Assembly (NCBI GenBank): GCA_900708905.1
Contig: CAADRB010000058.1
Span: 718,545 to 782,544 of the forward strand
Direction: 5' to 3'
Length of the DNA stretch: 64,000 bases
Source of the DNA: Hymenolepis diminuta
Taxonomy: Eukaryota > Platyhelminthes > Cestoda > Cyclophyllidea > Hymenolepididae
The notes beneath the pieces were generated by a model, which was given only the letters and a program-made list of their open reading frames with translations, did not search any database and was not told where the DNA came from. The position numbers and the translations under genes are program-made. Of the stretch, positions 1 to 64,000 are shown piece by piece. Position 1 is the stretch's first letter, and every line of letters starts with the position of its first letter.

Positions 1-640
1 TGGAATACCCTTTTTGGATCCGGAAATAGAGAGAAGAGGCCTATGGTTCATTTATGGATTGAAGTGCCGACCATAAAGGAGTTTATGAAACTTTTTAATA
101 TTGGAAATGATGGCCAAAGGTTCCTTTCAATCTGCCTATAGTTCTTCTCAGTTGTACTAGCAGTTCAGGAAAAATGAGCAGCAACTTTTACTGAACCACC
201 GAGGAAGACGTAAGAGACAACCACACCGACGCCGTAGTTGAATGTGTCTGTAGCCACTATGGTTAGTAGATTCAGGTTGTAATGAGAAAGTGGGGCGTCA
301 AAAGTGAGCATGTTCTTTAATTATGTGAAAACATTCCCACGTTTGGGGTACAGTTCCCTTTAGTTTTTTCTCAACAATTCATCTAAAAGAGCCCTAAGAT
401 TATGCAGAGCTGGTAAATACGAACTGTAGTAGATGATGAGTCCAAGCAAGGACCGTAGCATGATGATATCCATAAACAGTGGATTTATATCACTGCTTGA
501 ACCTTTTCTAGATCCGGGCGATGATCTTTTTTCATGAAAGATGCATCCTAGATATTTAGTGGATGGTACAAAATGTACACTATTCAGATCGAAGACGAAG
601 GCCATACTCTTGTGCTTTCTAATTAAACTAACACATCTTG
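1..640 (-). mobile_element. Ty3/gypsy pol relic (RT C-terminus and RNase H)
   Basis: Read on the minus strand, 605-360 gives the end of a reverse transcriptase (a KYLGCIF block, then RSLLGLIIYYSSYLP, matching the family pattern of YLG, then LRxFLGLxxYYxxFIP). Lower coordinates continue in shifting frames into RNase H: 'TFDAPLSHYN'-like text, 'ATDTFNYGVG', 'TTEKNYRQIE' and 'FINSFMVGTS', where a live copy would have the FHKFLYGR and TDHKPL blocks. Several stops and frameshifts show it is dead. It runs off the left edge, so its integrase half lies outside the window. It sits about 600 bp upstream of UXS1 in the opposite orientation. Confidence 0.85.
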
Positions 641-1223
641 CAGAACATACCTATGTCTACTTTTTGTCATATTGCGTGATAAAAATTTCGATAGGTTAGA
701 AGAGTGTTCGCTTGGGTAGACCCTATGATAAAAACTCGTAAGCTAAACCCTACCAATACCGACTTTCTGTTTTGCTTCTGCTAGCTATGTTCATTATTCC
801 TTTGGAAGTATGTAATTTGAAGTCTCTATAAAGCACCTTACAACGAAAAACAAAACTGGGAAAGAATTAAGCAATTGCTTTGATTAATATAAGTATTCTG
901 GTAACGTGTAAGTTTATACGGGGAGCAAGCACTATTTTCAAATAGTAGTTTTTTAATTAAATATAATCAATTTACTGTTGCATATTCAGTTGCATAATTA
1001 TTATCCACATTCCATGTAGCTTAATTACAGTAATATTTACAGGAAAAAAGATTTTGAGCATACTGAGATTACAAAAAAAAGTGTTATAACTTCTATGAGG
1101 GTTTAACAATCAAGGTTAAATGATGGAGGCTTTATAAATTCTACTTAAATAGCCTCAACGTCAGATTTTTCCCGCATTACTACAGTCTGTGCACAATTTA
1201 GATTTCAAAATATTCACTAGGTC
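641..1223. other. Upstream region of UXS1, no gene seen
   Basis: AT-rich stretch between the pol relic and the first UXS1 exon. No ORF or repeat was recognised. A 'ttcactag' at 1212-1219 sits four bases before the UXS1 ATG and would serve as a splice or spliced-leader acceptor. Confidence 0.4.
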
Positions 1224-4200
1224 ATGCGCCATATTCAGAAATTGATTATATTTACAGTATTTCTCATCGGTATATCTCATATTTTGGTTATTTTTCGTGT
1301 AGGTTTAATTGTTATACGTCAAATGTATATGTCCAAAAGATTTCACGGATTGAAACATGAACTTCTGCCCGATATAGATAATACAAATTTAAACTCTAGG
1401 ATGCTAAAGTAAGTGGCATTTATTCTAACGTAGGTTTGGAACCGCACATGGTTCCCCAGGAAAACCTTCCGTTGGAAGATTCAGTGTTGACAAACTTCCA
1501 TCTGAACAAACTGTGAGCAAGTTTCGGATTCAGCCTCAACGAATAGCCAGACGCATAATCGTATTTTGGTTGGATTTTTTTGTTTACTAATTTCTTTAGG
1601 TTACTGGTGGGGCAGGATTTGTCGGTTCTCATTTGGTCGATGCTCTTATGAAGCAGGGCCATTATGTGACCGTAATTGACAATCTTTTCACTGGAGATCG
1701 GCAAAATGTTGACCAATGGATGAAGCATCCTCGATTTGAATTTATTCCTCATGATGTTTCCAACCCGATATACTTAGAGGGTTCGTTAAATCATTCCTCA
1801 ATTATCAGTTTAAAAAAGCCTTGAAATATTCTCATAATTTTTTTACCCTTTTCAGCTGATCAAATTTATCATTTAGCATCGCCAGCATCCCCTCCCAATT
1901 ACATGGCTAATCCTATAAAAACTTTGAAGGCAAATCTACTTGGAACGATAAATCTTTTGGGTACATTGACTCATATTCTCCTCAATGTTTTGCATTTTTG
2001 TTTTTATATGGATTTTCGCATATTTTAGGACTTGCTCGACATACTGGGGCGACATTCCTTTTAGCATCTACATCAGAGGTTTATGGTGGTAAGTTATTTT
2101 TGTCTTAATTTTATTTTCCTCTTTTACTACTTGTTATTTTAATTCGTGGATTTTACCCACTTTTTATAAAATTTTAATGTATGAATAGTAAATTTATACT
2201 TTATTTTCTTAAAACCCTAGTAAATCTCTTAAGCCTGCGTGACTTATCACACATTTCCCGGTAAAGCGTTTGCAGTGTATCTCATTTAAATGTTTTCAAG
2301 AAGTGTTTTTGCGGGATTGGAGATATTTATTGCAATTATCAATCCTGTTTACTGTGGTGAAGGTTTTGTTTTCAAATCCCCGCTAGGTCAAGGTCGTTCA
2401 AAAAACCTTGGACTATTGAGTTTTTAAGACATTAAAGTCCAGTACTTTGACCTATGTAAAATTTCATCTTCTTCACATGTTCACCTCGTATCCACTCCAA
2501 TTCGGATGTCTCATTCGCATAATCGTTTATTTAATCTTAGCATTATTAAAATGTGTTTGTTCTCCAAGATTTGATATTAAACTGATTTTCACATAAATCT
2601 GTTAACTATTTTAAAAAATCTTTAAATTTTTTAGAAAGAACTTTAATGCTAACTCGAATGTCAACAGCATTCAGCTGCCAACCAAATAGTCTGAGGGTGG
2701 CCTAGGCTATTAATTTACTAATCCCGATACATACAAATTCAGACGGCAGAAAAGACGCTAAGTTTATTTTCAATTAGACCGTACATCAGAGAATCGGTTT
2801 AACAGTCAAACAAACAGTTCACAATTGCTTTTACCATAAGAGGAGGAATTAGTTTGGCAGCGCTTGAAAATGAATTTGTGCGTGGATATTGGTATGGAAC
2901 CACCCAGATACTCCTGTGCTTGTACTTATATTTTAATTTCAAGTGGTTGAGTGCACTTGGAAGAGATTTCTACATGATTCTTATAATCTCGACTTGTAGA
3001 GTATCGACTGTGGGTTTTACATATTTCTTCAAACAGAACAAGTTGTAATTTGCTTTAAACTCGGATATAAAGATATTTGTACTGACATTTTCTGAGCCCC
3101 CTTTTGAAAGTTATTAATGGAGATACATTAAATAGAACCGAAATAATTGTGTTATAACTATGAAGTCCGTAATTCCCTCTTGAATTTTTCTTGTTAGTGT
3201 GGTTGGGTTTCTTCCCACTGGCTGTTGTTCTCTTTGTGCTAATGCAAGTCTTATGCATTTCTATTCATTCTTTCAATAGATCCTGAAGTTCACCCTCAAT
3301 CAGAATTCTACTGGGGAAATGTTAATCCCAACGGAGTTCGATCCTGTTACGATGAGGGCAAACGAGGTGCTGAGTCCCTCGCCTACGCCTACTTTAGAAG
3401 AGTAAGTAGTATGCACTACTGCCCAATCATTACTAAGATTCCAGATCATGACCTAACTTGTACATTTATTTTATAACGCAACGTCTGCTTTAACTTTTGC
3501 CTTTTGGTTGTTTTACAGGAAGGTGTTTCTATACGAGTGGCTCGGATCTTTAATACTTACGGTCCTCGAATGCAATTTAACGATGGAAGAGTGGTCAGCA
3601 ATTTTATTCTGCAAGCGCTCTCCAATAAAGATATGTGTGTATGTTGTGAAGGTTCTTATTTCTTATGTATGCTTAGTTAAAATTAGCTATTGATGATCAG
3701 TATATGACAAATTAAATCCAGGTTTAAATGGCCAAATGCATATTGGCCCATGGCCAAACCCCAACATCTAATATATTGGATGCGCAAGGTATCTGAGGAC
3801 ACTTATAGTAGAATCTGTCACGAGATCTTCTGATGTAAAAAAATACGACATATATCATCAGGTTAATTTAAATTGCAAAAATATAACTAATGAAATGAAG
3901 AGATACGCTGTAATAGTGCCTATAAAAACGAAATACAGAAATTTAGAAATTGCAAAATTTCTAAAATTCGCCACATCTTTCGTTTGCAAAGTCAAAAAGG
4001 AGCTGACTGAAAACAGTGGAGGTGAATTGGCCACGAGGTAGAGAAAATAGCATTGCCAACCCTCTGCTGACTCACTCCGAATACCTGAGTTTGTCAGGGG
4101 AGTGCGTGGCATGATGGACGGAAATCTCGGGAAGTGAATGCGACATTTTGCCAAGGATCTTTAAGTATCTGAAGGAACAACAATATATTAGGAATGTTGT

Positions 4201-7200
4201 TCATCAAGATCTCGGTCACAAATCATACGTTCTTCTCATGAGAGGTCAGTTTATGTAGGCAAAAACAGCTCAAAAGAATTGTATTATGCATGCAAGGCGA
4301 CTTTTAAACAAATTGAAGTACCCAGAAGAAGAGGAGTGTCTTTGGTTTTTCTCCGACCAAAAAAACTTCCACCAGGATCAAAATTCAATCCAAGAAATGA
4401 TAGGTGATAGGTGCGGGCGGACCCCACTGAAGTTCCAACTGTTATGCCCACGAAGTTTCTACCAACAGTGATGGTTTTCGGTGTTAGTAGTGAGGGAGGG
4501 GATGTCGTGACTCCTTAAATTTTTCCACAAGACCTTAGAGTCAAGGCAGATGCCTATGTGGAGACTCCTCAAATCGCCTTGGATAGATAGTGTAGTGCTT
4601 GGAGGAAGACCTCCCTATGTCTTCCAACGGTTTTCAACTCCATCTCATAAAGCTCTCAAATCCCAGGATCGAATGAATGACCTAGAATTTTCATCATCAT
4701 GTCACACCAAACTTCTTATGGCCCCCTAACTACTCATTAGATCTTAATCCTTTGCATTATTACATGTGAGGTGGGGCGGGGCGTAGTTGAGAGGGAAGTA
4801 AATAAGTATCCCCAAACACCAAATCCTCTCTGATGGAAGCAATAGCCCGAGAAATGGAGGACATCAGCAAAAACCACCTAACCTGATCAAAGCTTGCAGT
4901 CGCTTTTGGACTCGAATTGAGTGGGTGATAGAAGCCGAAGGAGGACATATAAAATAAAACCTAGATTAATAGGTATTATATTTATTTGTTTTGTTATAAG
5001 AAATTGTAAGTTTCAACCATTAACAGTTTCATTTTCTGTTTTCCTAAAAGTGCTTAAGGTGTCATCAGATGTGATCTGCATTTCTTACTAAGATTTTTTC
5101 TTGCCATTAGTTTGCTGTGTATTTTGTATTTCATTTCTGCAAGGAATTTGGGCAGTATAGTGGAAATTTCAACAGATATACCTCAACAAAGATTTCTAAA
5201 TTATCCCCTTAATAATGCACTCTGTTCAAAGAAACCGAGGACTCCGAAGAACGTATTTATTCATTATTATAGGTCTTCGTTAACAAAAATTTTACTGGTA
5301 ATTCTATGTACTTTTAAAATTTGGTTATAGGTAAGGTGTTCGAATTTCATAAATTATTTCTCTCAAATAGTACCAATGCGCCTATGTCTGTCGCTAAATT
5401 TATGCTGAAAAAATTATGGTTTTTCGTGCTCTCAACTTTCTGGACTTAAACGGTTGTAATATTTTAGAGATAATTAATGATCGATTTTGTGACTTTGTAG
5501 TATCATTAGTAATGCGCAAATAATTAATTGAAGTACAAACTGTGCGTATCCAAGTATCTTTAACAAATTGGAGCCGGAATTTTATGCAATAGCAATAAGT
5601 AATATTCGGAAATCTATGAAAGTACATACGTATCTCCGTTCTTTAATAAAGAACCTCATGAATGCAGAGTTTTACGGAAAATCGGTTAATAAATCACATT
5701 TCTTGTGAAATAGTTTTGTTTTTGAAAAATCACTACAATATTAGGGGACTTCCGAGCGTCTAGTTTCTATCGCTTAAAAAAACGTCATCCCAAGTCCATT
5801 TGGAGAATCATTACCGACGCTGAATTTGGTAGGAGGAAGGCATCCTGGAGCCGCTCTCATAAAAAATTCGCAGTCTACCGCTCCTCTTAGTGGTCTGAAT
5901 TAACCAGTTTGTTTGGCCGTCCACGTCACTGAATGTGCGCTGATGAGCATCGATTTCATGACTTCTGACAATAGACGTGCACAGTAATCATAAAATGAAT
6001 AATTTTTGTCCAAGAAAAACTATATCAATAACTTTTTTTAATTAATAATAAAATTTGCTAAATTACATTGTCGTTACTTTGCAGAATTTTGAGTAATTTG
6101 TTGATATTTCCTTAATCCCGTATTGTTATTGGACTCTGGGATTTGTGGCTAGTTAGAGAGTCTAATAATATTATGGTGACAAGATTTCAAATTAAATGGT
6201 ATTTTTTATTCTCTCCCTTAGTTGTATGGTAATGGAAACTTTACACGTTCCTTCATGTATATCTCAGATCTCGTTGAGGGTCTGATCCGACTCATGAATT
6301 CCAACATCACCGATCCCGTCAACTTGGGAAATCCTCACGAATTCACCATCCATGAATTAGCCATTATTGTCAAGAACCTAACTGGTGCGTTCAATATTAT
6401 TAGAACTGAACTGGCACTCATTTGCTGCAATCTCTCAAATTGATTAGATCAAGTCTGTCTTCGTAAAATTTTCTATCTGTTACTTATAAAAGACACAAAT
6501 CCAGAGATAACACGTCTAATCTAGATCGCATTGTATTATTGTGGGCAAGTTAATAACGTTGGAAGACTAATGCAAACGCCAGGGAGATAAGTGAGGCCAA
6601 GAATTTCCTGCTCAGAATCCAGGTATCTGGATATAAATTTCAATATAATATCTCATATGACATTGATAAGCTTTGTGCACCCTGGCTTAAACTTATGACG
6701 AAGAGTATGTCGTAGAAAATCTCCCTTTTATTAATGAGCTGTCCGTTAAAGCTATTTAAAACAAACACTACCTATACCTAACTTAAATGCTCCCTCCCCC
6801 GTCTTCTAAATTTCGGGTGCATTAGACCCGACGATTACGTGGCTCTGGAAATAGAACTTAACTATCATAGGCTTTGTGATTAACAGCTGTGGATATTCCA
6901 ATTAACAGAAGGAAATGCTAATTGTGTACCTTGACGGAACCCTTTAGGTCCTTGCACTGGATTAATACTTCAGGAAACAGTCATAACCCATTTTAATTAG
7001 GAAAATTAAAAATAATAAATAACTCTTAAATGTTTGTAACAGTCCATTAGGAAAAATTTGTTTTACTAGTTTTCCCTTTTTTTCAAGCTAATAAATCATT
7101 CAGTATGCAGTCATACTTTGATTTGCATATGGAAGAAATATATGACCAAGTTTAGTTTAACATAGCGTTATCCCAGTATATGAGTTGTGTATTTAGTTAT

Positions 7201-7495
7201 TTACATTGTGCGCGTTGATAGAAAATCACGTGTATCAGGACTCGCGTCCGTAAATATTTTTCGATGTAACTACTTTATCAACTTTTTCTTTTCAGGCAGT
7301 TCTTCCAACATAATTAACTGTCCCGAGGTTACTGATGATCCCAAACGTCGACAGCCGGATATAACTCGTGCAAAAACTCTTCTGGATTGGGAGCCAAAGA
7401 TTCAACTCAATGAGGGTCTCCAATTGACTGTCAAGGCTTTTCGAGAGGCACTTAAGAATCCCTCTCTTCAGGTGGAGGACAAAAATCTTAAATGA
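1224..7495 (+). CDS. UXS1: UDP-glucuronic acid decarboxylase (UDP-xylose synthase), nine exons
   Basis: Converts UDP-glucuronate to UDP-xylose with bound NAD in the Golgi lumen, supplying the first sugar of proteoglycan linkers. Exons by phase: 1224-1408, 1434-1560, 1600-1780, 1856-1960, 2029-2088, 3280-3401, 3519-3638, 6222-6384, 7296-7495; they sum to 1263 nt, 420 aa, the same length as I recall for human UXS1. Residues about 6-32 form a signal anchor (type II membrane protein). A Rossmann GGAGFVG follows at about 107-113, then [17 protein letters not shown] at 213-219 and the catalytic YDEGK (Y243, K247). The C-terminus carries [10 protein letters not shown] and LLDWEPK, typical of the family. 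The start is the first ATG after an in-frame TAG. Introns 1 and 2 are only 25 and 39 nt; intron 7 (3639-6221) holds a mariner relic. No clear AATAAA was found downstream. Confidence 0.95.
3880..4952 (+). mobile_element. Dead mariner-family transposase inside UXS1 intron 7
   Basis: Pieces of a mariner transposase can be followed in order on the plus strand across three frames. The N-terminal helix-turn-helix part starts near 3895 ([24 protein letters not shown]). '[21 protein letters not shown]' follows near 4195-4256, then '[13 protein letters not shown]' and '[10 protein letters not shown]' near 4290-4370 with the first catalytic Asp. Next come 'PTVMPTKF', 'YVF', '[15 protein letters not shown]' with the third Asp, 'REVNKYP', and a C-terminus '[14 protein letters not shown]' ending near 4949. 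The second Asp block, normally QQDSAPSH, reads QRFSTPSH, so that Asp is lost. Multiple stops and frameshifts mark an old copy. Terminal inverted repeats were not resolved. Confidence 0.88.
5860..5995 (-). repeat. tRNA-derived SINE-like repeat, copy 1
   Basis: On the plus strand it reads GTTTGGCCGTCCA then CACTGAATGT and GATGAGCAtCGATTTCATGAC. This aligns with the copies at 37.6 and 52.7 kb (GGTTGGCCATTCCA, CACAGGATGT, GATGAGCAC..ATCTGTGAC). Lies in UXS1 intron 7, opposite to the gene. Confidence 0.6.
6050..6200 (+). repeat. Interspersed repeat D, copy 1
   Basis: Shares with 12030-12190 the block CTCTGGGATTTGTGGCTAgTT..GAG.CTAATA..ATTAT and weaker similarity upstream. Unclassified; in UXS1 intron 7. 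Confidence 0.5.
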
Positions 7496-8713
7496 CAGCT
7501 GTTTCATGAGTAATAGGCGCACTAGATACCACAATGTCACTTCTTTGTGTATACATTCGACTCTTTTTTTAGTTTTTTCTTTTTCTTAAAGTTGCTGGGG
7601 TAATATAGAGTCAGCTTTTGAATCTGCAAACCGCATTAATTTATTTACTATTTGTTAACCATTTTCTTTTTTGCTATTGACTTTTCGCAGTTGTTTGGGA
7701 TTTCAGCTACATTATTTTAAGGCATTTTTATGAGTATGTAGTAGTACAGTTTAGCCAGTAACTTCCTACCCTAAAATAAGTTTATTTTAACTAGTTATTT
7801 ATAAAACAAAATATGGAAAAACTTCGTGTGTTATGAGGTTTTATTTGGACTTCATTTTGCATAAGCCTCCATCAGCAATTTCTCGTAACTCCGTAAACCA
7901 GCTGTCCTGAGTTTTGTAATGGCAGTTCTCATTGATCTTGGAATCAATTTGTGGATATACTTCCGTAACTGCCCTTCACCATCCTACCACACGGTCAACT
8001 GATTTGGGGATTTCGTAGCTTTCAGATAACTTGGCACGTTCATGAAAATGTTAACGACTGGAGATCTTCATTACGTTATAATCTATTTCTCAGCGTTACA
8101 TCAATGGCTAACAAACAGAAAGCGAGTCGAACTGTGAAGTTAAAACTAATGTAAGCCACTGTGCATGTTGCTGGTAAGCTAATCTAGCGACCTCGCCAAC
8201 CAATACGAAGCACACACACAACACCCAGATTGGACCAATGGGAAGCTAACATACGAAGACACACATCTTCGGTCTCATGCTGCCTGGTAGTGACTATTAT
8301 GGCAAGATGGTCGCGTCTCACTGTTGTACTCTTTAAATCTTCTTTGTCCATTTTTCTATCGTTCACTTTCATATAGACATCTATGCACTTACGTTCTACA
8401 CTGCTTATCTATAAAATGCCCATTAGTAAATGCGCTTCCTAAACTGCCTTTAACCAGGAGAAATTTTAGATGGAAAATGTGATGATGGTCACTAATTCTG
8501 ACATTGTAAATATCGTCTTTATTTGAACTGGCAATCGGTAGCACGAAAAAACGAACCACTGAGAAGTTTTGATAATGTCAAAAATTAGCACAATAAGAGT
8601 GAATGTCATCACCACTTTATAGGTTTGCTTTTTTAACTTCACACTTTAACTGTAGAACGATATCGTAATGCAATTTTCCATAAAATTATTCCAAGTTCTT
8701 TTCACACGGAGTC
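7496..8713. other. UXS1 3' flank, no gene seen
   Basis: AT-rich 3' flank of UXS1. It probably contains the 3' UTR, but no canonical AATAAA was seen. A short block at about 8030-8075 (TAACTTGGCACGTTC..GACTGGAGATC) recurs near 10150 and 49600 and belongs to an unclassified interspersed repeat. A short CA-rich tract lies at 8210-8225. Confidence 0.45.
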
Positions 8714-9099
8714 TGAAGTTCACAACGCTACCAAGGCTGATCAAGAGGATCTCGTATGTGCTTGACCATTCTGGAAAGTACGGTGTGTTACTGATCGCAT
8801 AGCAAGCAAGTGCGGACGTACGTGCAGAGGTCTTACCAGCCAAACATTGGACAATATTCCTACAGCGTAGCGTTGATTATATTTAACGACTAAGCATGTT
8901 GACAATGAAATATATTTTGCGATAAGTTCTCTCCATCCGATAAGTTCTTTGTTCTTGCTACTTTTTTATAGCCTAGCTAATTTCAGAGACAAATTTAAAC
9001 TAGAGGACTCTGCTAGAGGCTAGTCGTACTTGTCAGGAGCAAGTTGGATTAGCAAACTAAAGTTTAGCATAAAGGCTTATTTACGTAGAATCCGCAACA
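8714..9099 (+). mobile_element. Solo LTR, family A, copy 1
   Basis: About 386 bp bounded by TG and CA and flanked by a 4-bp direct repeat AGTC (8710-8713 and 9100-9103), as expected for a Ty3/gypsy insertion. It aligns end to end with the copies at 33577, 34129 (inverted) and 48258 (inverted). Shared blocks are TTCACAACGCTAnCAAGGCTGA, GCAGAGGnCTnnnnAnCCAA, CTAGAGGACTCTGCTAGAGGCTA and the terminal TAGnATCCGCnACA. No internal region is attached, so it is a solo LTR. Confidence 0.8.
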
Positions 9100-11439
9100 A
9101 GTCACGAAGTGGTTCGACTTAGATTTCACATGCCTTCATTAGCATTTTGTTTCATCAAAAGAGAGAAATGTACTGTATTTGTGCAATTCATTACTTAAAG
9201 TTTGGTAAAAATCGAGTTTACCTTCATTTAGTCGTATTTTCAAAACTAATTTTCACTAAAGAACTCATGTACTTAATGTGATCGTTGTGAGTTTTTAAAA
9301 ATATTAATTATTATTATTTCTGAAAAAATATGAAATAAGGTTTTGTAATAATTTGCCCTTTTGGGCAAGAATTTGACGAATGAGTTTTTTTTCAAAATTT
9401 TCAAGAACAGAAAAGAAAAATACGATGAACCCCAAATATCAAAAGTCTGTATAAATCTTGAAATATACCAGGTTTAAACTATTTTCTCAGGCTATTTGTC
9501 TATTTTCACACTTCTTTATACGTCCTTTAATCTTTTCTCCTACCAGTATTTTATATTTCCGCCCGAAAACTTTTCAGTTTGATAATTACGAGACTAACGA
9601 CTCTCTATTAAAGTATTTACGTCATTTTCTCTTGTTTTGTTTGTGATTAAGGTTAGTGAATCTCAGGGTTGAAAATTTAAAAAAATTGCTTGTTCTACAC
9701 AAGTGAACCTGTAAGCTATAGTTATTATCAATAGGAATATTAGTTCATCTTTCTCTAGTGTAATTTCAATTTTGCCGTATCTGTCAGTGATCAATTCATA
9801 TTATGGTAATGAGGAACGAAGTATAAGCTTCTTAGACCTTCTCAACCGCACTGACCTAATTTCTCTGTTTTGTTTTAATTTCATTCAAGTTACAAGATTC
9901 AAGTTGATGAATTTTTTAATATGCTTGAGTTACGTATTATGTCGCCGTAATTGAAACCAATTACTTAAAGAAAATTAATTAGACTATAACTGATTGGAAG
10001 AAGAAATAATGCTTTGCAGTACGCCGATTTGGACCTAAATGTTCACCTTCAATTTCGTAAGCTGCATAGAAATCCATTATAGAACCTGATGTTTCAAGTT
10101 TTGCTTTGCAGTTTTGTGTTCAAACATCATAGTGCTATTATGCATTAACTTGGTACGTTCTTGAGTATTTAATTTTGATAAGTAATTACTAATCTCTCAT
10201 AGTGTGCATTTAATCGAAAATAAAAGTAAGTTATTAGGCAATAAAATGATCAAATCGTTTACCTTAGTAGTCTACCTTATTCTGCAATAGCTTTATCAAA
10301 ACAATATTTTATGTCCAAACACATGGAAAAGTTATAAATGATATTGGTTTCATTTTTCAGCAATTGAGGTAGCGAATGAAGCCTTCAGCTTTCATAGAGA
10401 ATTTTAAATGTGAAGAAAATTTCATTCAATAATCGTACACCCTAATTCATTTTCTTCATCATGTCTAAAACATTTTATTTATTTTGTGTCTTTTTTAGAA
10501 TGCATTTCAAGGTCGAATGCGTTCAAGACTTTAGATGAGAGGCGCGATTGTTAAATAAGCGACTTTTGTGTCGGCGTCCTCTTTCATTCTATATCTATCT
10601 CTCCTCATATTGACCTTACTTTTATTGTTAGTTCCTCAAACGTACTTTTTTGGAACTTTATATGTTTGTTTTGTCAAAATATTTTTCATGAATGGAGAAT
10701 TGTTTTCGATGGGGTGTCCACAGCACAGAGTGAAAGGAGACAACTGGGGAGTGATGACAACTTCGTTAACATACGGGCTTAGAATTTAATGCTAGTCATT
10801 AGTTCATTTTTTTTATTTTTGTCGGAGGAAATAAAAATTGTTTTCCCCCGCCTCCAATATTTCTTTTATAAATAAAGATGTAACTTCCATATTAATTCCC
10901 CACTGATAAAAGACTCCCTGCAATTATGCTTATTTGTTTGAGTTTTACTTTCGTTAGTACACGCGTATTCTGCCTTGGGTTATTGGCTTTTGAGTTAAGT
11001 TGACACATTGTAGAGTTTTCTAGTAATCTCGCACGATATATTTGATATCTTTATCCTTGCCTGGCCAGTAAGTGTATCCTCTGGTTATGGATTTCATCCC
11101 GCTTATTCCAGAATGGCTCAAATGAAACTGTCGTAGAACAATATCTCTAAGGACAGAAGGAACAATAACTCTATCCAAAAACATTAAACAAGAATCAACT
11201 ACCGTTATTGAATCTTGTCGACAGTAAAGCCCAAGTAGATTGCATTTTGATGGAAATGAAGACTACTTGAGCTGAATAATTCTTAACACTTTCTGCGAAA
11301 TTACTACTGGAATTTCTAGCTTATTAAATTGTAACAGTTTTAAATAAAAGTATAAGAGTATCTTAACTCAAACGTTAGCTTGAAGTTTTTAGTTATCTCA
11401 TCTCTACGATGTTAAAAATGGAAGCTGTTATCAAACAAG

Positions 11440-11780
11440 ATCATTTTGTCCTCTCAACCATCGAAAAAAGAAAATGACTTGAAGTGGAAAGACTTTAAAA
11501 ACGGTCAAAAAGACCAGCACATTGGGACAAATATTTGCTACAATCCAGTTGGTGAATCATAAAATTTTAATTTTGAAACGTGGACTACCGATTTAGGAAA
11601 TATTGTACAATCCGAATCTAAAAATCAAACGAAGTAAGACTTCGATACCTTCACGTTGGTCTTAGTAAACTTCTGATTCCCTTCTCATTATCATTTATAA
11701 AAACTTTCTGATAATTTATTTCAATTGACTCTCACTATTAGAAATTGTACATTTTATGTATTACTATGGGTAATAGAAAG
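11440..11780 (+). repeat. Interspersed repeat C, copy 1
   Basis: Shares with 60360-60640 the blocks ATTTGCTACAATCCA, GAATCAT and GAAGTAAGACnTCGATAnCTTnACGTTG in the same order and spacing. Class unknown. Confidence 0.55.
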
Positions 11781-12029
11781 AGAATACTTTCATTTATTTT
11801 CAAATTCTAACATATTTCAGTATATTAAAAATGACAGTCTAGTCCATATTTCATAAATCAATTCTGACCGGGATAATAGTGAACAGATCAAGCTATATTA
11901 AAATCAATCACTGAAATCAACACCTTCATTACAGTTCTGTTGGAAAAAAATAATTAATTTTTTTCCAAGAAAGTTTAAGTTACCAATTTTTTGTTACTTA
12001 TTTATAAAATTTGAATATTTGTTATAATG

Positions 12030-12190
12030 TGCTAAGTTGCAAGGTCATTGTCTGTATAATTTTTGGTGTAAAATTTACCATTTAGTTGATTACGTTTTAC
12101 TTTTGAGTTCTGGGGTTTGTGGCTATTTGGGAGGCTAATATGATTATAACAAAGCCCAAACGTTTTCAATTTCGGTTTCGAACGCTGCAC
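12030..12190 (+). repeat. Interspersed repeat D, copy 2
   Basis: Partner of 6050-6200; the best shared block is TTCTGGGGTTTGTGGCTA and the following GAGGCTAATA. Confidence 0.5.
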
Positions 12191-12392
12191 AACCATCCAA
12201 ATAGTGTGAGGTGATCATCATAGTGCGCTGTTATATTTATTTGAGTCACTATTGTAGTTGATTTATGATATTTTTCCTTTAATCTTGTTAATTTCAAATA
12301 AATACATGATCAATATTATGAACAATGCATTGTGATACATTATGTAAGGCAAAATTAATGATGAAACTATCGATCGACTTCAACCGCATTTT

Positions 12393-12470
12393 GTAGTGGC
12401 AGAGTCACCAGTTTGTGGAGGGCCACCAGATTGTTGAGGGTCACCAGTATGTAGTGGCAGGTGGCTAACA
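12393..12470 (-). repeat. Three 18-bp tandem units built on a primer-binding-site motif
   Basis: Units at 12401-12418, 12419-12436 and 12437-12454. Read on the minus strand each begins CTGGTGACC, CTGGTGGCC or CTGGTGACT. TGGTGACCC is the start of the tRNA primer site that follows the LTR of the 48-kb element in this window. The run is bracketed by two copies of CTGCCACTACA. Confidence 0.75.
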
Positions 12471-12843
12471 GTAAATGAAAGAAAAGAACACCAAGGATTG
12501 CGTTGACCAGGTTGTATTGAACAAAACTCAGTATAGTCTCAAGGGAAAATAGAGAATTGGAGGAGAAGGACTGAGCTATGGAAGAGGCGTTGGACGAGCT
12601 AGGGTCCCTTGGTGTCTTGTGTGTGTCTGATGAAGGCTATTTATAATCGGCACCTTGGGTGAGGACACGCATAAGGATATAATCGTATGCGTGCTTTAAT
12701 TGGTCAGGACGATTATAGGAAAAGGAAGAGCCAGTGCAGACAAGACTGGCTAATAGCAGGGCCGACCATGCGGTGTCTGCTACTATCGTCCAAGGTATGC
12801 TTACCTTTTTCGATCGATGAGAAATAGGCAAGCTGAGGACACA
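12453..12843 (-). mobile_element. LTR of a second gypsy-like family (family B) next to its primer site
   Basis: Minus-strand segment of about 390 bp starting TGTGTCC and ending CCACTACA, followed within 2 bp by TGGTGACCC, the primer-binding-site motif. It carries a TATA box TATAAATAG (plus-strand 12638-12646) at a plausible U3 position. No gag or pol follows, so only the LTR and leader survive. The assignment rests on TG..CA ends, the TATA box and the primer motif; no second copy is in the window. Confidence 0.6.
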
Positions 12844-12849
12844 CGATGT

Positions 12850-14459
12850 TTGCCTATGGAGTGCTTGGGTCAGGAAAGGTTAAAAGTTTACAGACATTAC
12901 TATAAAGACAAGATAATCAAATTTAGTGATGATTAGAGAGTATTTAAAATAAATATTATGGAGAAGAAAGATTCATCCTTCAATTTCACCATCTTGAAAG
13001 TTCTTTAATAAAATTTTGCATTAATCGGATATTGCAACCCAAAAATGAGACATTTTATATGTAACACCGCAGTGTAAGTTTGTTAACATATTATTTGTCA
13101 ATTTAATAACGCATTCCTCTTATGATTTTTAAACTTTAACAAATATTCACAAAAATGCCAAAATCAATCTCAATGCTTTCAGTGCTTTTTTACATCTAAA
13201 GTACGCGTTCTCTCTGTTAATATAATCTTTCGTAGAATATGTAATACGAGACCGTAAAAACCCCATTCCTATTATTTCAACTTTATCCTGCAGGAGTACC
13301 GCACATAATACCTCAAACATGCCAGTCTGAGCAGGGGCCAGCTCAAGAACCCAATCCCTCAAACAACGCCTCAAATTCAATGGTTAATAGAATAATTTGT
13401 GCTGTGAGATCATGTCAAATTGTTTCCTGGAGTAGCATTCCAGTAAAATGATATTTTCCACTATTAACTCTTTATTAATTAATTATCATCATATCATCAT
13501 CTATGCCCTAGTATCTGGGCTAAGTGCATGTAATATTCAAAACCAATCTCTCATAACTAGAACATTTTTTTGAATTTTTCTGCATTTGGCTTATTTAGAC
13601 AATTTAGGCCGCATCTTAATCAAGACGGTCATATGATCAAATTTAATTTAACGTAAAAGATCAGTAGTGCTAAGACTTGCTATATTTCTGTATTTGATCA
13701 GTGTGCAAACACATTTTTCATTATTTAATTTATTAAAATTGGATAATTTTTCAATCAGAAGGTTATTTAAAAGGGTGCTTCGTAGATAATCAGTCGTGAA
13801 CGTCGTGTATGGCTACCATTTTTCTATGCACTTTTTTCGCTCCATAATAAAATTCCTGTTTTCAGATTGTTTGAAAATAACATTACTTATGAGACATAAT
13901 TCATACTTTAGACTTTATAAACTAATGAAATCTTATAGTACTATTATAATTCTCAAATGCGAACGTATATATTCAGACTTCTTAAGGGAAAGTACAGGGA
14001 GTTCACAGTCTAACCAAAATATCCACTATATAATAAAGACGGTAAACTGGGGATTTCACTCCTGAAACGCGGTTTTTACTTAAATATGGTTATGGTTAAG
14101 ATATCCTTGTTCTTAATTATTTCATTCCCTGAAATTTTTGAGAGCATAGCTCACGATTCAGGTAGGTGAACATTGTAATCGCTTGTTTCTTAAAAGTGGG
14201 GGCTGGCATTTGTTTCTATTTTCCCAATCTCATCCAATTCAAAGGCGTCCCAAATTGTAGACACTGAGTGATGACTCCATCCCATCTTTAGGGCAACAAA
14301 GGGAGAGTTTCTCCTATTAAATATATAGACGGTACTTGCTTAAATGATTTAACAAATGCACTTAGAGAAGTGCTAACAAAAGTTAACTTCAGTATAGACC
14401 ATATATTCGGATGCCACTTTTATGGGAAATTTGATTTCTATCGCCCCTCATATTGACAG
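12850..14459. other. Gene-poor AT-rich region
   Basis: No gene, RNA gene or repeat recognised. The ORF at 13147-13380 (-) reads like a possible protein (NLRRCLRDWVLELAP) but has no identifiable family and no clear splice borders. Confidence 0.35.
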
Positions 14460-14767
14460 AAAATCAAAGTTAAGATTAGCGATGTTGGCTAAAAGAAATA
14501 CCCTTTGCAAGCAAACGTGTACATTAGTGATGCATTGGTTAGCACTCACGTCAGCCAAGTCAAAGTTCAAGAAATTGATTCACATTTGAGCACAACTAGT
14601 GATGTGGAAAGCAAAAAGCCCTCGTTAATGCCAGTCAATAATACAGACGATGAAATGTGAGTTTCTCGTACGAGCGACTCCAAAATGTTATTGATTTGCT
14701 CATGTCAAGGGCTGTTGGCACTTACCATAATGGAGTTCGGATGATTTCTGAAAACGACTGGGGATAA
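14460..14767 (+). pseudogene. Unidentified coding-like relic
   Basis: A likely acceptor (attgacag) is followed from 14460 by an open frame KIKVKISDVG, an in-frame TAA at 14490-14492, then 14499-14656 reading YPLQANVYISDALVSTHVSQ onward into an acidic Ser/Thr-rich stretch ending TDDE. That block ends at a consensus donor, gtgagt. From 14657 a second frame continues as 36 well-composed residues (starting VSFSYERLQNVIDLL) to a TAA at 14765. The codon pattern looks like real protein, not AT noise, but the stop and frame change suggest a broken gene or an exon with its intron. I do not recognise the family. Confidence 0.4.
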
Positions 14768-15960
14768 ATTTACATGCACCAACTGTTATTTAAAATAAAC
14801 AACATGTTAGATTCTACAGGAAAGATTTATATAAGACATATATATAAGACATTATATAAGGTTTGTCTTTCAAAAAGTTTTGATAAATAATGTCAATCAG
14901 TTTATGTTTCATATTTAAATCAAACGTCTTGTCATAAAGTTTGTTCAAATTCCAATAATTGCACCAACTATTCCTGACCCAAACTTTCGTTATTGATCAT
15001 AAATAACTGATGATAAGCATTGACTGAAACGAAATTTACCATTTACTACACTAAATTTGCTATTTCTTACAAGGAAAAATAATATTCTCCCCAAAGATAT
15101 TTCTTTCACGTTGAAGCCCTTATTTTCCGACTTTTGATTCCTTATTTGAACCAATTTGTTTAAATGATTTACTCAGAGAATGGTCAAATTAATCAATCTA
15201 TCACTGCGAATGTGGCATCTTTTTTATTTATTGTGGTTTGTGAGACTGTATTTGTAACTAGAGCAGTTGCTGAGAGAATCTACAAGTCGATTAACTACCT
15301 ACAGAGAAGAGCATATCCTAACTTTGTTAAGTTTTATGCAATCTAATACTTCGCTTGAACTGTAAAGATAAGACAATTATAGTACACCCACTAACTCATA
15401 CATCAGTTTCTTCTAAAAATAATACAGTGGATTATAGAAGGTAAAATAAGTCAACGCCCTGGGCGGGTATTACTCTGTCTGTTTCCTGTTACCCGTGTTG
15501 CCCTCACTTAGTACCGAGCTCCTGAGTTTTATTTTATCTAGTTTCTAGATTCTCTTGTTGAGGTTGGGGCTACTATTATATCCACATTATCAGTCGTCCA
15601 CATCAAGTTTATTTGTATAGTAATATATGATTAAGCTGTAAGAAGAAGCATTTTTTCACCTTTAACTGACTTAGCTCTGGATTCATTTTACATTACAATA
15701 ATGGATCAAACTCTGACAGCTACCTAGAGATATCTATTAGTAAATATAATAGGTATCTATAAATATGAATTATTTATGCTTCAGCATTCTTTAATAATTG
15801 TATAGCTATTCTGAATATTAAAAATTACATTTAAATTTGTTAAATTGTACTTGGATTTTAATATGGAAAACTTTATAAATATCCTAAGTTTGGCGGCTGT
15901 TTACTTCATTATCGCTTGACCAATCATTGCAGTTAATATGCGGTTGTAATGCTTGACGCT
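14768..15960. other. Upstream flank of the zinc-finger gene
   Basis: AT-rich; no gene seen. ORF 15164-15346 (+) has no recognisable domain. The promoter of the zinc-finger gene should lie in the last few hundred bases; no TATA box was assigned. Confidence 0.35.
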
Positions 15961-15981
15961 GATTCGGTTTTTGATCGCCTC

Positions 15982-16017
15982 GTAAGTGTAAATACGTGCT
16001 TTTAAATTTGTTATTAG
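15982..16017 (+). other. Putative 36-nt 5'-UTR intron of the zinc-finger gene
   Basis: GTAAGT at 15982 and TTATTAG ending 16017 frame a 36-nt intron 30 bp before the ATG. The next intron (16128-16163) is also exactly 36 nt. Inferred from splice consensus only. Confidence 0.5.
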
Positions 16018-16047
16018 CTGAAGGAGGCTACCAATTTAATTCCTAAA

Positions 16048-19000
16048 ATGAGCACCCCCAAGCTTTCAGCTGCATTGAATGTTTCATCTGCTCTTTATCA
16101 GCGAATTAATGATATTTTAGCATCAAGGTAAAAACATTTTCTTTTTCACTCTGAATGTAATAGATTGAGTCAGGAACAAACTGTTGTATCAACCATTCCT
16201 CCTAAGAATTTCTGTGTTCAGGGTGTCCAATCTATCGTCGGAACTCCAGTAATTTCTGATGAATTTGTTCCTGAAAGTGCTTTTCTATCAACTGGTGATC
16301 CGGTAGGCAATATTATAGTTCTCATACATTTTTAAGTTGTCCTTTTCATTTATTTGGTTTTATTCAACTTGTGTTGCATTTTAATAGAATTTCACTGGAC
16401 GTACAGTCGCCTCTGCAAATTATGCTGCAATTCCTTTCTTCCCCCAGCTTAATCAATTTGGTAAGTTTCAATAAGTAATAATTATTTCCCTTTAAAAAAC
16501 GGGCATTATAAGAGTTTACTATGCTGCTTAGTGTTATTGCGTTTGAGTGAAAAGTGCGAAGTTTTATTATGATTACACTTACAGATAAATTACCTAGTCT
16601 GTTTGTTACTGTTTATGTTCTTGTAAATATTTCAGATACGAATAAAGTGTCTTTGGTTGTTTTCCAACTTTTGATTTTGTTAATATCTACAAAAATAATA
16701 GAGCTTTGATAATATTTGTTCAGATTTATTGGAGGTATTTTTCATACACTAACTGGGTAAAGTACTTGGCATTTTACAGCCATTACTGTTTAGCATGATT
16801 TGATTTCTATGAAAATCTTTTTTTCGGATTGCTTCTATCATCTTTATGAGTATATTTTTATCAATACAACCTAGTTTCTGCCTAGTTTCTCGACCAGGAA
16901 AGTACATTCATAAGTACAGAATCTCCTCTAACTCTACGTTTTGTATCCCCTAATAGTTATTGTTATCGCTTCATACGGTAGCGAATGGGGAAGTATTTTA
17001 ACGCTGAAAGATCCCGTTATTACAAGCTTTCCGGTTGTTTGTTCAGCTGATTTTTTATTCTCTTTCGCCTTTCAAATAATTTTTGACGAATTTCTTCCCT
17101 GTATGCTTTGAAGTAACATATTCAGTGTTTGTGTTGGGTTAATTTCTACTGTCCAATTTCCTCTAATTGTATCAATAAAATGACACTTTTCTTGTAAGCA
17201 TAATCCTTTTTTTCAGACTTCTGAATCCGTGATACTTTTTACGCATAACATTTATTATAGAATTTCTTGACATTAATGATTGACGCCTATTTTACTATCT
17301 TCATTTCTTCAAATCCTGCACATTTTACTTGCTTTAAGCCTTATCAAACTGGAATTTGTACCCACTTTCTTTCAAATCTTGTTCATTGGCTCGTGTCATC
17401 TATTACGGCTATTCCCAGTGGCCCATCTAAAATGAGTATTACAAAACTAAAATTTAGATTGTGGCTGATTAAGGATGGAGGAGTCCAGCAAATAACGATG
17501 TTAGTTGGACAAACTTGGAATACGAATAAATGATTTAAAACACGGAACAATCATCGTGAAGATGTCTGTTGATAATAGTGAATGTCTTCAGCATTGATAT
17601 TGGACACTTTCTACGCCTATCATATAATCACTAACTTTGGTGTGAATGTTAGGGCGACATACTCTACGATTACCTAAACTATTCACTCTCACATAGCGAT
17701 TTTGACACGGTTTGGTCCATAGGAAGCTGGGTTTTCGATTTTTTATCTCTCTTAAGGGTGATTTTGTATGATTAATATGTCAAATTTGAAGAATGGTGTA
17801 AGATTACCTGATTCTTTAAATTTGGCAGATGGTGTTAATTTGCGCGCTATTGTTTGAAGGGAGTCTGTAATTATCACAGAGGTTACTTCCACAGGCTTTT
17901 ATACTTAGATATCAAAGTGACTTTGTCATTTGGAGTCTTCTTTCCACCTCTTATTCATTATTTCCAACTCTTACTAGTAGTATTTTTTTTAATCTTAGGT
18001 TAATTTACTTTGACTGGTTAGCCTATAAATTTAGCTTCATGGCTATCTTTACTCATCCTATTAATGATGATGGTAGCAATATCCTGGACCAAATATGTTA
18101 AAGCTTGTGTGGGATTGTGCTCTCCGAGTCGATCGATTATAACCACCGTATTCTTCTTTGTCCTCAAATTGCTCTCACACATCGATTATTGGTTTTATGA
18201 CCTTCATAACTGTTATGACGTCTGGACTAGATAAAATACATTTTTTTGCCGTTGCTGTGACAGCTCATCTATTTGCCATATACTCTGTTAGATCAGACGC
18301 CTTTTTTCCTGTCTTCCAATTGTGTAGTATAAATAGATCTTTTTTAAGGCTCATCATATAGATGATACAAGTGAACATGAAGGGACATAGATTCTGAGCC
18401 TAAGTTAGAAATAAGGACTAAGAAACAAAGTGAATAAAGAAGGTACAGCTGTTTTACCTTGTGGATCTCAATCTTCCACCATAAGCGACCCCATGAAGAT
18501 GTGTATTTTCTGATCTATCCAGTGGCTACACTGACCCCCAAGGTCCGGCTTCCTTTTTGATCAGCTCTGCGTGCAAGCTTGTGTGCTTCTCTTTTATCCA
18601 GCAAGGTTGCGAGCCTTCTAGCACGTTTTGTGCTTATACTTTATCGCTCATCCTAATTGCCTATGTATGATATACCCGTGATCTACGCCCAAACACTGGT
18701 CTTCTGATTAAGGAGAGGCGATTGCCTCCTTTTAGCAATTAGAAAAATTTCTAGACTTGCAAGAGGATTTATCATTTCAAGAGAGTTTCATCTTACTAAC
18801 TATTAATGATCATGTCTCATAAAGGTGCAACTCCAGCAATTATTGCTAAATCCGTTTATGCATTATTTGAGCATTGGGACTGTTAGTATCTGATGTATGA
18901 GTTGAGTAACTTAGCCTACAATTTTTTTTATTGCGGTGAGAGTTCTGAGTTCCAAGGATTTTGGATTTGAAATTTGAAGAGTAGTGATCTACCCGTCCCC

Positions 19001-22000
19001 TTGTCATTACGAATTTCTTGGTTTGAGATGTTTAAAATATTCTTGAGTTGATGTAACTTTTTGCCAACTGCAAACCACAATTTATCCCAATTAATTGTTC
19101 AGCAGTTACATAGAAATGGTGAGAAATTTCATCATCCAGTCACCTAACTAGTTTGAACTGGTTTGTGATTTTGAAATTGTAAATAAACATAAACCTTTGG
19201 CCTTGGAAACCGGCATCTTATGCGAGCGCCCCTCATGGAGCCTTGAAGTTAAACATGTTATGCTCTGTTAACTCAAGCCTATGCTACAGCAAGGGTTTTC
19301 TCTTATTGAAAGGCCCTCATTAGATCATCTCTGTGTTTACGCGTGCTGACTTGTGTGTGATTTCATTTGAATTTACGAATATATTCCGGCAGGTTTCGAA
19401 CCGGTATAGTTTAATGAAGTAAAAAGCGTGAGAGTTGTTTTCGAAGGAGTGTTCCATTTAAGGGAATCAAACTTTAATTTTAGCTCCTTCAAATTTCCGC
19501 GGCATCGTACTTTAGCCCAACCCTTTCATCTTTCTGACTTCAATCTAGGACCTACTTTAATCGACCGGCCGTATCAATTATCCTCCCCTACCCAAAAACC
19601 ATGACGAGTCAATTTTTTACCCCAACACAATTTGATGATTAATTTCATTTTCTCTACTAATCAGTAGCGATCGCATAGAGCAGGAGGGGGTGGTGGGAGA
19701 GAACTTCAACTTTGCTGCTTCTTCCCACAATTTCAAAAGGGACACACTGGCTTAGGCTATGTGTTTGTCTGCCTTTCACCCTCTCATTGGCTGCTGGCCT
19801 CCGCGCAGCTCTCGCGTACGTGTTTGTCTATCGATTGCCTGTCCGCTTCTCTGCCGCAACTTCAAGCCTAAGCGCGTTGGTGTGTCCGTGTAATCTCGCG
19901 TTCCTGCAAGAGCCTGCCGTGTGTGTCCGTACTAAAGTAACTCTTAGCTAGGCCTCCCATCCAAGTCTGACACCTCTTTTTCTCCTGTTGGGTTTAGTTT
20001 GAATCGTTAATGTAAAGTTGGTTCAAAGGAAAGTGGTACTAAGCCACCTAAAAGAATGTCCGATTCTTGATTTCTCGGATATTTGTGAGGAGACAATTTT
20101 TAAGATTCCCCTGTTTTATTTGTATAAGTTCTAGTTGATTTTTAGTAACAGAACAAATTTACTTGTTTTTTTAGTATGAAGACTTCCATATCATCCGTTA
20201 ATAGTTTCCAAGACTATTGAATGAAGGTATTTTTTAATACTCATCTTGCTAACTGCGGAAAGTTATACTGGGACATTTATTGTTCATTGCGTTTACTTAT
20301 TCGAGTCGCTGGATGGGTAAGTTGTGTAAGCCCAGATTTGAACGACGTACAAGTTATCGCTATACCAACGTAAACTAGTAAAGGTTGTGTTCTTCCAGAT
20401 CGATTTTCAGTCCAGTTTTTCATACAAATCCCGCCTTTTTTTCAGCAGGTTATATTGATAGTGAAATGAAAATATCCCACTTGGGTGAGATGGGGTATCT
20501 TTAGTTTACCCTTCCCTAAAAACTGCTTTAGTAAAGACTGACATTTAGGTATCTCATTTGTTCTCCTGCCCATACCCTTCTAATTTTTATCAACAACTAT
20601 AGGAGTAATATATAAAGGGAGAAGACGATTTTGGTAAAAGGTTTACTGACTGAAGTCTTGGAAGAGCGAGAGAAATTCGAGAGGGATTGAATGGTCTGAA
20701 GGTTATGGTGGTGAAGTGAAGCGATGATCATATCTCAGTAGTGCCTTTGTGTTTACAGAGGGTGTTGGTCGAAACAGTTATAAAGATCCTAAGATATATC
20801 CGGCAGAAGTAAATGATGGGATAGATTTGAGAACATGACTGATATGGAATATTGGTCGGACGCTTAAGTTTAACTATGCGTAAACCTATCACGTGAATCT
20901 TTCACCTTAAAGTAGACCGCTCAGTTTTCACATTGGAGCATAATATCAGAAAATTTAATTTCTTTAGGTTTCGGCGTGAAAAAATATCGGGAATCATCAT
21001 TTTCTCTACCTTCGTCCAGTCTATAGAAAGTCGTGTAATTCATCCAGGTAATGGGTAATTAAAGAAAAAAGCTTGTGAAATCGCGAATAAGCTAGATCAT
21101 AATCTATTGGAATTGCAGATTAAATGGGGGATATATCTGAATATGCATAAAAGAGGTCATAGGCTTATGAAGTACACTTAAGATGGGGGTTATGTTGAGG
21201 TCATTCAAAAAAATATAATGTAGAAAGAATTCTTTTATAGATAGTATGATGAGCGAATTTTAATGAAAGTCTCCCACAAATTCAGTGACTTTTGATATCA
21301 TTTTTTCGACTTTCAGTGTTTAGAAGCAATTCATCTTAAATTAAACTTATTGGCCAAGTTATAACCGAACTGAACTTCGAAAAGAGAATGTAAAAATGCA
21401 AAGAAGAGGAAAATGTTTTGGTGTAAGGAGAATAAACAGAATGCCTCTTTAGGCAAGATCCATCCTTAATCATTTATGAATTTAACACTTCAGATGCATA
21501 TGGATGGGATCTGAACTCATGTCATTTGATGATGACATTCTACTATCGTACTGACTAATCGTTTCTCTCACCATTCATAACTTCCCTCTGACTTGTCTAT
21601 ATAATTCGGAACTCTAGACCTGGATGTAGGAAAGGATTTAACGAAACTGATCGAATTAAGTGTTTTTCGAGGCACAAGACTAGAACTTTCTACTGCTTCT
21701 AGGATGCCCCCGTATTAAGCTGCTAATCGTAAAACTCATGCTGCTAAATTGCCAGACCCATTGTACCACAGATTCAAAAAACCAAGAAATGCCTCAGTAC
21801 GTTTTTCAATTAAGGGGCAAGAAACACTGTGCTTTGGTGGTCTGTTTCACGCAGTTTTAATAGACGTAATTAAAAACTAAGGGGAGTTTGTGGAACGTAA
21901 TTTATATCGTAAATTTAATAGGGAATACAAAATTTTTCCAATTCGAAATATCGCATCATGTACATAGTTTTTAAGAAGCAACTTCCTATAAAGATCTTCA

Positions 22001-25000
22001 TACATCCTGGTGTTCGAGAATGTGCCAAGTTATCGATACACTAGGACGTTCGGAAGTTGTTTGGGAGAGGATCATTAAAGGGGTGCTTGCTCAGATCGAT
22101 CAGTTCAAAGACCGCTGAAAATTTTCATGCGAAACTCATGTTACTGGTTATATAATGGAATAGTGAATGATTTATAAAACTGGGTAAACGCTAATTTACA
22201 ATTTCATTTTATCATGTATTGAATTAGAAATCAAATTATTGAATAATTTCTAAGTGCACTCTCGGTAAAACAATGTTCTAGAACACTCGTTGGGAGATTA
22301 ATTAACAATCGATGAATCGGAAATCGATACTCGTACATAGTGTACCAAATGTAACGGGTAATGCATAGATTAATGGTATCGATGAATCATGGTTTGTCAA
22401 TTGGTTAAACGATAATTGTATATATCTTTCCTCTGTCTCTTAGATTAATTGCCCAAGTTAAGTTTCTAATATCCTGAAGTGGGCTTTTTTCCATTCCACA
22501 ATTTGTGGTCATGTGCAAAAGGAAGAGTAATATATGAGAGAGCGAGAAATTATTCATGAATGCAATTACAAATGTTACACGTCCGTTTACCTACATCCTC
22601 GGTTTCGCACATTATAAGCTTCATATATGCTTGTATTTCTTCGTTGGGGAATATTAGCATCGCTTCCGTTCGTTTATGAGATGTAAACGATCGATTTTTC
22701 GCCAAGGGAAGTCAGCGGAATGGGTAAATTTAGAGTCTCATTTGGAGTTCTCTATGCAGTAGTAGTATTAGTCATTGGGATTAGAATTACTTATCTCTCT
22801 CATACTGCAGTGATGCTGTTTTGTAACTGTGATTGTGTTTTCTTTCTAATTCTTATTGATGATTTGGAAAAACTGAGAAGCTTTTTATAAAGGCGAAACC
22901 CATTCTTTGTTGAAGCTTTGTCGAGCAATCTGTCGAGAAAGTTCTTCAGACATCAGCTTATTCCATCTCACTGTATTCAAGATCGCCCTAGCTTCAAGTT
23001 GAGCTAGTTTAATGGAGTGTTGAATGATCTGAAGTGTAAAGCTGCGGGGCTGAGACCATTTTTCGGCATTCAGTTAGCGGTGATATAGATGCTACTCCTG
23101 GGGTAACTATTTCTGCTCACTGCCAACTCCCGAGTAGGTACAATAATGGCAATATACCGCCAATTACGGCTACTTGAGATTGAAGATTATTTTTCTTTTA
23201 GCAATGGGTCAACGAGGAGCCACCCTGGTGACAATCAGTGGTCCAAATGGCAGTACCACTACAGGAGCAGTTGTGGGTACCATTGGACCCCCAACTGGAC
23301 AATCAGGAGGAGGTCAACAACTCATAGTACCCCTGCAGACTGCTCCTCCTCAATTGCAGTCACAACAGCAGCAGAGTAACGATCCAAATGCTGTTCTTCA
23401 GCAGCAAACACAGACTGGAAAAGGCGACCAGGCCGCTGTATGCGATCAGACTTGTGCTACCTTGATTACCACTGCTGCTACTCAAGGCAATGCTTCCACT
23501 ATTGCTGCGAATGGACATATCATTGTAAATCCATAACATCTTGTTCTATCCTAGGGTGTTTTAATAGTAGAAATTGACTGAGAGGCAGAGATAGCATGTT
23601 TTAAAGTGATGGGGCGTTAAACGTCAGTCACTTGTGAGAGTGGCATAAAGTAGGCGGAAAGTGGATTTTCCAATTTAGAGAATGTATATGAGAAGCAGGA
23701 AAGATAGGTTAATATGAGCAACCAGTATTTACGCGGATGAGTTGCATCAATTCGCACTCCATCATTCGTTTGTCTTTTTCCCGCCTTAATCTGACTAGTT
23801 TATCAAAGTATACTGAGCCCAGCATCACTAAATATCCCTAACAATCAATCCAAGTGCAATATTTGTCACAGAATATATATAGTGATGGCCGTTTCAGTTA
23901 TTAGATTTTTATTTTTTGAAAATGTTCCATATGTAGACTTATGGTCACGAGTGGTACATCCCGTCCCTCCATCGAGTTCCAATTAATTCTATTCGACATT
24001 GATTCACCTTATCGCCTATTTATCTTTGTGATATCAGGAGTGCGAATATAATATGGTGTAGAGTGTATTTCAGTTCTCATCAACACGTTCAATGAAAAGC
24101 ACGACCAACAAGATCGATTAAGACTGCTCAAGAGAAGAGATTGTGGAATGCAAGTTTCTCATTAGAGCGACTACCTTCCTACCCAAAATGATGGCTGGAA
24201 AACGCTCTTCTGGATGAGCTTGGGGGTTAAAGTCTGTGAAATGTCATTTATTCCCTTTTATTAAGGGAGTCCTGCAAATCAGGTGCTATATCACATTAGA
24301 GTAAGAGTGATTTCAGGTCAATGAGAAAAGAATTAAATCTGGTTTGGGGGAAGGAGCTTCAATTAAGTGTTGTAATTACAGGTTACGTTTCATAAAGATA
24401 TGACTTTCTTCACTCCTCACTGTGGCTTTGGGGGATAAATTTCGTATGCTCTTTTTGCGAAGTTAGTAAACATTCGTTTGGGATTTTGAATTGGATTACA
24501 ATCTTGAAATAGTTAGCGAGAAATATCCTTAAAGCTTATTGCCTTGGTCTTGTGCGTCGATTAGTATGCTCATCTGCCAAGTCAGTGGTCATGGGTTCGA
24601 TGCCCATAAATGGACTTCAAGTGGCTAATAAAGAGGAAGGAGACAGAAATCGAATCTCTGAACAGGAAGGGTCTGCGGTTCTCTCCATCTATCCAAAGTG
24701 AGCGTTGGAAACGCTTTCCAAAATAAACTTAAGAGTTATTATCGCCCAAGACTAAAAGCTTTTAGTGTCGTTGATAAAGTTCTGCGAGCCATTCGTATAG
24801 GAGGAAAGAACCAGATCATTCGCGTTTGTCGGATAGTTTGAAGCAACTTGAATTGTGCTAGATAAATCCGGATCCCATTTTAGAAAAGCGTTCTCCAACC
24901 CTGGTTTTAGGTAATGGAACATTCTGATGAGAAACTTGTACCCTATTTCTCTTGATGAGTTTTAATCAGCACGATTGGTCATGTCTTTCATTGCATTCTG

Positions 25001-28000
25001 ATGTTTTTTTACATGGGAGATCTGTATAGTGATAGCTGCATCTGCTTTTTGTGCCAATTACGGTAAATCTGCCAACGAATAACTGATCGAACGAGAACTT
25101 TTTACTCCTATACACTAAATATATGACATTAATAAGAAAAGTCCTTGAAGATGTTTTTTGAAAGTAGGTCCACATTTTGGATTACTTGTTTGTAAACGCA
25201 ATGAAATGAGTAAATTAGGCTGACTTCAAGTCCTATATATTTGATATTTTACAAATTAGTTGGCATTTGAGTGAACGGATGTTTTTGATTAATGATTCAA
25301 TACCGCCATTAATCTAGCGCTTTTTTATAGCCTGGCCATCTTAGAACCCGCCTTTTCGTTCTTCCGTCAATTCATCTCAAATTTAGTCACTAAATGAAAG
25401 TAAATTTGATCAAACCAACTTCCCTCCGTACTCACCTGTAAGCGATGTCAAATTTGTAGGCGCAAATCTGCAAATATTTTGAATATCTGATCATCTTGCC
25501 TATTAAGCGTCCTAATTTGTGAGAGCTGGTCCTATCCCAATGACTGCCCTGGTTCTATCGCTCGGAAAGTTATTAGACGCAAAGGAGATTGATTACTGAT
25601 GATAGAGATGACTGGGAGTGGGAAGTCTGGCAAATCCGCTCTTTATTTACCAGAAACTAAGCTTATATATAATTTGAGAATAGGGGAGGATGTCAGTGAC
25701 AGATTGGGAACATAACAACTAATTCCTGTGATGATACTTTGACTCCAATTGGTAAAGATAGCTCTATATGCTCTCATCAATGTCGATGACTCAACTGAAG
25801 ATTTTCGAATCGCTTGTTGTACGTCCCAAGCACGTTGATAAGCTAGCAACTTAGTTGATGCCTGTACGGAAGCACACGTCATCAAATTAATAACATGAAC
25901 GCAGAGCGTAGACTAATAGTGAAGCCAAACATGGGACATCAATGCGGTCACTGACTCATTTAGAACATATTCTCAGCATCATGCTCCTCGCTCATAGTGG
26001 AGGATTACGGTCATGCTGACAAGATGTCTGCTTTCTTTCACCCATTGTACACTTTATGCTTCTCAGTTCTTTTTCCATTTTTTATACATTTTTTAGACTG
26101 GATACTCTTAACTTGCCTTTACTATTTAGTGTCTTAGTTAAACCCTATTATGACCACCCTTTCTACAATTGCCAGCATTCTGAGCACAGTTTGCGCCTGT
26201 CATATCCTATCAATTGTCGATTAGAGCTGTAAACCTGTTGATTAGCTAGGCTATGCTATACGTTGTTCTGCTCTATCATTAAGTTTAACATTATATCCTC
26301 TCTCCCTTTAGACTGCAACTGGAATGGAATGTGGCGAAATTAAGCCCGACCTCACACCCTGTCTTCAAAGAGTTGGCAGTAACGAAGATCAACACCACCA
26401 TCAACAACAACAGGCTTCCACCCTCTACACGGTCACTCAATCAAACGTCACTTTTCTTCAGCCTGACGCCACCACGGCCGCAAGCAACGCCAATTCTTCT
26501 GCTTCCACATCCAACCCCTCTAACTCTACAATTACTACTCAAAATGAAATAAGTAGCGGATCTGCTAACAGCTCATCAGGAGGTCCTTATCAGTGCACAA
26601 GCTGTGGAAAGGAGTTCAGAGTACTGCGCTATCTCGAGAAACATAAGAGGATACACACTGGGGAGAAACCCTACCAATGCTGCTTCTGTGGACGTCTATT
26701 TAACGATTGGCCTAATATGAATCGGCACAAGCGCATTCATACCGGCGAGAGGCCCTATCGATGTTCAGAGTGCTCCAAGACGTTCTCTCAGCCCGCGGTG
26801 TATAATGAGCATGTGAAGAGGCATACTGGCGAGAGGCCTTATGTGTGTACGGTGTGTTCGAAGGGATTTCCGCGGGCTGCTAGGCTCTCCGTTCATATGA
26901 GAGTGCATACTGGGGAGAAACCCTATCGGTGTAATGTCTGTGATCGGTGTTTCAGTCAACCGCATCATGTCTCTACGCATATGTGAGTTTGTTTTCCCTT
27001 TTATTGTTTTATTGGCCAGTTTAATGGTTTTAGTTGCTAATTCGAGCAGTGCTTTTGGCATTGAATATTATATTCCTTATATGTTCTTTTTTAGTGGTGT
27101 TGTTATTTTAGTGTCATACCCAATTAATAACTGTGAGATGGCCATTACATCATTTTTTATTGATCCGTCTTTTGTAAAAATTAAAGGCATCCAAAGCTTA
27201 AGCATATGAATTTGTTGTTCATTATGTTTGTGGAACGGGGATCTTACCGATTTGATTTTGGCTTCCTCCTCTATGAATATAACACTTGAATATGAATTTT
27301 CTTGATTCTTCCTAATCATAAGGTAATTATCACAAACCCTGGATGAGCCGTTCTTTGAAGTTTCTTTTAGGTGATCGAATAACTCCCGAAATAAGGGATT
27401 TTATCTTTTCTCAGTAGATTAAAAGTTAGTTTTCAAATTAGTGGTGATCTAGTTTTGCACAGGGAAATTATTTGACATATTTTCGACTTTTAGATAGGCT
27501 TTATTATAGTTGCTTGCTTCATTCATTCATTGTGAAGTTAATTGGTTCATGTACCGAGTGATAAAGTAATCTCTTATTTTAACAAATCGAATAATTTAAT
27601 TATTGTCCAGAAAAAAGGGTTGTGATAAAAACAGACACTGCATGAGTTTTTGTTCGAAATTTGAAAGTACATAATTATTCCCTTGCTGTTTCCCTAAATC
27701 GCTTGAGGGTGCATTATGGAATCCGTGGCCTTAAATTTTACACAGCAGTTCGTGTCAGTCTTTACATCTATCTGATCATGCAATTCTACAATGATCTTTC
27801 ATTATCTTTACACTTGGACAAAATCCCGATTTTTGTCGCTTACCGTTGGGTCATCTGCTCCCAAGTTGCATTTAGCATCCTTTTCCTAAACATGTGTTGC
27901 TATTGATGAATTTGAAGTAGACTAAGCTATCAATCTTGTTAATCACTACTGAAGCACTTGTCCGTTTGAGGACCAATATGGACCAAGGAGAAGTTATAAC

Positions 28001-31000
28001 TGGATATATACAGTCACATCTCCCTGCTGCTAGAGAGATTCAGCCAATTTGAAAAAATGGTTGCTTCCCCTCGGCCTTAAATATTTCTTGGTTCGTCTTT
28101 ATATTCTCTTTTTATATACCTTTGTCCCATTTCTATAATTAATTCTTATTTAAACTTGCCTTAAGCGAGCTCGAGATAAGGCTTATTCATACTACTTTAT
28201 CCAAAGTTGGTGTTATCAGAGTAAAAGTTTCAAGTTAATAAAAATGCCCAATTCTCCGCTTTGGACTCTTTGTGATATTTGAATGCTTGTTATGCTCTCT
28301 TTTACATCTTTTTCACGGTGAATAACAAGCATTTCTTATCATCCTTTTTTATGGCCCCACAGACGAATCCACTCCAGCAATAGATCTTCTCGGTCTAGTC
28401 TTCGCGACGGCGCAAACTCCCGACGCAATCGTAAACAGATTGGGGACAAACCCACAGTATCAGCATCAGATGCAGTTGAGAAAGCATCAGATGAGGTTGG
28501 AAGCAGCGTCCCCAAAGCTTCATCACCAAGTGTACAGGGTAACCAAACTGGCGTTCTACCAGTGTCTAATGATGAAAATGATGGTGATACCTCTGGTGAT
28601 TCAGCTCCCCATCCAGATTGTAAGTTACCATTTGAATAATTAATATAATAATTCCCAAAGTCTAATGAGTGACATGGAGCCTACAGTAACGTTAATCCCT
28701 ACAGTAATGCTACCTTTAGAGCCCGGCCAAGTATGACCCAGAAATCTCCTTCCAAAACTAATATTTTTCAGAAAATATTAGGATTTTACGGCTTTTCCCA
28801 AATGGCAATTGTGTATCGGAAAACGTAGTTTAATGAGAGGAAGGGGTAGGAGAAGGCATTGAGAATTGTAAGAGAAGGAAAAAGCGTCTATACTGAAAGA
28901 GGACACCCCGTGTTGTACCAACAGTAATTTAGGTATGATGAGGTAATTGTTAGGTTTCGCATCCTTTGTTCGTTGATGAGTGACCAATAAAAAAACAATC
29001 ACACCCGTACAGGTGAGGCAGCATGTGTGCGCTACAAGCCTCTAATCGAGAAACTCATATTCAATCACTGATGGGAAATAAATCGGAAGTTTTTGAATGG
29101 GGAGAGTCAATTTATATTCGGTTAACCGAGTTCGGTGCTTGAGCTCTAGGTTCATTGATTACTGCTCATTCATCCTCGCTTCTAGAAATGAAGTTTTCTC
29201 ATTGCTATCTAGCAGTGATCAATACTCTATATCCAAGTGGTGTATAGTTCCCTCGTTGATGAGTTACAAATCTTCCCCCTTCTTCTTTTTAAGCCTGATC
29301 TGCCGCAGTCATAGTGGATAACTTAGTTTGTGTAAGTTAATACATAATGTTGTATCATTTTCATATCACAACCTTTATTGTTGACTAATATTGAGGCCGT
29401 GATGTGATGTATCAGATGTGCACATTTTTCGTTGCGTCACCGATGAATGTTAGTTATTTCATCAGTTAGGCTTAATTAATTAGACACCGGCACGGTTTTA
29501 AAAATTTTTTGATTTACAGAATGAATCTTTCGGATAGTACTTTTATAAAGGCTGAAGTTCAATAATTTCACAATTTCCATAGAGAATAAATGAATAACAC
29601 AGACCATCCTATATAATCACCCTTCTGTTATTTAGTTCTCTGTTAAAACTCTTAAATAGGCCCCGAAAACAGTCCTACTCGTACTTACCTAAAATAGGGG
29701 TATTCAGTCACTCTTCTGACTTTTAAATTGAGATACATGGAGGTCGGTATATTAGCGACTCTGGACTTTAGCTATAGCGATTAGCAATAGACGCATTAAT
29801 CGCATGCTAGAAAGGCATGTGGCAATACTTAATAATACATGTACCGAAAAGTCACTGCAGATATTCTAAGCCACCATCTTATGGTATTGCCGCTACCTTA
29901 TTATTTAAGTCCTTTTTTCTTATACAGCTGCGAAGCACTCTCAAGAAGGTGAAATTCAAGTGTCTACTAATGGCTCACCAGTTGAACCGACCTCTCTTCC
30001 CACATCGACGCCAGTTGCCATGGCGGCTTCTTCGACTATGACTGCGGCAGCAACCGATGTTTCTGTTTCTGTGGTTAATTCCATGCCTTCCAACGTTGGA
30101 ATGGTAGCTTCGGAGAATTGTTATGTTCAATCACATCCAGCGCCACATATCTTTGATGCTAATGGCACTATCTATATAAGTGCTGTAAGTTGCCAGCAGT
30201 TTCGTGTTTTATTCACTCATCAGGTTGTATTCTACACTTATCATTCTCTTGTAAATGATGTTTAATTAAGTTTACGATTAGTTATTTGATATGCCTACGT
30301 GTTTGATCAAAGAACATGACATGTTAAATATACATTGTCGTTAAGACTAATAAAATGTACTTTAATAATTCTTTTTGATATGTGAGAAGACGTGACTTAG
30401 TAAGAATTGATATTTCCCCATTTTGATATAGAAAGGGCGGTCCAAAAATAAGTTTTTACTAAAGAACACCTCCTTGATAAGAAGGAATACAGTAAAAGAG
30501 TATAAAGATTTTTAAGAGTATGAAATGTAGAAAGATGTATCAGGAAGCATTATGAGGTACAAGGGTGAGAAGAGGCAGCCATCTTTCCACAATGCTTCTA
30601 TCTAAAGCAGCATGGGAATCAAGCATCTCATTAATCAGCTCCAAGTGTTTCATGTCGCTGTGTCGGTATTGAAATCTTAACCTATTTCCTGTTCACCAGC
30701 AGCAACGTGCTTGGTGGATTAAGCAGCAGAGGATTGGTATATCCTGATCCAAATTCAAACTAGTATTATTTTGTTTCGCTGCGTCGATTTTAGGTGGACG
30801 GAACGGCAACCCTTTCTACCAACGGTGTAAGCACAACTTCTGGATCCTCCATGACTACGACAATCACATCAACCCTCCCCCAGATCCAAATTCATCCCTC
30901 CACAACGGCAGCATTTTCCAGTGACCCTCACCACCATCTTCAACCCCGACAGGGTGGTGGTGGTGGTGGTTCCATCCAAATCTGCTATTCCGCAAACCCC

Positions 31001-31246
31001 AACCACAATCCGTCCGATTCTGCCACAATCATAATGTCTCCGGGAGGTCAGAAAGCCCAACTTTTCAGTCCCATGCTAGTACCGATCGGCCCCGCATCTC
31101 AGTTTCCCTATTCTTCTGGTGCTTTTCAAACTCTACCACCATCGGATCAACAACAACAACAACAACAGACTTCTGGTGCAGATAGAATAATTGCGACCCC
31201 GACTTCCAGTGCAGCTTCTTCTTCCTCTATAGCTGCTGATGCGTAG
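16048..31246 (+). CDS. Five-finger C2H2 zinc-finger transcription factor, eight coding exons
   Basis: Probable sequence-specific DNA-binding nuclear protein. Exons by GT/AG and phase: 16048-16127, 16164-16302, 16388-16460, 23202-23524, 26312-26982, 28363-28619, 29928-30184, 30794-31246; total 2253 nt, 750 aa. The N-terminal 300 residues are rich in Gly, Gln, Ser and Thr (QLQSQQQQS, then EDQHHHQQQQ), like a low-complexity activation region. Five consecutive fingers follow at about 300-437 with TGEKP/TGERP linkers: CTSC..HKRIH, CCFC..HKRIH, CSEC..HVKRH, CTVC..HMRVH, CNVC..HIRIH. The last finger is split by the 1380-nt intron 26983-28362 between its two zinc-binding His. The C-terminus has Arg/Ser, acidic, Ala/Thr, poly-Gly (GGT repeats at 30953-30970) and poly-Gln parts. 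I do not recognise an orthologue. Exons 1-3 are inferred from phase and could be revised; exons 4-8 are firmer. Confidence 0.87.
16461..23201 (+). other. 6741-nt intron 3 of the zinc-finger gene
   Basis: Starts GTAAGT, ends TTTTCTTTTAG. No transposase, RT or RNA gene was seen in it. Apart from the GC-rich segment it holds AT-rich sequence. ORFs such as 17267-17533 and 18158-18361 show no family resemblance. Confidence 0.6.
19640..19960 (+). promoter_or_regulatory. GC-rich segment in the 6.7-kb intron, possible internal promoter
   Basis: About 300 bp of GC- and CpG-rich sequence (GCGCAG, CTCGCGTACG, AAGCGCGTTGG, CTCGCG) in an AT-rich intron, with an inverted CCAAT box (attgg at 19786-19790). 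Exon 4 of the zinc-finger gene, the next coding exon, has an ATG at its third base (23204), so a transcript starting here could encode a shorter protein with all fingers. Function is inferred from composition only. Confidence 0.35.
24545..24625 (+). repeat. tRNA-like head of a SINE, plus strand
   Basis: Resembles a tRNA: a B-box-like GGTTCGATGCC at 24595-24605 inside a perfect T-arm stem (ATGGG/CCCAT), and GATTAGTATGCTC in the A-box position. The acceptor stem does not close, so it is not a working tRNA gene. AGTGGTCATGGGTTCGATGC..TGGAC aligns with the minus-strand repeat at 52.7-52.85 kb. Lies in intron 4 of the zinc-finger gene. Confidence 0.55.
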
Positions 31247-31650
31247 TTATTGCGCTTGTGCTTGTGTACATAGTTTATTGTACTTCAATTTTCACTTTAG
31301 TCCCCTCCTTTTGCCCTCCGCTGCTGTTCTTATCGAGTTGAAAAAGACGCGTTACGTTCTTCAGTGAAAAAATTTGATGTTATTGTTAACACTGTGTATG
31401 TTGCGTGTGGTCCTTCTGTTTGTATGTATTATAGTATCCCAAACGATCTGATAAGTTAACCGTAAATATAGTATACTTGATCTGTATGCTTCCTGATATT
31501 TGGGGGTTGATGCTTTGGTATAACTGTGGAAGGAATACTAAGTCGGAATAAGTCAAGACGCTTGCAACAAAAGGCTACCATGCATTTATTCGTTAACACA
31601 AAATTGGGGAACAGTCTTGTGAATTTCTGAATGCAAACTACTACTATATA

Positions 31651-31656
31651 AATAAA
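31651..31656 (+). terminator. Candidate poly(A) signal of the zinc-finger gene
   Basis: AATAAA 405 bp after the stop codon; a second AAATAAA lies 18 bp further on. The position suits a 3' UTR of about 420 nt. Confidence 0.45.
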
Positions 31657-31699
31657 ATTAAAGTAGAAAATAAATAATGGGGATGACTGAAAATGTACA

Positions 31700-33576
31700 A
31701 GTGGAGGGGAGCCTAATTAAGTGAAATATGCAATTTGCATCAAATGTAAATGCTATCATCAGACTTTCATTTAAATGCCTCGTTTAAATTGTTGTGTACA
31801 ATGGATTCATCCATTTTATTAAAGAGCCCCCAATTTATTTTGGAAAAATGAGCGTTATAATCTGTTCTCTTTAGGATACCGTAACCGACTCTTAAGTTCC
31901 CGAAGACATTGCATTAGTTACAAATACGACCCGACGAAACCACAATACAAAACAACCCAAACTACCATATCAACACAAAACGCACGTTTTCGTATCGATG
32001 TCGATTTATATTCAGCACCATTTACAACTTTAATGTGAATAAATTCGTTCGAATAAAAGGGAATTAAAAGAAGCAGAAATTAAAAGGTGGAAAATAAAGA
32101 ACAAATATAAGAATTATTTTGGGAAAAATATTATTTTTTTATATGTAACAATAAGGAAGGCTGTATGCCAAATTAATGTTTGAAATTAGCTTTCTATTGG
32201 CGTTTCTGAGTCTGTATCAAAATGTACACTGAAGATGAGAGGTTTTGTCAGCTAAATAACACTTTTATGTCAGTGGAATTTACAACGATTTCAAGACTGT
32301 CCAATAGGATCTCACACGATCACTAAAACATTTCGGAGAGTGTGATCACGGACATGCGCGCAGCAGTCGGTCATTTATCAATTTTCTTGCAGCGTAACAT
32401 CATTGTACTCATAGTTGCTAAGTATTTCAGAAAATCGTACCTCTCCACATCTCTTATCCTTTTCGTCTTTGGCCATTGCCTGGCTTAGCTCCTGGGGCAA
32501 TTTTTACCTGAGGACTAAGCTCAAGACTAACTATACTTTTCTGGAGCTAGTTGGCTTCTCAGGGGATCGCCCTACACAACCCTGCTTTATGGCATATTTA
32601 ATGTCCTCAAGTAAATATACATTAAATGATTAAAAAAGTAACTTCTTCTACAGGTTTTTAGGCATTTTAATAATGTTTTTTTTATGAATCTCTAGCCCGT
32701 TTATCAAATTGGAGGCGAAATCTTGAAAGTAATTTTTTTACAAAGTGAAGATTGTACAGCTCATAGAGTAAAGCAAATTGTCAAAATAACATTTCCCTCC
32801 CTCTAAATATCCTTCTTTATGCACTGTCAGACTTTCTCTTACACAATGGCCTTCTTTGGTAAACTACATACAATGAACGCGTCAGTTATTAAAATTCTGT
32901 TCGTTATTAAGTCAACAGCACTTTCAAAAAATATAATTTGTAAGAATTTTACTAGAATCAGAAAGTTTTGAATATAGATATTCTTGACTTTTTTTATTTA
33001 AAGTGATGCAACATTACTTTTAATATCATCAGATGTAAATATGCGTCGTATAACACCGCTCATAAGCTTGGGTTACATGTTTAAAGAGATATTTGATTTT
33101 ATTATTGTTTTTATTCGATCTTACCATCATCTCGAGAGGTTTCTTTCAGATCTTCTGTTTCAAAAGCTCATGTTAGAGACACTCAATATCAGATCCCATT
33201 AAAAATAATTTGTGCAGTCTCATGTTAGCACTAATTAAAAAGGCTACATCACTCATATTTTCCAACATAGGTCACAGCTACCTTTATGTGTCAACGAACA
33301 TATTACCTTCTGCAAAAGAATTAATGCATAGAGTCCAAAAAGAATACTTTAATGTATCGTGATGTATATAATATAATTTCCGCTTCTATTCCAAAGTTTC
33401 TTAATACCACGTTATAGCTTCCCCACTTAGCTTAGCAGAATCTTTAATTTTCTAATCAGTATATTTCCCTTTACTCGATAACCCTTCTTAACCTCTCCAT
33501 GCTACTAATATTTACCTTATAAATTATTGTGCATTGATGTTTATATATATTTATGCACGAATTAAAGATGCAGATT
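31700..33576. other. Intergenic AT-rich region
   Basis: No gene or repeat recognised between the zinc-finger gene and the first inverted solo LTR. Confidence 0.4.
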
Positions 33577-33949
33577 TGTGAGGTTCACAACGCTAACAAG
33601 GCTGATTGGATTACGTGCGCTAGAACTTTCTGGGAAGTGCGGAGAAGTAACCGGTCGCGTAGAGAACAAACGCGGACGTGTGTGCAGAGACCTCCTCAAC
33701 CAATTAGCAATTAAGATCCCTTCAGCCTAGCGTGGTTTCGTATTCAATGCCTATGCTTTTGAATCACGGTAACAAGGCCGTGATCAATAAACTCTCCACT
33801 CAGCATCTTTCTGGTTCTTATCACTTTGGGCATAGCTTAGCTAATTTGGGATAAACAGAGAATAGAGGACTCTGCTAGAGGCTATTCGGACTGCTTAGGA
33901 GGATTACTTAGGTGTAGCAAAAAGAATTATTGGTGTAGCATCCGCTACA
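33577..33949 (+). mobile_element. Solo LTR, family A, copy 2
   Basis: 373 bp from TGTGAGG to GCTACA, flanked by 4-bp GATT repeats (33573-33576 and 33950-33953). Contains CAATAAACTCTCC, which matches the poly(A) site of the LTR attached to gag at 48 kb. Ends with the palindrome TGTAGC-ATCC-GCTACA. No primer site follows. Confidence 0.85.
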
Positions 33950-34128
33950 GATTAAAATCGCACTAAGGCCACCAGAGTATTAAATTCAGTTGTATAGATT
34001 TCTTTACATTGATTGAAAATCAATTTTCTTACCACTTCTTTAATAAATTTTATCATTGCTTTAGTTCATTATTCATTTTAATTTCAGAGTTTCCATTTAA
34101 TTTCTGGTTGGTCTAATTTTCTATAGGC

Positions 34129-34513
34129 TGTAGCGAATGCTACACAAGTAGACCTTTTTGCTAAACCTTAATTATCCTTTTAAAGGTTCAACTAGCTACT
34201 GACAAGTACAGCCAGTCTCTAGCAGAGTCCTCCAGTATATATTTGCCTCCCAAAACTGGTTAGGCTATGTCCAAAGTAGCAAGAACAAAAAAAGTATGGA
34301 GTGGAATTTTTCGTGGTTGTGTTTTAGACAATTAGTTATTAAATATGATCGATGCCACTCTGTAGGAATATTGACCGATGATTGGCTGGGAAGATCTCTG
34401 CACTCATGGCTGCACTTGTTCGCTACGCAATCAGTAACACACCACACTTTTCAGAATGTTCAAGCACACACGAGATCCTCTTGACCAGCCTTAGTAGCGT
34501 GGTGAACTCCACA
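34129..34513 (-). mobile_element. Solo LTR, family A, copy 3, inverted relative to copy 2
   Basis: 385 bp; on the plus strand it begins TGTAGC-GAAT-GCTACA and ends GAACTCCACA. It is the reverse complement of the copy 179 bp to its left, with diverged sequence. No convincing target duplication was found, so its ends may be altered. Confidence 0.8.
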
Positions 34514-37500
34514 AAATTCATACTTTTAGTCAGCTCAACCCAACTTTCTTCGTTTCAACGTGTAAAGCTTCTCCGCATTATTAAGGTCTAATCACGTTGT
34601 ACAAAAATGGATACTCGACGTTAGCAATTATTAAGTGAGTTTTCTCAAACACTGCCATCCCAGCGTCAGTTTGACGTGAAATTATCAAGCCCCGAGTCAG
34701 CTTAATCCGAGAGGATGACTACGGTCCCCAACTTAGTTCATTTTTGAGCCTTTCAAAACCACGTGCGCACGTCCCTATGATACTAATAACATAGCTGTAA
34801 CAATCTCAGTTATTTCAGAATAGTAACTCTCAAACCACGCTTTGTTTATATTCTCTCTGTTCCTCAGTAACAGTCTTCATCACACATTTTTATCCGTTCG
34901 TAATGTTTAATTTCAGGAGTACAATAGAGAACAGAATTCTGTTCTCTATAGCTCAAATAATCAATCAGCCATTTTTCGGGAAGTTTCTATCGGTAAGTGG
35001 TGCACATTAGATGCATAAATATTTGAAACCATCGGGGAAGGGAGGGGGGAGTAAATGAGTATATCGATGCATAAATTATGTAGAAAGGGAGTTAAAGTAT
35101 TCATAAAAATGGGACGTTTAAGGTTTTGATACAAAGGAGAACAGGAAATTAATCGGAAGATATCGTAATCCCAAAAGTTCTCCACAAAATTTGCGCAATT
35201 CAATTGTCACTTCGATAGAGAAAATACAAAAATAAACAAAATACGCAAAATAATACATAAACATATTATAACACAATATATAAATATGATGAATAATTCA
35301 TATACCAAAATATTCATTCTGCATTATTTTTTCACTTCTCATAAAGAAAAGTGTTCAAAATTACATCACTAGATTGTTTCTCAGCCGGCGGCACTGGCAC
35401 AGACGCAATAAACCAGGGTTATTAGTGGTCTGCCATATTAAAAAGTAAATAACATAGTTTATGGTGTAATGTTTGCGTTTTTGGGGGATAACGGTTGAAA
35501 AAACCGCTTTGTTACTCAATCAACAGGAATATGTACTTTGGGACCGCAAAAATAATTACATAGTACTAGAAAATCTGTAAGTAATAAACAAATTGGAAAG
35601 TCAATCACGTGTAAGATGAAGTGATGAATTAGTTTAAATTGTTATACTAACTAAAATTAAAGGTTAAGGTAAAATTTAAGGTAGGCGCAAAAATAAAATA
35701 GCATTAAAATGAGTCACAACAAATGTATGTTAAAAATCACGTATATATATATATGTATATATATGATTTATACATATGTTAAATTGGTAATAAGTTCATT
35801 ATAAAATCCTGACGCCAAAATTCTTATAAAAAAATGAAGCATGAATTTATGTATAATGATTGAATATATCATTTCATACTCCAGATGATGATGCGTTGGC
35901 ATACAATATTTGGCTTTAACTGAAACATCAATAGGCTTTCGAAATTTATTATCAGTGTTACAACAACTCCATTGTTATCAGTCTATACACGCTTATTCAA
36001 TGGGGAATGTATTAATCCAGTAACGTATAAGATTCACATCAACGGGGAGAGAAAAATATATAAAAGGGATAATTCAAGAATGACATTCGGAGGGAATGAA
36101 TGGTGCCATAGCCAGCAGATGTCTATCAACACATGGCGATTAGAGATGACTGATTGGAGATAAGATCTCCAATACAGTGTCCACAGGTAGTCCCCCTGTG
36201 TGTTTGCGTGTTTGCACATAGACACCTAAACAGGTGTCTCTCATTACACTGAGACTCCGACAACGAGACATGACTGACTTCAAACAAAGAAATGTTTTGT
36301 ATATAAACCTAATTTACTAATTAATAAATTGAAGTGGCGTGTCTGCCACCTCCGAACAGATCTGACGACATGAGTGACTTGATTTATTCTACCTATTCGA
36401 TGTGGCCCCGCTAGACCTCCTTGACGTTATTACAAATGGTTAGTAGTACATTAGGTAAAAGGGTAGAATTGCATTGTAACCTTAATTCTTGCTAATGCAC
36501 ACAAGGTTGTATTTCGTGTCCACATTCTGACCTTTTAGTATGTTGCGTTTATTAAATGAATTTTTGAAGGTAAATAGATATGACCCAAATGGGTTTAAAA
36601 TAAGTTACATTAATACTTTTCCGTTATGCGTAACATAAGTATTGATCCGATTAGAATTTAATAGAACCTTTGTGTAATTGTTGCATATAATGACAAAGAA
36701 TTTTAAACTTATTAGATATTTTTTCAATTTGGACATGAATAACTCTATTTTTCTTACTATTATAGTGCCATATGAATAATTATTTATGGCATTACGAACA
36801 GTTTTTCTTAAATACCTGGATTTAAGTAAAAATTTGCGGCTAATAAAATATGTTATAAATAATAGATTTAAATTGATTTTTGTTAAACGTTTATTTTTCC
36901 CCTCGAAAATAACAAACTCCATTCGAATTTAATTCTACCCCCTTTCATATCGACATCGAAAAGGCTGAACGGAATTATGATAGAATCTGGTAGAGAATTA
37001 TCGTTTAGTTAGATAACACATTGATCTATCATATCGGACACATTTTAGGCTAAATAATCTTACCAGAGATGAGTAGCAAAATGAATTCTGTTTAGTATAC
37101 TCGGTCAGCATTTAACCTTTAGACTACATAAAAACCTGAAGTACTTATTGACCACACTAATATTATGCTTCTGTCTTGATTGCTCAAATAAGTTTTGAGT
37201 TCTTTCTTAGCGTCTAAATATGTTGTGAACCAAGTTAGCGATCAGTCTTCTTCAATCTCTGAATACTACTATATTTATGCGACTGATTATCAGGTGATGA
37301 TATATTTAATATCAGTAGTATGACAACTGTTTTATTCAGTTTTAGGTTTATATATAGATCTGATACTTAGGCGCTTCTAAATAGTCCTAATAAGGCTAAT
37401 GACATGAAATTATAATTCGGTACCTGGGTGATTTGATCTTCATGTAATATAGAATAAAATTTAATTTTTAAGCATTAGACAAATTTATAGTAATAATTCC

Positions 37501-38200
37501 ATAACCCATTTAGGAGAGCGTTTTCAAAGGGTCATCTTGTTTAGAAAGTAATGCCATTGAGACTCTCTGATGTGAGACTTGAATTCTGCCACCATATGTA
37601 TTAACCAGACTTGACTATTGCGGTTGGCTATTCCACACACTGGGTGTACGCCTCTGAAAATCGAACCAGCGGTCTATGCCATAAAAGGCATGTACGATGG
37701 TCAGTGAACCACCGAGATTTACGCAAACTTGCTTTCAACATTTTTCGATTAATTGTTCACATTGTAAAAATTTTGGAGATTTAATAAAATAAGAACTTCT
37801 GAATCTATCTGACTGGATCTATATTCTCAGGATACAAGACAAAAATTCTTCCAAAGACGAATGTATTTTGAAATTATATCATATTTTGTAACTTCAGAAT
37901 AACACTTTTCATCCGTTTCGTTTTAAGCAAAAAATAGAAGCAATTTTAATTTCATACAATTTAATACTGAATTAGTCATGATATATAACACAATACGTAC
38001 AATGTTATAATTGATTGCAAAAACTAGATATTCCATATAAAATATTTATTAAGTTAAAATGTATTTAGCATATATTTGCTTTACAGTTAATTAACAATAA
38101 TTTTCAAGCTAATGAAACCATACAATTAAATTCATTATTAATTTAAAAACTAATATTTTTATTTGTGAAATTTATCATGGATATCGACATTTGTTTTCAA
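34514..38200. other. Intergenic region with low-complexity DNA
   Basis: No gene seen. Contains an AT microsatellite at 35741-35765. At 36180-36440 there is an LTR-like stretch: TATATAAACC near 36300, AATAAA near 36322 and a TGTGGCCCCGC near 36400 that resembles a primer site. That reading is weak because no second copy was found. A SINE copy lies at 37.56-37.74 kb. Confidence 0.35.
37555..37735 (-). repeat. tRNA-derived SINE-like repeat, copy 2
   Basis: On its own strand: GGTGGTTCACTG (A-box side), GCTGGTTCGATTTTC (B box GGTTCGAtt), then ACACCCAGTG, GGAATAGCCAACCGCA and GGTGGCAGAATTCAAGTCTC. The second half matches the copies at 5.9 and 52.7 kb. Confidence 0.65.
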
Positions 38201-38211
38201 TCACACATAAG

Positions 38212-38246
38212 CGAACGCGCCACTTTATCTGACTAGGCGCGGTTCG
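38212..38246 (+). promoter_or_regulatory. GC hairpin just upstream of the RPS18 start codon
   Basis: CGAACGCGCC (38212-38221) and GGCGCGGTTCG (38236-38246) pair over ten bases with one bulged G around a 14-nt loop, three bases before the ATG. Whether it lies in the mRNA depends on the start site, which cannot be seen here. Confidence 0.5.
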
Positions 38247-38249
38247 AAG

Positions 38250-38808
38250 ATGGTAGGTGGCTTTGTCGGTTATGTCATGGTTTTCTTAGTCTCTTATGTT
38301 ACCAGAGAAGTTTCAACACATTCTTCGTGTTATGAACACGAATATCGATGGTCAGAGGAAGATTGCCTATGCTCTTACTGCCATCAAGGGTGTCGGTCGT
38401 CGTTATGCTACCGTTGTGTGCAAAAAGGCCGATATTGATGTCCGTAAGCGGGCTGGTGAACTTAGTGAGGATGAAATTGAGAAGCTTGTTACAGTTATGA
38501 CAAATCCACGCCAGTACAAGATCCCTGATTGGTTCCTTAACAGGCAAAAGGATATTGATGATGGTAAACACACACAAATTCTCGCTCAAGGTGTTGACAG
38601 TAAACTCCGTGAGGATTTGGAGCGTCTAAAGAAGATTCGTGCACATCGTGGTCTCCGTCATCACTGGCTGTACGTTTTCTTGATTGTTTTATAACTATTG
38701 TATGCACTTTATTGGGTCATTTTTTACTACAGCCTTCGTGTTCGTGGTCAACATACCAAGACTACCGGTCGCCGTGGACGTACTGTTGGTGTATCTAAGA
38801 AGAAGTAA
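38250..38808 (+). CDS. RPS18: 40S ribosomal protein S18 (uS13), three exons
   Basis: Component of the small-subunit head that contacts the 5S/uL5 bridge and P-site tRNA. Exons: 38250-38252 (the ATG alone), 38290-38669, 38733-38808; 459 nt, 152 aa, the length I recall for human RPS18. The protein starts [15 protein letters not shown], then [49 protein letters not shown] and ends [12 protein letters not shown], all hallmark blocks. A 37-nt intron directly after the ATG codon gives the expected SL start, so the 38296 ATG is not the start. The 63-nt second intron uses donor gtacgt and puts Leu where I recall Gly after the conserved Trp. The gene stands alone between repeats. Confidence 0.97.
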
Positions 38809-38816
38809 ACAGTTTC

Positions 38817-38822
38817 AATAAA
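38817..38822 (+). terminator. RPS18 poly(A) signal
   Basis: AATAAA eight bases after the stop codon, giving a very short 3' UTR, usual for ribosomal protein genes. Confidence 0.75.
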
Positions 38823-38839
38823 TGCCTTAATGGATAGTG

Positions 38840-41800
38840 ACTGATTTTCCTCCGTTTAATTCAGATGTGATTATCTAGACTCCTAAAATTTTTACTATTA
38901 CCAAGCACTGTGATAATTGTGGCATTGTGCTCCAGGTGATATTGATTTAATTCATCGCTCAGTTTTCATCATTTGCCATACTTAATCTTACGTACATATC
39001 TTGTTCATTGCAAGCCTAGTTATTACTTGTGCTTAGGCTTTATTCGATCGTTTTTATTTGTATATGCAGTGATATCTTTCCTGCATGCGACTTTAGCCTG
39101 TTAATGATTGTGATTATTATTGTTCTTGGATTTTTACTTCCGAGAACCTGTTACAACCTGAGTTTGTAATTACACTAAAGCGCTGCAACGTCGGGGATAA
39201 AGTGGTAAATTGTTTAATAAGTAAGATTGTATCCCAAGGAAGCCTGCTATTGTGAATGACTCGATTGGTCCTTCTCACTGCCCGATATGCACTGATAATT
39301 ATCAATTTAGTGAAACTTGATTTACAAAAGTGTTAATCGACACAATATAATTAATTTCCATGCCCATCGCTGTAACGGTAGTTGTTTGGTAGGATATTTG
39401 GATTACGGTGGTATGTGATAGGTCAAATGGTAACCTGTTGCCGCGACTAGCTTATTATATGCGTCGACCTCAATCTGGGTTTTCGGTTTGAATATCTTCC
39501 CGAGGAAGTAGGTGAGGTTGCATGTGCTTCCACATTCATGTATTATTCCTACTTTATCCGCACTGTCCTTCTGTTAAATGGTAACATAATTAAATGACTT
39601 GAATAAGAATAGCTTGGTCCGGGTCGGTTATCTGTTGAATACTTTCCTTTATACGTGTATTTCGGGTGATTTAGTCATGTCAAAGCGGTATTCTTCGGAG
39701 TCGGACAGCTGAAGTCTCCTAGTATTATGTCTATCAGAGTTTTCTACTTAATTAGTTTTAGTAGTTTTATTAATAATTGCAGGATTGCGAGGCCTTAAAT
39801 TATTGCGGCACCTGGTAAACATCTCACCATTATTCAGATGCTTAACGGAGGTCCAGCATCTAGCTGATGAGTACAATTGTGGGTTGTATTATTTGAGAAG
39901 AAATGAACCAGGAATCTGTGTGAAGACGACATTGAGTGTGCACATTGGGTCCTGTAGATAAGGTAGTGAGGTGTGCCTGCGCTAGGTCGGTTGATGATGT
40001 TACGAGAAAATCAGTCCCTTTAGTCTTGCTTACTTACCCAAAGATTGGTTCTATGGTCATTGGTAATTATTGCGGGTTTCACACTTGTTACGGATGGGTG
40101 TCACTATAACTAAAAACAAAGTATTTGGAGGGGGAAATAATTTAAGGAGTACCAATGCAGGACAGAAAATATCTGATCATCGATTGTTCTCCCAAACTGT
40201 ACGAATTCCAGTATCGCAAGACATGTTGAATGCAGAAATGATTAGAGGATATTAAAAATAGGAGAACATAAAGATGGCTTCAGCAAGTTAATTAGTAAGC
40301 TGTGATTTTAGCAAAGTTTAAAATGCAGGGAATAGATGGCGATTTGAAATATGTCTGCTCTTAGATCTCGATGCCCATAATCGGATGGTGGTATATGTCA
40401 GTCCTTTTGTGTTCTGGAGACGAAAAATAAGGATAAAACAATTTGACAGAACTTTGCTAGTTACCATTACCTTATCCGATTGGAAAGTTATTCGATCTGG
40501 ACTGGTGCCGGTTGTAGAAGCATTGTAAAGATCTTGGGAAATCCGTACCTATTAGTCGTACGTATCATCAGATCAGTTCGCTCAGTCTGATGTCGAGTGC
40601 TCAAAGTTTCCCCGTTGCGTAGGTCTGATTTATCAAATAAATCGACATGATATAATAAGGGGTAATTGGTTTATTTATGCAAAATGCCGTTAAAACTTTA
40701 ACGAATTTTAACGTAATTTCGCCAACAGATTTGAAAAGAAGTATTATTTTTGATCTGAAGTGATTCTGAAAATTATACTAAAGTGTAAAGAGTAAAGGGT
40801 AAAACAATGTCATTCATCTGTTGCAATTGCGAATATTTATAATACAGTTAACGGTAGTTAAGCATTTGATTTAGTGATTAAATAGATATTGCCATCTGAT
40901 CTGCAGTTAACTTAAGGGATGTTAAGTCATACTTTCATGTAGTATTATATGTTTATGTTATACCAAATGGAAAAAGGGCCATTGGTCAGTCAATTAAACC
41001 CAGTATATTGGTGCATATTTGCTTTCTCTCTTTCGTTTTTAATATTGCGTTCTTAATCATTCTACGACCTCCTTTCAAGTACTGGCATTGTGATATTTGA
41101 GAATATACGGTTTTCAACAAAACATTTACCAAAAGAATCGAAGCTAAATACGATAATTTTACCCTTGAAAAGTAAAGATACCTCAGGAGCTTGTGTTAAC
41201 TGAATGCCAGCGCCTGTGTTCTTTAAATCTTTACGATACCAAAGGTGATATTTTCACTGTAAAATTAGTTTTCTAGAGAGTTGGGGACAATTACACTGAG
41301 TGCTAGTTTTTATGAATAATTGTTTGCATTCAATTACATTTTCATTTGATATATTTTAAGAACTGATATTGATCTACTTAATGGTAGAAAAATCGAAAAT
41401 CTAAAATCGTGGAAGTAACTTCATTCCCACCTTGACTGCCGTAGAAAGTTTGCGTTTAGGTGATATTACTACATACATTATTTTACTTCTGTTAAATGTT
41501 ACTTTTGCGTTTTTATAAACTCAGTGTCTGCTGCACTTTAAGTTACATAAAGGGCAAATAAATCAATTATTTTAGGCTAAGAGCAGGGTAAATTTTAAAG
41601 AGAATAGAAAAAATCGGCTAGTCAAAAGAGCCGAATTCCAAATTTTTTACTTATTAAAAATAGTCTGTAGTATTTAACGTAATTCCTGCTAACAATCCTA
41701 AAATATCCACGAAAATAGCAGTACAAAGGAAAGAGAGGACAATTTTAAGGATGTTTACCTGGGGATATCCAGCAGTCTCAGAAAAATTGTGCGATGTACG

Positions 41801-41930
41801 AGGTTAGTCGGTAGTTAGAATAAACAAATCCATAATTAATCGTTATTTTCAATATAAAAGGGAAGAAAATGTAAAATAAATGTTAATATCCCTGATGAGA
41901 GAAAATGATTAATTTGTCTGCTTCCATTTT
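38840..41930. other. Intergenic region, no gene seen
   Basis: The left half is less AT-rich than the right. ORF 40070-40255 (+) has no recognisable domain. The last few hundred bases should contain the 3' LTR of the minus-strand pol element, but its outer end was not located. Confidence 0.35.
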
Positions 41931-41933
41931 CTC

Positions 41934-41951
41934 CTTAACAGCTCCCCTTTT
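41934..41951 (-). other. Polypurine tract and 3' LTR start of the gypsy element
   Basis: On the minus strand AAAAGGGGAGC is followed by TGTTAAGGAG. A purine run directly before TGTTA is the normal plus-strand priming site and LTR border of Ty3/gypsy elements. It lies about 150 bp after the integrase C-terminus. Confidence 0.65.
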
Positions 41952-44900
41952 AAGATGTTCCTTCCTCATGTGACTTAAACTTTGAATTTATCTGAAGTCT
42001 GGGTTCTCGATAAGTCCTTTTAGAGTCGGGCATCTGTTGTTCTGAAATTCTTTCTTGGACCTTAATTCTATTTTCTTTCTGAAAGTTTGAAATTGCTTAA
42101 AAGGAGGTAAAGTGAAGCTAATGGGTTTCATAGACTACGTTTCCTTGTCGTTTGGTCCCAGTTCCAGCCATCCGAGAGTAACCGATTCGGAAATCATGGA
42201 CATACGCGAAATCACCGACAGTGAACATTTTTGCTTTCAGTAGGACTCTTTTGAACGTGCTCTACCTGGTCGTTTGATTGTGAATGATATGGGGGCGTAC
42301 GGATACGATCAATAGTTCTTTTTCTGAAATATTCCTCGAACTGCGACAAACAGAACAGTGTTCCACTGTTTGGCACCAGAATTTTTGGAAAATCATGTGT
42401 TGTGAAGATGCAGTCATGGACGCTGATAATCGATGCAGTATTTGTTGACGACTATGATATTACTTCTGGTCACTTGGAGTGAGTCCACCATTGATAGGAT
42501 CGACAAAATCAACTTACATTTACTCTACGGTATCTTCGTTGGGGACCAGGGTATTGGTTTTCAAATGGAGGGCTTCTAGCGGCATTTTAGCATTTGAGAC
42601 AGCCTTTGGCAAGCAGTTCTATATTTTGTCCACTGTCAGCCAGTACGTTTTCATTCGATTTATACCTGGACGACTAGGGTGAAATTGTCGGACTATTCAC
42701 TTTAGTGCAGCCGGTATGAAAACTCTCTCATAAAACATCAACCAGAAGTCGACAATAGATAATGCATTATGTCGGTGAAATAGATCCATCAAGTCTCATT
42801 CTAAGGGTGAGGACAGCCATTTCATTTTCACAAATTTCATGGCTTTTCTGATGACTGAGTCTTGCGTTGAAGCGTGCTTTATCTCCGCAGCCGAGACAGA
42901 AATATTCCAGAATGCAGCATACATCCTTTTCCAGAGATATGCTGGCGATGACGGTTTCTTCTGCAGGTGTTCGTTGATTTGCAGTTAACCATGATAATCC
43001 TTCAGCTTATCCTGACTTCCGATGTTTGATTTCGAAATTATATCCTGTCAAACTTGTCAATCGCTGAAGATGATCCTCTGAATATGTTAGAATACCTTTC
43101 TTGGATCCAAACATTGATAACTAAGGTTTGTGGTCTGTCAAAAGAGTGAAATGACTGCCAAAGAAAAATTTTTGGAACTTCCGCACCAAAAAGACAATGG
43201 TTTGTGATTCTTTCTCAATTTGTCCACAGTTCTTTTCTGCTGATGTCAGCAAATGGGATGCATGAGTCACTGACTCCTCTGAACCATCTGAAAAAAACAT
43301 ATGAGATCACTGCTGCTATACCGTAACTTGAAGCATCTGCTGCAATAACTTCAAAATAGTTCAAATTTGTTCAGGATCAGAATGGCAAGCTTCCTGGTCA
43401 AAAATGAAGCTAATATATTTTATAGATTTCAAGAAGAACTCACACTTCTCTGGTCTCGGATAAAAATCATAACCTGTAATGCGTTCAAGTAAACATTTAA
43501 TTCACTTCTAGCGTTCTTTCTCCGTTTGTCCAAATGCTATGATATCGTCTAGATATGCAGATTTGCCCTTTAGCTTACTAATCATATTGACAATTATGTG
43601 TTAGAAGATAGTAAGGGTTGTTTTCACTCCGAATAGAAGTCTGGTAAATTGATATAAACCCCGATGGTCAGATATTCACGATATCCTGGTTCGACTTCAA
43701 CTTGTAGATAAGCTTCTGATAAATCAAACTTCACAAAATATATTCCACCATTGAGAGTTGTGAATATATCTTCGTCAACATGAGGAGGATGGTGGTTGTC
43801 TTCAAGGGCTGCATTCGGACCAATCAAATCGGCACATGAACGCTGATATTCCGTTTTTGTACAACCACAATTGGTGTGGGCCATTTAGAGCACACCAATT
43901 CTTTCAACACATTACAACTCTCCCTCTACAATTTTTATAGCAGAGAAAGGAACTGGACTCCTTAGACGGAAAAATAGCTTCACATTTTCTTTCAGGTACA
44001 GGTTTACTTTCATTTTCGTACGTCGACCTAGGCTTTCTCCGAAAATTGAAGAAAATCAGTTGAATATGTTCTGTTCATCTTCAATTGTTTCACTAACAGA
44101 TTCGCTTCTCAAATCTGTCTTCCGCTTTCTGATCTTCCTCGAGTCAGCTTTCCATTCCGTTATCTGAGTCACAGATGGTTATTCTGAAAGGAAGTATGTA
44201 ATTTGCTTCAGCTCCTTCAATTCGTCCAGCTATTCGAGACCCAGAAAATTCAAGTTAGGTTGATTTGTTACAAAGCATTTTGCAGTAATTAGCTTATCAC
44301 CTTAGCAAACTTGACAGTCAAGTTCAACTTCCAATTTCGGGGCGTCATTGGAAGCGTTTCGAGTCCTATGGTTTGTCAGTTTCAGCATTGGACAGACCAA
44401 GGTTATTCAGGTCTCTTTTGAAATCAAAGTGATGTCAGAGGCAGTATCCAACTGCCACGTCACTTTTTTACCATTAGTCATCAAGATTATATACGATCGG
44501 TCGTTAGAAATCCTGCCTTCAGAGGTTGAATTGACATAACTGGGAGAATTAAAAGATACAGTAGGCTTTCCAGGAATCTTCTTTTTCTTTAAACGACCTT
44601 TTGTAACGCCCAGCATTTCGCTTCTAAATGTCATTTCTTTACACGGACCACAAGGGCAATCCTGCAATAGCATATTTCGCTGCATTGTCAGCAAGGCGAT
44701 TAGATTTCTTGTTTGAAATATTTTTTTTCTGTTCTTCTTCCTGGGCGGTCATGCAATTCTTTTGAAATAACCATATTTAACGGCGTTCTGCCGGATTATT
44801 GTTGTGTTATCCAGGATGGCGCTCATTCTTCGACATTCATCACTTAAACCCGTAGGGTGATGTCATGATTTTGTTCAATCATATATTGAATTTTTGCATG

Positions 44901-45340
44901 GATATCCACACGGCAAGAATCCCGTTGATCACAAAGGCACTTAAAGCGATCTTTTAAAATAGATCTGAAGTCCTACTGTTTAAAATTATCGTTTATCCGA
45001 GTAACATATCAATCCAATCCTTATCAGGCTTCTTTGTCAATGTTAGACATTTGAAGTATTTGCGAAATTTCGATGATCTTTCGCCGAATATTTCCCAGAT
45101 GATGGATATTGCTTTCTTTGATTATGGTGAAATTCACTGATCTTTAAAGCAAGGTTGTCGGGGGACACTTGGAGGATGTTGTTTTTTGATTGTCCAGGTT
45201 TCAGGTTCAGATACTTCTTAAACTGTTTCATTAGTTTCAGAAAGCTTTTCTATCGTTGTTTCGGCATAATTTCTCTACGTTCCAATTGTTTCATGAAATT
45301 TTCTGGCTACAAGTCTGGAATAAATGACAATATGTGATTA
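41934..45340 (-). mobile_element. Ty3/gypsy retrotransposon relic: gag end, PR, RT, RNase H, IN
   Basis: Domains follow in the usual order on the minus strand but in broken frames. Gag C-terminal part 45337-45043. Retropepsin 44694-44407 with QLDTASDITLIS. RT near 43884-43640 with 'DIFTTLNGGIYFVKFDLSEAY' pattern, and the YLDDIIAFGQT active-site block near 43560. RNase H near 43310 (ASDASSYGIAAVIS) and 43160 (FTLLTDHKP). Linker and integrase zinc domain near 42990-42640 (EETVIAS, RMKTYW). Core near 42520 (VHVDFVDPINGG) and 42270 (RTPPYHSQSN). C-terminus near 42220-42130 (FTVGDFAYVHDFR, KRQGNVVYE). Stops in most domains mean it is inactive. The protease has Ala where Gly is usual in DTG. Confidence 0.92.
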
Positions 45341-47620
45341 AGTTTGCAAATAAAAACTGACTTTAACTCACCACACTATCCATCAAGTTAAGTAAGGCAT
45401 ATTAAAAATTCTCGATTTACACTGGCCTTTTAGTATTCCCATTTTTACCAGTTGCCAAAACATCTGCACTTCGGGTTTAATATTCCTCGCTTTTCACCAC
45501 TCTATAATCAGTCTTTTTCCCTCAGTCTTCGGAATGGATATTTCCTTTGATCCCTTAAAATGCAAGCATTCATACCACTTTCTTTCTATCTTTTCGTAGT
45601 AACGATTTTAGCAGCTGAAAGTGCAATAATTTGACAAGCGAAAATCTGAGTTCACCTTGAGTGAAGTGAGTGTAAGTTGATATCATTCTGCTCCCTCAGC
45701 CTTTGAAATTATGAAACATGTATTGAAGTGGTAAGACCATATATTCCGATTAAACAACTGGAAAAAAACATTGACTATCGTAAATAATAATTAACTCCGC
45801 ACTTCTGGGAGAAAATATTAGGATTGGAATTTTAGAACACGAAGCAGCAAACCACTCATGAGCCAATAGTGCATAATTCGAATATGAAAGTCAAGTGAAG
45901 CAGGTCTGTTTTGGCGCCGTTTATTCACCTTTTCAATCCCTATCTCTACACCCCTTATTGAACTATTTATTATTAATCGACTTCAGTTGCTCTCCCACGG
46001 TGAAGAATTGTAAAATTGTTAGTCCTCCTGTGGTTCATAAAAAATAAGATTTGCAACTCTTGACTTGTTGCTCAATTTAATTCAACTTTGTTATATTATT
46101 CAAATGGATGATTCCCTCCCATCAAAATGTGTATTTTCGTAGGAAAACAACAATCCAGATAAAATTTTTGTTTTTCTTTCATGCTATGGAATTTCCTTCA
46201 TGTAATTTCACCTTCTAGTTGAGAGACAAACGAAATTCTCCTTTCTGAACACGTAGTAGATCCGGGGCGCTGAAAAATTCCGTCCTCCTTAAATGAAACA
46301 AACACATGAGTACTGCTAAAATAAACGTCAATTTAACTTATTTTATGTTTAATCCCTTAATATTCTGCAAATTAGATAAGAGGTTAGATATTTTACATAT
46401 TTTGATATTTCAAAAATGAAAACTCAGTGAGATTTCCATCGTAATCTCATTTGTTTCAATAATGAAGTCCATCAATCACATAATGACCATACAAATTTGA
46501 AAAAGATGGCTTTCAATAATAACAATAGCTGGTTTAAGCGTCATATATTAGAATGTGAACACCAACCAAAATAGGATTTTTGAAATGCTATATATTGTAG
46601 ATTGACTAATATACCACAATTTCTTGAAGCTGAGCTTAATAGTGAGCATTTCGAAATCCTAAACCCCATGAACCTAATCCCTCTACCTTTTTTTAAAAAA
46701 ATTAAAACCCTGAAGCTCTGCGTCCGCCAGTTCAATAATAAAATGTTTATCGGCATTATAAATACACGGACGATTATATTAATAATAACAGCGGGATTCG
46801 ATGACTTCAGTCCTACAAAATTAGAGCGTCTTGTTCAGATCTGTACGAGATTATCTTCGAAGTCTTTTTGGTAGATAGCTACACAAGGAAGTTTGTTCAC
46901 TTATTCAGGGGGCTGATTCAAATTGTTTTGACAGCAGAAGAAAAAAAATAAATCTTGAATTTCACAAATTTATATGATTAGATGCCTGTGCCTATTCAAT
47001 CTTCGTAGCTGGAGAACTGTTTGATTTCCAAGGTTTACAACTATTGTAAATCAAATCAACTTAACAGTATTCATCCACCCGTTAGGAGGCCGATTCGAAT
47101 ATTTTCGTTTCTTGTGCACTGGGTTATCGGTTACTAATTTTTCACTCTCTGGCCTGGATATGCAATCTCCCCCCTCCTGCGATTACTGACTAGTCAAGGG
47201 GTCGTTCCTAGTCCTGATCTACGTAAAGAAATTTGATTTCTAAAAGAAAATTGTCGTTCAATTGGAGATTTTCTCCCTATTTCTTCGGAGCCTGAAGATA
47301 TAGTGCTATTATATTTGGCGCCTAGGATTATATCAGCGGCTGCTTATAATTTTATACTCATCTTTAGCCAGTTTTAAATTCAGTGGTTGACAATGCTTAT
47401 CCATTTGGGATTAAATAGTTTAATTCACCTTAAAACGGGAGCTTTCAGGATTTGTTGTACAGGATATGCATAAGGCGCACTACAGAGTTCGAAAGGAAGG
47501 GTGATTTACAAGATTGGATGGGTTTTATCCACTAAAAGGCAGAAAAATACAAAAAAAATATTTAATCATGGAAGCATCTACTCATAGGGAAGAGAAACAG
47601 TTCAAATCTTAGTATTTCAG
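45341..47620. other. Sequence between two gypsy relics
   Basis: No domain recognised. The 5' LTR of the pol element would be expected here but was not found. ORF 46602-46874 (+) has no family resemblance. Confidence 0.35.
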
Positions 47621-47622
47621 CG

Positions 47623-48150
47623 TTAAAATTTTGAAATATTTCGTCCATGTATATATAGAGTTAGAACATCAGGCTGCTGTGAGGTTACGGGGCCAGGAGC
47701 TGTAGTTTCCACCGCATGAATACGTGATCGATCGCAAATTTCCTGAATGTTGTCAGTCGATTCAGCTAATTCATCAAGACTGTTTCTGTTAGCACTGGTA
47801 GCTAGACGTGCCGCCATGTTTACAGAAAGACACTTCATCCATAGCTATGCCGTCATGGTGTCGTCTACCTTAGCTTCACCAGCGAGAGATCGTATTCCGC
47901 GAAGAAGTTAGGAAGGAGTGCAACCTCCTAATTTGAGAATCCTGAATCTTCTGAGAATCGGAGAGATGACCAATGACGGTTGTTTTGAGTGTGTCAAAAG
48001 AGCTGTCTTCTGGTGCTTCGTCGACGATGTCGATGATGTGGGCGACGACATCGGTTGGGAGAGCAAAATAAAGCACGCTGATGCATTGTTTTCTACTGGG
48101 TAACGTAACGTACTTGGAAATCATTCTCTGATTGCCGAAACCAGGCATAT
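47623..48150 (-). mobile_element. Gypsy gag relic
   Basis: Minus-strand reading gives WFRQSENDFQVRYVT, then VLYFALPTDVVAHIIDIVDE..FDTLKTTVIGHLSDSQK, a break, then KVDDTM, LWMKCLSVNM, LATSANRNSLDELAESTDNIQEICDRS. This order (W-x-Q, LP-x-V, LK, LW-x-L-P, LDELA-x-AD) is typical of flatworm-type Ty3/gypsy capsid domains. At least two frameshifts. It lies just downstream of its LTR and primer site. Confidence 0.85.
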
Positions 48151-48234
48151 AGGTTCCTCGAATCGAAGATAGGATGAGTGAAAGAGACAGCCACCGCGTT
48201 CACTCCAGGTTCTAAGAGAAAATCACAGTAACAT

Positions 48235-48257
48235 AAAGGGAGAAGGGTCACCAACAA
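48235..48257 (-). other. tRNA primer binding site of the gag element
   Basis: Immediately after the LTR end CTACA the minus strand reads TTGTTGGTGACCCTTC; TGGTGACCC is the conserved primer-site core. It orients the LTR and fixes family A as its LTR family. Confidence 0.75.
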
Positions 48258-48597
48258 TGTAGCAGATACTACATAAATAAGCTCTTCGCTAAAACTTGAT
48301 ATTTCTCTCAGAAGTCCACCTAGTTGCTGACACGTACACCTAGCCTCCTTCCAATTTGCCCCGAAATTGGCTAAGGTGTGTCCAGGGTAGCGAGAACAAA
48401 ATAGGTATCGTGTGGAGAGAGTTTATTGACTCCTATCATGGGTCATCGGCGAAATGCTAAGTCATTAAATACATTTAACGCTAAGGTGTAAAAATATTGG
48501 TGGCTAATTGGCTAGGAAGGCCTCTGCACGCACGCCGAAATTTCCAGAATCTTCTAGCGCGCACTAGATTCCTTTGGTCAGCGTTGTACACTCTACA
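48258..48597 (-). mobile_element. 5' LTR, family A, copy 4, attached to gag
   Basis: 340 bp, minus strand, TGTAGAG to CTGCTACA, with CAATAAACTCTCTCC as poly(A) signal. It is followed by the primer site and gag, so the four family-A repeats in this window are LTRs and not SINEs or MITEs. Confidence 0.85.
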
Positions 48598-51500
48598 AAT
48601 CCAGAGGTTATCTTGCGCCTGATTTTTCAGGGTTATTATTAGTTAGATTACTTTAAAAAGTTAATCAGGCTTAATTGTAACATTAAATTTCAACTTCTGT
48701 TATTCGAATCACAGCATAAGTTCATCTAATTCGAGAAAATGCAATCTTATAATAAAGGCAAAGAAGATATATCTGTTCGACCATGAATATATTTTCAGCT
48801 ACTCTGAAAATCTGCAAGAATTTAAATAAAAATAAAAGTAAAAAATAAGCTTAAATTTTGTTAGAAATTAGTTATGTTGAAAGCATCACAAATATTGGTG
48901 TTAACAATTATCTAGGTGCAATCATTTGTTTACATGTATGTTGTAATTCATTAATGTATTTGTTCGCATTAATTTTAAAGACACGAGATTTGATAACACT
49001 TGAGTCGATTACGTCAAAAATGCCTCATTATGACACAGACGTGCGAGAATATGAAAATAATCCGGTTTAATATTTTGTCTACGTGATACGAGAGTATCTA
49101 AACCAATTACAGATCAAAAAGACGAACGAGTTTGAGAATATAAAAGACATAAGTTAGTAATGTGTACAATACACCATTATCATAAAGAAATATTGCTTAA
49201 TTTCATATGAGCTATGGTATAAAAAAGTCAAGTTAAGAATTCACCATATTCTGGGAGTAAATGTAAGTTTTTTCCGCAAAAAATACAATTAAATCAGATT
49301 ACGCCTATGTTCGCTAACTCAAGAAACTCTACAATTAAATTAACCATCAGTGACTGCCTTTTGAGAGAATTACACAAAAACTATGTATGGTAAATCTTGT
49401 TCAAACATTCGATTTGGATAGGAGAGAAAGCTTAAATAACTTAAGGTTTCATAAACTATTTGGGACACTATTATAGATCCTCTTGTTTAGTGTATTGAAT
49501 GGCGGTTCTTGGCGATCGATCTGAATATATACTCTGTAATAATCAATTACCATCTTTATATAAGAACAACTGGTTTTCAAACATCATAGTGTGCCAATAA
49601 CTTGACACATTCTTGAACTTTAAACGTCTGGAGATCATTATAGGAAGTTACTTTTTAAACAACCTATATGTACTCAAATAAGCCTTCACCTGCGATTTCC
49701 TAAAGGTTAGAGCATTCTCAGATCGAACTCCTCTTTATCCATTGACTAGCTGTGAATATCAAATTATGTCTGGATCTTTTTCTGTTGTTAATCGATATGT
49801 ATGGTAAATAAAAGACAGACTAAAGCTCAAAGCGCATACTTTACGGAGATGAGTCTTAAGTAACAATGATCCAGTAACTAAAACAACTTTTAGGGGCCAG
49901 CCCAAATTAGACTGGATGTCTCCGCACATAATTATCAGTCCTTCTAAAGGCAAACAGTAAGTAAGTCTTTCCTAACATGCGAAAATCAAGAGCTAAGTTA
50001 AAAGTGAGTGTATTAGATAAAAACAAGAAACGAAAGAAAAAGGGTGAAGTAGAAAGAAGAAATGATAATTGGAAGAGCAAGAAAAGGAGCGTCATCGCAA
50101 GAGAAAAAAGCGTTTTGATCAAGAGACCATTTTAAGGAGTACTAAGTGGGTTTATCTGTTTTAATTTCATTATACGTTTGACTAGGAGCTAATAAAAATC
50201 ATTATCGAACAATTAGAATGGCGCAGACGTGTCTTAACATGTGGATTCAACTAAATGCTACAAGTGTCCTTACACTCTCTTCACAAAATGTCGGATTCCC
50301 ATTTGACTAGCTAGTTCAGTCAATTTATTAAATTTCAAGATTGACTATTTGGCTAACTTTCCTAATTGACTTTGAAATCAATATACGTAGACTTTCGAAT
50401 CCTAAGTGAAAAGTAAATAAAACAAAGATTTATCAAATGTAAAAGAATTATAAATTGCAATGTAAGAATTATGTTAGTTAGTATTAATTGCTTTCTCGGT
50501 TTAAAAAATTGCACTGAAGTGAAGCGATCTTATTAATCACCCGATCAATAAATAATAGACAATATTTTATCACGCGATTCGGAGAAAAGATCATGAAATC
50601 CTTGTACAACCTGAATCCAAGAGTCAAATGGAATAAAACTCTCTTGGCACTCCTTTCGATTTATTCTTAGCTTCTCCCTTTACCTACGCTAAAAAATTCA
50701 CTGTTACCTGATTTTCGTTGCTATCCAACCATAAAAATATGTAAATGTTTTGTCTTGTGCGTTTCAAAGGTAATATAAAATGTATATTATGTTGAAAAAA
50801 CGCCTTTACTTCACTACGCTATCACTTCATATAAAAGCTGTACTTGCGATCTATCTATTTTTGGCGATGCCTCCTATGTAATTTCACCTTTCCTCTCATG
50901 TTACTTTTATGATGCCATGGATTCTCACAAACGCCATTATTCGTATCATATTTCCTGCACCCCATTAATAGAAAGAAAACCGAATTAGTTGATAACCTGA
51001 ACAGAAATCATAACTCTGCGAACAGAGTTCATGCCTTGAGCACTGGATTTTTCGATTACTATCTTCTTATTCTTGAATCCAGGAATAAAATATATTCGTT
51101 GTTACATTGCTGGCTAACCAGGTAGCCAAAACAAATACACTTTTCAGATGTCTTCCTCATTCTTCCTTAAGAGTTGGGATACCATAGCGAATGGACCAGA
51201 TTATAAATATACATTTATTACACAGTCCATTCTTTGTATAGTGCATGTTTGACTGGTTTAATTGTATGATAAAGTCTGTCTGATACACGCGAAACTAAAA
51301 GGACACCACTTACATACATCTGATGACCACAATTATGTACAGTAATAAAAAAGATGCGAATTTTTGGCTGTAGTTGTTTAAATAAGTGCAATCTCTTCAC
51401 CTTGTGGTACTAGCACCAGCTTCATCGTTAAGGTATGATCTTGTGACTGGTCCTAACCAATGTTGGGGCAGGGGAAGGGAATTCGTCTTCATCTAACATG

Positions 51501-52077
51501 ACGAACGTGCAATAACCTTATGAAATTAACCAATGAGAAGGTGGCCTAGAGTGCGCTAACATTATACAGAACTGTGTTGTTGAATTTTGGGAATTATTTG
51601 AAGGATTTTTTCTATGTCTATTCCACTCACAAGACTCTATGAAAAGCAACAACTTAATTTTCACAATCCGGATATAGAAAAAATATCTGTGTTTAGTTTG
51701 ACTTTGGAAACTTTTGTGCGATAAATCTTATCTCCAATTATGGAATACTGATACGGCCGAACTACGGTCAACTCAGGGTCGGAAATTGAAAACTGACATG
51801 TAACAACTTTGAGACTGCCTACTGACTAAATGTGGCACTATATCTTCATACTTCTACCAGAGAAACATGAACCAATAGCAATTGATATGTACGGATGATG
51901 TGACCGAATATGATCCATAAATAGTAGTTGATTTGGCTGTGCCGCGGAGATGAAAATGAACGTGAAAATGAAATGTACAGTTTCTGAGTAATGCAGCACA
52001 TTTATCCTTCTTCTAATTAACAGACGTGGTTAATCGATACAGTTTATGTTGATGAAAAATAATGCAAACACATTAAC
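48598..52077. other. AT-rich region, no gene recognised
   Basis: Contains a copy of the short repeat at 49571-49650 (CAAACATCATAGTG then TAACTTGACACATTCTTGAA). ORF 49759-49953 (-) contains CGDIQSNLGWPL, similar to the (S)GDIExNPGP motif common near the start of LINE or 2A-bearing proteins, but nothing else supports a LINE. A purine-rich stretch encodes the lysine-rich ORF below. Confidence 0.35.
49977..50135 (+). CDS. Possible 52-aa lysine/arginine-rich micro-ORF
   Basis: ATG at 49977 opens a 52-residue frame, more than a third Lys and Arg (KNKKRKKKGEVERRND, WKSKKRS), ending at TAA. The cause may be only the purine-rich strand composition. No homologue recognised. Confidence 0.15.
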   Translation: MRKSRAKLKVSVLDKNKKRKKKGEVERRNDNWKSKKRSVIAREKSVLIKRPF

Positions 52078-52204
52078 CTTCCCCTTATCAAATCATCAGT
52101 TATAACTGAATCGAAGTTCTCGAAGTCATAAATACGATTAATACATGGATGATCAGGTGTCAAGAGGGGTCCCAAATAAATTTGAAATGATTGTTGATAC
52201 GTTT
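52078..52204 (-). pseudogene. Unidentified coding-like block (possible exon)
   Basis: Minus strand: acceptor tttcag before 52204, then ETYQQSFQIYLGPLLTPDHP and, after a gap, IYDFENFDSVITDDLIRG, then a weaker donor gttaat. Composition is protein-like. It may be the last visible part of the minus-strand gene at 54-59 kb. Confidence 0.35.
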
Positions 52205-52674
52205 CTGAAATGACACAATTTTTGCCTTTTTCAATTATCAAGGTGTATATAAATGGCAAAATTTAATAATTCAATAGGAGCCGTTAATCTTGATTCATAA
52301 GGAATTTCATCAATATTTAACGATGCAGAAATTAATAAGAAAAAAGGCAATGAAAAATTTAAAAAAGCTGATGAAGGACATATATATCATGCTTCTATAT
52401 AAAATTGTTTCTAATTAAATTGATGTTACTAACTTTAATTTTCTAGTCGTGTGTTTTATAAATTATTCGGGACTATCCAAAATCCCCTGAGGTACGCTTT
52501 ATAATAATATTGCCGAGCTCCATATATACATGGACACACCGTTATGTCTGCCAGACACCTTGAGGGATATCAAGGTGTCGCCAGATAACCACGTTGTTCA
52601 ACAATCCTTGACAACTCTGAAGCTGTAAATGACATCTAATCTCACTTTGGAATGCTCAAACAGAGTAAAAGAAT

Positions 52675-52850
52675 GGCCTCGGGTAGTTTCGCTGGTGAGA
52701 AACATGAATTTTGCCACCTCTGTTAGTCAGGACCTTGTTAGTGCGGTTGGCCATTCCATTCACAGGATGTCCACCGATGAGCACAAAATCTGTGACCACT
52801 AATCTTACACACGAGCACAATAACCACTGTGCCACCAGAACCCAAGACCT
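52675..52850 (-). repeat. tRNA-derived SINE-like repeat, copy 3
   Basis: On its own strand: TGGTGGCACAGTGGTTATTG (A-box side), AGTGGTCACAGATTTTGTGC (B-box side), then TGGACATCCTGTGAATGG, AATGGCCAACCGCACTAAC and GGTGGCAAAATTCATGTTTC. It matches copy 2 along the body and copy 4 (24.5 kb) in the tRNA part. Confidence 0.65.
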
Positions 52851-54100
52851 ATAAGCACATTACTGTAAACTTATCCTGATCCACAGCTTCTATTACCATA
52901 GTAACTCTTGTATTCATCTTCTATATCAGGTAAGCGACTCTTATCTAGCCAGCTCTTACTGTTAACCTTATCTACCCTACCATCAAAGATGGAACAAGCG
53001 CCAACCACGGAATAGCGCAATTTCCGACAACCTACTTATCTATCTGTACCTACCTCTCTCAACTTTCTTTCATTAAATCTCTATTTATTGTGAGTTTCGT
53101 CTGATACTTGTTTATCTGCCATGACAAGATGACATGCTGACAGATACAGAAGCTGTGCTTATCTGATCGGTAAGGATAAGGAACGAGTAGAACAATGCTT
53201 TCATCATGCACATCCAGTTTCTCTTAGCTGTCGATATCCTATAAACGGGCTATCCATTTCCTTAGATCTTATCTCTATATTCTGCGTTCGCGAAATTGCA
53301 TCAGGTTTAAGTTCATTTATTTTACTCATTGGATGCTAGAGAGCATAAGTGAAGAGGTTTTCTTCGAAACTGCTGTCAACTTCTTTAAAGAAAGTCCCAG
53401 ATTTGAATAAATAGCTTTACCGCAATCGGCCCTTCTTCTAGAAGAATTGACTGTATCCATCAAGTGAGAGTAAAGTTGGCAGAAATATAAACCTAATTTA
53501 AATAAAAGACTTCAGTTATGTGATGAAATTCGTTCCTTAACTGAACTGTCCTATACATCATATAGTTACCCTTATCCACTAATGTGCGATCGAATTTTTG
53601 TCAAACAATCTTATTCACCCACACGCTAATCATAATCATGCGGCCATGATTACTCAGTGATCCCGTTAACCTTACAAAAAATTGATCCCCTATTCTAAAA
53701 ATGAACCATCGTGTATCTTTACAAGCATTGTGATAGGTATATTCACATATTTACTCATACGGACAGTACCTTTCTTATCTTGCAACTCAGTTTGTTGCAG
53801 TCTCATTCAATTCTTTCTTAGAATTTAGCTAAGAAATTAGGTATACTATGCTTAGAATTATGGATAAGCTCTTATTAATAAAACTACTTCCACAGGTGTG
53901 TTGTTATAAAAGTAACAAGATATAAGACTCACATAGCCACCACTAAATACTGTGGACAGTTGGCAGTTTCATCAGGACTTGGCTGAAATATAAAAGCTCT
54001 TACCAGTTCTGGTAATGGTAAAATTTGATCCCTTTTCACTTTAAAAGACTACCACGAATATAAAATTAAAAAGCGAAATTCTGTAAACCTTTTTTGAATT

Positions 54101-54506
54101 TCAATCAAAGTGATGAATTTTTTTGAGAAGGGCCGACGGATGTCTCGTTCTAGTAAATTGAGTGGAATACTGTTTTAGACTTAGGGCCTGGTGAATTCTT
54201 CTTCGGGTAGTCGTACAGATTTTCATTATAATTTGACACCTCCAATTGGCAATTAAGAATGCGATAGATGGAAGAAATAGAAAATTTACACAAAAAGCCA
54301 CATCAGATTGCTTGAGATTTAGGGCAATATTTTGGAGCATACTTTGATGATTACCACGAGCAGGCTTTTCCTTAATGAGTCGACTAGAATTCATTTGACA
54401 AAACGTTATTGAATTCGTTTGAAACCCTGAACCGTCAGAAGAAAGGAATGTTGTCAGAGAGTCAGTTAAAGCAGTGTTTATATCCCCCAGAGTCTTGATA
54501 ATTTCC
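54101..54506 (-). pseudogene. Unidentified coding-like block
   Basis: An acceptor tctag before 54506 opens a frame EIIKTLGDINTALTDSLTTF that joins the ORF 54394-54101 (SRLIKEKPARGNHQSMLQNI, then LKQSDVAFCVNFLFLPSIAF) to a TGA. About 135 codons in one frame. No family recognised. Confidence 0.4.
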
Positions 54507-54763
54507 CTAGACTAGTAATAATTTACCAGATGAGTTTGATCAATTATTAATAGATCAGAAATATAAATTATATTTATATATATTATATTTGTTTAACTTA
54601 CAAATTTCTATTGATCAACGACCAAACTGTGAGGAATAAGCCCATTGCTGCCCGAAATCTCTGAATTTTACTTATTAAAAATTTGGGAAAGAAGTTGGAT
54701 TTTATATTGAGCACTAAGCCCCTCAATGAGAAACCCAAACGATTTTTATCTTTAAATTGGAAT

Positions 54764-55132
54764 TTAAGAAAATGGAAACATTCTTTGATATAGTGACTGC
54801 GCCAACTTTGTCTGAAAACGATTAACTGTTATAGAAGGTATTTCTTCGGCATTTTCGACTATCGCTTCTATCATTAAGGAGAATGGTAGCATATTTTCCA
54901 AATCACCTAAATTAATTCCATCTATCACACCTACCAATTTGGTTGTCATCTAAATCACAGAAAATTCAGTCATATTTATTTGAAGCTATTACAATTATGA
55001 AAATCTAGTGAAACCCGTCATGTCAAAAAATTTTAAGCGAGTATCATTCATTAGAAGAGACACATGTACTGAGCTGTCACAATCAACCTCTTGAGTCAGA
55101 TTAAGATCAATCTTTTCTGTAATTGCATTCAT
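54764..55132 (-). pseudogene. Unidentified coding-like blocks (two possible exons)
   Basis: Block 55132-54995 reads MNAITEKIDLNLTQEVD.. and contains HVSLLMNDTRLKFFDMTG. After a probable intron ending tgatttag, block 54952-54764 reads TKLVGVIDGINLGDLENMLP and NRFQTKLAQSLYQRM. Both have normal protein composition and an acidic/hydrophobic alternation. Function unknown. Confidence 0.4.
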
Positions 55133-55527
55133 GAACTAACAAATCCTGAGAAATGAACCTTGAATTATTTTTTCATGAAGAAATAAACTATGCCTATTGA
55201 GCAAAATATGGAGATCTGATGAATGTAGACTTTGAAGGAAGTAAATTATTTCGATACCCCGAAAATTCACTTCTTCTATTCCAGTCCCTCTTTAATTTGA
55301 ATTCAAACCTCTACAGAATTCTCCGTTTTTGAGCACTTCCCAATGGCTAAAACATGTGAATGTTTTTGTGAAATACATATGCTGTGATACCTGGAGTTAG
55401 GATGTGCTGAAAACATATCCGCTTATCTCTTGACCGTATGAAGAAATATATGAATTGAGGTGTCCTGACCAACCACTAACTAAACAAAATGGTCAGTAAG
55501 GTCTGAATGCCGCTTACATTAACTCGT

Positions 55528-56045
55528 CTAGAAACTTAGGAGTTGAATCATGAAATGTGAACTTTTGAACACTGATGAGCTGTACCACTTGTGAGAAAGT
55601 GGGAATTCAACACAAATTTCAAATAAAGCGAGACTGTTAATGTTTCTACTTTGTTCTCTACTTCTTCTCATCCCATAGTAAAATATCTTTCTGTTCTCCA
55701 TGTGTAAATGCTTTCTCAAAATTATGATTTGTACTTTTTGGGTTGTCATGGAGTTAATGATAAAAATAAATATAAATCTTACTTTAACAGCACTGTTTCT
55801 TCTTTCGTTGGACGTGCCAGAATCAACCGAATGTTTTGGAAAAATCTGAAGGTGTATAATATAATAATACTAGTCACTGTTTTACTTCACTGTTTTACTT
55901 CATCTAAAATATAATTTTTCAAATGAACGGACAAATATTGTAAAATTTCTGATACAGCCATCAAATTAGAAGACGAAATTGTAATTTCAGGTAGATCATT
56001 TTTCCCTTCTCGTATTAAAATAATTTGCTTATCCACATCTTGAAC
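55528..56045 (-). pseudogene. Unidentified multi-exon coding-like region
   Basis: Three or four blocks fit GT/AG exons. 56045-55899 (VQDVDKQIILIREG.., ending NYILDE) has donor gtaaaa. 55845-55783 (IFPKHSVDSGTSNERRNSAV) has acceptor ttcag and donor gtaaga; the two join in phase 0. 55714-55662 (AFTHGEQKDILLWDEK) and 55633-55528 (LALFEICVEFPLSHKW..) are separated by a possible 28-nt intron, 55634-55661. The first block starts in a different frame from the ORF upstream. Confidence 0.45.
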
Positions 56046-56508
56046 CGTTTGTTATTGGAACTAATAAAATGGCATAAAAAGATTCATGTTCATAGGTATA
56101 AACATTATCTCGTGATATGATTTTGGCCAGGCTAACCATAATTTGCGGAAAATACTGATCAACGTAGAATCTGGACTCCGGTAAGCTACGGATGCAAGAA
56201 ATAACTGATTCTTCTATCTCTGGAATTTTGGTGCATAATGAAGGGATTGTAATCATTCCAATAATTCTTTGAGTAACGGAAGGCTAAATTCTCATTTTCT
56301 TATCAAGGTCTTTAATAAACCTACTATAGAATTCAAAGCTTCCATTTACCAGGGTTGGACATGTACACTCAGTACATGATATCCATCTGACTGCTAAATT
56401 TGAATTACGCTTCGTACACAATTTATGTACCGCTCCAACTGTCATACAGATCATCGTTGAAGATCTATTTGATTGGAATAATAGAAATTCCAGTGAGATC
56501 GTAAGCAT
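56029..56508 (-). pseudogene. Coding-like block of 160 codons with one in-frame TAG
   Basis: A single minus-strand frame from 56508 to 56029, interrupted only by a TAG at 56284-56286. Second half: ITIPSLCTKIPEIEESVISC, then PESRFYVDQYFPQIMVSLAK, resembling a helical repeat. First half has several Cys (TVGAVHKLCTKR, WISCTECTCP). It could be a decayed exon or two exons. Not identified. Confidence 0.45.
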
Positions 56509-56594
56509 ATTGTATTTTCAAATTTTTAAATCAAATTACATTGTTGTTAAATTCAATTATCTGCATACTGTAACATCTCATTTTCACCCAGATA

Positions 56595-57229
56595 TCAGGA
56601 GTTTCCGGAAGGAGACTTAATTAGACTTGACCAATGAGGTAAGAGATCTTGCGGACGGATGATACCATTACAAAGTCCTGTCAATACAATATGCTCCAGA
56701 GACGTAATTTCATTTTTCATGATCGAAGAAATAGGCCTTAACATTTTGTCAGAGTATTACATATAGAATTGGCAAGAGCTTACTCTATGAATAATTATTT
56801 TTGTGTGTCTTCACCTGTTATCAGAATACGTTTGGTCTTGATTAAACGGATATGAGCTATTTTCGTAGCTTATCACATCTAGAGCGAGATGTGATCTCGG
56901 TGCACAAAGATCTCCTCCACTTAATGGCGGATTGTATATTACCGAAAGAATTCATGTTCTATAAAATTTTAAAAAATAATTGGGAACGGCGGTCATGATC
57001 CAGTCTCTGCTGTGGACTGTGCCATTTTCATTAAGGATTTGGATGCCTGATGAATCGGCCCAGACTTCTGGAGGAGAATAACCGTTTTGGGACTTGAACC
57101 ATATCTTCACGGAAAATGCATGCATATTGGTCCAGTCCCTGGTTTCGTTACTACTTCAATGAATGGAATAGCAGTAAAAGATTGTCCAACTCCACCTATA
57201 TCTAAGGCTTTGACTTGGTATTTGTCTCT
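56595..57229 (-). pseudogene. Unidentified coding-like blocks with a frame shift
   Basis: From acceptor tgtag at 57230-57231: block 57229-57110 reads RDKYQVKALDIGGVGQSFTA and FIEVVTKPGTGPICMHFP to a TGA. The adjacent frame then continues 57110-56952 as KIWFKSQNGYSPPEVWADSS and ENGTVHSRDWIMTAVPN. Block 56756-56595 reads MLRPISSIMKNEITSLEHIV and LCNGIIRPQDLLPHWSSL. The shift at 57110 splits what looks like one beta-rich domain, which suggests a pseudogene or an assembly indel. Confidence 0.45.
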
Positions 57230-57696
57230 CTACAGTTAAAGAAAAATCTTTTAAGCTTGTTGAATTATTTCGCTAGAATACTGAAGAAATGTGACTCAAT
57301 TCCTCAGGATAGATAATAGCATCTTCACTGCTAGGTAGTGTGTAGGTCTAAATAGTTGAATTAGGCTAATACAGCACAGTACAGTAGCATCTGTCAGATA
57401 GACGCAGAGAGAATTAATGCAGAAAATCATAATGAGCCCCAAGTTGTGGGAGAGATTTGATATTACAACAAGACGGTCGCTTCCTCTCACCTTTTTTTAG
57501 TGTTTCACTTTCCCACCTTTCATAATCTTACGGACCTTCGTATCATTTCATTCTAAATGTTTTTCAGTGCCAAATCCTTATTTTGATGACCTCGTTTCCT
57601 ACAGCCTATTTGGCTATTAGCATCTTGACGGTCGGAGCTTAAATGCATAGCCAGAGATGGAATTAAATTTTAATAAAATTTCTGCATGATGTCGGG

Positions 57697-58135
57697 TTAG
57701 CTTCCCTTGATTTCTTCTTTATCTGCTTTAATTAGGACTTTGTAACCAAATATCTTAAAGGACATTATCCTTGAAATGACTCCCGTCGACTTAGAAACGT
57801 AGTTTTTCCAGTTGAAAATAAATTTTAATGCTTTAATAAGAGATCGACTAAAGTTGTGTATTGTCTAAACAATTACATTAACTTATTGGATGATTAAGTA
57901 GAACTTCTTCCGCTGGACGTTTTATACATATTTAGTAGTAGTTGCGATCCGTCACACCCTCAGTTCGCCAACGTACTCACGATAGTTGGCCATGGATTAT
58001 ATCCATGCGCGTTATATAATTATTCAAAACATCAATTGTAGGGAACAGTTCTCCACTTTCGATTAAATAATCGAAAGAATTAACCATGCATAATGCTATT
58101 TCTCCCATTTCAAAAGAACATAAAGAAAATTTCAG
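57697..58135 (-). pseudogene. Unidentified coding-like blocks (possible exons)
   Basis: Block 58135-57981 reads CSFEMGEIALCMVNSFDYLI and ELFPTIDVLNNYITRMDIIH, and ends at a strong donor, gtgagt. Block 57864-57697 follows an acceptor tgtttag and is open for 55 residues (HNFSRSLIKALKFIFNWKNY..). The phases do not match, since the first block ends with two codon bases, so the join is uncertain. Confidence 0.4.
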
Positions 58136-59018
58136 TTACTTTCCGACAATAAGGATTTTGAATTTTATATGCTTAAAATTCAGAAAACCGTATATTCAAA
58201 ACTCTCTAGGCCTATCAGTTCCAAAAACATCTCTATTTACCCTCATTCGATATTTATTTTTACCCAATTTTAACTTGAACATAATTAATTAAGTAATTAC
58301 CATGAGTTCTTTCTTTGATGTCCTCAGCATACTACCTCTATATATTCGTTTGAATCTAACTGAAATGACTTTTCTTTTTAAGACCCGATGTAGTTACTTC
58401 ATACATATATGCAAATATTTCAAATTCGGACTATATTTCATTAATTTTGACGGGCTTTATAAAGGAAAAATCCCTAGTCTAAGTAAACACTGTCTTATTT
58501 TCAGCCTCCTCTTTTTTGTAATTGGACGATTTAACTATTTTTACAATTATGTCTATTAAGACATTAGTCATGGGCAGAGAAATGACATCCTAGAAAGCCT
58601 GATTAAGAAAATCGCTTTCTACTATCGCCGTGTTAGTCAATATCAGTTAGACAGTCCCATTCAGTGAATTTCGTATAAATGGTTTTCAGTATCGTTACCT
58701 ATGACCTTGTTTCCACTAAGCCATCGTCGCATAAAATTTAATTTAATTAACATATCTAGATTCGTATTATGGCCCATCCTAGGGAGCAGTATATTGACAG
58801 TTAGTGCATATTTAACTGCAGTCACGGGGAGATCGTTTACAGAGGGTTCAAAAACCCATGGTAATTAACTGATCGTTCATGGTTGTAAATGAGCAGTAGA
58901 CCTAATTTGTCTCTTTCTTATTCAAATTTTGATAATCTAAAGTGATACATTATTCGGATCTCTCCAAAGAATCTTTTTTACTATTTAATAAAATCATTCA
59001 ATTCTATATATATTTCTG

Positions 59019-59310
59019 TTATGTTATAAAAGCAACTTCTTCACCGATTGTTAAATGTTCGAGAACTTGACAAGTTATCTTCATATTATAAAGTTTGGAA
59101 GGCAATTGAAAAACTACAAACGTGGCGATGGATAGTTGCAGAAGTACGTACTCAGATCAATGCAAAGAATGGGCCTGCAAAACTCAAGGCCATAGATGTC
59201 ATATTCTGAACCAATTTGACCGGACTGGAATAATCTAATGAGACAATTTTGCCTGTGTCCTTTTCCAGCTTAATTCCTCTATCAATACGGTTATTTTGTG
59301 TTTGGTGACC
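59019..59310 (-). pseudogene. Unidentified coding-like block with a single-base frame break
   Basis: After an acceptor attag, 59310-59155 reads RIDRGIKLEKDTGKIVSLDY then LVQNMTSMALSFAGPFFALI and stops at TGA. The next frame continues at once as YVLLQLSIATFVVFQLPSKL then NMKITCQVLEHLTIGEE. Both halves look like one protein broken by one extra base near 59152. This is the most upstream block of the minus-strand set. Confidence 0.45.
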
Positions 59311-59319
59311 CTAATAGAT

Positions 59320-62300
59320 ATGGTCGCGTAAATCCCTACATTCAGTCTTCCTGGATGGTTTGTATTATTAAAACTAATTTCTTACAGTGAAGACGTCTTC
59401 TTTCTGACCATCTACCTCTCAAATAGAGCTAGTATTTAGATATACTCTAGGGCGGTCAGGAGGCATAAATAATAGGCTCTGTAATGGAGCTCAAGTAGTT
59501 TAAGAAACTGCAATCAAATGCTTGACAACAGCCCGATTTTCCAACCAATTAAGAATAGGGTGTTACTGTTCAATCCATCTCTATATTGTATTAGAATCAT
59601 GATAATAAAAGGACTTATTTTCGATCAAAAAATTAAGTGATGGTTGGTCGTTCCTTTGTAGAACATATAAAACTTTATATCCAATATTGATAACCAAACC
59701 GCATTTGAAAACCTAATTGGCAGGGCATTTGAATCGAAACTGAAAATTAAAAGCTGCTTCTCGTATTTTCTTCAAAGCTTTTACACATTCTACCACCTAA
59801 TTAAAAAGGTATTTCAATTTAGCAACATTTTCCTTGCATGTGAGGTCACTTGAACAAGGAACCTTATCCAAATTTGTGAAATCTAAAATGTATAAAATCG
59901 GCCCTACTAAGGATGTATGTTATCATCTGTAAAACTGTGTAGCGAAATGAATATAAGTCATTTATAATTAGGTTTTATATATGGGAATATCTTCATTTTA
60001 TGTGTATTGTACCGTTAAAAATGCAGTTTATTTCAGAGAAACCAAAGTAAACACCGCATGATTAAGAAATTTATCCATTTTAACTCTCATTATTAAGATA
60101 ATTTTAAAACTTGCTAGATGATTCGTTGTATAATAATTTAATAATAGATCAATGTATGTCTTATCATATTGGGCGGTTCCTAAATCGATATTTTTAGGAT
60201 TTTTGAAATCGTAAATGGAACTTCAAGTCAAATTTGTAAGTGCTTAAAATGGGAAAAACTTTGCAATATCATGAATGAAATAATACTCTCATCTCTGCTA
60301 TGTTAAAAACGTAAGTTGCTGAATATCGTGTAAGATTACCTTGCTTTCTTAAGCATTGAAAGAGAACTTAACTGGAGTGACAAGACCAACCCATCTGTAT
60401 TAAACAACTCGTCAATGAGCACTGATGCATGTATGCAAGCATTTGCTACAATCCAAGGGACGAATCATGATAACGACGGTAGAAAACCATTTATAAACTA
60501 AACATCTAATGAAGTAAGACCTCGATAACTTGACGTTGCTCTCAGCATCTTTTGGACTCCCTCTCCATTAACCGATTTCTAACAAATAAAAATTTTACTA
60601 CTGTGGGTAAAAATAGTGATTAGTAGGAGGTGAAAGGAGAAGAATGTATAGAATTAGATGACAAAGCTCAGTAGTTATGAAAAGAAGAAAAAATGTATTT
60701 CTATAAAATGCACCTCAGATGATTAGTCCTCAATCTGAATGGAGAAGACTGTGCAATATGCATTGACTTAAAAATGTCAGATGAATCGCACCAAGCAGTC
60801 ATTTTATACAGATGGTTTCTATAGCAAGTTTAATGTGAACAGTAGTTAAAATTTCGCAAGTGAGAAAGATTTACGAATTCATAGGAAACTACATGAGAAA
60901 AGATAAAAAGACAAGTTACATTTTAATGAAAAGGCGTAGAAATCGGTTTATTAATGACATTGGAGCTACATTACCGTCCAGTCTTTCAAATTTGATCAAT
61001 TCTGATGCATATTCTCCTCTCCAATTAAATGATTTTGAATTAGATATTGTAATGCGAGATTGATTAAATGCAAATGAATGGAATCTCAAAAATTAGCATA
61101 AACTCCAATTTTCACCCACTTGTCTCGAAAACTAAATTCCATTCGAATGCTTTCAAAATCTCGGATAAACAACCACATGTTGTTGGAAGAAATCAGGATA
61201 AAATACGCATCGATAAATCAGCTCTTTAGATGTCGGAAAGCAGGACCGATTTATTATAAAAAATTAAGAAATTCATAATGTACATTCACTGTCACTCATA
61301 CCTACTTAATGTCGTCCGTACATTAAGAAGATTGCTTAGAAGTAAAGCAAAAGTAAATAGACACGGTGAAGTCTCTTTAGCCGTTTAAAAGGGTAACTCA
61401 TTAACTTTCCTTGAAAAATTGTGTACCTTTACATTAATATTGAGTAAATTAAGCAATTATTCACTATTGTTGGAACAATCGTGAAATCTTCAGAGCTGTT
61501 GAGCAGAGCTTTGACCTAGATAAAAGTTATATTCATCAATCTCGTAAATTTTATAATTTCAATAGTTTTGTCTTAACCTGGATATGATGATGATGGTACA
61601 GATTAGGTATACCTTCTAATTAAAAATTTAATTATTTTACAATTAAAATGATTTTATATCTACGGAAGTATAAATGGCCACTCAATCTTTAATTTGCTCA
61701 CTTTAGAACACCGGCACGGTTGTTTTAAGAACAAATTAGAACTACGTTAAGTTGCAATGAATGCAAATCGACACCCAGTGCAAGCACTTACCATCTCCAA
61801 CTATAAACGTTTCAAAATATACCGAACCGGTGTAGTGGATCCTTAATTCTCAAATCCCTTTTTGTATTCACATTATCTGAGATAGCAACGAACGTGACTA
61901 AGCTAAGTCAGCTCTTTCGATCGATCCATGCTGGCCCTCTAGCATATGGCTGGGGATGTAACGGTCGTCATGACTCAACTCGAACCATCAATTATTCGAT
62001 TCGGACTTTCTCACAACGCCTCGAGAATATCACTGCTGCCAAGTCCCAATCCATACACTCCAATTTCTGCGTTTCCAGACCGTCCCCCATATAAAAAGCC
62101 ATGTATACATGCACCATATCGGCTGTGACTGCTACATTCATTCCTCATATCTCGGCTACTCACACGCACTCTCCCATGGAACCTGGTCCTCTCCTAATAA
62201 ACTCTGTTCAGGACTGTCTTGCCACATATCTTCATATTGTCATAGTGAAATTGTACAAGGCAGAAGGTAAAGTTCGAAGAACAGATGGGGATCAAAATCA

Positions 62301-64000
62301 GATACATCCTTCTAAGCAAACATTCTTAGCGACTGAAACTCTTTCCTTCTCAAAGCTAAGTTTTCATATCCTTTGTCCTTCACTCATCCTAAAATATAAT
62401 TTTTATTCTGAAATGACTATCAATTAATTCTTTTTCTTTCTCACAGATGGACTAAATAAGATAAATATTTGAGATGAAATTATGAATAAGAATGAACTGG
62501 GGGTCCAGAAATTTTTAATTATTATAACATACACAGTTTATTCTTCATTCACTATAATTATCTTAAAATTATAATTTAATGTATTGGCTAGTTTTATCAC
62601 ACAGGAGGAAAATAGCTTATTTAAATTTCCTATCTGTGAGAATTTCTCTGGTGGTCATGGTGGCATGATCTCAGAATAATTTAAGGGCAACACATGCAAA
62701 TACAAAAAAAGATTTTCGCTCTAGATTATTGGCCCCACGAGATTAAAAAATAACCAATTCGTATTTCACATACGATTCGTATATAAAAATGTATACCTTT
62801 AAATATTACGATTATCAAATAGGGAGGAAGTTAATGTAAATCTCTCTTGAAAAGTATATCTCTGACGCTAGAGTTATATTTGGCCCTATTTGGTCTTAAC
62901 ATCTTCAGGATAGGTGAGAAGTTTATTTCTATTAGAAATTAGTTTTCACGTCATTTGGGGACAATTGCGCTGATTCTAATGAACGGAAATTCGAATTCTT
63001 TTGCAGTTTCATGATCACATGTTTCACGATCCAACTCTAAGTTGTCTGATGTCAGAAGAAAGTTGAAATTTGAAAATGCAAGAGTTTAAAGAATGAGTGA
63101 TTGCACCATCCGCATCTACATTCGCTCAAAATGCCCTTTTATCAACGTGAAATTTCCAAATTATTTTTTAATTAATTGATTTGGAGAGCTTATAGTTTAT
63201 ATGCGGCAAAATTCAATTTTCTTCTCGAATAATGACCTAAGTAAATTACTGCATAAACAGACCTTTCGATAATTTTAAAATCTTTAGAAGGGTTCGGAAG
63301 TTACATTTATCATGTTCAACCATTTAATGATTTAACTATGTTAGATTCGCTGGCAGAGTCCTAAAACTACTCAATAGAAAAGTACGCGACAAATTGCACG
63401 TCTGCGAAGACAGATATCATTAAATTCAGTACTGTATTGACTATTTGTAAAACTGGACTATGTAGCCGTAATTCAGTATAATGCTACCGAATAAATTGAG
63501 AAATTAACATGGTAGCGGAAAAGGAAAACTGCTGTAATCTTTTGCACAGTACTGAATGGAAAGACCTTTCATTTCCTTCCTGCTGACTTAAACGTCAGCA
63601 GTTTTCCAGCTAACCATTAACCTGTTCAAATCAATATGTAACCGGCATAAAAGTCTAGTTAACCTCCGCCAAGGGAAAAAATTAGAACATTTGAAATCAA
63701 GGGGAATTGAAAATGTGCTATGTACGAGGTAACAGACCACATGATCGGTGGTTTTAAATGGTTTAAACAAGCATTGAGATTTTTTAATTTGGAAAGCGGA
63801 GATATGCATGAATTTTATTTTGTGAAGATTGTTTTCGAAATATTGCAAAGCATCTTTGCGTTATCTTCAACAGTCAGTTTTCGATATTGGTTCTTTATCA
63901 TAAAAAAGTAGAGTTTAACTTGTTCTGTTAGAAGACAACATCACAGTCCTGTGTTAACATCTTTAGCAAGCCTAAATCGTGTTGAAAAAGGAAAGAGACA
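59320..64000. other. Right-hand region, no gene recognised
   Basis: AT-rich sequence with small ORFs lacking family resemblance: 60860-61063 (+), 61894-62427 (+), 63588-63848 (-), 63720-63911 (+). At 61956-62224 a more GC-rich stretch has a TATAAAAAG (about 62090) and an AATAAA (about 62198), an LTR-like layout, but no partner copy or primer site was found. Confidence 0.3.
60360..60640 (+). repeat. Interspersed repeat C, copy 2
   Basis: Partner of 11440-11780, same orientation, sharing ATTTGCTACAATCCA and GAAGTAAGACCTCGATAaCTTGACGTTG. Confidence 0.55.

What the first reader, a model, noticed from the sequence alone, without database searches (positions are those of the whole stretch)
52078..59310. 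Hidden minus-strand gene or fresh pseudogene of unknown family
At least ten blocks of 21-160 codons on the minus strand have protein-like composition and sit between plausible acceptors and donors. Some join in phase (56045-55899 to 55845-55783). At least four breaks occur: an extra base near 59152, a shift at 57110, a TAG at 56284, a shift near 56040. Together they look like one large multi-exon gene, part helical and part beta, decayed or damaged by sequencing indels. It is the largest unexplained coding signal in the window.
Basis: partly seen in the sequence, partly recalled or inferred. Interest (0 to 1): 0.75.

Follow-up and report, generated by a model that had tools for sequence, protein, structure and literature searches.

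The report
Broken polycystin-1-like gene in tapeworm
The minus-strand coding blocks are the remains of a dead, intron-containing copy of a tapeworm gene family related to polycystin-1; unbroken copies sit elsewhere in the same genome, so the find is real but ordinary.

Summary
The blocks are real: minus-strand exons of one gene, recognisable from about 59.79 to 53.12 kb (not to 52.08). A protein-to-DNA alignment with a paralogue scores 1095 on this strand, against at most 246 on controls. The family is known: four other copies lie in the same genome, and relatives include a Hymenolepis diminuta GPS-domain protein, E. granulosus "Polycystin 1" and a Taenia GPS protein. PMC5327563 (passages) already describes a cestode-only expanded GPS family related to polycystin-1. 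Three copies show 0-2 stops or shifts per template alignment. The window copy shows 7-14 and a second dead copy, on C168, 7-16. Six breaks recur with all five templates compared, and no clear GPS motif is left. Four introns fall exactly where the C63 paralogue has them, so it is an unprocessed pseudogene. Whether it died recently is open: synonymous sites are saturated. The species, H. diminuta, is inferred.

The parts
59615..59789 (-). first recognisable exon piece (N-terminal ectodomain), with an in-frame stop at 59715-59713
   Evidence: tblastn of P0001 E 1.4e-4 and P0002 E 1.1e-4; HSPs of 59712-59584 to C63 E 5e-6 and C129 E 5e-5
57980..58135 (-). weak block matching a middle ectodomain exon
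   Evidence: HSP to C63 E 0.018 only, but colinear
56955..57229 (-). ectodomain exon broken by a frame shift at about 57110
   Evidence: HSP 57155-56955 to C63 E 4e-4; both halves align to one exon of C63 and to P0005 above all 100 shuffles; weaker with C3, not with C129
56325..56756 (-). ectodomain exon remains, with an in-frame stop at 56597-56595 and frame disorder around 56555-56476
   Evidence: HSPs to C63 E 3e-12 and 1e-6; lesions with C63, P0007 and the C3 spliced model
   Evidence: HSP to C3 E 1e-7; exon end 56137 with every template
55899..56060 (-). exon of the helical part, with an in-frame stop at 56054-56052
   Evidence: C63 E 5e-5; stop with all five templates
55783..55845 (-). 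small exon joined in phase to the previous one
   Evidence: used with P0005, P0006 and P0007
54602..54949 (-). helical exon and degenerate continuation; frame break(s) within 54793-54731
   Evidence: HSP to C63 E 2e-11; break with all five templates
54290..54511 (-). exon
   Evidence: HSP to C63 E 1e-8
53933..54239 (-). exon of the beta part; break at 54152-54150
   Evidence: HSP at 54048-53932 to C3 E 2e-6; break with all five templates
53421..53492 (-). exon; break at about 53443-53437; preceded by a 440-nt intron where the C63 paralogue has 34 nt
53124..53382 (-). last well-supported exon (just before the place of the GPS motif); stop at 53338-53336, frame breaks at about 53224-53206 and 53172-53153
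   Evidence: HSP to C63 E 2e-9; tblastn P0001 E 6e-11
   Evidence: blastn 71-73% to window 37564-37647, L052 and L044, E 8e-5 to 1e-3

Best explanation
An unprocessed (intron-retaining) duplicated pseudogene of the cestode polycystin-1-related GPS protein family. The gene arose by duplication and its closest relative found in this genome is the C63 copy. It diverged for a long time under coding constraint and then lost function through in-frame stops, frame shifts and loss of the GPS motif. It makes no full-length protein now. Shown: homology, colinearity, four exactly shared intron places, lesions. Inferred: duplication mode, order of events, absence of function, species (Hymenolepis diminuta).
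For: Paralogues on C63, C3, C168 and C129, best 55% identity over 42 residues. Colinear exon matches. Score 1095 against control maxima of 232-246. Same aligner and settings, stops + shifts with P0005, P0006, P0007, P0002: window 7, 8, 14, 13 over 565-836 aligned residues; C3 1, 0, 0, 0; C129 2, 2, 0, 0; C63 2, 1, 1, 2, over 970-1268. Breaks at 56054, 54152, 54793-54731, 53443-53437, 53224-53206 and 53172-53153 recur with all five templates C63, C3, P0005, P0006 and P0007. The C3 copy splices from 19 exons to 1247 codons without a stop. Four of ten window introns (56136-56061, 55517-54950, 54289-54240, 53932-53493) match C63 introns exactly in residue and phase. Tree: window with C63, support 95/96, branch 1.66 against 0.60. 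Window-only changes by codon position 49/56/38, against C63 31/15/37 and C3 23/15/32; chi-square of the window against C63+C3 16.8, p 2e-4.
Against: The codon model shows no significant rise of omega on the window branch (0.164 against 0.126, log-likelihood gain 0.28), and neutrality over the whole branch is rejected by 11.8 units; branch lengths are saturated, some at the fit's bound. C129, which reads almost cleanly, also has even codon positions (34/33/34), so relaxation is not unique to the window. Columns were chosen for window-C63 similarity. Outside the strong blocks the fit is loose, so the total of lesions (7 to 32 by template and penalties) is uncertain; six of ten fitted introns do not match C63 exactly. 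Both C63 and C129 keep one frame break under stricter settings, so the yardstick copies are not all perfectly clean. No expression data were available.
Confidence: 0.92

Rival explanations
1. A live gene whose frame was broken by assembly or sequencing errors (long-read indels).
For: The genome looks like the hybrid Illumina/Nanopore H. diminuta assembly (contig C1 6,937,183 bases; longest scaffold 6937 kbp in PMC6890685, passages). Several breaks are of the indel type.
Against: C3, C129 and C63 in the same assembly have 0-2 breaks per template over 970-1268 aligned residues. The window copy has in-frame stops as well as shifts, and no clear GPS motif.
Confidence: 0.04
2. A partly functional remnant: a truncated protein or a non-coding transcript from the locus is still used.
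For: Most of the branch evolved under constraint, and an open stretch of 136 codons survives at 54511-54101.
Against: Breaks are spread over the gene, and a protein search with the window's pieces returned no Hymenolepis protein (3 hits, Echinococcus and Taenia; the search is limited to candidates sharing short words). No expression data exist here either way.
Confidence: 0.04
3. A processed (reverse-transcribed) copy or a transposon.
For: The C168 copy is also broken, so dead copies are not rare.
Against: Introns are retained, four of them exactly at C63's places. No Pfam family, transposon or other, reached its cut-off in the blocks.
Confidence: 0.005

Closest known systems
Cestode-specific expanded 'GPS motif-containing protein' family, related to polycystin-1 (PMC5327563, passages)
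   Same: Sequence homology; P0005 (E. granulosus 'Polycystin 1'), P0006 (Taenia asiatica) and P0007 are GPS proteins without a PLAT or channel hit
   Different: The window copy is broken, lacks a clear GPS motif and sits on a long branch. That P0005-P0007 belong to the very family of that paper is inference
H. diminuta GPS domain-containing protein P0001 (the C3 copy)
   Same: Same family; C3 splices to an open frame
   Different: 33% identity to the window copy on selected columns; keeps a GPS-like end (Pfam GPS below cut-off, E 0.018), and the annotated protein ends 8 residues after CECTHSTIF
Full-length polycystin-1-like protein of flatworms (P0003, Mesocestoides corti; own-genome copy at C1:2725244-2741132)
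   Same: Homologous pre-GPS region in C3, C129 and C63
   Different: P0003 has GPS, PLAT, polycystin and channel domains; PLAT and channel were not found at the window locus
Sea urchin REJ / PKD1 family (SpREJ8-10 with one or no TM; PMC1934368, passages)
   Same: Precedent for channel-less PKD1-family proteins
   Different: No Pfam REJ hit here

Membership tests
Cestode GPS/polycystin-1-related family | Sequence homology to unbroken members | tested here: met
Cestode GPS/polycystin-1-related family | Shared intron places | tested here: met
   4 of 10 fitted window introns match C63 introns exactly in residue and phase; three more lie within 4-8 residues; the three most 5' do not match
Cestode GPS/polycystin-1-related family | GPS motif (C..W...GC...CxCxHL; motif recalled) | tested here: not met
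   No W...GC follows 53124 in frame. A scan of 56000-50001 minus gave one CxCxH, at 53148, which is out of frame with the aligned exon; a weak scrap at 52848-52809. So it is filed as a pseudogene of the family, not a member protein
Cestode GPS/polycystin-1-related family | Open, spliceable reading frame | tested here: not met
Polycystin-1 proper | PLAT and PKD_channel domains at the locus | tested here: not met
   Family searches of the whole genome (8 and 15 matches at E <= 0.001) give none at the window, C3, C63, C129 or C168 loci; exon-by-exon search could miss small exons
REJ module | Pfam REJ domain | tested here: not met
   No REJ hit in window blocks, paralogue exons, P0001-P0003 or P0005-P0007; divergence may hide it
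GAIN/GPS fold of adhesion GPCRs | Sequence match to solved GAIN/GPS chains (tested on relatives, not on the window copy) | tested here: inconclusive
   ADGRF1 at E 2e-4 with P0005 and with the profile of five relatives, GPS region only; the C129 model matched nothing at E <= 10; the structure model was unusable
Pseudogene | No transcript or protein | not testable with these tools
   No expression data

The most novel reading that the evidence does not exclude
In hymenolepidid tapeworms this family has become a set of secreted, channel-less polycystin-1 ectodomains that end at the GPS and turn over by birth and death: three working and two dead copies beside one full-length polycystin-1. The window copy is one of the casualties, which would suggest fast turnover at a recognition surface (gamete or host side).
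Probability: 0.25. Interest if true: 0.4.

Novelty: new member of a known kind. Interest (0 to 1): 0.15.

Why it matters
It also shows that the cestode polycystin-1-related family, described as expanded in Echinococcus, includes dead copies in what is probably Hymenolepis diminuta. Whether the working copies there (C3, C63) keep a membrane anchor after the GPS is a small open question.

Tried and rejected
Pfam and PDB searches with the window's own frames and blocks gave nothing above cut-off (Pfam and the window blocks; PDB, E <= 1): the family is divergent. The paralogues found by tblastn in the same genome opened the case. I considered Integrator subunit 7, tuberin, focadhesin and MED14 from memory and dropped them: no tool result supported any. 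Chance open frames were rejected by the controls. Transposon or retrocopy was rejected by the retained introns. The branch-specific codon model was uninformative because of saturation. The AlphaFold model of P0007 had mean pLDDT 39.8 and was not used for fold searches. A protein search with the window pieces found three Echinococcus/Taenia relatives (7142 candidates) and one with the C63 model found only P0001 (capped at 7993 candidates); both are limited to candidates sharing short words. Papers: searched for the family; among the titles listed, PMC5327563 is the one whose passages treat it in cestodes. Not every listed paper was opened.
Full report
What was checked. The finding describes minus-strand coding blocks at 52078-59310. 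The window lies at C144:718545-782544 of a 170.6-Mb eukaryotic genome held in 203 contigs. Pfam scans of the three minus frames (52000-59500) and of single blocks gave no family above its cut-off (and the window blocks), and phmmer of 54000-59500 against the PDB gave none at E <= 1.

How it was solved. Pieces of the blocks, searched by tblastn in the same genome, hit themselves and four other loci: C63:1073371 (55% over 42 residues, E 8.5e-7), C3:5195532 (39%, E 6e-4), C168:528822 (34%, E 0.003) and C129:53309 (41%, E 0.05). Comparing open-frame fragments (18 codons or more) of window 40001-64000, both strands, with those of these loci gave 48 rows at E <= 0.02. Of 17 minus-strand fragments, 14 form a colinear series from 59796 to 53207; three lie outside it (60464-60339 with C168 at E 4e-6, 52848-52741, 48422-48096). 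Of 14 plus-strand fragments, 6 mirror exons of the series and 8 do not. Comparing C129 with the other paralogues gave still stronger series.

Controls. A protein-to-genome aligner that allows introns, frame shifts and stops (written here) scored 1095 with the C63 protein on the window minus strand (50001-64000). It scored 232 on the plus strand, at most 234 on 20 Markov shuffles and 158-246 on three other 14-kb stretches, both strands. With P0005 the values were 704, 169, at most 216 and 163-220.

Identity of the family. The C3 model found four proteins: P0001, a 'GPS domain-containing protein' of Hymenolepis diminuta; P0002 of Rodentolepis nana (named OVOS by its source); P0003 of Mesocestoides corti (GPS, PLAT, polycystin and channel domains); P0004 of Macrostomum (best 7994 candidates scored). 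The window pieces found P0005 'Polycystin 1' of Echinococcus granulosus, P0006 of Taenia asiatica and P0007 of E. granulosus. P0005-P0007 pass the Pfam GPS cut-off and have no PLAT or channel hit; P0001 is below the GPS cut-off (E 0.018) and P0002 has no hit. The GPS region of P0005 matches adhesion receptor F1 in the PDB (E 2e-4); the C129 model matched nothing at E <= 10. PMC5327563 (passages seen) reports a cestode-only expanded GPS motif-containing family related to polycystin-1. In this genome the full-length polycystin-1 relative is on C1:2725244-2741132, apart from the five loci.

Species. The spliced C3 copy and P0001 align in two stretches of 615 and 460 columns with 7 and 15 mismatches plus gaps, the gaps reflecting different exon choices. 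H. diminuta is therefore an inference.

Damage. With the same settings, stops plus shifts per template (P0005, P0006, P0007, P0002) were: window 7, 8, 14, 13; C168 11, 16, 7, 12; C3 1, 0, 0, 0; C129 2, 2, 0, 0; C63 2, 1, 1, 2. Under stricter settings with P0006, C3 had none, C129 one and C63 one. Six breaks in the window recur with all five templates C63, C3, P0005, P0006 and P0007: 56054, 54152, 54793-54731, 53443-53437, 53224-53206 and 53172-53153. The stop at 53338 is seen as a stop with C63, C3 and P0007, as a shift with P0005, and is avoided with P0006. Further stops (56597, 59715) and the shift at 57110 appear with some templates. Totals range from 7 to 32 with template and penalties, so only the recurring ones are firm. 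No GPS motif follows 53124 in frame: a scan found one CxCxH at 53148, out of frame with the aligned exon, and the scrap at 52848-52809 was not tested against chance. The C3 copy splices from 19 exons to 1247 codons without a stop.

Introns. Aligned to the C63 protein, 4 of 10 fitted window introns sit at C63 introns exactly, in residue and phase (residues 442, 507, 725, 841); three more are 4-8 residues off and the three most 5' do not match. This argues against a processed copy.

57110: the two halves of the exon lie in different frames and each beats 100 of 100 shuffles with C63 and with P0005; with C3 the second half is equalled by 5 of 100, with C129 the whole by 10 of 100, and P0007 aligned only the second half. 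The TAG at 56284 is the acceptor end of a 41-nt mini-intron, and C3 (40 nt), C63 (34 nt) and C129 (41 nt) have mini-introns there, although the window's two sides no longer join in frame. The 'shift near 56040' is intron 56136-56061, chosen with every template. I found no homologue covering 59152.

Evolution. In 456 columns selected for window-C63 similarity, identity was 47% to C63, 33% to C3 and 31% to C129. Window-only changes fell on codon positions 49/56/38, against 31/15/37 (C63), 23/15/32 (C3) and 34/33/34 (C129) (chi-square of the window against C63+C3 p 2e-4). A codon model on 452 codons found one omega of 0.134, no significant rise on the window branch (0.164), and rejected omega 1 for the whole branch by 11.8 log units, but branch lengths are saturated and partly at the bound. 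In a tree of ten rows (C168 not included) the window joins C63 (95/96) on a branch of 1.66 against 0.60; the program flags that branch as long. I read this as a long functional history followed by death; the date is open.

Mechanism. A duplicated, intron-bearing gene of a receptor-like family that decayed. Inference: no product of full length. Working relatives would be cell-surface or secreted ectodomains with an autoproteolytic GPS region; this rests on family knowledge and was not tested here.

Verdict. Real blocks with an ordinary explanation: a pseudogene of a known cestode family.

Noticed in passing
G000:C168, about 525500-536500 (L044, L050): A second broken copy of the same family: 7-16 stops and shifts per template, as dense as in the window.
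   Followed up: partly
L047 (C3:5202443-5202518 and on) and L049 (C63:1077926-1077988): Read straight on, the C3 and C63 copies stop shortly after the GPS (C63 reads CECDHLSQFS then stop), whereas P0005 and P0006 have one strongly hydrophobic stretch after it (peaks 2.5 and 2.1). Hydrophobic open fragments do lie downstream (C63 near 1079518, 2.24; C3 near 5202562, 1.99) and were not tested as exons.
   Followed up: partly
window 60339-60464 - and C168:542565-542786 +: A 22-residue match, 59%, E 4e-6, outside both family genes as modelled; unexplained, perhaps a repeat.
   Followed up: no
G000:C7:616776-666760: Fourteen plus-strand PLAT-domain matches within 50 kb, probably one or more multi-PLAT genes.
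   Followed up: no
window 53493-53932: This intron is 440 nt where the C63 paralogue has 34 nt; no copy in the DNA at hand, whole-genome search not answered.
   Followed up: partly
window 52689-52802 and 37564-37647: Degenerate repeat-like match, about 72%, E 8e-5, also in two stretches near paralogues at E 1e-3.
   Followed up: partly
window 38290-38694 + and 26312-26986 +: Ribosomal protein S13/S18-family exon and a C2H2 zinc-finger exon.
   Followed up: no
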